A stretch of 47,558 nucleotides of DNA, from positions 1 to 47,558 of the forward strand of contig MWCI01000019.1 of the NCBI GenBank assembly GCA_002069965.1. The letters run 5' to 3'. This DNA comes from Spirochaetes bacterium ADurb.Bin218. Lineage in GTDB: Bacteria; Spirochaetota; UBA4802; UBA5550. Below, piece after piece: positions 1 to 47,558 of the stretch; position 1 is the first letter of the stretch; the number at the start of each line of letters is the position of its first letter. A program made the position numbers and the translations under genes. Below the pieces are notes generated by a model, which did no database searches, had not been told where the DNA came from, and saw only the letters and a program-made list of their open reading frames with translations.

Positions 1-1362
1 GTTGGTAACCTCAAGACTAAGGCTGTACGTCAACCAGATGGAACTTATAAAATTTATGGAAATAAGATATTTATCACATCTGGTGAAAACGATCTATTTG
101 AAAACATGGTTCACCCAGTTCTTGCACGTATAGAAGGTGATCCTGCTGGAACAAAGGGCATATCTATATTCCTTGTTCCAAAATACAGAGTAAATGAAGA
201 TGGAAGCCTTGGTGAATTCAACGACGTTCACTGCACAGGTATTGAGCACAAGATGGGTCTTAAGGGAAGTGCAACATGCTCCATGAGCTTTGGTGATAAT
301 GGGAATTGTATAGGTGAGCTCCTTGGAGAAGAGAGAAAGGGTATGGCTATAATGTTCCAGATGATGAACGAGGCTCGTCTTGGAATGGGTCTTCAGGGTG
401 TAAGTACATCTTCTGTATCTTACCTCCATGCTCTTGCTTATTGTAAAGAAAGGATCCAGGGCAAAAACATTAAGGACATGATGAATCCTGATGCACCAAA
501 CGTTCCAATCATTCAGCATCCAGACGTGCGTAGAATGCTCATGTGGATGAAAACTCATACAGAGGGACTTCGCGCTCTTGTTTATCTTTGTGCATTTTGT
601 CTGGACAAAGCTCATGCTTCATCTGGCGAAGAGGTTGACAAGTGGAAAGGGATTATGGAATTCCTCATCCCTGTATGTAAAGCATACGGAACAGATATGG
701 GATTTAGGGTAACTGAGCTTGGAATTCAGTGCTTTGGTGGCTATGGATATTGCAATGACTATCCAATGAACCAGTTTATGAGAGACCTCAAAATAGCATC
801 TCTCTATGAAGGAACTAATGGTATACAGGCCCTTGACCTTGTAGGAAGAAAACTTGGCATGCAGAAAGGCGCTGTATTTATGAACTACCTTTCAGAAATG
901 AACAAGACATACGAGACATATAAAAATGACCCACGCCTTGCTGATATGGCTAAGATTGTTAAAGAGTACATCGATCTTCTTGCAGGAATGGGAATGTATT
1001 TTGCAAGCTGCACAAAAGAAGGAAAATTCATGATTCCAATTGCAAATGCAGTGCCTTTCCTACATCTTGTTGGAAATGTATCTCTTGCATGGATGCATAT
1101 GTGGATGGCTGGAATTGCTCAAAGCAAACTTGAGGAGATATACAAAGCTAAGGGTATATCTGCTGATGACAAAAAGGCAATAAGAGAGCTCCCAGCAGAG
1201 GATAAGGAAGTTGCTTTCTATCAGGGTAAGGTTTATGGTGCAGAATATTACATCAATAATGTTCTACCAATGGCTAAATCTTATGCTGAGGCTATCAAAA
1301 AAGAAGATATGTCTATAATGAAGATACATGATGCAAGCTTTGCATGTGGAGAAAATCTTTAA
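1..1362 (+). CDS. Acyl-CoA dehydrogenase, C-terminal part (5' truncated by window)
   Basis: The reading frame is open from base 1, so the start lies upstream; 453 residues are visible. It is a FAD flavoenzyme that oxidises acyl-CoA to enoyl-CoA and passes electrons to ETF. The visible part begins in the middle beta domain (KIYGNKIFITSGEND). It continues into the C-terminal helical domain, with the FAD-contacting FGGYGYCNDYP stretch and the catalytic-base motif LYEGTNGIQA; the Glu codon is at 808-810. An extra C-terminal helical extension of about 150 residues follows, as in the long DmdC/AcdH-like branch rather than short-chain enzymes. The substrate cannot be told. A perfect hairpin follows the stop. 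A candidate acceptor of its electrons (the Fe-S oxidoreductase at 44999-47137) lies at the other end of the window. Family assignment is firm; chain-length preference is unknown. Confidence 0.93.
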   Translation, partial: VGNLKTKAVRQPDGTYKIYGNKIFITSGENDLFENMVHPVLARIEGDPAGTKGISIFLVPKYRVNEDGSLGEFNDVHCTGIEHKMGLKGSATCSMSFGDNGNCIGELLGEERKGMAIMFQMMNEARLGMGLQGVSTSSVSYLHALAYCKERIQGKNIKDMMNPDAPNVPIIQHPDVRRMLMWMKTHTEGLRALVYLCAFCLDKAHASSGEEVDKWKGIMEFLIPVCKAYGTDMGFRVTELGIQCFGGYGYCNDYPMNQFMRDLKIASLYEGTNGIQALDLVGRKLGMQKGAVFMNYLSEMNKTYETYKNDPRLADMAKIVKEYIDLLAGMGMYFASCTKEGKFMIPIANAVPFLHLVGNVSLAWMHMWMAGIAQSKLEEIYKAKGISADDKKAIRELPAEDKEVAFYQGKVYGAEYYINNVLPMAKSYAEAIKKEDMSIMKIHDASFACGENL

Positions 1363-1370
1363 TATATAGG

Positions 1371-1401
1371 TTTAACAGCTGCCTTTGGGGCAGCTGTTAA
1401 A
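1371..1401. terminator. Bidirectional terminator hairpin between convergent genes
   Basis: There is a perfect 13-bp stem (1371-1383 with 1389-1401) around a 5-nt loop. It sits between the stop of the acyl-CoA dehydrogenase and the stop of the minus-strand hydrolase. The flanks are A/T rich but lack a long T run, so it may serve both directions moderately well. Confidence 0.7.
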
Positions 1402-1956
1402 TTATTTAAAGAGAGGTGAAAGCCTCTTGAACTGTTCTGTTCCTGATTTTTCAAGTATCATAAAGGCAATAGTTTCTGTGGGATAAATAACAGCACCCGC
1501 TTTTTCTAAAACCTTCATTGCAGCCTGCCAATCGCTTTTTCTCCTTGAGGCAACTGCATCGCAAGCAACAATTACATTATATCCATCATTTAAAAGAGAT
1601 AGAGTTGTTTGCAAAACGCAGATATGAGATTCTATTCCAGCTATTAGTATATTTTTTTTGCCAGCAGCCTTTAATTCTTTTGCTATTGTCTCATCTTTCA
1701 TGCAGTTGAAAAAAGTCTTTTCCAGGTTAGGACAGGAGCAGATATTTGCAAGCTCTGGAATTGTGGTTCCTAAACCCTTTCTGTATTGCTCTGTTATAAT
1801 CACAGGGATATTGAATTCTTTTGCTGTTTTCATTAAAATCTCAGTATTTTTTTTAAGTATACCCTGAATATTATCTTCCATAACTTTAAAAAGTTTCTCC
1901 TGAATGTCAATAACCAGAAGAAGAGAATCCTGTGAGTTGATTATAAATTTATTCAT
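1402..1956 (-). CDS. Isochorismatase-family cysteine hydrolase
   Basis: A 184-aa protein, the usual length for the isochorismatase-like (YcaC/nicotinamidase) fold. The three catalytic positions are visible: Asp17 in LLVIDIQEKL, Lys80 in LEKTFFNC, and the nucleophile Cys113 in GIESHICV. The family cleaves C-N or C-O bonds (amides, isochorismate). This subgroup of small stand-alone hydrolases has mostly unassigned substrates, so I do not name one. It has no signal peptide and should be cytoplasmic. Its ribosome-binding site (AGGAGA, about 1963-1968 on the minus strand) overlaps the stop codon of the penicillin-binding protein gene, so the two are co-transcribed and probably translationally coupled. 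A functional link to cell-wall synthesis is not evident. Confidence 0.85.
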   Translation of the reverse strand: MNKFIINSQDSLLLVIDIQEKLFKVMEDNIQGILKKNTEILMKTAKEFNIPVIITEQYRKGLGTTIPELANICSCPNLEKTFFNCMKDETIAKELKAAGKKNILIAGIESHICVLQTTLSLLNDGYNVIVACDAVASRRKSDWQAAMKVLEKAGAVIYPTETIAFMILEKSGTEQFKRLSPLFK

Positions 1957-1966
1957 GTTAGATCTC

Positions 1967-4588
1967 CTAATGTAATAAATCGTTTCCTATATTGTTAATT
2001 ATAGAATTTTTTTCATCATTTTTCAGATTATTTAGTATTTTAGATTTTTGTTCTTCTACTATATTTCTGTCTGGATCCCTTGAAGAAGTCCGTCTGAATC
2101 CCTCCTGATTCTGGCAAACATCACACTCCTTATCAGGAACTGTTCCAGGAATAAATACCTCTTCAATTATAGAGGAACATTTAGGCCCAGGCAACAGTCC
2201 AGATATTGCACATACTCTGGCAGTTTCTAAGGCTGCATAGGTAGGGAAACCAAGTGCTGGATCATTTCTTAAGGCCTGCCTCATATATTCCCCCCAAACA
2301 GGAGCTGCAATCCCAGCTGCAGCCTGCCCTATCCCAAGGGACAGCCCCATCTTGTCATATCCAATCCAAAGACCTGTGGCTAAATTTGGCGTAAATCCAA
2401 TAAACCAGGCGTCTTTCCAGTTATTTGTTGTTCCTGTTTTTCCTGCAACTGGCCTTCCAATAGATGCAGCTCTTGCTGTTCCTGAGGATATAACGCTTTG
2501 CATCATACTTATTAGCACCTGAGCTGTTTCTGGCTTTATTATTTGTATTGTGCCATCACTTGTCTTTTTTTCTATAATAGCTGTTATTTCTTCTTCATTG
2601 TTTTCTATTATTTTGCCATCCCGGTTTTTTATATACCTTATGGCAAAGGGGATAACATCTCTGCCGCCATTGGCAATAATAGCATAGGCCCTGGTCATCT
2701 CAAAGGGAGTAACCTCAAAGGAACCAAGTGCAATGGAAAGATTTCTCGGTATGCGATTTTTTCTTTCAGCATCATTAAATCTTAGCAGCTTCCCATAATA
2801 ATTCAGCACTGTGTCAATTCCGATGGTCTCTGCAATTCTTATGGAGACAACGTTTATTGATTTTTCCAGAGCTCGTCTGAGTCTCACAAAACCATAATAC
2901 TCACCTTCGTAGTTTTCAGGTATCCAGTCTCCCCCCTCTGTATCAAAATAAATAACTGGTGAATCAAGGACAGTTGTTGCAGCTGTGAATTTTCCAGACT
3001 CAATGGCTGCACTGTAGAGGAGTGGCTTTATAGATGAACCAGGCTGGCGTTTGGCCTGCATAGTTCTATTGAGTTGATTTATAGAAGAGAATTCACCACC
3101 TCCAATCATGGCTTCAATATAACCATTTTGAGGATTAATAGAGATAATGCAACCCTCCACTCTTTGCATTTCCCTATCCTGGCTGTAAGTTGATTTATAT
3201 TTATCGATAAAATCTGATATACTGTCAAGACCGCCAAGGAAGTTTAGAGCCTCCAGTTCTTCTATAACCTGAGCTCTGAGGTGTGAATTGAGTTTTACTG
3301 TTTCAAGAGAGCCTTTTTTTGCAAAGTCTCCTGAGTTCGTTATATATGAGATTAAGGCAACTTCGTCAGAGAAGTTACTTATAACAAAATCATCGTTTTT
3401 AAAAGAAAGGCTTCCAGATATGGCGCTCTGGCGATCCAGTGCCTCCTTGAGAATCCTCTGACCTGCCATCTGCTTGTTAATGTCAAGTGTTGTGTAAACA
3501 GATAGCCCCTCACTATAAACAACATCTTCACCGTATTTTTTTATTAGCTCTCTCCTTATGTATTCTGTAAACCATGGTGCTTTGTCAATTCTGGAACTGA
3601 AGGTTGTTATTGTTGGAGGAATATCTCCAATTTTATATAGATAGTCTGGCCAGAAGTCGAGGAATGCCTTTTCTGCCTGTTCTACTGTTATGTATCCCAT
3701 TTCTACCATTTTTGCAAGGACAATCTTATGACGTGTAATTGAGGCCTTTGGATATTTAATTGGTGAGTAAAGATTAGGAGCAGAGGGCAGGGTCGCAAGG
3801 AGTGCACACTCTGCAAGATTTAAATCCCATACATCTTTTTGAAAGTAAAGCTTTGCTGCTGCCTGAACGCCATAGGCACCATGGCCTAAGAATATCTGAT
3901 TCAGGTAGAGGTTAAGTATTTGTTCTTTGGTAAATTTTGATTCTATCATGAGAGCTATAAAGGCCTCTTTTATTTTTCTGTAAATATTTCGCTCTCTTGA
4001 TGTAAGCAATATCTTTGCAAGCTGCTGAGTTATTGTGCTTCCCCCTTGCTTGATGCTTCCAGAAAAGAGGTTTACAAAGAAAGCCCTGACAATCCCTTTT
4101 GGATTTACTCCCCAGTGGTCATAGAATTCATTGTCTTCAATTGCCACAAAGGCATTGACGAGATCCTTTGGAATTTTTTCAAAGGGGACTATCTCTCTCT
4201 TTTCTTTGAAAAGCTCAGAGATTAATATGCCGTTTTTATCGTAAATTCTTGTTGTAATATCTGGCTGATATGCAGCAAGTGCCTTCACCCTGTTGAAGTC
4301 TATAATGAGTATAACGATAAAGGCTATTATTATCCCGGCAATAAGTCCACTTATTATAGCTTTGTAATTGCGGATTAATGATGGGATATTTTTTAATTTT
4401 TCAATTGCAAGTGAGAGCAAAGATCTAAATATCTCGGATAAAAAGGCAATGTCAAAACCTTTTAAGTTCCATCTGTTGCTTTTGAGACTATAGCTTTTTC
4501 TTTTTACATCTATGTTTTCAGGAAAAGCATACTTGCTTTTCTTTTTAGCTGCTGGTGTGCCAAAGTTTTTCCCGCCGTATTTTCCCAT
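1967..4588 (-). CDS. Class A penicillin-binding protein (PBP1a), transglycosylase/transpeptidase
   Basis: An 873-aa bifunctional peptidoglycan synthase. A basic cytoplasmic tail (1-75) precedes one membrane anchor (about 77-97), and the rest is periplasmic. The GT51 glycosyltransferase domain follows, with catalytic Glu151 in EDNEFYDHWG and the GGSTITQQL motif at 182-190. The transpeptidase domain carries SxxK (Ser518-Lys521), SxN (Ser577-Asn579) and KTGT (717-720). The domain order is that of PBP1a. A roughly 95-residue segment (380-475) separates the two catalytic domains, and the polar C-terminal tail holds Cys823 and Cys825, which are of no known importance. It heads a two-gene minus-strand operon with the isochorismatase-like gene and is divergent from flaB. 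Confidence 0.95.
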   Translation of the reverse strand: MGKYGGKNFGTPAAKKKSKYAFPENIDVKRKSYSLKSNRWNLKGFDIAFLSEIFRSLLSLAIEKLKNIPSLIRNYKAIISGLIAGIIIAFIVILIIDFNRVKALAAYQPDITTRIYDKNGILISELFKEKREIVPFEKIPKDLVNAFVAIEDNEFYDHWGVNPKGIVRAFFVNLFSGSIKQGGSTITQQLAKILLTSRERNIYRKIKEAFIALMIESKFTKEQILNLYLNQIFLGHGAYGVQAAAKLYFQKDVWDLNLAECALLATLPSAPNLYSPIKYPKASITRHKIVLAKMVEMGYITVEQAEKAFLDFWPDYLYKIGDIPPTITTFSSRIDKAPWFTEYIRRELIKKYGEDVVYSEGLSVYTTLDINKQMAGQRILKEALDRQSAISGSLSFKNDDFVISNFSDEVALISYITNSGDFAKKGSLETVKLNSHLRAQVIEELEALNFLGGLDSISDFIDKYKSTYSQDREMQRVEGCIISINPQNGYIEAMIGGGEFSSINQLNRTMQAKRQPGSSIKPLLYSAAIESGKFTAATTVLDSPVIYFDTEGGDWIPENYEGEYYGFVRLRRALEKSINVVSIRIAETIGIDTVLNYYGKLLRFNDAERKNRIPRNLSIALGSFEVTPFEMTRAYAIIANGGRDVIPFAIRYIKNRDGKIIENNEEEITAIIEKKTSDGTIQIIKPETAQVLISMMQSVISSGTARAASIGRPVAGKTGTTNNWKDAWFIGFTPNLATGLWIGYDKMGLSLGIGQAAAGIAAPVWGEYMRQALRNDPALGFPTYAALETARVCAISGLLPGPKCSSIIEEVFIPGTVPDKECDVCQNQEGFRRTSSRDPDRNIVEEQKSKILNNLKNDEKNSIINNIGNDLLH

Positions 4589-4750
4589 TGTAACTTTTCC
4601 CTATTAAAAAATAAATAACTCAGGCAAGTAATTAAAAATATTGAATACTTTACGCATAATTATCTATTCCATTGATTGAGGACAAATATTTTTTTTGAAA
4701 AAAACAAAAAAATCAAAGTGAATAATAATTGATTCATATTTTAAAATAAA

Positions 4751-4780
4751 TATCTATAAATACTTATAAATGTCTATAAT
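4751..4780. repeat. Three helically phased TATAAA-like 10-bp units
   Basis: Three consecutive 10-mers (tatctataaa, tacttataaa, tgtctataat) repeat with an exact 10-bp period, close to one DNA turn. The last ends in a perfect -10-like TATAAT. This may be curved DNA or an UP-like element upstream of flaB, or a phased binding site. The array is seen in the sequence; the function is inferred. Confidence 0.55.
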
Positions 4781-4846
4781 TTCCTTTAAAAGCCTTATTG
4801 CTCCTTTGGTATTTGGTCGACTCTTTCAGTGAAACGGGTTATTTAC

Positions 4847-4870
4847 AATGCAATCATGGACGATTGCATT
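4847..4870 (+). promoter_or_regulatory. Hairpin in flaB leader with AUGGAC loop (candidate CsrA site)
   Basis: A perfect 9-bp stem (4847-4855 with 4862-4870) presents a 6-nt loop, AUGGAC. The loop contains ANGGA, the core that CsrA/RsmA binds in hairpin loops. Seven bases downstream lies the ribosome-binding site AAGGAGG (4878-4884), itself a second ANGGA element. The layout resembles flagellin leaders controlled by CsrA (B. subtilis hag; flaB in Borrelia). CsrA involvement here is inference. Confidence 0.55.
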
Positions 4871-4890
4871 TAAGTTCAAGGAGGAATGAA

Positions 4891-5739
4891 ATGATTATAA
4901 ATCACAACATTGCTGCTATATTCTCTCATAGGACTTTAAAGTTCCATGACTGGAGCATGACAAAGGATATCGAAAAACTTTCTTCTGGAATGCGCATAAA
5001 TAAAGCAGGTGATGATGCTTCTGGTCTTGCAGTTTCAGAGAAGATGAGATCTCAGATTCAGGGTCTTCGCCAGGCAGAGCGTAACACTGAAGATGGTATG
5101 TCACTCATTCAGACTGCTGAAGGTTATCTTACAGAAACTCATGAAATACTTCAGAGGATAAGAGTTCTGGCTGTTCAGGCAGCAAACGGAACTTATACAG
5201 ATGAGGATAGGCAACTCATTCAGGTTGAGGTATCTGAGCTTGTTGATGAGATCGACCGAATTGCTTCCCAGGCAGAATTCAACAAAATGAAGCTTCTTAC
5301 TGGATCCTTTGCAAGATTGCATCCAACTGCATCCATGTGGTTCCATATGGGACCAAATATGCACCAGAGAGAAAGGGTTTTCATTGAGACAATGACAACT
5401 GCTGCTCTGGGTCTTAGAAACCCCACTGTTTTGACCTTTATCTCCCTTTCTACTCCCGGAAAGGCAAATGCTGTAATTGGTCTTGCAGATGAGGCTTTAA
5501 GGATTATATCCAAACAGAGGGCTGACCTTGGTGCTTATTACAACAGGCTTGAGCATGCAGCTAAAGGGCTTATGAATGCCTATGAAAATGTTCAGGCTTC
5601 TGAATCAAGGATTAGAGATACTGATATGGCTGAGCAGATGTCTTCCTTTACAAGATATCAGATACTTTCTCAGGCTGCAACCTCAATGCTTGCACAGGCC
5701 AATGCTAAGTCACAGACAGTATTGCAACTACTTAAATAA
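4891..5739 (+). CDS. flaB: Flagellin FlaB, periplasmic flagellar core filament protein
   Basis: A 282-aa flagellin of the spirochaetal FlaB class. Its N-terminal D0/D1 helix runs from MIINHN through [19 protein letters not shown]. The short variable centre carries [13 protein letters not shown], and the C-terminal helix ends [13 protein letters not shown]...TVLQLLK. Typical FlaB proteins are about 285 aa, so it is complete. I start at 4891 because the family N-terminus begins there and an ideal AAGGAGG (4878-4884) precedes it by six bases; an upstream in-frame extension to 4798 would add 31 unrelated residues. There is no signal peptide, as expected for export by the flagellar type III apparatus. 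The gene is monocistronic: structured leader before it, strong terminator after it. Only one flaB is in the window; spirochaetes often have several. Confidence 0.97.
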
Positions 5740-5772
5740 ATACCTGAGACAACATCGCAGTACCATTTTGGA

Positions 5773-5802
5773 AAAACGCCGGCCTCTCCCAACCGGCGTT
5801 TT
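5773..5802 (+). terminator. Rho-independent terminator after flaB
   Basis: Ten-base-pair stem (5773-5782 with 5793-5802) with core ACGCCGG/CCGGCGT and a 10-nt loop. The A run on the left arm pairs with the T run on the right, and T-rich sequence follows. It lies 34 nt after the flaB stop. Confidence 0.9.
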
Positions 5803-5837
5803 GATTTGTATGTTTTTTTGTAACTTTTCTTTTTCTA

Positions 5838-5865
5838 TTGACTCTTAAAAATTAAAATATATAAT
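5838..5865 (+). promoter_or_regulatory. Sigma70-like promoter for clpB
   Basis: TTGACT (5838-5843), a 16-bp spacer and a perfect TATAAT (5860-5865). Transcription would start near 5872, giving a leader of about 60 nt before clpB. No CIRCE inverted repeat is visible. Confidence 0.7.
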
Positions 5866-5933
5866 CCGCTAAAATGACCCTTTTATCTTCGTTTTACCCC
5901 TTGATTATAAATTAACAAGGAGATTATTAGCTT

Positions 5934-8513
5934 ATGAGAATGGATAGGCTGACTTTACGTGCGCAGGATGTAATTAACAATGCGCAAAATATAGCTACAG
6001 AAAATAACAGCTATGAAATACATCCAGAGCATTTACTTAAAGCTCTTGTAGATCAGGATGGCGGGATTTTTACCTCTATTGCTGATAAAATAGGTGCGCC
6101 TTTAAGAGATATTAAAAGAGAGGTTGATAGTTATGTTAAAACTATGCCCCGTCAGGTGGGAGGTGGTCCTGGCGGAGCAGCCCTTGCTTCTAAAACAAGG
6201 GATGTTTTAAATGCTGCATGGAATCATGCTGTAAAGCTCGGTGACCAGTTTATGAGCACAGAGCACATTATTCTGGCTTTGTCTGAGGTGGATTCAACCA
6301 AGGCTAAGCAGATTCTTAATTCTTATGGGCTTATTACTGACAATATCCTCAGGGTGTTGATGGATATAAGAGGAAATAAAAAAGCAGATGATGAAAACGC
6401 AGAGGATAAATACAATGCCCTTAGCAGATACGGAAGGGATCTCACTGATTATGCAAGGCTCAATAAACTTGATCCTGTAATAGGAAGAGATGAAGAGATT
6501 CGCAGGGTTATGCAGGTCCTTACAAGGAGGACAAAGAATAATCCTGTCTTAATTGGAGAGCCAGGTGTTGGTAAGACTGCAATTGTAGAGGGATTGGCTC
6601 AGAGAATGGTTGCAGGGGATGTCCCTGAAAATCTTAAGAATAAAAGGCTTGTGGCACTTGACATGGGCGCCTTGATTGCAGGGGCAAAATTCAGAGGAGA
6701 ATTTGAAGAAAGGCTAAAGAGTGTAATCCAGGAGGTAGAGGAATCCTCCGGTGAGATTATACTCTTTATTGATGAACTTCATACTCTCATTGGCGCTGGT
6801 GCTGCTGAGGGGGCAATGGATGCCTCCAACATGCTAAAGCCGGCTCTTGCAAGGGGACAGATGAGAACCATAGGAGCCACAACATTGGCTGAGTATCAAA
6901 AATATATCGAAAAGGATAAGGCCCTTGAGAGAAGATTTCAGCCTGTGTACACAAGTGAGCCCTCTGTTGAGGATACTATTGCAATACTCCGTGGCCTTAA
7001 AGAAAAATATGAGGTTCACCATGGAGTAAGAATTTCTGACTCAGCATGTGTTGCTGCTGCTGTTTTATCTGCAAGATATATAACTGATAGATTTTTGCCA
7101 GACAAGGCCATTGACCTTGTAGATGAGGCAGCTTCTATAATAAAGATGGCAATAGACTCAATGCCTCTGGAGATAGACGAGATTGAGCGTCGCATAAGAC
7201 AGTTGATGATAGAAAGCGAGGCTTTAAAGAGAGAAAAGGATCAGGCCTCAAAGGAAAGGCTTATAAAAATTGAAGAGGAGCTATCTCTCCTAAATCAAAA
7301 GAAGAATGTTCTGGTTGAACAATGGCTAAAAGAGAAAGAGATAATAAAGAAGATTAGTAATGTTAAAGAGGCTATTGAGCAATATAAGATTGAAGAGCAG
7401 AGGGCTGAGCGTGAGGGCAATTTAAATCGTGTTGCAGAAATTCGCTATGGAAAGATTGTTGAGCTGGAAAAGGAGATAGAGGAGCTTAATCGTAAAGCAA
7501 GAGATATTCAGGGAGAAAATCCTCTTTTAAAAGAGGAGGTTACAGATCAGGAAATCGCTGCTGTTGTTTCAAGGTGGACTGGCATTCCTGTGTCAAAGAT
7601 GCTTGAAGGGGAAAAGGAAAAGCTCCTTCATATGGAAGAGCTACTTGAAAAGAGAGTTGTTGGTCAGAGGAAAGCTATTGAATCTATATCCAATGCTGTG
7701 AGACGTTCCAGATCTGGAATACAGGATCCAAACAGACCCATAGGTACTTTTATATTCCTTGGTCCAACAGGTGTTGGTAAAACAGAAACTGCTAAGGCTG
7801 TTGCTGAGTTTTTATTCAATGACGAGAAGGCTGTTGTGCGAATAGATATGTCTGAGTATATGGAGAAACACTCAGTGGCTCGCCTTATTGGTGCTCCTCC
7901 TGGATATGTTGGATATGAAGAGGGGGGACAGCTCACTGAGGCAATAAGACGAAGACCCTATAGTGTTATACTCTTTGATGAGATTGAAAAGGCTCATCAT
8001 GATGTATTTAATATATTCCTTCAGATACTTGATGAAGGAAGGCTTACTGACTCCAAGGGACGAGTGGTAGATTTTAAAAATACACTTATTATTATGACTT
8101 CAAATATTGGAAGTCTGTATATAAGTGATCAAAGTATTCCCGAGGAAGAAAGACATAGAAGCGTTATGCAGGAGATGAAGCTTCATTTTAAACCTGAGTT
8201 TTTAAACAGAATTGATGAGATCATAATATTTAATCCTCTTTCTAAGGAAAATATTACTGCTATTGTGAAGAATCAGCTTTATGCAGTGACCCAGAGATTG
8301 AAGGAGAGAGGAATATCTATTGAAATGACACAAAAATTTTTGGATTTTCTTGTCCAGGAGGGATATGATCCTCAATTTGGTGCTCGTCCTCTTAAGAGGG
8401 CTATTCAGACCTTTATACTTAATCCTCTTTCTGTTAAATTGCTATCAGGGGATTATAAGGACAAGAAAACCATCAGGTTTGATATAAAAAATGGGGAGAT
8501 TGTAATCTCCTGA
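5934..8513 (+). CDS. clpB: ATP-dependent disaggregase ClpB
   Basis: An 859-aa Hsp100 chaperone of standard ClpB length. The N-domain with two Clp-N repeats spans about 1-145. NBD1 has Walker A GEPGVGKT (208-215) and Walker B ILFIDE (276-281). The long coiled-coil middle domain (about 410-530) separates ClpB from ClpA/ClpC. NBD2 has Walker A GPTGVGKT (610-617) and Walker B ILFDE (679-683). The first pore loop reads AKFRGEFEE, so the usual tyrosine is Phe253, a conservative aromatic change. No ClpP-binding [IVLM]GF loop follows the sensor region, consistent with disaggregation with DnaK rather than proteolysis. AAGGAG (5917-5922) supports the start. A terminator follows, so the gene is monocistronic and sits between flaB and an envelope protein. 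Confidence 0.97.
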
Positions 8514-8542
8514 AAGATTTTTACCTGAGAGTTTTGCATGGC

Positions 8543-8567
8543 AAAAGAGGGAGAAATTCCCTCTTTT
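8543..8567 (+). terminator. Rho-independent terminator after clpB
   Basis: Ten-base-pair stem (8543-8552 with 8558-8567), GAAAT loop, and a right arm ending in a T run. It starts 30 nt after the clpB stop. Confidence 0.85.
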
Positions 8568-8672
8568 TGTTATGTAAAATAAAAATTACTTGATATAAAT
8601 ATAAAAATAATTATTTTAAATAGAAGAGATTTTTTTAATGAAAAAGTGCAAAACCTAAAAAGGAAGAGATGC

Positions 8673-9758
8673 ATGAAATTAAAATTTTTGGCAATAGCAC
8701 TCCTTATGATAGCTTTGTTGAATTATAGTGCAGATGCCGCTTTAGTTGTTGATGCAACCTTTACAAATCCAGACTTACAGTCTGCTCTTGGTGGCACAGC
8801 AGGGCCTGTTGCTACAACTGTTTATAATGAACTTTCAAAGTATGCTTATGTTCCAGAGCTTGTTAAAGGCTTTGGCAATGCCAATATATATACCTCCCAT
8901 GCAGCAACCTTAAGGGGATATCAGGGATATGATCTCTTTGCAGTTGCCATAGGCACAATGGTATCTGTCCAGGCACCCAGTGATGATCCTCAGTTTTATA
9001 AAAAGCTCCAGGATGATATTGATTCTGGTGATGTATATGCAGGTGTTGGCTTTGAGCCTGTTGTCTTTCAGGCAGGACTTAATATGAGCTTTTTGATTGA
9101 TGGATTGTATGTCTCTTTTCTTTTTGGTAAGCTACACATAGATCTTGATTATGGAGATTTTAAGCTCAATCATGAATCAAGCCTCATTGGGGGCAATATC
9201 AACTACGCACTTTTTAAGGAGAAATCAATTTTAGCCCGTTCTCTTTTGTGGAGAGGTATTACTCTTCAGACTGGATACATTCACACAGACAATTCTCTGG
9301 TCTTTTACAATAAATTGGATAAATCCACATATTCGCAAAGTGTAAGTGGCTTTACTGTCCAATATGAGATTGACCCTTCTGTTGATTTTAATCTTTCAAC
9401 TACCTCCAATGTAATACCCTTTGAGATCTATACTGGATTGAGACTTTTATGGGTTTTAAATATTGGAGTTGGAGCTGGCATTGACTATGTTTATTCAAGT
9501 AGCAACTCAATGAAGCTTTCAAGTGCAGGTGATGTAGAGGTTATAGACGATGGTGTAGGTGGTATAAGTGGATATGTGGGAGAAAAAGGAAAAATCACAG
9601 TGGATGCCTCAACCTCAGGGATTAAGGCAGATAAATATAAAAAGAAATTAATGGCAAATGTTGGCCTTGGACTTGGGCCAGTTTTTATAGATGTTCCTGT
9701 CTCTTACTATTTTGATAATGGCTATGCCATTGGCCTTACTGCTGGCTTTGTATGGTAA
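8673..9758 (+). CDS. Predicted outer-membrane beta-barrel protein, unknown function
   Basis: I do not recognise the family. The protein is 361 aa from the ATG at 8673. This start is preferred over the GTG at 8646 because AAGGA lies eight bases before it and the product then begins with a clean signal peptide (MKLKFLAIALLMIALLNYSADA, predicted cleavage near Ala23-Ala24). The mature part has no hydrophobic helix. It alternates short polar and aromatic beta-like stretches rich in Gly, Tyr and Phe, and ends GLTAGFVW. A terminal aromatic residue is typical of barrels inserted by the BAM machinery. It stands alone between the clpB terminator and a ferredoxin gene. Outer-membrane location is inferred from composition; function is unknown. 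Confidence 0.7.
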   Translation: MKLKFLAIALLMIALLNYSADAALVVDATFTNPDLQSALGGTAGPVATTVYNELSKYAYVPELVKGFGNANIYTSHAATLRGYQGYDLFAVAIGTMVSVQAPSDDPQFYKKLQDDIDSGDVYAGVGFEPVVFQAGLNMSFLIDGLYVSFLFGKLHIDLDYGDFKLNHESSLIGGNINYALFKEKSILARSLLWRGITLQTGYIHTDNSLVFYNKLDKSTYSQSVSGFTVQYEIDPSVDFNLSTTSNVIPFEIYTGLRLLWVLNIGVGAGIDYVYSSSNSMKLSSAGDVEVIDDGVGGISGYVGEKGKITVDASTSGIKADKYKKKLMANVGLGLGPVFIDVPVSYYFDNGYAIGLTAGFVW

Positions 9759-9762
9759 AATA

Positions 9763-9786
9763 ATTCTGGTATTTTTTTTCCAGAAT
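9763..9786 (+). terminator. Possible weak terminator after the outer-membrane protein gene
   Basis: A perfect 7-bp inverted repeat (ATTCTGG, 9763-9769; CCAGAAT, 9780-9786) encloses a T-rich 10-nt loop. The T tract is in the loop rather than after the stem, so it is not a classic terminator. Confidence 0.35.
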
Positions 9787-9798
9787 ATCTGTAAAATC

Positions 9799-9827
9799 TT
9801 GACAATTTCTAAGCAGGTGAAATAAAG
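9799..9827 (+). promoter_or_regulatory. Possible promoter for the ferredoxin gene
   Basis: A perfect -35 TTGACA at 9799-9804 is followed, 16-17 bp later, by AATAAAG, only a fair match to TATAAT. It lies about 35 nt before the ferredoxin start codon. Confidence 0.4.
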
Positions 9828-9858
9828 CCCTTGTCTATTTTAAATTCAGGAGGCTTCT

Positions 9859-10032
9859 ATGGCTTACAAAATTGATAAAGATGCATGCACTAATTGTGGT
9901 GCCTGCGCTGCAGAATGTCCGGTTCAGGCAATTCACGAGAAAGGTGAATATCATCAGATAGACCCTGATACATGTATTGATTGTGGAACATGCGAAAGCC
10001 TTTGCCCTGCTGAGGCTATTTCTGCAAATTAA
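9859..10032 (+). CDS. 2[4Fe-4S] ferredoxin (clostridial type)
   Basis: A short gene of 57 codons. The protein has two complete CxxCxxCxxxCP clusters: Cys10, 13, 16, 20 and Cys39, 42, 45, 49, each followed by proline. This is the classic low-potential electron carrier of about 55-60 residues found in anaerobes, used by pyruvate:ferredoxin oxidoreductase, hydrogenases or Rnf/Bcd-type systems. AGGAGG (9848-9853) precedes the ATG. It is followed by a convergent minus-strand operon and has its own possible promoter, so it is probably monocistronic. Its partner enzyme is not in the window. Its presence favours an anaerobic or fermentative lifestyle. Confidence 0.95.
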   Translation: MAYKIDKDACTNCGACAAECPVQAIHEKGEYHQIDPDTCIDCGTCESLCPAEAISAN

Positions 10033-10041
10033 TTTTTTTTT

Positions 10042-10065
10042 GAGAGAGGTTAAAAAGCCTCTCTC
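10042..10065. terminator. Hairpin between convergent ferredoxin and ABC permease genes
   Basis: Perfect 8-bp stem GAGAGAGG/CCTCTCTC (10042-10049, 10058-10065) with an 8-nt loop, just after the ferredoxin stop and just before the permease stop on the other strand. A T9 run precedes rather than follows it on the plus strand, so termination strength is uncertain. Confidence 0.45.
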
Positions 10066-10074
10066 TATTAACTA

Positions 10075-11328
10075 TTAAGAGTGATCTAACTTTGACGAAA
10101 ACATCCTCATTATTGCTGGTAGAGAAGAAATAACCGGCAATGAAATGGAGACAATAGCAACGGCAAAGAGATGTTCTTTTTGCAAAATCCACTGAAACTT
10201 AAAGCCAGGTATAGAAAGGCTTAAGGAATTCATTATATAGATGCTGATTTTTTTAATTACAGAAAAACCAATCCAGAAAGCAGCAAACCCAGAGAGAGCA
10301 TTTTTTAGTAATATTGTAAAGGCTATAAATATTTTTGTTGAGCCCAGAATTCTCAGTATTCTGTAGTATTCAATTCTATCCCAAACTGCAGTTGCTGAAC
10401 AAAGAGCCACAGCAACAGAGGCAAGTGTTATAACAAGGCCTATCATGACTGTTATAAAATAATTAACGCTTCTTTGAAGAACTATAATTTGAGGTGAAAG
10501 GGATGTCCCAGTTTCTGCAGAAAGTTTTAGGTTCTGAATCTGCTTTTTTACTGACTCTGTCCATTTGTGATCTTTAACTTTTATATAGGCAAAGATATAT
10601 CTGTTTTCTTTCCCAAAGTGCCCATTGATTTCCTGAGCAGCCTTCATGGGTATTATGAGGCCTGTTAAATTTATTTTTTCTGTGTATCCTGCGATGATGG
10701 CCTGTTTTTCAAAATATCCAGGTAGATATGAAAGGCTTGATAAGCCGAAAGTTATTTTAAACTTAAGGCCTGCAATTTTTTCAGGGACTATCTCTGGAAG
10801 ATCATTTGCTGCTGCAAGACCATTATTATATGAATCTATTAAAGCCCCTGGCACAAGGACAGGGATGCCTTTTTCATAATCCCCTCTTTTCCATGCCTGT
10901 CTTATTTCAGGAGTGGTGAGATTTTTTTCTACAAATTTATAGTCAGCACCTGCACATATTAAATCACTTCTGTAATTAAAAGTAAAAAATGAGATTGTGG
11001 CACTGGTTGGAACAGCTACTGCAATTACTGGATTTATTTTTTCTACGCCTTTGAGAGATTTAATTTTTTTCAAAGCCTCTTCATCTATAGGCCTGCCTGA
11101 GTTTTCAGAAAAGAGAAAAAAACCTTTTGATTTGCCCTGTTTTACAAGGATCTCATCTGGCGGGATTGATGTAGCAAAGTTGTGCTTTATATAGCTATTG
11201 AAATTTGAGGATATTACAAGAAATGAAATAGTTATTATAACAGAGATTGTTATAACAGAAAAAACTATAAAGGAAATAAATTTATTACCAGCAAGCTCTT
11301 TCAGTATAAGATAAATTTTTTGAATCAT
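10075..11328 (-). CDS. ABC transporter permease, FtsX/MacB-like
   Basis: A 417-aa membrane protein with one N-terminal transmembrane helix (about 18-40). A large extracytoplasmic domain (about 45-285) follows, then three C-terminal helices (about 290-315, 335-358, 385-408). This is the four-helix FtsX/LolC/MacB architecture of type VII ABC systems, which work as mechanotransducers or extract lipoproteins and small molecules rather than as ordinary importers. The partner ATPase gene lies immediately upstream (30-bp gap). The substrate is unknown. An AAAGGAA ribosome-binding site precedes the ATG. It is the last gene of a five-ORF minus-strand operon starting with signalling genes. Confidence 0.85.
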   Translation of the reverse strand: MIQKIYLILKELAGNKFISFIVFSVITISVIITISFLVISSNFNSYIKHNFATSIPPDEILVKQGKSKGFFLFSENSGRPIDEEALKKIKSLKGVEKINPVIAVAVPTSATISFFTFNYRSDLICAGADYKFVEKNLTTPEIRQAWKRGDYEKGIPVLVPGALIDSYNNGLAAANDLPEIVPEKIAGLKFKITFGLSSLSYLPGYFEKQAIIAGYTEKINLTGLIIPMKAAQEINGHFGKENRYIFAYIKVKDHKWTESVKKQIQNLKLSAETGTSLSPQIIVLQRSVNYFITVMIGLVITLASVAVALCSATAVWDRIEYYRILRILGSTKIFIAFTILLKNALSGFAAFWIGFSVIKKISIYIMNSLSLSIPGFKFQWILQKEHLFAVAIVSISLPVISSLPAIMRMFSSKLDHS

Positions 11329-11346
11329 CTATAATTCCTTTTAGTT

Positions 11347-11374
11347 AAATAGCCATGATTATGAGTGGCTATTT
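11347..11374 (-). other. Inverted repeat at the ABC ATPase/permease junction
   Basis: Perfect 9-bp arms (AAATAGCCA at 11347-11355; TGGCTATTT at 11366-11374) span the ATPase stop codon and end 19 bp before the permease start. With no T tract it may be an intra-operonic processing or attenuation hairpin rather than a terminator. Confidence 0.4.
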
Positions 11375-12072
11375 CTTAATCTATTTCTGGTGGTATTTTT
11401 TACATCTGATTTTAAGATCTTGCCATTTTCCATTTTGTATGTTTTATCAGCTAATTTAAGCATATAAGGATCGTGCGTTGCTATTATTATACATCTGCCC
11501 TGTTGCTTTAGGTTTATAAGAATATTAAAAATTTCCTTTGATGTGTCATTGTCTAAATTTGCTGTTGGCTCATCTGCAAGTATTATCTCTGGATTATTGA
11601 TAAGAGCTCTGGCAAGTGCCACTCTCTGCTTTTGTCCACCGGAGAGTAAACCAGCCTTTTGTTCTTTATACATCCATAACCCTGTATCTTTTAAAAGATT
11701 ATGAGCCTGTTCTATTACCTCTTTATTAACTTTACCTTTAATCCTTGCGGGCAGAAGAACGTTCGATAAAACTGTTTCATTGTCAATAAGTCTGAAGGTC
11801 TGAAATATCTGCCCTATTTTTTTGTTTCTCAGAGAAGACATGGAGATGTCACACCACAGTGGAACCTTTTTATCATGGAAAAAAATATTACCACTGTCAG
11901 GCCTGCAGAGTCCATTTATAATATTGAGAAGGGTTGTTTTGCCGCAGCCTGAACGTCCTGTTATTGAAATTATCTCACCTCTCTGTGCAGAAAAGTTGAG
12001 GTGAGATAATACGGAAATTTTTTCCCCTGATATTTTATAGCTCTTGCATATGTTATCAAGATATAACAGCAT
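11359..12072 (-). CDS. ABC transporter ATPase, LolD/MacB-like
   Basis: A 237-aa cytoplasmic ATPase that powers the FtsX-like permease. Walker A is GRSGCGKT (39-46), the Q-loop is near Gln91, the signature is LSGGQ (143-147), Walker B is IILADE (163-168) and the H-loop is His200. The tight spacing between signature and Walker B and the ADEPTANLD sequence are typical of the LolD/MacB/FtsE clade. The gene starts two bases after the stop of the tautomerase gene, so translation is probably coupled. The C-terminal 20 residues are basic and serine-rich. The substrate cannot be inferred from the ATPase. Confidence 0.93.
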   Translation of the reverse strand: MLLYLDNICKSYKISGEKISVLSHLNFSAQRGEIISITGRSGCGKTTLLNIINGLCRPDSGNIFFHDKKVPLWCDISMSSLRNKKIGQIFQTFRLIDNETVLSNVLLPARIKGKVNKEVIEQAHNLLKDTGLWMYKEQKAGLLSGGQKQRVALARALINNPEIILADEPTANLDNDTSKEIFNILINLKQQGRCIIIATHDPYMLKLADKTYKMENGKILKSDVKNTTRNRLRNSHS

Positions 12073-12074
12073 GG

Positions 12075-12260
12075 CTACATATCTGAAAGGAGTTTGCCAC
12101 CTGCAGCCCAGTGATCCCTTTCAATTTCCTCAAATACTACGTATGTTGTATTTGGTTTTTTACCTGCAACCTCATGAAGCACCTCTGTGATCTTTTCAGC
12201 AATGGCAGATCTCTGTTCTTTGGTAAGTGGCCCTGCTACTTTGACATTGACGTATGGCAT
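12075..12260 (-). CDS. 4-oxalocrotonate tautomerase family protein
   Basis: A 61-aa protein of the small 4-OT family (usual length about 62). The catalytic proline is the residue after the initiator Met (MPYVNVKV), exposed when Met is removed. The C-terminal part NTTYVVFEEIERDHWAAGG matches the family core. Such proteins form hexamers that tautomerise 2-hydroxymuconate-like enols, but many family members have unknown substrates. A good GGAGG precedes the ATG. Its position between a sensor protein and an ABC exporter, with 2-bp and 9-bp gaps, is unusual. It could process the compound that is sensed or exported, which is speculation. Confidence 0.9.
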   Translation of the reverse strand: MPYVNVKVAGPLTKEQRSAIAEKITEVLHEVAGKKPNTTYVVFEEIERDHWAAGGKLLSDM

Positions 12261-12269
12261 ATTAACCTC

Positions 12270-13136
12270 CTATTCTTCCCGTGCCATCGGGAGAGAAATC
12301 ATCATGTTTACTTTAATTACAGGATCCTTATTTATATCTGAATAATCAAGAATATTTTCTGCATAAATCTCTCCGCCATGGCGTGCTACAATTTTTTCAA
12401 CAAAGGTAAGGCCTATGCCAAAGTCAAGGGTATTGTAGCGTTCGTATACAAGTTTTGAGATTCTGTAAAAGGGCTCAAATATAACTCGATCATATTCGGG
12501 AGGTATGCCTATTATTCCATCACTTGTTTTTACAGGTTCGTTTAAAACTGATATGCGAAGGCTTGCCTGCTGTGAATAGAGCATTACAATTATGGTTGAG
12601 CCGCTTTTTGAGAACTTCAGGGCATTGATTATAAGCTCAGATATGGCCTCTTCAAAATATTGAGGGTTGATTCTTACCTTTTTGTTTTCAAGCCCACGGG
12701 GAATTTCATTTATTATAATCCTATTTTTATTTATAGCAAGATATTGCTGATTTCTCTTTATTGCTGATTTCAATAATTTGTGGAAATTTTTGACTGTGAA
12801 AAGCTCAAGATCAAAGGTGTTAGAAATTACCCAGTCAATACCTGCAAATATTTTGAAGGCGTTTTGAACAATACGGACGTTTTTCATGGCCTCTGAAAAT
12901 ATTTCGTTATCAACTATTCTCTTTCCATCATTAAGCTCGGAATTTTTGTCCATCATCTCCATAAAGGTGATTAGAGTTCCAAATCCTGCACCCTGTGTGA
13001 AGCTATTGTTAATGTTGCTAAAGATAGATTTGTCTGTTCTGGATATGTTTCTGCTGAGCATCTTTTCTTTCCATGTCTGCCAGTCCATTTCTTTGTCAAT
13101 AGCATCAGAGGCGGATTTTTTCAATAGGGACTTCAT
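12270..13136 (-). CDS. Histidine kinase-like HATPase protein, probably the 3' part of a frameshifted hybrid kinase
   Basis: A 288-aa ORF with a GHKL ATPase domain. The N-box is EAISELIINALKFS (Asn171), the F-box is VIFEPFYRI and the G2 box is GIGL (240-243). The G1 glycines are poorly kept (SDGIIGIPPEY). The region aligning with the H-box reads FSNINNSF, with Asn44 (AAT) where the phospho-accepting His belongs, and no other His occurs before residue 119. The start ATG at 13136 has no ribosome-binding site. The frame stays open upstream through DEQEFEK into the 3' end of the REC-PAS-PAS gene. Removing one base from the A6 tract at 13158-13163 would fuse both ORFs. The ORF may therefore be a real separate protein, a disrupted gene, or the product of a sequencing error. 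Confidence 0.75.
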   Translation of the reverse strand: MKSLLKKSASDAIDKEMDWQTWKEKMLSRNISRTDKSIFSNINNSFTQGAGFGTLITFMEMMDKNSELNDGKRIVDNEIFSEAMKNVRIVQNAFKIFAGIDWVISNTFDLELFTVKNFHKLLKSAIKRNQQYLAINKNRIIINEIPRGLENKKVRINPQYFEEAISELIINALKFSKSGSTIIVMLYSQQASLRISVLNEPVKTSDGIIGIPPEYDRVIFEPFYRISKLVYERYNTLDFGIGLTFVEKIVARHGGEIYAENILDYSDINKDPVIKVNMMISLPMAREE

Positions 13137-13152
13137 CTTTTCAAATTCTTGC

Positions 13153-14301
13153 TCATCTTTTTTCCTCTCCGCTGACGACTATGTATGTTGTTTTACCATT
13201 TTCATTTTTTATCTTTGAGATGTTGATACTGAGATAATAAATTTCTCCATTTTTTTTCCTATTGCATATCTCCCCACTCCAGGACTTTACCCCCCTTAGC
13301 TCCTTCAGTATTGAGTCATCTGTAAGAACTGGATTTGGGACTTTGGCTATAAATAGGCCTGTGAGATCTGCCTTCGTGTAACCTGTTAGATCTGTAAAGG
13401 CCTTATTGATATATTTTAATATTCCGTTTTTTTCAAAGATTGCAACGCATCTGGGACTTTGTTCTACCACATCAACAAAGAGTTTGATCTCCTCTTGAAT
13501 CATTGCCCTTTTGTCTATTTCATAAATTAGGGATTTATTTAGATTTTTTAGCTCTCTGGTTCTCTCTTCAATTAAACCCTCAAGTTTGTTCTTTTCATCA
13601 TTTAGCTGCAGTTCGTGGATTTTGCTGTCTGTAATGTCCCTTGTAATCACAAGTGCCTTGTCGCTTTCAAGAGGAACTATTCGAGATTCAAAATATTGTA
13701 TATTATCCTCAGAGGTTTTATTCCACTGAAAAGCAGTCATTTTTTTTGATGAGAAGGCTTGCTGGATATGGGGGTGTGCCTCTTTTAATAGATCTTCATT
13801 CCATAGACTTGAGGCTATTTTTTTATCGTCCTCTGATATGGGATTACCATCACGATGGATCTCAAATATTATATCTGGCAGAGCTTCCAGTATTTTGATC
13901 TTTTTGAGCTCGCTTGTTCTTATCTTTTTTTCCATTGAGGCTTTATAAATTGCCATTTCAACAGATCTTCGCAAAGAATCGCTATTGAAGGGCTTTACAA
14001 TATAATCCATGGGCATTGATTCTTTTGCCCTTTCAAAGGTTGCCTGATCCTCTCCAGCTGTTATATAAATTATGGGAATATTTTTAGCCTTTTTGATTTT
14101 TTTTGCTGTTTCAATCCCATCTATTGAACCGGGCAAAGCAATATCCATGAGAATGAGATCTGTGGGCTTTTCTTTAATTATATTTAAAGCCTCTTCTCCT
14201 TTTTCAGCAATTGCAACCAATCTATAGCCTAATTTTTGTATGAGCTTTTCAAGTATTATTGCAGAGGCCTTGTCATCTTCAACAACAAGTATATTTACCA
14301 T
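13153..14301 (-). CDS. Response regulator with REC and two PAS domains
   Basis: A 382-aa protein. The N-terminal receiver domain (1-120) has the acidic pocket Glu8-Asp9-Asp10, phospho-acceptor Asp53 in LMDIALPG, Thr81 and Lys103. PAS domain 1 follows (about 135-220, ending VITRDITDSK). A coiled-coil linker (about 225-265) and PAS domain 2 (about 268-375) complete it. It ends in VVSGEEKR with TGA. No DNA-binding or enzymatic output domain is present, which is abnormal, but the next ORF downstream in a different frame is the ATPase domain expected here. The architecture predicts one REC-PAS-PAS-HATPase hybrid kinase of about 680 aa. A GGAG-containing site precedes the ATG. It heads the five-ORF operon down to the ABC permease. 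Confidence 0.85.
   Translation of the reverse strand: MVNILVVEDDKASAIILEKLIQKLGYRLVAIAEKGEEALNIIKEKPTDLILMDIALPGSIDGIETAKKIKKAKNIPIIYITAGEDQATFERAKESMPMDYIVKPFNSDSLRRSVEMAIYKASMEKKIRTSELKKIKILEALPDIIFEIHRDGNPISEDDKKIASSLWNEDLLKEAHPHIQQAFSSKKMTAFQWNKTSEDNIQYFESRIVPLESDKALVITRDITDSKIHELQLNDEKNKLEGLIEERTRELKNLNKSLIYEIDKRAMIQEEIKLFVDVVEQSPRCVAIFEKNGILKYINKAFTDLTGYTKADLTGLFIAKVPNPVLTDDSILKELRGVKSWSGEICNRKKNGEIYYLSINISKIKNENGKTTYIVVSGEEKR
13158..13163 (-). other. A6 homopolymer at the probable frameshift
   Basis: Six consecutive A on the coding strand (T on plus) end 2 nt before the TGA of the REC-PAS-PAS ORF. With five A the frame would continue VVSGEEKDEQEFEKMKS straight into the HATPase ORF. 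This is a candidate phase-variable tract, disabling mutation or homopolymer sequencing error. Confidence 0.6.
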
Positions 14302-14506
14302 ATTTCTGCTCCATTTTTGGAGAATTTTTAAGTAACAAAAATTTTCTTTTTTAAATATAATAAATAATAGCGTATTAATAAATATAGTCCTAAAATTTTA
14401 ATATGATAAATTTTTAAAAAAAGTCAAAAAAATTGATACAAAAATAATTTTTTATTGTAAGAGAGTTGTCCTATACATAAAATGAGGACTTATAGAGTAA
14501 ATTGAA

Positions 14507-15841
14507 ATGGGAAATAATATGGAAGAGATTATAATAAATGAGAAGACAACAGAACTCCTGGTGAAAATAACCCCTTTTATGGATTATACAAGGATGAGTC
14601 GTATTGTCAATAAGCTCACAGATTATGCGGAGCCTTTAATGGAAGGAAAGCTTTCTGGAATAATCAACTTTAACTATAGCCTCAATAGCTCTCAAACAAA
14701 TATGGTAATTGACCTTCTTATAGAGATACAGGCGCTTTCCAGAATCTATTCCATAGCTCAAAAGGGTAAAAGGGACCTTGAGCCTGAGTATATTTCCAAT
14801 ATTTTTTCTGATGTTACCAATCCAGCAAATATATCCTCCTATCTCAGTATAAGGACGTTGCTTGAAAACAGGCTCAATCATCAGGTGCAGCAATACAATA
14901 TTAACATGAACAAAAGCAATACTACTCTTGCTATACCTATAAATGAACTAAGAGGACACGTTAAGACCTACAGAGATTTAATGGACAGCAATGTTACAAT
15001 ATCTCACAAGGCTCAGCATGGCTTTGTGGCTGCATCGTTGCATGATGCTTATCTCATAATATTAAACAGAAGGGATTGGTGGGATGATAGAACATACATG
15101 AAATATTTCTTCAATGAAGATGAGCCCTCTAAGAGAAACATCACCCTTATATCCCGTGTTGAACGCTTAACCCTCAGAGAGATTGATGAAAATGTGAAGA
15201 GGATTTTAGCATACTTTCAGGAGGTGGCAGCTCAAAGACTTAAGGTTAAGTCCTCTGAGGAATTTCAAGTTAGGGAAAAAGAAGCCGAAACTACTTATGA
15301 AAAGAGTAGCAAGATTTTTACAGATAAGCTCATGCTTACCCCCTTTGGCAGACAATATGGAGAAAAAATAGACTCTATACTTAAAGATATTTTTGATACA
15401 CCTTCTCCTTCTCTATCTGAAGAGGAAGTGAGAGCTATTGCTGAAAAGCTATACCATGTTTATAAGACATTGCCTTCATCCCTTAATTTGCCAGAGAATA
15501 TTGCAATGTGTGAGAATCTTGCTTATTTTCTATTATCTTCAGATATGGGGCTTAAGAAGTTTGCAGAAACATTTATTTATAATGATAGAAGAATTTCTTT
15601 TTCTAAATTTTTTACTGAAAAACGTGACGAACTTGATGATTTTGCCACAAAAATTTTTGTGGCATTTTTTGAATATAAATTTAGTTCTCTTTTTCGTATA
15701 ATCAAAAGTCTTGACATGAAACAGTATGCCTGTGCTTTTATTATTAAGAGGATATATATTCTTAAAGGGGAGGATCTCTCTACCTTTGGTTTTTTTCTGA
15801 TTAAGGCTATTGCAAAGTTTGGCAAAATAAAGGCCTTTTAG
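14507..15841 (+). CDS. Conserved-looking cytoplasmic protein of unknown function
   Basis: A 444-aa protein I do not recognise. It has no signal peptide and no clear membrane segment. Predicted character is mostly alpha-helical and charged: a helical N-terminal half, a Lys/Glu-rich central segment (about 225-280, partly coiled-coil-like), and a C-terminal part with aromatic-rich helices. Met1 (14507) and Met5 (14519) are both possible starts and neither has a strong ribosome-binding site. It lies 74 bp upstream of clpS on the same strand, so it may be co-transcribed with the N-degron genes, but nothing in its sequence ties it to proteolysis. Codon use and base composition resemble its neighbours. 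Confidence 0.75.
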   Translation: MGNNMEEIIINEKTTELLVKITPFMDYTRMSRIVNKLTDYAEPLMEGKLSGIINFNYSLNSSQTNMVIDLLIEIQALSRIYSIAQKGKRDLEPEYISNIFSDVTNPANISSYLSIRTLLENRLNHQVQQYNINMNKSNTTLAIPINELRGHVKTYRDLMDSNVTISHKAQHGFVAASLHDAYLIILNRRDWWDDRTYMKYFFNEDEPSKRNITLISRVERLTLREIDENVKRILAYFQEVAAQRLKVKSSEEFQVREKEAETTYEKSSKIFTDKLMLTPFGRQYGEKIDSILKDIFDTPSPSLSEEEVRAIAEKLYHVYKTLPSSLNLPENIAMCENLAYFLLSSDMGLKKFAETFIYNDRRISFSKFFTEKRDELDDFATKIFVAFFEYKFSSLFRIIKSLDMKQYACAFIIKRIYILKGEDLSTFGFFLIKAIAKFGKIKAF

Positions 15842-15915
15842 TTATCTCTTTATATTTTTAAAAAATATGAGGAGAGTAAAACATGTAGTTTATATTTTAT
15901 TTTGGAGGTGCAGCA

Positions 15916-16233
15916 ATGGCTGCAGGTTCAGGTGATTCTTTTGAAGGCGGCATAAAGCTTCAGTCAAAGAAAAATCTGAAGGAGCCCAATATGTATAGGG
16001 TTATTCTTCACAATGATAACTATACCACAATGGATTTTGTTGTGGAGGTTTTAATGAAAGTATTTCACATGCCAGCACCAAGGGCAACTCAGGTGATGCT
16101 GGATGTTCATAAAACAGGCAGAGGCGTTTGTGGAATATATACATACGATGTTGCTATAACTAAGGTTGATGAAGTCCATAGTATGGCAAAGGCAAGGGAG
16201 TTCCCCTTACGGTGCTCCTGTGAAAAGGTTTAA
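15916..16233 (+). CDS. clpS: ClpS, N-degron adaptor for ClpA
   Basis: A 105-aa protein of standard ClpS length that delivers substrates with destabilising N-terminal residues to ClpA. A flexible N-terminal extension (1-25) precedes the core YRVILHNDNYTTM. The alpha-amino-binding pocket corresponds to Asn33, Asn35 and His65 (in MLDVH). The second acidic residue of the usual NDD is replaced by Asn35, which may weaken or alter binding of the free N-terminus. The rest (GRGVCGIYTYDVA, EFPLRCSCEK) is typical. GGAGG precedes the ATG. It is followed after 33 bp by clpA and then aat, making a complete N-degron cluster. Confidence 0.96.
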   Translation: MAAGSGDSFEGGIKLQSKKNLKEPNMYRVILHNDNYTTMDFVVEVLMKVFHMPAPRATQVMLDVHKTGRGVCGIYTYDVAITKVDEVHSMAKAREFPLRCSCEKV

Positions 16234-16266
16234 GTTTAATTTTGGGAGATAGAGTAGGAAGTAGCT

Positions 16267-18516
16267 ATGGAAATAAATCCGCTTTTAAATGATGTCTTGA
16301 TGGCTGCATTTAATGAGGCTAAAAATAAAAAACACGAATATATAACTCCTGAGCATATTCTTTATGCTTCTTTGAAATTTGAAGAGGGGAGAAAGATTAT
16401 TGCCGGGAGTGGTGGGAATCCAGATAAACTAAAGAAGATCATTGAGGAATTTTTTATTACAAGAATGGAACAGGTTGATGTAGATGAGCCAAGGCAATCT
16501 GTGGCTTTCCAGAACGTAATGGAGAGAGCCATCTGGCATAGTGCATCCTCGCAGAAGAATGTTATAGAGCTGGGTGATGTCCTTGTTTCAATTTTTGATG
16601 AGGAAGAATCCTTTGCCTCCTATTTTATGGCACGGGAGGGAGTGACTAAATACGAACTGTTGCAATATATATCGCATGGTAGCTCGGCCTTTTCCAATGA
16701 TCTCAATGATAATTTTTTTGATGAATTTGGCTCAGAGACTGATGGTGAGCGAGGTGCAAAGATCCTTGCAGCTTTTACAACTGAGCTTACAGAGAAAGCT
16801 CGCAATGGAGAGATAGATCCACTCATCGGAAGAGAGGATATTCTTGAAAGAACTATCCAGGTTTTGTGTCGCAGAAATAAAAATAATCCTGTTCATGTTG
16901 GGGATCCTGGGGTTGGAAAGACTGCAATAACAGAGGGTCTGGCTCAGAGAATAGTAGATGGTAATGTCCCTGATACATTGAAGGATGTTAAGATTTATTC
17001 CCTTGATATGGGTGCCTTGCTTGCAGGAACAAAGTACAGAGGCGATTTTGAAGAGAGAATGAAGAGGGTTATTGCTGAGCTAAAAAAGATGCAAAACGTT
17101 ATACTCTTTATAGATGAAATACACAATGTTGTTGGAGCAGGTGCAGTCTCTGGTAGCTCTATGGATGCTTCTAATATGCTCAAGCCTATACTTACTGATG
17201 GGGCTATAAAATGTATTGGTTCAACCACTTATGAAGAATACAAAAAGTATTTTGAAAAGGATAGAGCTTTGTCCAGAAGATTTCAAAAGATTGAAATCTC
17301 TGAGCCATCTATTGAGGACACTGTGAAGATCCTTGAGGGGATCAGGGAGAGATATGAAGATTACCATGGGGTGATTTATACTCAGGAGGCTTTGCAGGCT
17401 GCTGCTGAGCTTTCTGCAAAATTTATAAATGACAGACACCTTCCAGATAAGGCCATTGATGTAATTGATGAGGCAGGGGCCTATGCTAAGGTCTATAGAC
17501 AGTCAGAGGGTCTTCCTATAGAGATTAAAACTTCAGATATTGAGAAAGTTGTTGCCAGGATTGCAAAGTTGCCAGAGAGAAGTGTTTCCTCGTCAGAGAA
17601 GAACAGACTCAAGGAACTTGGCTTTAATCTCAAAAATGAAATCTTTGGGCAGGACAGTGCAATTGATCTGGTTGTAGATGCAATCAAGAGAAGCAGAGCA
17701 GGTTTTGGAAATCCAGACAAACCTATTGCTTCAATTTTATTTGTTGGTCCCACAGGGGTTGGTAAAACAGAGCTTGCCCGTCAGCTTGCTTTTAATCTTG
17801 GAGTTGAGCTTCACAGATTTGATATGAGTGAGTATCAGGAGAGACACACAGTTGCTCGTCTGATAGGAGCTCCTCCAGGATATGTTGGATACGATGAGGG
17901 AGGGCTTTTGACTGAGGCAATAAGAAAAACTCCCTATTGTGTTTTGTTGCTTGATGAGATTGAGAAGGCCCATGAGGATATTTTTAACACATTACTTCAG
18001 GTGATGGATTATGCCACACTGACAGATAATACAGGCAAAAAGGCGGATTTTCGTAATGTCATAATAATAATGACATCAAATGCTGGTGCTCGTGAAATAG
18101 GCAAAAAACAGATGGGCTTTGAAGAGAGAATAATAAAGGAAGATGCAATAGATAAGGCTGTGGAGAGGATATTTTCTCCTGAGTTTCGCAATAGATTGGA
18201 TGCGGTTGTTGTATTTAACGATCTTGATGAAAAGGTTGTTTTTGATATTGTTGATAAGGAAATTAAAAAGTTTGGACAACAGCTTGCAACAAAGAATGTG
18301 ACTCTTGAGGTAACAGATAACTGTAAACGATGGTTTGTGAAAAAGGGATACTCAAGGGAGTTTGGGGCAAGGCAGATAGCAAGACTTGTTCAGGATAAGC
18401 TTAAGAGCTTTTTTGTTGATGAGGTGCTCTTTGGGAGGCTTGTAAAGGGCGGGCATGCCTTTGTAGATGTTAATAATGAAGATATTGTTATTGATATTAT
18501 TGATATAAAAGAATAG
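16267..18516 (+). CDS. clpA: ClpA, ATP-dependent protease unfoldase
   Basis: A 749-aa Hsp100 unfoldase, the length of ClpA (about 758), without the long middle domain of ClpB. Clp-N repeats cover about 1-140 and form the docking site for ClpS. NBD1 has Walker A GDPGVGKT (212-219) and Walker B LFIDE (280-284); its pore loop keeps KYRGDFEER. NBD2 has Walker A GPTGVGKT (494-501) and Walker B LLLDE (560-564). A Met616-Gly617-Phe618 tripeptide sits where the ClpP-binding IGL/IGF loop belongs, so it should dock on ClpP, whose gene is not in the window. It lies between clpS (33 bp) and aat (3 bp) and is clearly co-transcribed. Confidence 0.96.
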   Translation: MEINPLLNDVLMAAFNEAKNKKHEYITPEHILYASLKFEEGRKIIAGSGGNPDKLKKIIEEFFITRMEQVDVDEPRQSVAFQNVMERAIWHSASSQKNVIELGDVLVSIFDEEESFASYFMAREGVTKYELLQYISHGSSAFSNDLNDNFFDEFGSETDGERGAKILAAFTTELTEKARNGEIDPLIGREDILERTIQVLCRRNKNNPVHVGDPGVGKTAITEGLAQRIVDGNVPDTLKDVKIYSLDMGALLAGTKYRGDFEERMKRVIAELKKMQNVILFIDEIHNVVGAGAVSGSSMDASNMLKPILTDGAIKCIGSTTYEEYKKYFEKDRALSRRFQKIEISEPSIEDTVKILEGIRERYEDYHGVIYTQEALQAAAELSAKFINDRHLPDKAIDVIDEAGAYAKVYRQSEGLPIEIKTSDIEKVVARIAKLPERSVSSSEKNRLKELGFNLKNEIFGQDSAIDLVVDAIKRSRAGFGNPDKPIASILFVGPTGVGKTELARQLAFNLGVELHRFDMSEYQERHTVARLIGAPPGYVGYDEGGLLTEAIRKTPYCVLLLDEIEKAHEDIFNTLLQVMDYATLTDNTGKKADFRNVIIIMTSNAGAREIGKKQMGFEERIIKEDAIDKAVERIFSPEFRNRLDAVVVFNDLDEKVVFDIVDKEIKKFGQQLATKNVTLEVTDNCKRWFVKKGYSREFGARQIARLVQDKLKSFFVDEVLFGRLVKGGHAFVDVNNEDIVIDIIDIKE

Positions 18517-18519
18517 CCT

Positions 18520-19242
18520 ATGCCAGTGTTTTATCTCACAGAGGAGATTTTATTTCCCCCTGTTCATTATGCAGAGCCCAGTGGAATTTTAGCTGTAGGA
18601 GGGGATTTATCTCCAGAGAGACTACTTGAGGCATATCGAAGAGGCATTTTCCCATGGTTTTCAAAGCATGATCCAATTTTGTGGTGGTCACCTGATCCTC
18701 GCTTTGTTGTTTATCCGCAAAATGTCTATATATCAAGGAGTATGAGGCAGATTCTTTCCAGGGGGGTCTTTGAGATAACCTTTGATATGGCATTCCCGGA
18801 TGTTATTGAGGGGTGTAGCTCCCTGCGTAGAGATGAAGGCACATGGATAACAGATGATATGATTGAGGCCTATATAAGGCTCCATGAACTTGGATTTGCT
18901 CATTCTGTTGAGGCATGGAAGGATGGAATACTTGTTGGAGGCTTATATGGTGTTTCCCTTGGTGCAGCTTTTTTTGGTGAATCTATGTTTACAAGGGAAT
19001 CAAATGCCTCAAAGGCTGCTTTTATAACGCTTTCACTTAATTTGAAAAATCTTGGATTTTACATAATAGATTGTCAGGTCTATACAGATCACCTTGAAAG
19101 CCTTGGTGCCTTTGAAATGCCAAGAATTGAATTTATAAAAATTCTCAGAGAGGCTCTCAAAAAAAATACCCTTAGGGGCAACTGGACAGATTTAGGACTT
19201 TTTAAGAAATCCTTTTCAAAAGAAGAGTTAAAAGGTAAGTGA
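18520..19242 (+). CDS. aat: Leucyl/phenylalanyl-tRNA--protein transferase
   Basis: A 240-aa L/F-transferase that appends Leu or Phe from aminoacyl-tRNA to proteins with N-terminal Lys or Arg, creating primary N-degrons for ClpS. Family landmarks in order are GILAVGGDLSPERLLEAYRRGIF, WWSPDPR, the GTWI motif, HSVEAW, and GLYGVSLG followed by FFGESMF. The ending DCQVYTDHLESLGA is also characteristic. The gene begins three bases after the clpA stop, so translation is probably coupled. Its last 15 bp overlap the 3' end of the convergent large exported-protein gene. Cytoplasmic. Assignment is firm. Confidence 0.97.
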   Translation: MPVFYLTEEILFPPVHYAEPSGILAVGGDLSPERLLEAYRRGIFPWFSKHDPILWWSPDPRFVVYPQNVYISRSMRQILSRGVFEITFDMAFPDVIEGCSSLRRDEGTWITDDMIEAYIRLHELGFAHSVEAWKDGILVGGLYGVSLGAAFFGESMFTRESNASKAAFITLSLNLKNLGFYIIDCQVYTDHLESLGAFEMPRIEFIKILREALKKNTLRGNWTDLGLFKKSFSKEELKGK

Positions 19243-21768
19243 ATTAAAAATTTCTTTGAGGTATTTGTTTAATCCACTATACCTCTTTGTTGAGGCTATA
19301 CCTGAGATTATTATCACATATCCATTTTTTTCTATAAGGTATGAGCCCATTATTTTGCCATTTGTTGCTTTTGATGCAGATATAAGAAAATCCTTTTCTT
19401 TTTCTTTTTTCCATTCCTTGGAGAGAGGCTCAAAGCCCATTGAATTTGTCCATTGTTTCGAAATTTCTTCTACGCTTTCTTGTGTTTTTTGTGCATGAAT
19501 AATAATTTTTGCATCTCTGTCTGGACTTACAATTTCAAGGGATAAATTTTCCTTGAGTGTGTTATTAGCCCTTTGCCATCCTGTGGGCAGTTGTAGATAA
19601 AATTCTAAATTTTCTCCCGCTGTAAATTTTTCTGCCTGTGAGCTATTTATCTCTGAGGAGGGATTCCATGTTTTTTTTGCTATTATTTTTTTTAAGGACT
19701 CTGCTATATTTTGATCTATCTGTCGATAGTTGCTGGAGTTCATTTTCCATGAAGAAACAACAATCCCTGGTTCTGATTTTAATTCTTCTTTTATTTTATT
19801 TATCTCTGCATCACTCCATTTGAATTTAATTTCAATTTTCATTCTACTGTAGTATTGCATGAGTGCAATGGCACTACTTAATGAGGAGGTTGCTTCTGTT
19901 TTTAATATTGTGCGTATTTTTTTTTCTGCATCAATTCTTGCTGGATCAAAATCACTGACAAGGGATATTATGCTGCCAGAGTTAATTGTCTGGAGGTATG
20001 AGTCTATATTGTTTCCAGAGTTTATATCATTATAAATTTGATTGTATGTGGAAAGATATTTTTTGAAGCTCTCCTGAGTGTATGTCATGGAAGAGAAAAT
20101 GGCTGTTAGTTTTTCCGCTGATTGGAATAGCCTATCAATTTCTTCCTGGGCAAGATTTGCCTCAAGATTTTTTTCTCTGGATTTATCTTTTAACTCTTTC
20201 TTAGAAAGGTTTGTTTCAAAGTTTTCATAGCACCTGCGAGATGAGGTTATTATAGCTGAGGACTTTGTTCTGAAGTTTGAATTTGATTCATTGTAATTTC
20301 CTATAGTCTCTTTCCTCATAAGGCTTCGAGTCTCATTGGATAGTGGTTCAATCACCAACAGGGCTGCCATCTCAACTCTAAGTTTATTGTATATTCCTTT
20401 AAAAATATCAATAGGTTTTTTTGCATATAATGATATATTGCTTGAATCTTCAATAAGTCGGGACATGAATGTTATTGTTTTGAGATTATAATCAAGTTTA
20501 CTCTCGTGCATAGATATTATGTCCCTCTCATCCTTTTGACATGCATTATAAATTGTTTCAGAGAATTGAGCTGACATATCTGCATATCTATTTAGCTTTT
20601 CTTTTAAATCCAGAAACTGTTTTTCTGATATGTTAAATATCTCCTCATTATAGATCATAGCCTTGTTTTGCTTTTTAAGTGAGTTAATTCTTTCCTTTTC
20701 CTTAGCATAATGTTTTTCATAAGGCGATATATATCTTATGGCTATTCCTTTAAAATTATTGGAGGCTTTTTTTATGTATTGCTTATCCTCCAGTCCGGAG
20801 ATTGAAACTATGAGACCTTTACGATATTTATCAATGTCTGACAGAGCTTTTGAAAAATTGGAAAAATCAGGGACAATATACTCTAAGCTATTGTGGCTTA
20901 TTGAGGTGTTACTTCTACTTGACTCTGATGCCATTATGATCTCTGAGGCCGCAGTTTTAAAGATCGCAGAGTCTATTTGCCCTATACCTCTGTCTTTCTC
21001 TGCGTCAGAGAGCTTGATGTTTTCACTATTTGCAAATTCAATCGCAGCTTTTAGTTTTGCTTTTTCATGGTTTCTTTCCTGAAGATAGTTTTGCCACTGG
21101 GGTATATCAATTAGATTTTTTTCATAAAAATCTTCAAAGGACAACAGAGGCTTTTCACATATCTTTTGAGCAATTGTAGATATTAAAATAGCAATATCCT
21201 CATCTGTTGTTTTATAGTCGCTTCTGCTGAGCTCATATTGAACTTCGCTCAATATTTTATCGATTGTCGCTTTTTTTATTTCATCATACTTTAAACTATA
21301 GGTATGAATTATGTATTTTCTGGAAAGGTCTTCTGATACTTTGGAATCTTTTTTTATAATGGGTAGATTCTGACTCTGGAGGTATTGATTAATATCATTT
21401 TTTACTTTTTCTTTTGTCTCAGGGTCCTGAGATGATTTTAGCATTTCCAGAGAAAAATAAATGGAGAATACGGGAGGAGCAATTTCTCTGACCTGATTTT
21501 CGATCTCTGCAATATTATATTTTTTTGTGTCACTACTAAGCGAATTGTCTTTAAGATTGTATCTATTAAGGAGAGCAATAAATTCCTTTGAAGATTTTAT
21601 TTCATCAGCTATTATTTTTTCTGCTTCACAAGATTGCTGTATATGGGAGAGCTCTTCAGCTATTTTTTGAAGTCTTTCAACTCGTAAATTCCATCTTTCC
21701 ACAGGGGCATCGCTGCTGTAGGCAATAATTGGCAGTAATATAAAAAACAAAGAAAAAAGTCTCTTCAT
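19228..21768 (-). CDS. Large exported helical protein, unknown function
   Basis: An 846-aa protein that I do not recognise. I start at 21768 rather than 21780. GGAGAAG lies just before this ATG, and the product then begins MKRLFSLFFILLPIIAYSSD, a good signal peptide with cleavage near Ser17-Asp19. There is no lipobox or other membrane segment, so it is periplasmic or surface exposed. The body (about 20-680) is dominated by Lys/Glu/Ser-rich, coiled-coil-prone helices. The last 150 residues change character (QLPTGWQ, then alternating beta-like segments IVSPDRDAKIIIHAQ and YVIIISGIAS) and resemble a small PsbP/DUF1795-type fold, a weak inference. It overlaps the aat end by 15 bp, tail to tail. 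No neighbour suggests its role. Confidence 0.75.
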   Translation of the reverse strand: MKRLFSLFFILLPIIAYSSDAPVERWNLRVERLQKIAEELSHIQQSCEAEKIIADEIKSSKEFIALLNRYNLKDNSLSSDTKKYNIAEIENQVREIAPPVFSIYFSLEMLKSSQDPETKEKVKNDINQYLQSQNLPIIKKDSKVSEDLSRKYIIHTYSLKYDEIKKATIDKILSEVQYELSRSDYKTTDEDIAILISTIAQKICEKPLLSFEDFYEKNLIDIPQWQNYLQERNHEKAKLKAAIEFANSENIKLSDAEKDRGIGQIDSAIFKTAASEIIMASESSRSNTSISHNSLEYIVPDFSNFSKALSDIDKYRKGLIVSISGLEDKQYIKKASNNFKGIAIRYISPYEKHYAKEKERINSLKKQNKAMIYNEEIFNISEKQFLDLKEKLNRYADMSAQFSETIYNACQKDERDIISMHESKLDYNLKTITFMSRLIEDSSNISLYAKKPIDIFKGIYNKLRVEMAALLVIEPLSNETRSLMRKETIGNYNESNSNFRTKSSAIITSSRRCYENFETNLSKKELKDKSREKNLEANLAQEEIDRLFQSAEKLTAIFSSMTYTQESFKKYLSTYNQIYNDINSGNNIDSYLQTINSGSIISLVSDFDPARIDAEKKIRTILKTEATSSLSSAIALMQYYSRMKIEIKFKWSDAEINKIKEELKSEPGIVVSSWKMNSSNYRQIDQNIAESLKKIIAKKTWNPSSEINSSQAEKFTAGENLEFYLQLPTGWQRANNTLKENLSLEIVSPDRDAKIIIHAQKTQESVEEISKQWTNSMGFEPLSKEWKKEKEKDFLISASKATNGKIMGSYLIEKNGYVIIISGIASTKRYSGLNKYLKEIFNSLTF

Positions 21769-21780
21769 GATCTTCTCCAT

Positions 21781-22115
21781 TTCTATAAATGTCCACTTTA
21801 TAATATCGGTATTTTTTAATTTCTATGGAGATAAAATTTTTAGTATTTCATTAGAAGACTTCTCGAGGAAATCCTCCAGATTTATAAGTTAAAGGATTTC
21901 TTTAAAGACAGACTTCAGGAATTCCTTTGAATTAGTGATAATGTTTCCTTTTTGTTAAAATTTAACATGGTAGAAATATTAGTGATTTTTCAATAATACT
22001 TTATATTTCAAAGGAGTAAAATTAATTGAGATAAAAGCCAATGCAAAGAGTGGCTGTTGACAGATTTTAATGAAAGTATCAATCTGAGTTCATTAATTTT
22101 TTTTGGAGGAATTAG
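21781..22115. other. Regulatory region between the exported-protein gene and amtB
   Basis: 335 bp with no credible gene. It contains an inverted repeat GAAATCCT/AGGATTTC (21868-21875, 21893-21900), the palindrome AGGAATTCCT (about 21917-21926) and the palindrome TGTTAAAATTTAACA (21953-21967). The last is flanked by two direct copies of ATTAGTGAT (21931-21939, 21978-21986). A TTGACA at 22057-22062 lacks a well-spaced -10. I see no sigma54 -24/-12 site. Confidence 0.55.
21953..21967. promoter_or_regulatory. Palindrome upstream of amtB, candidate operator
   Basis: Perfect 7+1+7 palindrome TGTTAAA-A-TTTAACA, flanked by direct repeats ATTAGTGAT 13 bp to the left and 10 bp to the right. It overlaps a possible -35 (TTGTTA, 21952-21957). 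It is shorter than the 17-bp TnrA/GlnR site. The binding protein is unknown. Confidence 0.5.
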
Positions 22116-23345
22116 ATGGATAAAATTATAGCAGCTGATGTTGCATGGATGTTATGCGCAAGTGCGCTTGTTTTAATGATGACACCTGCTCTTGCATTTT
22201 TTTATGGGGGACTTGTAAGGAGAAAAAACGTTCTTTCTATAATGATGCAATGCTATGTAATCATGTGCGCTGTTGGGCTTATGTGGATTCTTGTAGGCTA
22301 TTCAATGGCCTTTGGTCCAGATAGATATGGAGTTATTGGATCTATGGACTGGATTTTTCTCAGAGGAGTATCTATTGTTCCTGATTCGTTTTATGGAACT
22401 TCTATTCCTCATTTACTTTTCATGGCTTTCCAGATGATGTTTGCCATAATAACTCCAGCCTTGATGGTTGGTGCTTTTGCTGAGAGAATTCGCTTTTCAA
22501 GTTTTTTGTTTTTTATAATTTTATGGTCGCTTTTTATTTACAATCCAGTTGCACATTGGGTATGGGCAAATGGTGGATGGCTTTCAAAAGATGGAGCTCT
22601 TGATTTTGCGGGTGGGGCAGTAATTCATGTCAATGCGGGCATTGCAGCTTTAGTTGTTTCAATTCTTTTGGGCAAAAGGGATGGTCTTGTTTTTCCTAAG
22701 TCTCCGCATAATCTGCCATTTGCTGTTTTTGGTGCTGGCTTTTTGTTTTTTGGCTGGTTTGGTTTTAATGCGGGGTCAGCCCTTGGTGCAAATGGGGCAG
22801 CTGTCGTTGCTTTTGTAACTACTGCTATAGCTAGTGCCTCTGCAGGTTTGGTGTGGATGTTTCTTGATTGGTTTTTTAATGAAGTTCCTACAATGCTTGG
22901 AGTTGCCACAGGTATAGTTGCGGGTCTGGTTGCAATTACTCCAGCTGCTGGATTTGTCTCTCCTGTAGCAGCAATTATAATAGGAGCAATTGGCAGTCTG
23001 ATAGGATTCTTTTTTGTGACAAAGGTTAAACCATTTTTTGGATATGATGATTCTCTGGATGTTTTTGGTGTCCATGGTATGTGTGGTATATGGGGAGCTA
23101 TTGCTACAGGAATATTTGCTTCAAAGGCCTATGGATCTGGAAGCGGTCTTATTGATGGCAATCCTATTCAAGTATGGATCCAATGCAAGGCAGTTATTAT
23201 AACAATACTTTATTCAGGCATAGGCACTGCGTTGCTTTATTTTATTGCTGATTTTATATTTGGGATGAGGGTTAGCTTAAGAGAAGAACATGTTGGTCTT
23301 GATCTAACTCAGCATCATGAATCAGGCTATACTTTAATGGAGTAA
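22116..23345 (+). CDS. amtB: Ammonium transporter AmtB
   Basis: A 409-aa Amt/Rh channel of about 11 transmembrane helices. It conducts ammonium or ammonia across the inner membrane. Visible landmarks are the substrate-recruiting Asp163 (ALDFAGG), the twin pore histidines His171 (GAVIHVNAG) and His320 (VFGVHGMCG), and aromatic gate residues near Phe105/Phe109 and Phe215. There is no cleavable signal peptide; the N-terminus starts inside the first helix. The C-terminal cytoplasmic tail ([21 protein letters not shown]) is the region bound by PII proteins. GGAGG precedes the ATG. It is followed after 11 bp by glnK, the near-universal amtB partner. Upstream lies a candidate operator. Confidence 0.97.
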
Positions 23346-23356
23346 AGGAGATATTT

Positions 23357-23698
23357 ATGAAATATATAGTAGCTATTATTAGGCCTCATAAACTTGAAGA
23401 TGTTAAAAAGGAACTTCTTAAAGAAGAAGTCCATCTTATGACTATTACAGAGGTGCTTGGATGCGGCCGTCAGCAAGGGATAACAGAGGTTTATAGAGGA
23501 GTTAAAGAGGTTGATAATCTTTTGCGTAAAGTTAAACTGGAAATTGCTGTGAATGATTCCTTTGTTGAAAGAACAGTTGATGCAATAATGCGTTCCTCGC
23601 GGGAGGGTGAAATAGGTGATGGTAAAATTTTTATTCTGGATCTTGAGGAATGTATAAGGATAAGGACCGGAGAAAGGGGTGGTGAAGCTATTGGCTAA
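23357..23698 (+). CDS. glnK: PII signalling protein GlnK
   Basis: A 113-aa PII trimer subunit that senses ATP/ADP and 2-oxoglutarate and plugs AmtB when nitrogen is plentiful. The T-loop spans about 36-55 and keeps Gln39, Tyr46 and Arg47, the residue that inserts into the AmtB pore. At position 51, where enteric PII proteins carry the uridylylated Tyr, it has Glu ([10 protein letters not shown]), and at 49 Val, so neither Tyr51 uridylylation nor Ser49 phosphorylation is possible. The B-loop GEIGDGKIF and C-terminal IRIRTGE are intact. Translation should be linked to amtB. Control is therefore likely by ligands alone or by an unknown modification. Confidence 0.96.
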
Positions 23699-23711
23699 TC
23701 CTCTTTTTAGC

Positions 23712-23774
23712 TTGACTTAAATACTTTTGCATGGTTAACTTTCTTTAAAGAAGATTTCTTAAAGAAGGTTACCA
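23712..23774 (+). promoter_or_regulatory. Imperfect long hairpin and weak promoter after glnK
   Basis: A long imperfect stem pairs 23732-23748 with 23759-23774 (about 16 bp with mismatches, followed by GTTTTT at about 23780). It could end amtB-glnK transcription. TTGACT (23712-23717) with TTAACT 17 bp later is a weak promoter candidate for the next gene. Confidence 0.45.
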
Positions 23775-23786
23775 TCGAAAGTTTTT

Positions 23787-25703
23787 ATGAATGATGACGA
23801 TAGAGTGAAACGCCTTGAACGTGAGGCCAGAAAGCTAATCCTATCAAAGGAGATCTCAGCAGATATACGTGCTAAGATTAACTCTATTATGAAGGATAGC
23901 CTTAAATCTCAGGAGGATAAATCCAGAGAGATTATACGCCTGCTTAGAAATGAACCAGACAAAGAGATTATTCCTCTTGATGACTCACTTTATAATAAAA
24001 AAGAAAAGATTGTTCAAAAGAGAAATATTAGACCATCTATTCAAAAAGTTGAAAATTCCTTTCATGATATTCCAGATACTCGTTCTCCCAGAATTGGTGC
24101 CCCAACAGAAACCTCTCTTTATATAGATGATATTTTTACAAAATATCGAAGGTTTAAACTTTTTAAAAAACGAAGACTTATAAGAAAGAATAACTGGCTT
24201 GGTCTTGGCTTTAATAAAAGGCTTATTCCTGCAAAGAGGTTTTTTGAGGTTCTTGCCATTGTGAGGAAATATCAAAATACAGTTCTGGAAAGACTTTCTT
24301 CAATTATAGAAACAATACTACAGGATGAATTAATTGAATCACCAGAGGTATATAATTATCTTAAGGTCTTAAGGCGCTGGATTTCTTTTTTCCCTTTCTC
24401 TGCCATTCCTCAATCAAGAATTAGATGGATGGACCAATGGGACTTTGAGAGGGAACTTAGATCCTTTGTCATAAATCACTATTCTTTTTTAAAGATTGAT
24501 TTAAAGGCAAGGGAAAGAATTCTATCTACAGTGGAGGATATTTTAAGAAAGCAGCTTTACGAAGATACAGAAAATTTTAAGAGTGCCTATGCGGTTGATA
24601 AAGAAATCTATCAGTATATGGGAAGCCTTAGATCCTTTATTACAATAGGTGGTGAAAGTGATAGTCTCCTTGCGCAGGAGTTGCGTCAGAGCTTTGATAT
24701 ATATTCTCTGACAGAATTTTTGAATATGGCTATGGAGGCTCTGGTTTTTAAAAGGCCCTTTGCTATTACTGAACTGCGAGATTATTACAATATATATCCA
24801 GTGACTGTAAGCACTGAGGTATGGGATTGCAGCCCTGAAAAACTCAAGGCCTGTGGCAAGGATCCTCTTTCACTCAAGCAAAAGAGGATCGATAAGCTTT
24901 CCAGAGAGCTCTTATGGTTTGATATTGTTTATGGACTTGTGAAATACGATGAGTCAGGTGTAAATATACTTGATAGAGCTGCTGAGATCCAGTGGAAGGC
25001 CATTGACAGGGTTAATAGAGATCCAGAGGAGACTTTAAAAAATAATTTCCTGGTTTACCTTGAGTCTCTGGTTCATTACTTTAATAATATAATTCTGCCT
25101 TTAATTAATGGTAGCACTCTTGTCTTTGAGAGAGAAGGGGAAATTGTCGAGAGCTCAATTTTTGAGCCCTCAGCGTTTCAGGAAGAGATAGAGAATTTTT
25201 CTTCCCTTATGGATGATTTTTTTTCTTTTAGAAGCTCTAATCCCACTTTGAAAATTTTATATGATGAGGTTAAAAAGATTGTTCAGAAACGAATATCTTC
25301 CCTTGATCATGTGGAAAAGCTCATATATAAGACAGGCAGTGTTTTTTATGCCTTTGGTAAAAAGTTGTCGGAAGTATATTATTCTCATGTTACATTGGAA
25401 CAGGAGTATAAGTTTAGAACTATTCCCATTGCTGAAGAGGATCTAAATAGTGAGGGTTTGTTGGTCCCCTTTGCCTCTTATACATTACGGGATGTGGTCG
25501 CATCAAGTGCTTCTGTAAAAAGATTTAAGGGGCAGAGGATATTAAGTGATTCAATGAAGGGTGGGATTTTTGTTTATCTTATGGCTTATTGCTTCCAGAT
25601 GGCAAATATTGTAGAATATCCTCTTATAAAAAATGATATTGCAAAAAGAGAAATCTTAAAAAAAGAACTTAAAGGATTGAAAGGAGATTTAAATGATACT
25701 TAA
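23787..25703 (+). CDS. Large protein of unknown function upstream of an Ntn-acylase gene
   Basis: A 638-aa protein I do not recognise. It has no signal peptide and no obvious transmembrane helix. Residues 1-100 are highly charged and probably disordered (with a KKEKIVQKRN stretch); residues 130-640 are largely helical, with many aromatic residues (for example LKVLRRWISFFPF and RIRWMDQWDFERELR). The second half resembles nothing I can name. The ATG lacks a strong ribosome-binding site. Its last 11 bp overlap the start of the penicillin-acylase-family gene, so the two are one transcriptional unit. It could be a cytoplasmic structural or regulatory protein; spirochaete-restricted distribution would be my guess. 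Confidence 0.75.
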   Translation: MNDDDRVKRLEREARKLILSKEISADIRAKINSIMKDSLKSQEDKSREIIRLLRNEPDKEIIPLDDSLYNKKEKIVQKRNIRPSIQKVENSFHDIPDTRSPRIGAPTETSLYIDDIFTKYRRFKLFKKRRLIRKNNWLGLGFNKRLIPAKRFFEVLAIVRKYQNTVLERLSSIIETILQDELIESPEVYNYLKVLRRWISFFPFSAIPQSRIRWMDQWDFERELRSFVINHYSFLKIDLKARERILSTVEDILRKQLYEDTENFKSAYAVDKEIYQYMGSLRSFITIGGESDSLLAQELRQSFDIYSLTEFLNMAMEALVFKRPFAITELRDYYNIYPVTVSTEVWDCSPEKLKACGKDPLSLKQKRIDKLSRELLWFDIVYGLVKYDESGVNILDRAAEIQWKAIDRVNRDPEETLKNNFLVYLESLVHYFNNIILPLINGSTLVFEREGEIVESSIFEPSAFQEEIENFSSLMDDFFSFRSSNPTLKILYDEVKKIVQKRISSLDHVEKLIYKTGSVFYAFGKKLSEVYYSHVTLEQEYKFRTIPIAEEDLNSEGLLVPFASYTLRDVVASSASVKRFKGQRILSDSMKGGIFVYLMAYCFQMANIVEYPLIKNDIAKREILKKELKGLKGDLNDT

Positions 25704-27864
25704 AGATAAAAAGGTTACTCTACAAGGGAGAGATGGACTTATTGATATAGAAAGGAATAGCTATGGAATTCCTGAGATAAAAGCACAAACTCACAGAGAT
25801 GCAAGCCTTGCTCTTGGCTGGGTTCATGTCAATGACAGGCAGATGCAGATGATGCTCACAAGAGTTATCCTTGAGGGACGTGCTGCAGAGAAATTGTCTG
25901 GAGATAAAGCCCTTGTTGAGGCAGATAAATATATCCGCTCCCTTGATCTCTTCCCTGATATAGAGGAGCAAATTAAGCACCTTGAACCTGAGGTGGCAGA
26001 GTGCGCAGCAGCCTATGCCGATGGCGTGAATTTGTATCTTGGCACAGCCGGAACTGTACTGGAATTTAAGCTCCTTGGGTATAGACCAGAGCCATGGAGG
26101 CTCCAAGATACAATGATGCTTGCAAAATCTTTTTCTTACTTTGGACTTACAGATGTCCAGGGTAATATGGAAAAACTCATCCTTCAGATGATTCAAAATG
26201 GAATTGATGAAAGGAGGATAAAGGAACTTTTCCCTTATATAACAGAGGATATCGATGTGGAATTGCTCAAAAAAGTAAAACTTGCGCCTCCACTTGTTCC
26301 TGAGGCTGTTAAATGGCTTTCTTATATACCACGCTTTACAGGGAGTAATAACTGGGTAATTTCCGGTGAATATAGTAAAAGTGGAAAACCCATCCTCTGT
26401 GGTGACCCTCATCTTGAGGTCAATCGCCTGCCTTCTATATGGCATGAGGTTATAATCAGGCTTCCTTCTAATACTTTTAAGGGATTTGCTCTTCCTGGAA
26501 CCCCAAGTATAGTGGTAGGTAGAAATGATTATATAGCCTTTTCTCCAACATACACTTTTATGGATATGATCGATTTTAGAATTGAGGAATGTAAAGGCGG
26601 AATGTACCGCAGGGGTAACAGATGGATTCCCTTTGAGCTTCGTGAGGAAACTGTAAAGATAAAGGGCAAGAACTCCGAGAGGATTGTTTTTTATCATAAT
26701 GAACATGGAATACTTGAGGGCAATCCCTATGAGGATGGGTATTATCTTGTTCGATCATGGTCTGCTCAAAGGGGATGCGGCGCATGGGAACTCAATGTGA
26801 TTCACAATGTTATGAAGTCCAAAAGTGTTCGTGAGGCAATGAAGCATTATCGCAATCTCGATGCAGCATCTTTTAATTTTCTCATTGCCGATAGGTCAGG
26901 CAATATTGGTTATCAGATGACAGGACGGCTCTTTGCTCGTCCCAAAGGAGTAAGTGGTCTTATACCTTTGCCAGGATGGGAGCGAAAATATGATAGCAGG
27001 GGATTTGTTCCAAAGACATCTTTGCCATACCTCTATAATCCAAAGGAAGGGATCATAGTAACTGCTAATCAGGATCTGAATTATTTAGGTAAAGCCACTC
27101 CAATAAATCTTGCAATGGCTCCTTATAGGGCAGAGAGAATTTTGCAGCTTTTAAAAAGGAAGAAAAAGATTGATGTGGACTACATGAAAGAGATTCATTA
27201 TGATCTCTATTCAATTCAGGCAGAAAAGTTGATGAGGATAATTATTCCATTGCTACCCAATGACAATAAGAATGCTCAAATTTTAAAAGATTGGGATTTT
27301 GTTTATAGGGCTGATTCTATTGCGCCAACAGTTTTTGAAAATATATATAGAGCAATATTGCTTAAGGTCTTTGGGGATTATGGCCTTGGCAGAGAGGTGG
27401 TAAATTACCTTCTTGATGAAACATCTATGTTTAACGATTACTTTGGCAATTTTGATAATATAATATTTAATAAAAAATCCTCATGGTTTAAAAATGGCAC
27501 ACGGGAGGATGTGTTAAAAATGGCTGTTGATGAGGGCCTTAAGGCTAAGGCAGTTCCCTATGGCAGAACCAGGAAGATATATTTTAAGAATCTACTTTTT
27601 GGAGATAAAGTCCCATCTTTCTTTGGTCTTGATTTTGGACCAGTGGAGCTTCCCGGAAATAGAGCAACTGTGACCCAGGGGCAGATTTTCCGCTCAGGAG
27701 GAAGATTGACAACCTTTAGCCCTTCCTGCAGAATTATTGCTGATATGAGTGATACTCTTCTTTTGACCAATACCACAGGGGGTAATTGCGATCGACCCTT
27801 TACCCGATGGTATAAAAACAACATGGAGGGATGGCTGAATAGTGAGTATAAATTACTGATATAG
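25693..27864 (+). CDS. Penicillin acylase family Ntn hydrolase (AHL/cephalosporin acylase-like)
   Basis: A 723-aa precursor of the self-cleaving penicillin amidase family, which hydrolyses amide bonds of acylated small molecules. The autocatalytic site is Gly217-Ser218 in TGSNNWVISG, giving an alpha chain of about 217 and a beta chain of about 506 residues. Counting from Ser-beta1, position 23 is His (GDPHL), as in PvdQ/AHL and cephalosporin acylases, whereas penicillin G acylase has Gln. Further landmarks are GRNDYIAFSP and the C-terminal TGGNCDRPFTRWYKNNMEGW. It has no signal peptide: the protein starts MILKDKKVTLQ, whereas most relatives are periplasmic. It overlaps the upstream unknown gene by 11 bp. 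The natural substrate is unknown. Confidence 0.92.
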   Translation: MILKDKKVTLQGRDGLIDIERNSYGIPEIKAQTHRDASLALGWVHVNDRQMQMMLTRVILEGRAAEKLSGDKALVEADKYIRSLDLFPDIEEQIKHLEPEVAECAAAYADGVNLYLGTAGTVLEFKLLGYRPEPWRLQDTMMLAKSFSYFGLTDVQGNMEKLILQMIQNGIDERRIKELFPYITEDIDVELLKKVKLAPPLVPEAVKWLSYIPRFTGSNNWVISGEYSKSGKPILCGDPHLEVNRLPSIWHEVIIRLPSNTFKGFALPGTPSIVVGRNDYIAFSPTYTFMDMIDFRIEECKGGMYRRGNRWIPFELREETVKIKGKNSERIVFYHNEHGILEGNPYEDGYYLVRSWSAQRGCGAWELNVIHNVMKSKSVREAMKHYRNLDAASFNFLIADRSGNIGYQMTGRLFARPKGVSGLIPLPGWERKYDSRGFVPKTSLPYLYNPKEGIIVTANQDLNYLGKATPINLAMAPYRAERILQLLKRKKKIDVDYMKEIHYDLYSIQAEKLMRIIIPLLPNDNKNAQILKDWDFVYRADSIAPTVFENIYRAILLKVFGDYGLGREVVNYLLDETSMFNDYFGNFDNIIFNKKSSWFKNGTREDVLKMAVDEGLKAKAVPYGRTRKIYFKNLLFGDKVPSFFGLDFGPVELPGNRATVTQGQIFRSGGRLTTFSPSCRIIADMSDTLLLTNTTGGNCDRPFTRWYKNNMEGWLNSEYKLLI

Positions 27865-27894
27865 CTTATTTGCTTTTCAAGTGAGGATTTATTC

Positions 27895-27923
27895 TTGACA
27901 GGGAGTTTTATCTTTAGTATTAT
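27895..27923 (+). promoter_or_regulatory. Strong sigma70-like promoter for the small lipoprotein gene
   Basis: Perfect TTGACA (27895-27900), 17-bp spacer and TATTAT (27918-27923). It is about 55 bp upstream of the lipoprotein ATG and 31 bp after the acylase stop. Confidence 0.8.
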
Positions 27924-27979
27924 TAAAACTCTATGGTTGAAGGATTAAATAATTAATATTTACTTTTAGAGGAGGATCT

Positions 27980-28261
27980 ATGCGTCTTTGGAGTTTTCTG
28001 CTTGTAGTTATTTTATCTTTTTTTGTTGCTTTTGGATGTGGTGATAAAAAGAAAGTAATGTCTCTTGAGGACTATGCAAAAATAGAAAGTGAACTGGAAC
28101 TTCCTGAACCAGATATTGATCCTGCAAGGGTTAGTGCAGTTGCTGAAAAGTATGGTTATACCTTTGAACAATATAAAGAATTTTATGAAAAGGTCCAAAA
28201 AGATCCTGATCTGCAGGAGAAATTGGGAGAGCTCACTTTGAAAAAACAAAAAAGTCAGTAG
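27980..28261 (+). CDS. Small lipoprotein, unknown function
   Basis: A 93-aa protein with a signal sequence MRLWSFLLVVILSFFVAFGC. The Cys20 preceded by Ala-Phe-Gly fits a relaxed spirochaetal lipobox. The mature part is short, very acidic in the middle (SELELPEPDIDPARV) and ends with a helical KLGELTLKKQKSQ. It stands alone behind a near-consensus promoter, suggesting high constitutive expression, as for abundant small spirochaetal lipoproteins. A GGAGG site precedes the ATG. It converges with the phosphoesterase gene, 6 bp away. I cannot assign a function. Confidence 0.8.
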   Translation: MRLWSFLLVVILSFFVAFGCGDKKKVMSLEDYAKIESELELPEPDIDPARVSAVAEKYGYTFEQYKEFYEKVQKDPDLQEKLGELTLKKQKSQ

Positions 28262-28267
28262 AATATA

Positions 28268-28732
28268 TTATAACTTTTTATGTTCAAACTTCCAGGAACT
28301 GTCCTCTACTGTGACTATGCCAAAGTAGCCAGAGGACAGATTTCCAGGATTAAATAAAGTGATGCCGTTTTTAATATATTCCTGACTATGTGTATGACCA
28401 AATAGAACAATATCTACGCTTAGCCTTATAGCTTCCTTTTTCAATAAATGCAATCCAGATTTTACGTGGTGATTGTGGCCATGAGTTATAAGTACTCTCT
28501 TTCCCAATATGTTTTCAATGACCATTGAAGCCTCATCGGAAAAAATATGAGACTGAAGATCTATGTTCCCAGCAACATAAAAAAGGGAAGCTCCATCAGG
28601 GACAGAGGATCTCTTTAGATCAATAAGTCCATCTCCACAGTGGATAATAAGATCCATAGGTTTATTGATTTCAAAACATCTCTGGAGCAGATCACTGTGA
28701 CCGTGAGTGTCGGATACTACTAATATCTTCAT
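28268..28732 (-). CDS. YfcE-like metallophosphoesterase
   Basis: A 154-aa phosphodiesterase of the calcineurin-like MJ0936/YfcE family. The metal-binding motifs appear in order: Asp8-x-His10 in SDTHG, HCGDG, AGNID, THGHNHH and FGHTHS. They bind two divalent metals. I start at 28732, where the ATG overlaps the stop of the upstream phosphatase gene as ATGA. The alternative upstream ATG at 28759 adds nine residues and would overlap that gene by 31 bp. Relatives hydrolyse bis(p-nitrophenyl) phosphate; natural substrates are uncertain. It is the last gene of a four-gene minus-strand operon. Confidence 0.9.
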   Translation of the reverse strand: MKILVVSDTHGHSDLLQRCFEINKPMDLIIHCGDGLIDLKRSSVPDGASLFYVAGNIDLQSHIFSDEASMVIENILGKRVLITHGHNHHVKSGLHLLKKEAIRLSVDIVLFGHTHSQEYIKNGITLFNPGNLSSGYFGIVTVEDSSWKFEHKKL

Positions 28733-29826
28733 TGTTTTTTTATCAGCATCACAGTGCAATCATCAGTTCTTATAAATCTATCTGAGGATATTTCAGATGC
28801 GATTGATTGCAGTATTTCATCTTGAGCTTTATTTTGTAATATGGTCTCCAAAAAGAAAGAGACATTGATTTTATTATAGTTGTCATCAAAAAGATCGTTG
28901 AGTCCATCTGTATATATAAATAGCGACTCACCCTTAGAAACAGTCGTAGTGCGTGTCTCGTATTTTGTGTTTTTTATTGGCCCAAGAAAGGGATCGCTTC
29001 CGGGGATTGGTTCATAATTATCACTTTTTATGAGGTAGGGAGTTGGATGTCCAGCATTTGAATATCTCAGATGGCCGCTATTACAGTCTATTATTCCACA
29101 AAACATTGTTACAAAAGATTCTGTTGGCAAGACCTCTGACAACTCATTATTCATTATTGTAAGGATCTCTCCTGGATCCTCAGAAATTTTAAGGGCATTG
29201 CGAAAAACCATCTTAACTATTGCGGTAAACATGGAAGCAGATATGCTGTGACCTGATACATCTGCAACGAAAAACATCAGGGAGTTGGTTCTAAAGTGTA
29301 TATAATCAAAAAGATCACCTCCTATATCAGAAAGAGGGAGGGTCCAGCAATGTATATTTATCCCTTCAGCAGTGTAATCTGGCTCAGGGAAAATATATTT
29401 TTGAAGTTTTTTGGCCATGAAGAGTTCTATTTTCATAAATTCATTGAACTCAATGAGTTCACCCAGCTTAAGGCCATTTTCAATTCTCTTGAGTATTACT
29501 TCTGGTTGCTCTGGCTTTGCTATAAAGTCATAGACTCCAGCCTTATAGCACTCAATTCGTAGCTCTGCATCGTAATTTCCAGAAAGCATGAGCACTGGTT
29601 TATTTGAAAGATTTTTTTCTTTGATATAATGCAAAACCTCAAGTCCATTCATGTTTGGCATATACATATCAAGTATAATTAGATCAACATAAATGGACTC
29701 TAATTTTTCTATTCCCTCTCTGCCATCTGAGGCAGTAAAAACTATGTAGCCAGCACGGGTTAAGATCTTTTGAATTAGATCTCTTACCTGCTGCTCATCG
29801 TCTATTATAAGAATTCGTTTCTTCAT
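28729..29826 (-). CDS. Response regulator with PP2C (SpoIIE/RsbU-type) phosphatase output
   Basis: A 365-aa protein. The receiver domain (1-120) carries the acidic pair Asp9-Asp10, phospho-acceptor Asp53 (LIILDMYMPNMNG), Ser83 and Lys105. A linker helix leads to a PPM/PP2C-type SpoIIE phosphatase domain (about 150-365) with metal-binding motifs GGDLFD (170-175) and DVSGH (190-194), then NAGHP, TDGL, and RTDDCTVML near the end. Such proteins dephosphorylate STAS anti-sigma-factor antagonists in partner-switching systems when the receiver is phosphorylated. A STAS protein is encoded at 40054; no RsbW-type kinase is seen here. It is third in an operon with a lipoprotein, a membrane protein and the phosphoesterase, 25 bp after the membrane protein. 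Confidence 0.93.
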   Translation of the reverse strand: MKKRILIIDDEQQVRDLIQKILTRAGYIVFTASDGREGIEKLESIYVDLIILDMYMPNMNGLEVLHYIKEKNLSNKPVLMLSGNYDAELRIECYKAGVYDFIAKPEQPEVILKRIENGLKLGELIEFNEFMKIELFMAKKLQKYIFPEPDYTAEGINIHCWTLPLSDIGGDLFDYIHFRTNSLMFFVADVSGHSISASMFTAIVKMVFRNALKISEDPGEILTIMNNELSEVLPTESFVTMFCGIIDCNSGHLRYSNAGHPTPYLIKSDNYEPIPGSDPFLGPIKNTKYETRTTTVSKGESLFIYTDGLNDLFDDNYNKINVSFFLETILQNKAQDEILQSIASEISSDRFIRTDDCTVMLIKKQ

Positions 29827-29851
29827 ATCATTTGTATGTGGTAGTTTTCAC

Positions 29852-30277
29852 TCAAGCAGACTTTTTAGGTTGCTCAAATATAAAGGCTGCGAAAGCAATC
29901 GAGGAAACCATAAATAAGAATATTGCAGTCTTTATGCCAAGAGTAGATCCAGAGCGTCTACGATTCAAAATTAGTTCCAGATATGGTCGCTCCTCAGCTT
30001 TTATTTCTCCATCATTTGCAATGACAAAGTCAAAATACCTAAGGGAATTTTTTACAGCAAGCCCCTCTGAATCCCAGTATTTGTATCCAGCAAATAACTG
30101 AGGTTCCCGTAGCAGTATATATCCCTGCTTCATTGTTTCTGGCAAGGAGATGAGTTTCTCTGCCTTTGGCTCCACGACCAAACGGGAATAGAGAGAGATA
30201 GATATACAAAAAATACCAAGTACAAGAGTTGTTATTGCAATAGATATATATATATTTCTATCATTTATTTTTTCCAT
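29852..30277 (-). CDS. Membrane protein with two transmembrane helices, unknown function
   Basis: A 141-aa protein with a hydrophobic helix near the N-terminus (about 9-30) and another near the C-terminus (about 115-135). They flank an extracytoplasmic or cytoplasmic loop of about 80 residues (WDSEGLAVKNSLRYFDFVIAND). It has no recognisable domain. The gene starts one base after the stop of the lipoprotein gene upstream and is 25 bp before the REC-PP2C gene, so it is co-transcribed with both. It might be the sensory or envelope part of that pathway, which is inference from position only. Confidence 0.7.
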   Translation of the reverse strand: MEKINDRNIYISIAITTLVLGIFCISISLYSRLVVEPKAEKLISLPETMKQGYILLREPQLFAGYKYWDSEGLAVKNSLRYFDFVIANDGEIKAEERPYLELILNRRRSGSTLGIKTAIFLFMVSSIAFAAFIFEQPKKSA

Positions 30278-30278
30278 G

Positions 30279-30752
30279 TTATTTCACCTTTTTCTTTAAG
30301 AATTTTATTATATCTTCTTTTTCAAAGCCCTTTATCTCAAGAGAGACGTTGCTATCATCAAGGAATTTAGTCCCTTCTTCGCTTTCTGGGTTAAGTAAAT
30401 TTAGATCAATATTTAAAAATTTAGATATTTCATTTGCTTCTGATTCTGATAAGGTAACAGTATTTTTTATGATTCCAGTTTCAAAGGGAAGAATTACCGG
30501 TAATTCAAAGGGTATTGATATTATTTGCCTTTTGTTATTGTCAATAATCTTGACTTTTCCATTGAAATTAGAGAATACAACGGAATCGTTTTCGTTTTTT
30601 ATGCCTGCTGTAAAAAGCAGAATATAGCTTCCAGTAGCTTTGTCGAGTTGAATTTTAATAGAAGGGGATAAAATGGATTCTGGTGTTTTTGAGCATGCTG
30701 TAAAGAGCAAAAGTCCAGAGAATATGAGATATTTATACAGATTTACTTTCAT
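30279..30752 (-). CDS. Lipoprotein with predicted beta-sandwich domain, unknown function
   Basis: A 157-aa lipoprotein: signal sequence MKVNLYKYLIFSGLLLFTAC with a clear lipobox (Leu-Phe-Thr-Ala-Cys20). The mature part has alternating polar and hydrophobic segments (IKIQLDKATGSYILLF, VVFSNFNGKVKII, IPFELPVILPFETG) that suggest a small beta-sandwich, perhaps of the LEA/Ig-like kind found in envelope lipoproteins. It is the first gene of the operon continuing with a membrane protein, REC-PP2C phosphatase and metallophosphoesterase. The 150-bp gap to the divergent transporter gene holds both promoters. Function is unknown. Confidence 0.7.
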   Translation of the reverse strand: MKVNLYKYLIFSGLLLFTACSKTPESILSPSIKIQLDKATGSYILLFTAGIKNENDSVVFSNFNGKVKIIDNNKRQIISIPFELPVILPFETGIIKNTVTLSESEANEISKFLNIDLNLLNPESEEGTKFLDDSNVSLEIKGFEKEDIIKFLKKKVK

Positions 30753-30843
30753 TTAAGGTCTCCATTGATTTCTCTTATATTAAAGTATAGTGATATAAAG
30801 AGTGCTGGACGTCAAGAAAATAATAATCTCGCAAAAAAACAGA

Positions 30844-30872
30844 TTGAACTATTTTATAGCAAATTTTATAAC
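30844..30872 (+). promoter_or_regulatory. Sigma70-like promoter for the GntP-like transporter
   Basis: TTGAAC (30844-30849), 17-bp spacer and TATAAC (30867-30872), 36 bp before the transporter ATG. Confidence 0.65.
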
Positions 30873-30908
30873 TAAACTATAGATAATATTTATTGAAAAG
30901 AGGTGAAG

Positions 30909-32234
30909 ATGGCTTCTGCAAATCTTATTGTCATTTTTATAGCTATTGTTATCCTTGCATTGTTTTTAATTATAAGGTTTAATGTGAACTCCCTTTTTGT
31001 CCTTACTGGGGCATTATTCCTCTTTGGTCTTCTTAGCGGAACCGCTTTGCAGGATATTACAACAGCCTTTAGAAGTGGATTTGGTTCAACAGCAGGGTAT
31101 ATAGGGATTGTAATCGCAGAGGGTGTTATGCTTGCTGTTATAATGGAGAGAACAGGAGCCATGAAATCAGCAGCTACTTATGCAGCTGCTTTTATCTCAA
31201 AGGATAAGAGGCCCTTTGCTATTTGTGCCTTTGCTCTTTTTCTTGCCTTTTTTATTCCTCCAGAGGCAGCCTTTATTCTCAGTGCCCCTTTTGTTAGCCA
31301 CTTTTCTACACGAAAGATCCCTTCAACTTTAATCTTTGTGATTCTTTCAGTATCTATATATTTAGGTTATGCACTGTTACCCTTTAATCAATCTGTATTG
31401 AATTCTGCCTCTGTGTTGAATGCACAGGTGTGGAAGGTCTTTGTAATTGCTTTGATTTCCATAACTTTTGCGCTTTTTTGTGGATATCTGTGGATTAAGT
31501 TTGTTCTTCTTAAAGAAGACTTGCCAGATTTTGAGAATCTTTTTACAGAAGAGGAGTACTTCACTACAAATTCAGTTTATCCCCTTGAAGCCCTTTTGCC
31601 TCCAGTAATAACTCTTCTTCTGATGATGCTTAGAGGAATTGCCCTTTTTAGCATTAAGCCCTTTGGAACAGGGGATTTTTTCACTTTTGCTCTTTTTGTA
31701 GGGGACCCTATTTTTGCTTTTTTTATAGGGATTGTTTGCTCATTGTTGCTTGTTAAGCGAATTCATTTTCGTGAGGCTCTAAGCAAATGGCTCTTTGAGG
31801 CTATGGTGAGATCCTCATCAATAATTCTCTTTGCCTGCGCCGGGGGAGCCTTTGGAACAATGGTTAAGAACTCTTCTCTCATGAATTATATTGTAACTTT
31901 AATTTCAGGAACTCAATTGTCAATATTTGTTCCCTTTGTAATTGCAGCAGTTGTAAAGCTTTTAACAGGTTCTTTTGCTATTGCAGTTGTTACTGCTTCA
32001 TCTGTTGTAGCTCCATCGCTTGCTATTTTGAATATAGATCCTGTTCTTTCAGTTGCAGCTGTGGGATCTGGAGCTTTTATGGTTTCCTTTATAAATGATC
32101 CTTTTTTCTGGATTGTATCTGGCTTTAGCGGAATGGACGAGAAATATACTTTGAAGGTATACTCCTTGCTTGCCTTGATTATGGGTCTTGCTTCTTTTGC
32201 TATAGTTGCCATTGGCTCAATTTTTATAGGTTAA
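30909..32234 (+). CDS. GntP/CitMHS-like membrane transporter
   Basis: A 441-aa polytopic protein with about 11-12 hydrophobic helices. The pattern resembles the ion-transporter superfamily members GntP (gluconate:H+ symporter) and related DASS/CitM proteins. Suggestive segments are the re-entrant-like GGAFGTMVKNSS, TGSFAIAVVTASSVVAPS, and the C-terminal FINDPFFWIVSGFSG. These are the GntP-type loop motifs near the two pseudo-symmetric hairpins. It would import an organic acid with protons. I start at ATG 30909, which follows AGAGGTGA, rather than GTG 30903. It is divergent from the lipoprotein operon and 51 bp before the cNMP-binding gene. The substrate is not determinable. Confidence 0.8.
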   Translation: MASANLIVIFIAIVILALFLIIRFNVNSLFVLTGALFLFGLLSGTALQDITTAFRSGFGSTAGYIGIVIAEGVMLAVIMERTGAMKSAATYAAAFISKDKRPFAICAFALFLAFFIPPEAAFILSAPFVSHFSTRKIPSTLIFVILSVSIYLGYALLPFNQSVLNSASVLNAQVWKVFVIALISITFALFCGYLWIKFVLLKEDLPDFENLFTEEEYFTTNSVYPLEALLPPVITLLLMMLRGIALFSIKPFGTGDFFTFALFVGDPIFAFFIGIVCSLLLVKRIHFREALSKWLFEAMVRSSSIILFACAGGAFGTMVKNSSLMNYIVTLISGTQLSIFVPFVIAAVVKLLTGSFAIAVVTASSVVAPSLAILNIDPVLSVAAVGSGAFMVSFINDPFFWIVSGFSGMDEKYTLKVYSLLALIMGLASFAIVAIGSIFIG

Positions 32235-32285
32235 AGCTTTTTGTTGGTTTATAAATGGGGGTTGAAAAAATAAGGAGAGATATGG

Positions 32286-32681
32286 ATGGCACAGAATATA
32301 ATCTATTATCAAAATGGCGAAAACATAATAAAAGCAGGTCAGATTGAACAGAGAATGTATATAATCCTTGAAGGAAGGGTGAGTGTTATACTTCAAAGTG
32401 GAGAGGAACAGTTTGTAGTTGCAACAATGGGTAAAGGTGATTTTTTTGGAGAGATATCTCTTTTTACAGATCACCCAAGAAGTGCCACAGTGAGAGCCCT
32501 CGGCGATGTGAAGCTTGCATATATAGATAATGCTGCTCAGCTTAAGGCCTTTTTACTTAAGAATCCACAGTTTGCAGCTAAGATGGTTCAGATTCTTGCA
32601 CAGAGACTTGCAAAGACTGATGAGATTTTGATAGGCAAGATAAGTGAACTTAAAAGACTCAGAGAGACTCAGGCTATTTAA
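32286..32681 (+). CDS. Stand-alone cyclic nucleotide-binding domain protein
   Basis: A 131-aa protein consisting of one CRP-type cNMP-binding beta-roll (about 8-110) followed by a C-terminal helix. The phosphate-binding cassette is well kept: FGEISLF (54-60, Glu56 for the ribose) and PRSATVRA (Arg65 for the phosphate). This suggests it truly binds cAMP or cGMP. It lacks the winged-helix DNA-binding domain of CRP/FNR proteins and any catalytic or channel part, so it would act as a ligand-dependent partner of another protein. AAGGAG lies eight bases upstream of the ATG. The polA gene starts 12 bp after its stop, so the two are co-transcribed. Confidence 0.88.
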   Translation: MAQNIIYYQNGENIIKAGQIEQRMYIILEGRVSVILQSGEEQFVVATMGKGDFFGEISLFTDHPRSATVRALGDVKLAYIDNAAQLKAFLLKNPQFAAKMVQILAQRLAKTDEILIGKISELKRLRETQAI

Positions 32682-32693
32682 TAAGGTAAGATT

Positions 32694-35390
32694 ATGAAAG
32701 GGAAACTTTTTGTTATTGATGGCCATGCCCTTTGCTACAGGGCATATTTTGCTTTTATAAAAAATCCTCTTGTAAACTCCAGTGGCCAGAATACCTCTGC
32801 AATATATGGATTCTCCAGAATGCTTTTAAAACTCATTCGTGAACAATCGCCAGATTATCTGGCTGTTGCTTTTGATCCTCCAGTGAAATCATTTAGATTT
32901 AATCTTTATAGTGACTATAAGGCCAATAGGCAAAAGATGCCAGAGGATATGCGCAGCCAAATTGACGAGATTAAAAATATGGTGAGAACTTTTTCTATAC
33001 CTTTGCTTGAACTGCCAGAGTATGAGGCTGATGATATACTTGGAACAGTCGCTGAAAAATTTTCCCATGAGGCGGAGGTGTATCTTGTTACAGGTGATAA
33101 GGATGCTTATCAGTTAATAAAGGATAATGTTAAAATTTATGCAGCCACAAAGGGAATATCTGAGTATGAGATTTTTGACAGAGAGGCTGTTATAAAAAAA
33201 ACAGGATTGCCTCCAGAAAAGATTATAGACTACATGGCTTTGATGGGAGATGCCTCTGATAATATTCCTGGCGTTAAGGGCGTTGGAGAAAAGACAGCCC
33301 TTAAACTCATAGTGGAATATGGATCACTTGAAGGGATATATAAAAACATTGATTCCATTAAAGGCAAGGTGAAGGAGCTTCTCATTGCTCAAAAGGATAT
33401 GGCCTTTTTATCAAAGGAATTGGTAACAATAAAAAGAGATGTTCCCTTGAACTTTAGTCTTGATGAATTTAAATTTACAGGAATAGATCACAAAGTCGCA
33501 GGTGACTATTTTCGCTATCTTGAGATGTCTTCTATTGTATCGGAATTTTTTCAAAATGAAAATTTAGATGAGAAAAAAGGTAAGGATAAGCGAAATTATA
33601 AAATTATCAAAACAAGAGAGGATCTTTCTGAGCTCATTGAAGCCATTAGAAATGCTGGTTATGTCTCTGTTGATACAGAAACAGATTCCCTTAAGCCCAT
33701 AGAGGCAAATCTCGTTGGCATATCTTTTTCTGTTAAGGAGAATTCTGGATTTTTTTTACCTCTGGCAAGTCGCGGACTTTTTTCTGAAAGTTTTATTCCT
33801 CCGCAGGAGTCTCTTCCTGAGATAAAAAAGATTCTGGAGGATCAATCAATAAAAAAGGTTGGTCAGAATATAAAATACGATTTGCTTGTTTTTGATAATG
33901 CAGGGATCTCTCTTGAGGGAATTTATTTTGATACCATGATAGCCTCTTATTTAATAAACCCTTCTGAGCGCAGGCATAATCTTGATGACCTCGCAGAGGA
34001 GTATCTAAATTATAAAACAATAACCTATAAGGAACTTGTTGGCACAGGTAAAAATGCTATCCCAATAACTGAAGTGCCTCTGGAACGTCTGGCTTCATAT
34101 GCGATAGAAGATGCAGATATTGCCTATAGGCTTTATCTAATCCTTGAGGAGCTTCTGGAAAAAAATTCACTGAGGGAGCTATTTGATAAAATAGAGATGC
34201 CTCTGATGCCAGTCCTTGCAGAAATGGAGAAGGTAGGAGTAAAAATTGATATTGAGCATTTTGATGCAATGAAAAAAGATACAGCCGCCAAACTATCAGA
34301 GGTGGAAGAGCGGATATATGAACTTGCCGGCCAGAAGTTTAATATCAATTCTACAAGAGAATTATCATCAATACTTTTTGATAAGTTAAAACTTAAATCT
34401 GTTAAAAAGACAAAGACTGGATTTTCCACTGATATTCAGGTTCTTGAAACTCTTAAAAATGAGCACGAGATTGTTCAGCACCTTATATCCTATAGAACAC
34501 TCAGCAAGCTCCAGAGTACATATATTGAATCTCTTCCGTCCCTTATTTCAAAGAAAACAGATCGTATACATACCTCTTATAATCAGACAGTAACTGCAAC
34601 AGGGAGGTTGTCCTCATCAGATCCGAATTTGCAGAATATTCCAGTTAGAGATGATTTTGGGAGACAACTGCGTAAGGGTTTTATAGCGGAAAAGGGATTT
34701 TTACTTATGTCTGCTGATTATTCTCAAATAGAGCTTCGTCTTGCTGCTCATTATTCCAATGACAGCAACATGCTTGCTGCTTTTCGTGATGGGGTGGATA
34801 TTCATAATCTAACAGCCTCTTCAGTCTTTGGTGTCCCCTTTAATGAAATTACCCCGGATATGAGACGACAGGCAAAGATAATAAATTTTGCAACCATATA
34901 TGGTGTTTCTCCCTATGGGCTTTCTCAGCAGGCAGATATATCAGTTCAGGAGGCAGCTTTTTTTATCAAAAAGTATTTTGAGACCTATCCAGGTTTTAAG
35001 GATTATATTGATAGAACAATTGAGTTTGCACGTAAAAATGGATATGTCGAAACTTTAATGGGCAGGAGAAGGCCTGTGCCAGAAATAAACTCCTCCAACC
35101 AATTCCGCAGGGAAGGGGCAGAGCGCGTTGCAATCAATACGCCTTTGCAGGGAACCTCTGCTGATATGATAAAAATAGCGATGATAAACATTCACAATGA
35201 GATAAAGAGATTAAACCTGAAATCCCGTATGATAATGCAGGTTCATGATGAATTAGTCTTTGAGGTAAAGGAAGATGAGATGGAATACATGGAGTCTATG
35301 GTTAAGGATAAGATGGAAAATGCCATTAAGCTTAATGTCCCTGTGATTGTTGATATAGGAGTAGGGAAAAATTGGGAAGAAGCTCATTAA
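32694..35390 (+). CDS. polA: DNA polymerase I
   Basis: An 898-aa family A polymerase. The 5'-3' exonuclease (flap) domain occupies about 1-290 (start KLFVIDGHALCYRAYFAF, and GVKGVGEKTA). The 3'-5' proofreading domain (about 305-480) is intact, with Asp327 and Glu329 in VDTETD and a YAIEDAD motif. The polymerase domain (about 500-898) has motif A DYSQIELR with Asp675. Motif B is RRQAKIINFATIYG, with Phe at the position that allows dideoxynucleotide discrimination. Motif C is QVHDELVFEV with Asp852. It repairs DNA and removes RNA primers. It is preceded by a cNMP-binding gene (12 bp). All three activities are predicted functional. Confidence 0.97.
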   Translation: MKGKLFVIDGHALCYRAYFAFIKNPLVNSSGQNTSAIYGFSRMLLKLIREQSPDYLAVAFDPPVKSFRFNLYSDYKANRQKMPEDMRSQIDEIKNMVRTFSIPLLELPEYEADDILGTVAEKFSHEAEVYLVTGDKDAYQLIKDNVKIYAATKGISEYEIFDREAVIKKTGLPPEKIIDYMALMGDASDNIPGVKGVGEKTALKLIVEYGSLEGIYKNIDSIKGKVKELLIAQKDMAFLSKELVTIKRDVPLNFSLDEFKFTGIDHKVAGDYFRYLEMSSIVSEFFQNENLDEKKGKDKRNYKIIKTREDLSELIEAIRNAGYVSVDTETDSLKPIEANLVGISFSVKENSGFFLPLASRGLFSESFIPPQESLPEIKKILEDQSIKKVGQNIKYDLLVFDNAGISLEGIYFDTMIASYLINPSERRHNLDDLAEEYLNYKTITYKELVGTGKNAIPITEVPLERLASYAIEDADIAYRLYLILEELLEKNSLRELFDKIEMPLMPVLAEMEKVGVKIDIEHFDAMKKDTAAKLSEVEERIYELAGQKFNINSTRELSSILFDKLKLKSVKKTKTGFSTDIQVLETLKNEHEIVQHLISYRTLSKLQSTYIESLPSLISKKTDRIHTSYNQTVTATGRLSSSDPNLQNIPVRDDFGRQLRKGFIAEKGFLLMSADYSQIELRLAAHYSNDSNMLAAFRDGVDIHNLTASSVFGVPFNEITPDMRRQAKIINFATIYGVSPYGLSQQADISVQEAAFFIKKYFETYPGFKDYIDRTIEFARKNGYVETLMGRRRPVPEINSSNQFRREGAERVAINTPLQGTSADMIKIAMINIHNEIKRLNLKSRMIMQVHDELVFEVKEDEMEYMESMVKDKMENAIKLNVPVIVDIGVGKNWEEAH

Positions 35391-35434
35391 TTTAAAATGC
35401 ACAATAAATATCCACCAAGAACTGAGAGGAAGTC

Positions 35435-36187
35435 ATGACAAAATTTATTTCAGAATATGAGGAAACTTTTAGAGTTGAACTCTTTGATATCAATCAAAAG
35501 GGAGAGGCAACAATACTAACAATTGCAGATTTTTTACAACAAACTGGGATGAATCATGCTTTTAGGCTTTTTGAAAGTGCAGCTCTGTCAATGGATAAAG
35601 AAACTGCCTTTGTTTTGACAAGGCTGAAGATCTCCATGGAAAGATATCCTAAATGGAGGGAAAATATTTTTATCCATACATGGCTTTCGCCAATTGAAGG
35701 AAAATATATTATCAGAAACTTTGAAATTTTTGATGGCAATAAAAATCTCATAGGTGCTGCAATAAACTCAGCGACTCCTTTTAATCTAAAAGAACGAAGA
35801 GCCGTCTCCCTTGAGGAAAGGGGATACCATATTGCAGTTTCATCTAAAAGACCACCGATTGAGCATAATTTTGAAAAAATTTTCACAGAAGAAAACTATC
35901 AGTGGGAAAAGACAATTGATGTTGGGTTTTATGACTGTGATCTCTATGGTCATGTAAATAATGTTAAATACATTGGCTGGGCTCTTGATGTCTTACCGGA
36001 TAAGTTCAATCGCTCTGTGTTTTTAAAAGAGGTTGATATCAATTTTAAATCTGAGGTAAACTATCATCACAGGGCCCATGTTAAGGCAGGTCAATACTCT
36101 GGGGGGAACAACCAATTTTTTCACGAGATTACAAGGGATGATACAGGGAAGACTGTTATAGTGATGAAGTCCCAGTGGTCAGGTTGA
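35435..36187 (+). CDS. Acyl-ACP thioesterase (FatA-type)
   Basis: A 250-aa double-hotdog thioesterase of the acyl-ACP family (PF01643), which releases free fatty acids from acyl carrier protein. The N-terminal hotdog (about 5-130) has the substrate-binding helix IADFLQQTGMNHA and the KISMERYPKWRENI strand. The C-terminal one carries the catalytic motif GFYDCDLYGHVNNVKYIGW, with His173 and the neighbouring asparagines. In bacteria this family is common in anaerobes and spirochaetes. A weak AGGAAG ribosome-binding site precedes the ATG. It follows polA by 44 bp and converges with the methyltransferase gene one base away. Chain length specificity is unknown. Confidence 0.92.
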   Translation: MTKFISEYEETFRVELFDINQKGEATILTIADFLQQTGMNHAFRLFESAALSMDKETAFVLTRLKISMERYPKWRENIFIHTWLSPIEGKYIIRNFEIFDGNKNLIGAAINSATPFNLKERRAVSLEERGYHIAVSSKRPPIEHNFEKIFTEENYQWEKTIDVGFYDCDLYGHVNNVKYIGWALDVLPDKFNRSVFLKEVDINFKSEVNYHHRAHVKAGQYSGGNNQFFHEITRDDTGKTVIVMKSQWSG

Positions 36188-36188
36188 A

Positions 36189-36893
36189 TTATTTTTTCCA
36201 CGCATAGAGAACTATGCTCTTTGGGAAAAAGTTATCAAAAAAGGATTCAACTTTTCTCATAAAATTAGACATCAAACCGAGATGTAAAAACTTATGATAG
36301 GCCTTTGTTATGGGATGATCATTATCATGCAAACCCACAACACCTCTAATTATCCACCAGATTGTATGGAATGAATGCTTAAAGCCTATGGCATAGATCT
36401 CAAGGCCATTTGCTCTCATTATATTTGCAAGATCTGAAGGATGATATTTTCGCACATGTCCACCAGGGGATGTGAAGTATTCGTAGGTTATTGCATCGTA
36501 GATTATCTCGCTTATATAAGTTGGAACAGTTATTGCAATACGTCCATTTTTTTTCAGCACCCTTGCAAGCTCAGCGCATGCCTTGAAGTCATCGTTTACA
36601 TGCTCCATAACCTCAGAGCATATTATTCGATCAAAGGTTTCATCTTTAAACGGAAGATTAAGAGCATCCCCTATATGAGTAAGAAAGCGGGACTTTTTAT
36701 GAGCTCTTCCCTGTTTTATCATGCTTGCCAGAGTGTATCTTGTTTTAAGCAGTGAGTCAAGGTCGAGATCCATGCAAAAAACCTTTGCACCACGTTGCAT
36801 AAAGGCAATGGAATGTCTGCCAAGCCCACATCCTGCATCAAGGACAACATCACCCTCTCTTACTGAAAGCTTATCAAAATCCACTGTAAGCAT
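36189..36893 (-). CDS. Class I SAM-dependent methyltransferase
   Basis: A 234-aa methyltransferase. I start at 36893 (MLTVDFDKLSV). A perfect GGGAGG lies about eight bases upstream, and relatives begin with this same MLTVDFD sequence; the earlier ATG at 36935 would overlap the upstream gene by 62 bp. Motif I is VLDAGCGLGRH (about 17-27) and the acidic ribose-binding residue lies in VFCMDLD. A central FDRIICSEVMEHV follows, then RVLKKNGRIAITVPTY. The last 60 residues differ from the minimal fold (GLHDNDHPITKAYHKFLHLG). It overlaps the end of the glycosyltransferase gene by 20 bp. With two GT4 enzymes it probably modifies a glycolipid or surface glycan. Confidence 0.9.
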   Translation of the reverse strand: MLTVDFDKLSVREGDVVLDAGCGLGRHSIAFMQRGAKVFCMDLDLDSLLKTRYTLASMIKQGRAHKKSRFLTHIGDALNLPFKDETFDRIICSEVMEHVNDDFKACAELARVLKKNGRIAITVPTYISEIIYDAITYEYFTSPGGHVRKYHPSDLANIMRANGLEIYAIGFKHSFHTIWWIIRGVVGLHDNDHPITKAYHKFLHLGLMSNFMRKVESFFDNFFPKSIVLYAWKK

Positions 36894-38118
36894 CAATAAC
36901 CTCCCTGTAAACCTTTTCCATCTCTCTGGCTGCATTTTCCCATGTAAAGACCTCAGTAATTCTTTTACGAGCAGCTTTCCCCATTTTTTTTCTTTCTTCA
37001 GGATTAAGAAGTAGATAATCTATTGCCTCAGCAAGAGAGTATGGGTCTCTTGATTTTACAACATATCCTGTTTCCATATGATTGCCCACTACCTCAGGCA
37101 AAGCTCCACCATCAGAGGCAATGAGAGGTAATTCGCAGGCCATAGCCTCAGCAGCAGGAAATCCAAAGCCTTCGTAAAGAGAAGGAGATACTGCAAGTTC
37201 ATGGCTTGCATAAAGCTCAATGAGCTTTTCCCCGGGGATCTTCCCTGTGAAGTGAATGCGATCATTAAGTCCAAATTTATCAATCCATTTTGTTACATAC
37301 ATTCTATTGGGGGCGCCGCCGTCTACAACTGTTAGGTGAAATTTGGTTTTTGTAAGAGTCATAGCCTTGAGAAGATAGACGACACCTTTTTTACGATCCT
37401 CGACATTCCCAACAAAGATCACGCTGTTAGGTTTTTTCTTTATATGAGGCAGGGGCTTAAAAAAATCCGTATCAAGACCATTGTAAACAACACTCATTTT
37501 TTCGTGCTTTACTCCAAAAGCCCTGTTGATCTCATTGGCTGCATCATGAGATACAGTGATTATGTGATCCATTCTACGAGCAACAAATCCCTGCATTATA
37601 AGGGGATAGTATAGCACTCTTTTAATCTTTAATCTAAAATCAGATGGATATTCAAACCATGTGGATCTGTCAATGGACAGAGGATGATGTATGGTAGATA
37701 TAAAAGGAATTCCAAATTGCTTTATGAGTAAAAAACCATAGCCGAGACTTTGGTTGTCATGTATAATGTCAAATTTATGAATTTTTAAAAGCTCTTTGAG
37801 CTTGAGGTATGCTCTGAATGAGAAAGTTTCAATTTCAGGAAAAATCCCAAATTTTGATGCAATAAATTCATAAAAATTTAAAGGCGAAAATGTAGCAAAG
37901 GGCTTATGAGGTTTTATATAGTTCTGCTTTATATTGAAATAGTTATGATTGCTTACATAGTGGATATGAATGCCTTCCATAGGAGGGAAGTAGGGAGGTC
38001 CCTGTATTACATGAACCTCGTGTCCAAGCTTTGCAAGCTCACGGGCTATATACATTGTGTAGATTCCCTGACCCCCACAATAGGGGTTTCCTCTATATGT
38101 AAGGAGACATATTTTCAT
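36874..38118 (-). CDS. GT4-family glycosyltransferase (second of a tandem pair)
   Basis: A 414-aa GT-B retaining glycosyltransferase. The N-terminal acceptor domain begins MKICLLTYRGNPYCGGQGIY. The C-terminal nucleotide-sugar domain carries the family 4 E-x7-E motif EGFGFPAAEAMA and a preceding VIFVGNVEDRKKG. It is clearly a paralogue of the next gene upstream (shared RGNPYCGGQGIY, HDNQSLGYG versus HDIQSLGWA, HHPL, VVYNGMD/VVYNGLD). Its ATG overlaps the upstream paralogue's stop by 4 bp (ATGA), and its end overlaps the methyltransferase start. A cytoplasmic or membrane-associated role building a glycan or glycolipid is likely; donor and acceptor are unknown. Confidence 0.93.
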   Translation of the reverse strand: MKICLLTYRGNPYCGGQGIYTMYIARELAKLGHEVHVIQGPPYFPPMEGIHIHYVSNHNYFNIKQNYIKPHKPFATFSPLNFYEFIASKFGIFPEIETFSFRAYLKLKELLKIHKFDIIHDNQSLGYGFLLIKQFGIPFISTIHHPLSIDRSTWFEYPSDFRLKIKRVLYYPLIMQGFVARRMDHIITVSHDAANEINRAFGVKHEKMSVVYNGLDTDFFKPLPHIKKKPNSVIFVGNVEDRKKGVVYLLKAMTLTKTKFHLTVVDGGAPNRMYVTKWIDKFGLNDRIHFTGKIPGEKLIELYASHELAVSPSLYEGFGFPAAEAMACELPLIASDGGALPEVVGNHMETGYVVKSRDPYSLAEAIDYLLLNPEERKKMGKAARKRITEVFTWENAAREMEKVYREVIDAYSGF

Positions 38119-39356
38119 CTTTTTCTCCTGAATTCTCTTATTACATCTTCATAGACTTTAAGTGTGTTTTTTGCAGCCACAGGCCATGAAAAGTTTTCCA
38201 CAGCTCTCCTGCGACCATTCTCTCCCATCTTTTTTCTTAGTTCACTGTCAGATAGTAGCTTGAGTATAGCATCTTTCAAGGCTATAGGATCCTTTGGAGG
38301 AACAAGGATACCGCAGTCCTCTGTTACTACCTCTTTGAGAGAACCAGCAGTGGTAACAACAACAGGGGTTTTGCAGGCCATAGCCTCAACAGCAGGAAGG
38401 CCAAAGCCTTCAAAAAGAGAAGACATTACAAGAATTGTTTTTCTGCTATAGAGGCTAACAAGGGCTTCATAGCTAAGCTTGCCTGTAAATTTAACTCTGT
38501 GACTTAGATTAAATTTTTTTATCATGTCAGCAGCAGTCATCTTTTTAGGTGGACCATCGTCAACTATTGTGAGTGTCACATCTTCTGGCAGCATGGTCAT
38601 TGCCTCAAATAGGTATATGAGTCCCTTTTTGCTGTCTTCTGTGTTGCCCACAAAGAGAAGGGCGTTTTCTTCCCTTGGTTCTCCAGTATTCTGGAAGAGA
38701 TCAACATCCATGCCATTATAAACTACAGATACTTTTTCTGGTTTAACTCCAAAGGCTTTGTTGAGTTCAGTTATACCCTCTCGAAATGAGGTGATCACCC
38801 TGTCCAATCTCTTGATGACAAAGCTCTGCATAACAAGTGGATAAAAAAGGATAGTTGTAGTTTTGTCCCATAAGCCAAAATTACCCATGAGATCCGCCTC
38901 TCTGTCTTTTGTGAGAGGATGATGCACTGTTGTCACAATTGGAATCCCATAACCCTTCATGGGGACCGTTGCCCATCCCAGGGACTGAATATCATGGATG
39001 ATGTCGTATCTTTTCTCTTTGAGAATTTTTTTTAAAGCAAAAAACGCTCTGAAAGAATAGGTCTCCATCTCCGGGAACATGTGTAATCTGGTGAGAATAT
39101 AGTCAGCAAAGTTCCATGGGGAAAAGATCCTCACAAGCTTTTCGTATGGGATATCCTTTGTTTTTATTGACCAGATATTGAGATTTTCAATTTTATATAC
39201 AGTTGCCCATTCTTCAAGAGGATCTGGATATGGGGGCCCAACCATAACATCAACCTCTACACCGAGCTTTGCAAGCTCACGGGAGAGGTTATAGATATAA
39301 ATCCCCTGGCCTCCGCAGTAGGGGTTGCCTCTGTATCCGGAAATTAAAACTCTCAT
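38115..39356 (-). CDS. GT4-family glycosyltransferase (first of a tandem pair)
   Basis: A 413-aa GT-B glycosyltransferase, paralogue of the downstream gene. It starts MRVLISGYRGNPYCGGQGIY and has the NDP-sugar-binding E-x7-E motif EGFGLPAVEAMA, preceded by LLFVGNTEDSKKG. The pair probably arose by tandem duplication and diverged, keeping the same length. It is the second gene of a four-gene operon: membrane protein (14-bp gap), this gene, its paralogue (4-bp overlap) and the methyltransferase. Two successive transfers of similar sugars would explain two linked GT4 enzymes, as in diglycosyl-lipid synthesis; that is inference. Confidence 0.93.
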   Translation of the reverse strand: MRVLISGYRGNPYCGGQGIYIYNLSRELAKLGVEVDVMVGPPYPDPLEEWATVYKIENLNIWSIKTKDIPYEKLVRIFSPWNFADYILTRLHMFPEMETYSFRAFFALKKILKEKRYDIIHDIQSLGWATVPMKGYGIPIVTTVHHPLTKDREADLMGNFGLWDKTTTILFYPLVMQSFVIKRLDRVITSFREGITELNKAFGVKPEKVSVVYNGMDVDLFQNTGEPREENALLFVGNTEDSKKGLIYLFEAMTMLPEDVTLTIVDDGPPKKMTAADMIKKFNLSHRVKFTGKLSYEALVSLYSRKTILVMSSLFEGFGLPAVEAMACKTPVVVTTAGSLKEVVTEDCGILVPPKDPIALKDAILKLLSDSELRKKMGENGRRRAVENFSWPVAAKNTLKVYEDVIREFRRKR

Positions 39357-39370
39357 AAGGTCAGTTCTTG

Positions 39371-39847
39371 TTAATTTTTATTAACTGGCAAAGTTGCACG
39401 TGTTGTTATGATTGCCATTCCAACCCAGAAAACTGCACCCAGTATAACTGCGGATATTACAAGAGCTGGGATTGCAAGAGCCCAGAAATTCCTTAAATAA
39501 ATTCCATAGACAAGAAGCACAGCCAGACCAGCTGTTATAAGGCATAGAAAAAAAGCCTTTATTTTTGAGTTGTCTTTTTTTTCAACGATCTCAGGCATAG
39601 GAGGTACCACCTTAATAGAAAGAATCACCCAGCCAATCCAGAAGCCTGTGGCCAGAACCCATAGAGAAATTAGGCCCAGGGGCACTGCTGCTGAGTAGTA
39701 TGTAAGAGGATGTAAATTCATAAGATTAACATCTGAAAAAAAACCAAAATTTCCCTCTGGCAAAATAAAAAAGGAAAATATAGATAATGCAAATAAAAAT
39801 GCAGACACAAGGACTGCGATTATTCCCCAAATTTTTGCTCTTGGCAT
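39371..39847 (-). CDS. Membrane protein with four transmembrane helices, unknown function
   Basis: A 158-aa protein with hydrophobic helices at about 8-28, 50-78, 98-117 and 122-148. Residues about 79-96 form a charged loop (PPMPEIVEKKDNSKIK). The N-terminal helix could act as a non-cleaved signal anchor. There is no recognisable family. It is the first gene of the operon with two glycosyltransferases and a methyltransferase, so a role in the membrane step of that glycan pathway is possible but only inferred from position. The upstream 206-bp region has a TTGACA...TGTCAA inverted repeat (39879-39884, 39906-39911). Confidence 0.7.
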   Translation of the reverse strand: MPRAKIWGIIAVLVSAFLFALSIFSFFILPEGNFGFFSDVNLMNLHPLTYYSAAVPLGLISLWVLATGFWIGWVILSIKVVPPMPEIVEKKDNSKIKAFFLCLITAGLAVLLVYGIYLRNFWALAIPALVISAVILGAVFWVGMAIITTRATLPVNKN

Positions 39848-39974
39848 ATTAGAGCCTCACCTGTGTTGTAAGTTATGTTTGACAGATTAGATTTATGTTG
39901 ATAGATGTCAACTTTAATATTGGTCTTTCTAAAATGACAATTTGTAAAAAAGGCATTTTGAAAGAATTAAATTC

Positions 39975-40003
39975 TTGAAATAATTCTTGCCAATATATAT
40001 ATT
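39975..40003 (+). promoter_or_regulatory. Possible promoter for the STAS-pth genes
   Basis: TTGAAA (39975-39980), 17-bp spacer and TATATT (39998-40003), about 50 bp before the STAS start. It contains TTCTTGCC...ATATAT, similar to sequence upstream of the fliM operon. Confidence 0.5.
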
Positions 40004-40053
40004 TTATTATAAAAGTGTCTCATGAGTAAAAAATTTTTAAGTGATACAATTAA

Positions 40054-40407
40054 ATGGTTATGAGAATGAAAGTCAGTTCAGAAAAGAAAGAGAAGTATAC
40101 ACTTATTAGCGTAAAAGGGACTCTTTCTATAGAGAATATATCGCCTTTTGAAGCTCTGTTGAATAAAACTGTGGAGGAAAAGTCCCATATATTGATAGAC
40201 CTTTCCGAGCTTACCTTTATAGACAGCTCTTCTCTTGGAATAATTGTTGTATATTTTACAAAGTCCGAGAGAAATGAGAGAAATTTTGCCTTGCTTAATG
40301 TTAACCCAGACATTATGCAGATGTTTAGAATTACAGGTCTTGATAAGAGGATAAAGATTTTCCGTGATGACAGAGAAGCTGAAGCAGCTCTTGGGCTTGG
40401 AAGTTGA
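40054..40407 (+). CDS. STAS-domain anti-sigma-factor antagonist
   Basis: A 117-aa STAS protein of the SpoIIAA/RsbV type. Landmarks are YTLISVKGTLSIEN and HILIDLSELTFIDSSSLGI. Ser58 follows Asp57 in the position phosphorylated by RsbW/SpoIIAB kinases, and the usual Gly of DSSG is Ser60. In its dephosphorylated form such a protein captures an anti-sigma factor or a related switch kinase. Candidate phosphatase: the REC-PP2C protein encoded at 28729-29826. Three in-frame ATGs (40054, 40060, 40066) are close together and none has a clear ribosome-binding site, so the start is uncertain by up to four residues. pth follows after 23 bp. Confidence 0.92.
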   Translation: MVMRMKVSSEKKEKYTLISVKGTLSIENISPFEALLNKTVEEKSHILIDLSELTFIDSSSLGIIVVYFTKSERNERNFALLNVNPDIMQMFRITGLDKRIKIFRDDREAEAALGLGS

Positions 40408-40430
40408 TTTGATTTTTTTGGATTATTGCG

Positions 40431-40964
40431 ATGCTTCTTCTTGCTTTTCTTGGGAATCCAGGTAAGAAATACGATAAAACCAGACATAATATAGGTTTTA
40501 TAGTTGGAAAATACATTGCAAATGAGCTTAAGGTTTCTCAATTAAAGAATCAGTTCTCTGGTGAGTGTTCCTTAACTTCTTTCACTGGCAGGGAATGTCT
40601 GCTTTTATTCCCGCAAACCTTTATGAATCTAAGTGGCCAATCTATTGCTAAGGCAATGGATTACTACAATATATCCCCTTCGGAATTAATTGTTGTTCAT
40701 GACGATCTTGAACTATCCTTTGCAGATGTGAGGACAAAATTTGGCGGTGGCCATAAGGGTCACAATGGGCTTAGATCTATAATTCAGGAGACAGGTTCCC
40801 CTGATTTTCATAGAGTCAGGTTTGGTATAGGACGGCCATCAAATCCTCAAATTTCTGTTGCAGATTATGTCTTATCTAATTTTACAAAAGAGGAAATGGA
40901 TAAGATCGAAGAGGTTCTACCTGCTATTTATAAGACAGTTGAATCTCTGATAAGTAAAATTTGA
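40431..40964 (+). CDS. pth: Peptidyl-tRNA hydrolase
   Basis: A 177-aa Pth, slightly shorter than the usual 190. It recycles peptidyl-tRNA dropped from ribosomes. The catalytic His is in TRHNIGF (His19); other active-site residues are the Asn in FMNLSG and Asp in VHDDLEL; GHKGHNGLRS and RVRFGIGRP follow. The C-terminal lid ends at SLISKI and lacks the longer tail of some homologues. The ribosome-binding site is poor; coupling to the STAS gene 23 bp upstream is possible. Assignment is firm. Confidence 0.96.
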   Translation: MLLLAFLGNPGKKYDKTRHNIGFIVGKYIANELKVSQLKNQFSGECSLTSFTGRECLLLFPQTFMNLSGQSIAKAMDYYNISPSELIVVHDDLELSFADVRTKFGGGHKGHNGLRSIIQETGSPDFHRVRFGIGRPSNPQISVADYVLSNFTKEEMDKIEEVLPAIYKTVESLISKI

Positions 40965-41058
40965 CATATTTCTTAATAGCTTATAAATTGAGATATTGCA
41001 AATCTGGGTAATTATTTGTATATCTTATTTGCTTAAATTTTTAAAGTGAGGTGAAGTT

Positions 41059-41598
41059 ATGAAAATACTTGTGCCATTGGCAGAGGGCTTTGAGGAAATT
41101 GAAGCTATTACAATTATTGATACTCTTCGAAGGGCTGGTGTTTATGTTTACATAGCTTCTTTACTCTCTGGTTCAGTTAAAGGTTCCCATGGAGTTGAGC
41201 TTGTTCCTGATGGCGTTTTATCAGATCAAATGGACTATGACGCTATAGTTTTGCCAGGAGGGATGCCTGGTAGCACAAATTTAAAAAAAGATGGAAGGGT
41301 TATAAAGCTGCTTAAGGATATAAGTGCAAAAGGAGGTTTAACCGCTGCAATTTGTGCTGCACCAATTGTCCTTGCAGAAGCGGGCCTTCTTGATGGAAAA
41401 AAATATACCTGCTATCCTGGCTATGAGGAGGAAATAAAAGGAGGACAACACCTTTTAGAGCCTGTTGTTGCAGATGGAAATGTTATAACAGGGCAAGGGG
41501 CGGCCTGTGCTTTACCTTTTGCTCTAAGAATTGTTGAATACTATAAAGGCAAAGATGTTGCCCTGAAACTTAAAGAGCAGATGATGGCTTTCTGGTAG
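41059..41598 (+). CDS. DJ-1/PfpI family protein
   Basis: A 179-aa protein of the DJ-1/YajL branch. The nucleophile-elbow Cys99 is in AAICAAPI, and the acidic partner Glu15 in AEGFEEIEA matches Glu18 of human DJ-1. Other family signatures are VLPGGMPGSTNL and VITGQGAACALPFAL. Members act as redox-responsive chaperones, deglycases or glyoxalases; which applies here cannot be told. It has no signal peptide. A GAGGTG ribosome-binding site precedes the ATG. It is separated from pth by 94 bp of AT-rich DNA and is probably transcribed on its own. Confidence 0.93.
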   Translation: MKILVPLAEGFEEIEAITIIDTLRRAGVYVYIASLLSGSVKGSHGVELVPDGVLSDQMDYDAIVLPGGMPGSTNLKKDGRVIKLLKDISAKGGLTAAICAAPIVLAEAGLLDGKKYTCYPGYEEEIKGGQHLLEPVVADGNVITGQGAACALPFALRIVEYYKGKDVALKLKEQMMAFW

Positions 41599-41659
41599 TT
41601 TTTTAGAGTTTGTTTTTACTTGTTATGGCCAGAAAATAAATATTTTTTCTCTTAGGGGG

Positions 41660-41688
41660 TTGACAAAATTATGCCGATAATATATAAA
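41660..41688 (+). promoter_or_regulatory. Strong sigma70-like promoter for the LytM-like gene, overlapping a GCCGATAA box
   Basis: Perfect TTGACA (41660-41665), 17-bp spacer and TATAAA (41683-41688). Between them lies GCCGATAA (41673-41680), identical to a flagellar sigma28 -10 element, but no TAAA box is 15 bp upstream of it. The leader to the ATG is about 85 nt. Confidence 0.7.
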
Positions 41689-41780
41689 AAGAAATCCTCT
41701 TTTTTAGATTTTTTATAGTTTTTTAGAATTCTATTGACTGGAGATCCCAGAAAAATTGGAGTGCGGAATAAGATAGTAAT

Positions 41781-42806
41781 ATGAAAATAAATCCCTTTAA
41801 AGATACAAATCTTCAGGATCTGCACAATAGTATTAGCCAATTTGTCTCAGATCATTTTGGAGATCTTGACAATAGAATTAAAGCCTTTCTAAGGAGGGTG
41901 CACGAAAGAGGACAGGAAAGAATCACTGTCATGTTTATCCCTCACTCAGAAAAAAAGATAATTAATTTTCACATATCAATATATGTTATAGCCAGTGCTG
42001 TTTCTTTTGTTGTTATAACGCTTATTATAACATCTGTGCTTATAGTAAATCATTCCTCTACTGTAAAGGAGGTTTCTATCCTCCAGAAAGATGGTGCTGA
42101 TTCCAAAGTTCAAATTGAAATATACAAAAGAGAAATTAACAAGCTTTATGATATTTTTCAGAAATTTAAACCAGAGATAACATATCTCTATTCTCTTACT
42201 CCAGATAGCACTGTGGATTCTCTCTGGGCAAAGGGAGGCGTTGCTAATACAAATCCAGATCCTCATTCTGTTGCCACCGCCAATGGGGAAGGAACTCCAT
42301 CGGAAGAACTTCTTAATATTCAGGAAATAAGAGGTGAATTAGAGGTTACAAAGGATGTTGTTAAAAAAATAAAATCCTTTTTAAATTACCGCAAAAAGAT
42401 AATAGAAAATACCCCTTCTATATGGCCAGTGGATGGTTATATTGTGTCCCGTTTTGGCTATAGAAATTCTCCTTACACCTTTGAGACAGAGTTCAACTAT
42501 GGTATTGATATTGAATCCTTTCCAGGAGCAGAGATAAGAGCTACAGCCCCAGGAAATGTAAGTGAGATAAAATGGGATCCTGCCCTTGGACTTACAGTTT
42601 CAATAAAGCATAAGTATGGCTTCACCACTTCTTACAGCCATTGTCAGAGGGTTTCTGTAGAACCAGGACAAAAGGTTCTCAAAGGTGAGGTAATAGGCTA
42701 TGTTGGCAGGACTGGAAAAACCACAGAATATGTATGCTTCTATCAGGTGAAGATTGGAACAGAATTTGTTGATCCAATGCCCTATCTAAATCGCATTTCA
42801 AAATAA
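41781..42806 (+). CDS. Membrane-anchored LytM/M23-fold protein lacking zinc ligands
   Basis: A 341-aa protein. A cytoplasmic N-terminal part (1-62) precedes one transmembrane helix (about 66-89). A periplasmic coiled-coil region (about 92-205, interrupted by a Gly/Pro/Ser-rich stretch) leads to a LytM fold (about 215-335). In active M23 endopeptidases, zinc is held by H-x3-D and HxH. Here NYGID has Asn239 instead of the first His (Asp243 is kept), and the HLHFE stretch has become VCFYQ (318-322), so both His of HxH are lost. His287 in TSYSH remains. It should not hydrolyse peptidoglycan but may activate an amidase, like EnvC/NlpD. It converges with fliM three bases away. Confidence 0.88.
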   Translation: MKINPFKDTNLQDLHNSISQFVSDHFGDLDNRIKAFLRRVHERGQERITVMFIPHSEKKIINFHISIYVIASAVSFVVITLIITSVLIVNHSSTVKEVSILQKDGADSKVQIEIYKREINKLYDIFQKFKPEITYLYSLTPDSTVDSLWAKGGVANTNPDPHSVATANGEGTPSEELLNIQEIRGELEVTKDVVKKIKSFLNYRKKIIENTPSIWPVDGYIVSRFGYRNSPYTFETEFNYGIDIESFPGAEIRATAPGNVSEIKWDPALGLTVSIKHKYGFTTSYSHCQRVSVEPGQKVLKGEVIGYVGRTGKTTEYVCFYQVKIGTEFVDPMPYLNRISK

Positions 42807-42809
42807 ATT

Positions 42810-43835
42810 TTAAAATTCATCTTCACTTCGGCTTGATGTAAGAAGCTCATCTGGAACTTCTTCAATCCTATCACCCAGTTTAACCGCCAGTCTGTTGGAA
42901 ACAAGACCTGGAGTGCATTTGTATTTTTTTCTACCAGCTATGCGCAGGATCATATCGTCTCCTACTTTTGTATCAGGAAGCTTTATTACATCACCTGGTC
43001 TAAGGTTCAGCACTTCCTGAACAGTTACATTAACACTTCCAATCTCTGCAGTAAGTGGTAGAGTAACATTCTCCAGACGGCTTTGTATTATTTCCATGTT
43101 TTCATCAGTTATGCCCTTGCGTATACTGGAATACATGTATTGAGCAGATAGCTTTGATATTATGGGCTCAATTGATATATAGGGTATACAGAGGTTTGTC
43201 ATACCCTCAACCTCGCCAACCTTTGTCTCAAGGGTTATTAAAACAACCATGTCATTGGGAGGGACTATCTGAGCAAATTGAGGGTTTGTTTCAATGTTGC
43301 CAAGCCTTGGTCGTAAATCAATAACGTTTGACCATGCCTCACGGAGATTACCAAGTATGCGGACAATGATGCCTTCCATAACAGAAAGCTCAATATCTGT
43401 AAGTTCCCTGCTTATTTTTGTAGCCTCACCAAGTCCGCCAAAGAGCTTGTCAATAATTGTAAAAGTGATGGATGGGTCAATCTCCAGTACAGCAGAACCC
43501 TTGAGAGGATCCATGTTTATTACAGCAAGGGTTGTTGGGTTTGGTATGGATCGGATAAATTCCTCATATGTAAGCTGATCAACAGATGCAACGTGAACTC
43601 CAACAAGAGCACGGAGCTGTGCAGAAAGTGCAGTTGTAGTGAGACGGGCAAAGGTCTCATGCATCATCTGCAGAGTTCTTATGTGGTCCTTGGAAAATTT
43701 ATCAGGACGACGAAAGTCATATATCTTGACTTTTTTCTGTTCTTTGACAGCTGTATAATCTGAGGTGTCCACCTCTCCTGCTGATATTGCAGTTAACAGC
43801 GCATCTATTTCATCCTGAGAAAGTATCTCTGTCAT
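42810..43835 (-). CDS. fliM: Flagellar motor switch protein FliM
   Basis: A 341-aa C-ring component that binds CheY-P and sets rotation direction. The N-terminal CheY-binding motif is LSQDEIDALL (5-14). The middle CheC-like domain (about 45-230) contains LFGGLG and a SVMEGIIVRILGNLREAW helix. The C-terminal SpoA domain (about 255-335) has LNLRPGDVIKL and RIAGRKKYKC. Spirochaetal fliM usually sits with fliL and fliY; here it is second in a two-gene operon, its ATG overlapping the stop of an exported-protein gene by 4 bp. Downstream, the LytM-like gene converges. Confidence 0.97.
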   Translation of the reverse strand: MTEILSQDEIDALLTAISAGEVDTSDYTAVKEQKKVKIYDFRRPDKFSKDHIRTLQMMHETFARLTTTALSAQLRALVGVHVASVDQLTYEEFIRSIPNPTTLAVINMDPLKGSAVLEIDPSITFTIIDKLFGGLGEATKISRELTDIELSVMEGIIVRILGNLREAWSNVIDLRPRLGNIETNPQFAQIVPPNDMVVLITLETKVGEVEGMTNLCIPYISIEPIISKLSAQYMYSSIRKGITDENMEIIQSRLENVTLPLTAEIGSVNVTVQEVLNLRPGDVIKLPDTKVGDDMILRIAGRKKYKCTPGLVSNRLAVKLGDRIEEVPDELLTSSRSEDEF

Positions 43836-44833
43836 CTTCTTATATCCCTTATAACTAAAGCTTCCAGACCGCTTATAAGCCAGAGAAAATCGCTTTCGCT
43901 GGATTTTTCAAGTCTGTATATGTACTTAAATCGAGACTCCTTGATAAGGCCACTTCTCCTGGCCTCAACTGTAACAAAAGCAACAAGACCACTATTGTCA
44001 ATCTCTTCATTGGTAATTCTAAATTCTTTGAGATAGTCACTTTTGCGATTAATTAAATATCTGATAAAATCATTTTCAATTATTTTTTTATCTTCTTCAT
44101 CTGCTAAATCGTATTTTCGTGAAAAATCCGGATAGGAGTGAATAAATTTATCAATATTTATATATTTAATAGCCTTATCTCTGTTTCCCTCTCTTTCTGC
44201 ATTTAAAAAGAGTAGAACAATCTCTGAGGGAGAGATGTTTACTGCCTTTGGGTCCTTGGCAATAAAAGGAATATATGTAGGATCCTTTGTAACAGAGAAT
44301 GAAATTTCATTTGAGCTTGATACAACAAGGCCGCTTAGATCCGGGTCATTGAGATAGGGGAAAAAGTGCATCTTCACCCTGTATTTTTTTCCTGTTTCAA
44401 TATTGTATATTCTTCCAAGATTTTGCCTGTGAATGAAAATCTCTCCCGGTGCAAGTTTAATCTCTCTGGGCTGCATCCATGGTAAAATCTCTGATCCTTT
44501 GTGTTCAGATACAACATAAGGGGATATGAGTTTTTCACTTTTGCCTGTGGTATCATATAAAACTGGTTTAAATGTTGTATAGTCGCTTATATCTCCTCTA
44601 TCTCTATCAAAAATATCCTTTCTGCCAGAGGAGTCGTAAATTTTAAAGGAGACATGCTGGTCAGATATGTTCTTGATTATAATTTGAATTATAACCTCTT
44701 CGCTTGAGAAAAACTTATTTTTATCACTCTTGATCAGGACAGATAAAGGGACATAAGACTGCTGGCCGTAGCTTTGGTAAGATGGATATGCTATGATTGC
44801 TATAAAGTATAATAATATCAGAAATTTTTTCAT
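43832..44833 (-). CDS. Exported protein of unknown function upstream of fliM
   Basis: A 333-aa protein I do not recognise. I start at 44833 because the product then begins with a signal peptide (MKKFLILLYFIAIIAYPSYQSYG); the ATG at 44857 would only prepend eight residues without a ribosome-binding site. The mature N-terminal half (about 25-190) looks like one or two Ig-like beta-sandwiches (VPLSVLIKSDKNKFF, VIIQIIIKNISDQHVSFKI, LAPGEIFIHRQNLG). The C-terminal half (about 205-333) is a mixed, charged domain. Its stop overlaps the fliM start (ATGA). A periplasmic protein coupled to fliM might serve the periplasmic flagellum or motor, which is inference. A GCCGATAA box lies at 44887-44894 on this strand, 54 bp upstream. 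Confidence 0.75.
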   Translation of the reverse strand: MKKFLILLYFIAIIAYPSYQSYGQQSYVPLSVLIKSDKNKFFSSEEVIIQIIIKNISDQHVSFKIYDSSGRKDIFDRDRGDISDYTTFKPVLYDTTGKSEKLISPYVVSEHKGSEILPWMQPREIKLAPGEIFIHRQNLGRIYNIETGKKYRVKMHFFPYLNDPDLSGLVVSSSNEISFSVTKDPTYIPFIAKDPKAVNISPSEIVLLFLNAEREGNRDKAIKYINIDKFIHSYPDFSRKYDLADEEDKKIIENDFIRYLINRKSDYLKEFRITNEEIDNSGLVAFVTVEARRSGLIKESRFKYIYRLEKSSESDFLWLISGLEALVIRDIRR

Positions 44834-44886
44834 TATATAGTTTCCGCAAACTCTCATCAGATATTAGACTCTAAACTGTAAATATA

Positions 44887-44894
44887 TTATCGGC
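44887..44894 (-). promoter_or_regulatory. GCCGATAA box upstream of the exported protein-fliM operon
   Basis: On the minus strand the sequence is TTGCCGATAATATATT. GCCGATAA equals the sigma28 -10 consensus and recurs before the LytM-like gene (41673). The expected TAAA 15 bp upstream reads GAAG, so the assignment to sigma28 is unsure. Confidence 0.4.
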
Positions 44895-44941
44895 AAGAAT
44901 CCTTTGCAGCTTCAAAAAGTTTTTATTTTGCTATTTTCAAA

Positions 44942-44975
44942 AAAAAGCCTCTTCCTTTGCAAGAAGAGGCTTTTT
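44942..44975 (-). terminator. Terminator of the Fe-S oxidoreductase gene
   Basis: Perfect 13-bp stem (44942-44954 with 44963-44975) with an 8-nt loop and GCCTCTTC core. T runs flank it on both strands, so it can stop transcription from the minus-strand gene ending at 44999. Confidence 0.9.
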
Positions 44976-44998
44976 AATATCTAAAATTTTTTATCTAT

Positions 44999-47137
44999 CT
45001 ATTTTTCCATTGCATCATATACGTATTCTGCAAGGTCAAAGGTTGTAAGATTTGGTATGTCAAGCTCTGTAGCACCATCAGAAAGCATGGTGAGACAGAA
45101 AGGACATACTGTACAAATCTTTGTAGCACCACTTGCCTGAGCATCCCTTGTTCTAAACTGGTTAATACGTGTTCCAAGATGCTCTTCTATAAACATTCTT
45201 GCTCCACCTGCACCACAGCAGAAGCTTGTTCTGTGATTTCTGCTCATTTCAACAAAGTTTGTGCCAGGTATAGCTTTAATGACATTTCGTGGCTCATCAT
45301 ATATCTCATTGTATCTTCCCAGGAAGCATGAGTCATGATATGTAATAGTCTCGTTGAGAGAATTTTTAAGTTTAATCTTCCCACTCTTAACGATCTCATT
45401 GATGATTTCTGTGTGGTGGTAAACTTCAAAATTATATTCAAGAGGATTTCCGTCAGAGCCAAGACCAACTTTTGCAAAAGCAGCATACTCTTTTTTGAGC
45501 ATATTGTATCCATGTGGGCATGTGCAGACGATCTTCTTGACGCCATAGTTTTTAAATGTTTCAAGATTTTGAGTTGCAAGAGAATGGAAGAGGTATTCAT
45601 TTCCACCTCTCATAGCAGCATCACCACAGCATGCTTCTTCAGCTCCAAGTATTCCTACTTTATATCCAGCTTTCTTCATAATGTTGAGGAAAGCAATAGC
45701 AACTTTTTGATTTCTCTTGTCAAAAGAAGCTGCACATCCAACAAAGTATAAGTAGTCAACTTCTGGATCTTCAGCCAGTGTTTTAACTCCAAGATCTGCA
45801 GGCAACCAGTCTCCCCGTCCACCAAATCCAAAGCCGTATGGGTTAAAGTTTGTCTCCATATTTGAGAAGGTGGTTTGTAATTCTGGAGCCATATCACCTT
45901 CCATGAGAACTTTGTATCTTCTCATGTCGATCATCTTTGGAACGTGCTCAATGTTAACAGGACAATTTTCCATACATGCTGCACAGTTTGTACATGACCA
46001 GAATTCATCTGGCTGAACAGATCCTGAACCCTCTGTGCCATCGCCTATGAGAGGAGTTGTTTCAACAGTAGATTTGTCTTCTGCCACCATGAGCTTTGGA
46101 ATTCTTTCATACATGTTGTCCTTGACATCGTTTATCATCTTCTTTGGAGAGAGAGGTTTCTCTGTCAAATATGCAGGACAGTTATCCTGACAGCGTCCGC
46201 ATCTGGTACATGCATCGCCATCCATGAGCTGTTTCCATGTGTATTCCTCTACCTTGCTAACGCCAAAGCTTTCTGAAGATTCAAACTCAGCAGGATTTAT
46301 TACAGGAACAACATATTTTGTTTTAGGATCTTCATTCTTGAGGTTTCCATAATATATATTGAGGAAGGAAATGAGAATGTGACCCAATTTATCAGAAGCA
46401 ATAAGACCTATAAAGCTAAAGGCTGCAAGCATGTGAATCCACCAGTTTACATAGTGGGTTGTCACAAGAGCTTTATCTCCTAAGAGTGAAAAAGGCATTG
46501 CAAGGGCATAGCCAAAAGGAGATGCAACTTTTTCAAAAACAGGGAATCCTGTGATAGCAATTCTCATTGCTTCGTTGAAGAAACCTGTTAGAATGATTAT
46601 TGTTATCAGTACAAGAGCAAAAGTATCGATCTTCTTTGTGTCTAATCTTGATGGCTTCACAATATATCTTCTGTAAAATGCCATTAAAAGACCTATGAGA
46701 ACAACAACTCCAAAGATATCACCAAAGAGAGACCAGATGATATAGAAATCACCATGGATAAAGTGATAGTGGAAGAAGAGTCCTGTGAAGTCTTCCTGAA
46801 CAACAATGATCATTGTAACAATGAACAGCACAACAAAACCGAAAAAGATAGCTCCATGCATAATGCCCGGGAACTTTTCTCTTAGAACCTTTGCCTGAAG
46901 GAAGGCATATTTAATTAGAACCAAAATTCTCTTTTCAGGGAAATCAGTTCTCAGTTCAGGCTTACCCTGTCTCCAGATCTGCACCTTTTTAACTATGGTA
47001 TAAATGAGATAGAAAACAGCGGCAAACATAAAAATGTAAACACCCCAGCGCATAAAGCCGTGAGGCCCGCCAACGTTAAAGTAAAATTCGCGGGTAACGT
47101 CAGTGGCTGGTATACCAAAAGAACTGGCAATACTCAT
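44999..47137 (-). CDS. Membrane-bound Fe-S/heme oxidoreductase, candidate EtfAB:quinone oxidoreductase
   Basis: A 712-aa protein. The N-terminal NarI-like membrane part has about five to six helices (about 31-50, 93-113, 133-155, 172-190, 230-247) with possible heme-binding histidines (His94, His123/125, His228, His235). Two [4Fe-4S] clusters follow: Cys310, 313, 316, 320 and Cys382, 385, 388, 392. Two CCG domains typical of HdrD/GlpC complete it (FVGCAAS...EEACCGD and YHDSCFLG...SFCCGAGG), with a further CTVCPFC. This is the architecture of EMO-type enzymes that move electrons from acyl-CoA dehydrogenases through ETF to menaquinone. GGAGG precedes the ATG; no etf genes are adjacent. Other HdrD-like roles remain possible. 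Confidence 0.88.
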   Translation of the reverse strand: MSIASSFGIPATDVTREFYFNVGGPHGFMRWGVYIFMFAAVFYLIYTIVKKVQIWRQGKPELRTDFPEKRILVLIKYAFLQAKVLREKFPGIMHGAIFFGFVVLFIVTMIIVVQEDFTGLFFHYHFIHGDFYIIWSLFGDIFGVVVLIGLLMAFYRRYIVKPSRLDTKKIDTFALVLITIIILTGFFNEAMRIAITGFPVFEKVASPFGYALAMPFSLLGDKALVTTHYVNWWIHMLAAFSFIGLIASDKLGHILISFLNIYYGNLKNEDPKTKYVVPVINPAEFESSESFGVSKVEEYTWKQLMDGDACTRCGRCQDNCPAYLTEKPLSPKKMINDVKDNMYERIPKLMVAEDKSTVETTPLIGDGTEGSGSVQPDEFWSCTNCAACMENCPVNIEHVPKMIDMRRYKVLMEGDMAPELQTTFSNMETNFNPYGFGFGGRGDWLPADLGVKTLAEDPEVDYLYFVGCAASFDKRNQKVAIAFLNIMKKAGYKVGILGAEEACCGDAAMRGGNEYLFHSLATQNLETFKNYGVKKIVCTCPHGYNMLKKEYAAFAKVGLGSDGNPLEYNFEVYHHTEIINEIVKSGKIKLKNSLNETITYHDSCFLGRYNEIYDEPRNVIKAIPGTNFVEMSRNHRTSFCCGAGGARMFIEEHLGTRINQFRTRDAQASGATKICTVCPFCLTMLSDGATELDIPNLTTFDLAEYVYDAMEK

Positions 47138-47471
47138 CTGGTTATCCTCCTAAATTAAACACTTCTATAAAAAATTATAGTGGTTGCTAAAAACAAAGAC
47201 TAAACCCGGCAAAATCCTTTTTAAATTTTCTGTGCAATATATATATTTATGTCAATTTTCATCTATTATAATTACAATAAATTGTCAACACAAATTCTTT
47301 TTGCATTTCCTATCTATCATGAAAAGTTCCTTGATGTGGCAGTTGCAACAAAAGAGTGCAGGTTATTAAAAAAAGAATTGTTTTATAAGGTAGATTTCTT
47401 TACGTTAATTTTATTGGCTTTTGTTGTATTTTTTGGGAATATATTTTAGATTTATAAAGGAGGATTTTTTT
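47138..47471. other. Divergent intergenic region before dapF
   Basis: 334 bp between the minus-strand oxidoreductase gene and dapF. It is AT-rich, with a small CTATAA/TTATAG hairpin near 47165-47180 and TA-rich runs. An open frame at 47249-47449 has no ribosome-binding site and I do not accept it. No promoter is clear. Confidence 0.5.
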
Positions 47472-47558
47472 ATGAAATTCACAAAGATGCACGGAGCAGG
47501 AAATGACTATATATATATAGAAGATCTCAAAGGTGAGATAAAAAATCCATCTAAGCTT
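47472..47558 (+). CDS. dapF: Diaminopimelate epimerase, N-terminal fragment (cut by window end)
   Basis: Only the first 29 codons are present. They begin [18 protein letters not shown], the diagnostic N-terminus of DapF (usually KMHGAGNDF). The enzyme converts LL- to meso-diaminopimelate for lysine and peptidoglycan synthesis. An AAAGGAGGA site (about 47457-47464) precedes the ATG. Codons 13-16 form an uninterrupted TA repeat (TATATATATATA), which could be slippage-prone. The downstream part is not visible. Confidence 0.93.

Follow-up and report, generated by a model that had tools for sequence, protein, structure and literature searches.

What does a protein of the M23 peptidase fold do once its active site has gone? 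The question is raised by a gene at positions 41781–42806 (forward strand) of the window, the whole 47,558-nt stretch of DNA from Spirochaetes bacterium ADurb.Bin218 (contig MWCI01000019.1) that was analysed. Its product is a degenerate M23 (LytM-fold) membrane protein of 341 amino acids; together with its orthologues in the same order we call it group A. An initial reading of the letters alone, the original prediction, had described an intact gene for an envelope protein that had lost its zinc site.

Loss of the peptidase site

The open reading frame starts with ATG and runs through 341 codons with no stop inside, as had been predicted. Residues 238–332 match the M23 profile of Pfam (PF01551) at profile positions 2–96 of 96, with 81.4 bits against a cut-off of 28.7, far above chance; the degenerate domain as a whole covers residues 212–341 (42414–42803), and comparison of the AF2 model with known structures by VIA-align gives a clear LytM fold. 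With residues 238–332 lying on positions 2–96 the alignment has no net gap, and the substitutions noticed at the start are confirmed: Asn239 (codon 42495–42497) replaces the first zinc-ligand His of the HxxxD motif, and Val318-Cys319-Phe320 (42732–42740) replace HxH. Two residues said to be retained are indeed there, the ligand Asp243 (42507–42509) and His287 of the TxYxH motif, which reads TSYSH (42639–42641). With Asn239, Asp243, His287, Val318 and Phe320 at the five key positions, the protein has the fold and the profile of an M23 peptidase and fails in its zinc-binding and catalytic residues (N239, V318 and F320).

The description of this change as loss of a zinc site is right as to the loss and needs one refinement. 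By comparison with LytM we take position 318, the first His of HxH, to be catalytic and not a metal ligand, the ligands presumably being 239, 243 and 320; the window gene would thus lack two of three metal ligands (239 and 320) and one catalytic His. A sequencing or assembly error at the active site is ruled out, since all three examined genomes of the genus read N-D-H-V-F.

Orthologues, an intact paralogue and purifying selection

A group A orthologue, mostly full-length, was found in 43 of the 46 genomes of the window's order that were searched (the genome of the window counted); those without it, G010, G012 and G037, are listed as 72, 81 and 93% complete. Among the named relatives found, 18 of 19 records are Spirochaetes assemblies, and the remaining one, a fragment, is labelled Zixiibacteriota. 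Alignment with spirochaete M23 proteins, which had been proposed as a check, gives the full HDHHH site in none of the 44 group A sequences examined. Position 239 is His in 32 of them and position 287 in 41, and five orthologues keep all three metal ligands; position 318 is other than His in all 44, so that its loss is the family-wide invariant of group A. Among the rows of its family the window's genus shows the greatest loss, three of the five key residues. One genome (G024) has a second, diverged group A copy (L075), degenerate too (HEHMY).

The genome of the window (G000, 3.03 Mb in 160 contigs) contains 12 M23 matches. One of these, at C28:21533–22510, belongs to a paralogous group, B, which is ∼33–39% identical to group A. 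The group B site reads HDHHH in all 18 sequences examined, that of the window's own genome among them. Group B was counted, from the matches listed, in 41 of the 46 genomes of the order, its site having been looked at in the 18 rows just mentioned; four of the five genomes in which it is not listed carry group A (G009, G029, G035 and G038).

The M23 domain of group A is dead and under purifying selection. For the M23 part, dN/dS was 0.023–0.064 in the four pairs with dS < 1.3; two further pairs, with dS of 2.66 and 2.76, gave 0.029 and 0.007. Of the eight group A pairs, dS was saturated in two (the window's own pair included, for which pN was 0.043 versus a pS of 0.90) and near saturation in two more. 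The values of 0.029 and 0.081 in two unsaturated group B pairs (dS was saturated in the other two of four) are comparable with those of group A. This low dN/dS in the dead domain and its wide conservation uphold the view of the original prediction that the loss looks functional.

Promoter, upstream element and flanking genes

Upstream of the gene lies a promoter-like TTGACA-N17-TATAAA (41660–41688, forward strand), which holds a conserved TTGACA-N7-GCCGATA (41660–41679); the near-consensus promoter that had been predicted is therefore present, and conserved in relatives. TTGACA-17-TATAAA has two matches in the window versus 0.16 expected, and two of 100 shuffles reach two. One promoter scan missed 41660–41688, since it demands T at position 6 of the −10 element. 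With up to two mismatches, TTGACA-N7-GCCGATA occurs within 300 bases upstream of 25 of 42 orthologues (related rows, not independent ones) versus 0.08 expected from base shuffles. The 20-base form TTGAC-N8-GCCGATA has two matches in the window's own genome, one of them upstream of the window gene; so nearly unique and conserved an element suggests a dedicated regulator or an unusual promoter. Together with the low dN/dS, it indicates that the group A gene is maintained and, very probably, transcribed from a promoter of its own.

The second match in the genome (L267) lies upstream of frames that by eye are STAS-like and ArsR-like. A regulon for the element was considered and rejected: there are two matches in the window's genome, one in G002 and two in G013, and the reversed control gives 0, 0 and 2. 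A sigma-28 promoter was rejected as well; GCCGATAA, which we take to be the −10 element of sigma-28, fits, but by eye TAAA is absent at the right distance.

The window gene and fliM, which Pfam identifies in the window, are transcribed towards each other, and in most named relatives a fliM-like frame, judged by place, strand and size, stands beside the M23 gene. At 43832–44857 on the reverse strand a protein of 341 amino acids with no Pfam match overlaps the start of fliM by four bases, and several named relatives have a frame of about the same size there. The three consecutive genes of 41781–44857 (M23, FliM and the unassigned protein) are each exactly 341 amino acids long, which we take as coincidence. 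Two tandem, overlapping GT4 glycosyltransferase paralogues occupy 36874–39356 (reverse strand).

Predicted layout and a conserved cytoplasmic hairpin

The domain is preceded by a tail and a linker, the layout of which we derive from the sequence and from an AF2 model (mean pLDDT 68 over the whole model, 18 rows). Residues 1–46 (41781–41918) would form a cytoplasmic segment with a helix predicted, at low confidence, at 11–43. Residues 47–66 (41919–41978; RITVMFIPHSEKKIINFHIS) form a predicted beta-hairpin, our proposed bactofilin-binding element, whose strands at 47–52 and 61–66 directly precede a long helix that would enter the membrane (block pLDDT 55–64). A transmembrane segment at residues ∼67–90 (41979–42050) belongs to this helix (67–138), and residues 91–211 (42051–42413) probably make a periplasmic helical linker (helices 67–138 and 175–210). 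The LytM domain is modelled confidently (block pLDDT 85–93, residues 241–330); the hairpin and the linker have low confidence, since the two AF2 alignments had 18 and 16 rows. The second of these (16 rows) was for L061, an intact and bactofilin-linked relative, for which the same layout is predicted, although not independently, as its alignment otherwise consists of group A rows.

The hairpin is the best-conserved region of group A, with a mean pairwise identity of 75% versus 63% for the M23 domain (19 rows). Five of the eight group A pairs have zero non-synonymous differences in it, and its dN/dS reaches a maximum of 0.068, in the window's own pair. Its sequence block also occurs in M23 proteins that other families encode beside bactofilin. 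Thus the cytoplasmic tail, which had been called unusual, deserves the attention drawn to it and is not odd, as its hairpin recurs in these relatives. The hairpin is also present in group B, so group B could bind bactofilin itself.

In the VIA-align comparison, which barely covered the part before residue 203, the LytM domains of EnvC (Z 22.0 and 21.6) and DipM (Z 21.7) come out on top. Many LytM domains score between 17 and 22, activators and enzymes alike.

Bactofilin-linked M23 genes outside the order

No bactofilin gene was found beside a group A gene in the window's order. Outside this order, the M23 gene precedes an adjacent bactofilin gene in 75 of the 78 loci scanned (L124 and L134 denote the same place). 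In 50 of the 78 a DUF327 gene (PF03885; Pfam confirmed it in four of these loci and at the locus in the window's genome) lies at or within ∼0.8 kb after the bactofilin; in family f21 it was found at that place in none of 20 loci. The order M23-bactofilin-DUF327 recurs in many families of the phylum (L061, L124, L125, L131 and others). A literature search found nothing that joins DUF327/YaaR with bactofilin.

The state of the active site follows linkage in part of the phylum. In five families (f11, f21, f23, f33 and f36) all 39 bactofilin-linked loci fetched code for a degenerate M23 protein, and all 26 unlinked paralogues have an intact site; such an intact paralogue turned up in each of 14 genomes fetched for the purpose (of 28), and in nine of 11. 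In other families the linked M23 is intact in 32 of 32 loci by the gap rule and in three more with an over-called bactofilin start, and four unlinked copies are intact too. These numbers describe the loci fetched, which came from a selected subset of the survey, and should not be extended to the phylum; in the survey itself, 99 of 389 genomes had shown no match at 1e-24. Rows that shared the same C-terminal 150 residues entered the tally a single time. Nine other M23 proteins of the window's own genome (L001–L007, L009 and L011), L101 of G009 and the truncated L059 had been dropped before the tally, as had L235, which is cut, and three HDHHH rows that scored lower or were of another type than the hairpin proteins (L162, L163 and L234). 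A literature search that covered few subscription journals and no supplements found no degenerate bactofilin-linked M23 protein described for spirochaetes.

Adjacent M23 and bactofilin genes are known from studied spirochaetes: BB0246 of Borrelia burgdorferi lies directly upstream of the gene for the bactofilin BbbG, and an M23 gene of Leptospira biflexa adjoins that for the bactofilin LbbD (PMC13393453, PMC10945521). For L. biflexa a bactofilin mutant has been described. In our set one locus from a small-genome family (L231) is linked and intact.

Within the window's order the bactofilin-DUF327 pair persists with no M23 gene in the flank in 16 of 16 loci (up to 1.5 kb scanned, less at contig ends in L118 and L237). 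Since these pairs lack their M23 gene, the group A gene looks like their displaced M23 partner. The bactofilin of the pair in the window's genome (L118, contig C51) stands apart from the other four bactofilins of that genome in a tree, being basal and near the linked ones (supports 82–90). Upstream of it, where elsewhere the M23 gene usually stands, is a gene of the PDDEXK_9 nuclease family (L118:1927–2448, reverse strand). The same genome has a second M23-bactofilin pair on contig C13 (L122), with an M23 protein that is intact and of the LysM type.

Phylogenetic placement of group A

The trees place group A with the degenerate linked copies. In an unrooted tree of 91 rows, built without the five catalytic columns, a branch with an SH-aLRT of 98 has all the degenerate rows on the same side. 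A more careful tree of 71 rows (20 of the 91 were left out for speed and because of long branches), likewise unrooted and without the catalytic columns, joins the window's group to the degenerate linked copies with support 100/98, and residues 44–211 of the same 71 rows, which exclude the M23 domain, do so with 99/95. In an outgroup-rooted tree of 72 rows the sole degenerate linked row, L080, is sister to group A (support 92). A clade of A with B is rejected mildly (p-AU 0.031, 71 rows) and appears in 0% of 200 bootstrap trees made outside the M23 domain.

Cys288 and Cys319 are conserved in both group A and group B. In the linked groups Leu mostly takes their place, with frequencies of 0.92 and 0.96 among the degenerate copies and 0.50 and 0.85 among the intact ones. 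The sharing of both cysteines favours kinship of A and B or gene conversion, and room must be left for some exchange between the two groups or for gain in parallel; the two cysteines may form a disulphide or may be a trace of conversion.

The residues lost differ between lineages: L135–L138 keep both histidines of HxH and have lost 239 and 287, in contrast to group A, in which 239 and 287 are mostly kept and 318 is always lost. As no residue is lost throughout all the degenerate lineages, the simplest reading would be parallel loss in a lineage where cutting had become dispensable; the two cysteines common to A and B speak against it.

Comparison with known systems

The closest layout is that of LmdC. 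From its description, LmdC shares with the predicted window protein a short cytoplasmic N-terminus with a beta-hairpin, one membrane helix, a helical linker and a C-terminal M23 domain. In Hyphomonas neptunium the N-terminal peptide of LmdC (residues 1–38) binds the bactofilin BacA with a KD of ∼15 µM, and in Rhodospirillum rubrum LmdC is enriched at the inner cell curve in a BacA-dependent way, which is lost or perturbed when its cytoplasmic hairpin is altered; neighbouring bactofilin and M23 genes are reported there for 226 species (PMC10945521). The M23 gene adjoins the bactofilin gene in both cases, for the window protein in its relatives. The differences lie in the site and in the locus: LmdC is an active enzyme with all zinc-binding residues kept (PMC10945521), whereas in the window protein the site has gone, and within its order the gene does not adjoin a bactofilin. 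The LmdC layout is thus reproduced by prediction, with low confidence for the hairpin, and the hydrolase residues and the gene linkage are not.

For the periplasmic side the nearest precedent is Csd2, which is degenerate and metal-free and forms a 1:1 complex with the active Csd1 (PMC5053510). The Csd1/Csd2 locus of Helicobacter pylori also holds the bactofilin gene ccmA and belongs to a bactofilin-dependent shape system (PMC5053510, PMC9507126, PMC12468929). Here too a degenerate LytM homologue stands beside an active one in the same genome (B, active as judged by residues, with HDHHH in each of the 18). Csd2 keeps three of the five key residues, however, and the window protein two; the gene arrangements are not the same. 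Moreover, Csd2 dimerises through helical domains and has three helices after LytM, unlike the window protein, which ends right after this domain: the M23 match ends at residue 332 and the protein at 341, and after the strand 328–330 the AF2 model has only a three-residue helical turn.

EnvC, NlpD, ActS and DipM share with the window protein a dead periplasmic LytM domain. They differ in being recruited through FtsX or LysM, whereas the window protein has the conserved cytoplasmic hairpin.

As the window protein combines the layout of LmdC without its enzyme residues or, in its own order, its linkage, and the logic of Csd2 without the post-LytM helices, we file it as an M23-fold protein that fails the residue test for a peptidase, a variant of the bactofilin-associated M23 proteins outside the named families.

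A probable dead adaptor and the alternatives to it

The account that we favour, and think rather probable, is that the protein is a dead, bactofilin-coupled transmembrane adaptor of the LmdC type which positions another hydrolase, as Csd2 does for Csd1. Through its membrane-proximal hairpin the protein would attach to a filament of bactofilin, most likely of the one encoded with DUF327 on contig C51, so that the cytoplasmic side reads bactofilin position. The helical linker and the dead LytM domain would extend into the periplasm, where the domain may hold or switch an active wall hydrolase, most likely the intact sister M23 protein B (C28:21533–22510); as a result, wall cutting would be placed and cell curvature shaped. 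Several observations speak against this account. The gene is not beside a bactofilin in its own order and is convergent to fliM, and the hairpin has low model confidence. Cys288 and Cys319 are common to A and B, whose clade is rejected mildly, and four genomes carry A with no B listed. LmdC is active, the post-LytM helices of Csd1 and Csd2 are absent, and B has the hairpin too.

The original prediction had proposed an amidase activator of the EnvC/NlpD kind, a role that we now consider unlikely and that has given way to the adaptor. In such a protein, of the EnvC, NlpD or DipM type, the groove of the dead LytM domain would dock and switch on an amidase or lytic transglycosylase, with the tail as an anchor only. 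The degenerate domain suits it, as do the long, EnvC-like helical linker and the top structural matches to EnvC and DipM; dead LytM domains can act on several autolysins, as in DipM (PMC10336132), and Amidase_3 was found in 59 of 59 genomes searched (two matches in the window's genome, one above the cut-off). An Amidase_3 protein of this genome is encoded on contig C26. But structural scores do not split activators from enzymes, and the window protein reaches 45.4 of 270 bits and 24.7 of 311 bits at the curated cut-offs for EnvC and NlpD. Nor was the expected partner seen: the window protein has no LysM match in Pfam, and the FtsX extracellular domain was not found in the one genome searched, which is weak evidence, as the control matched only seven of 14 named genomes. 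An activator would also predict neither the conservation of the hairpin nor the fact that relatives are linked to bactofilin. A better fit for the role is a separate gene on contig C23 of this genome (L133:4555–5361, reverse strand). Its product, with LysM and a degenerate M23 domain, is nearest to the LIC_10271, ActS and NlpD models, below their cut-offs, and is a candidate amidase activator.

Rather less likely again is a regulator paired with the intact sister B only, the dead member of a heterodimer tuning the active member, with no part for bactofilin. Csd1-Csd2 provides a precedent for it (PMC5053510), A and B have layout, hairpin and both cysteines in common, and it agrees with the frequency of B in the order and with the intact unlinked paralogues of the five families. 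Against a strict pairing stand the five genomes with no B listed, four of them with A; the A and B genes are unlinked in the loci seen, and the helices after LytM that help to carry the Csd1/Csd2 dimer are absent.

That an alternative metal site, for instance with Cys288 or Cys319, keeps some residual or altered activity seems very improbable. Both cysteines are highly conserved in group A, and five of its orthologues retain the three metal ligands, but the His at 318 is gone in every sequence. Cys319, moreover, is no replacement ligand, since it is already the middle residue of the intact HCH in most B rows, which rules out a cysteine-based substitution for zinc binding.

A decaying gene on its way out, or a recent pseudogene, has almost nothing left to recommend it: the lost residues differ between lineages and in one genome of the genus the gene is broken into two frames, but in the other carriers of the order it is open and (nearly) full-length, some copies being cut by contig ends, and the low dN/dS and the conserved promoter element contradict decay.

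For the dead adaptor, a wider reading is plausible, if a little more doubtful than not. In much of the spirochaetes the M23 protein linked to bactofilin would have lost its site, by residues that differ with the lineage, and the unlinked one would have stayed intact; the coupling would be mainly structural, through a dead transmembrane adaptor that recruits the hydrolase proper. The adaptor gene of the window's order would even have left the operon, and would have a conserved promoter of its own.

Bactofilin-M23 pairs are thought to shape cells in that the bactofilin places a wall-cutting enzyme. If the protein so placed is dead and its intact sister is encoded elsewhere in the genome, recruitment would be separated from cutting, and these spirochaetes would offer a natural test of the pair. 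For annotation, the site of M23 genes adjoining bactofilins should be checked before they are called peptidases. For the organisms themselves, the group A protein is a specific candidate for what joins the cytoskeleton to the wall.
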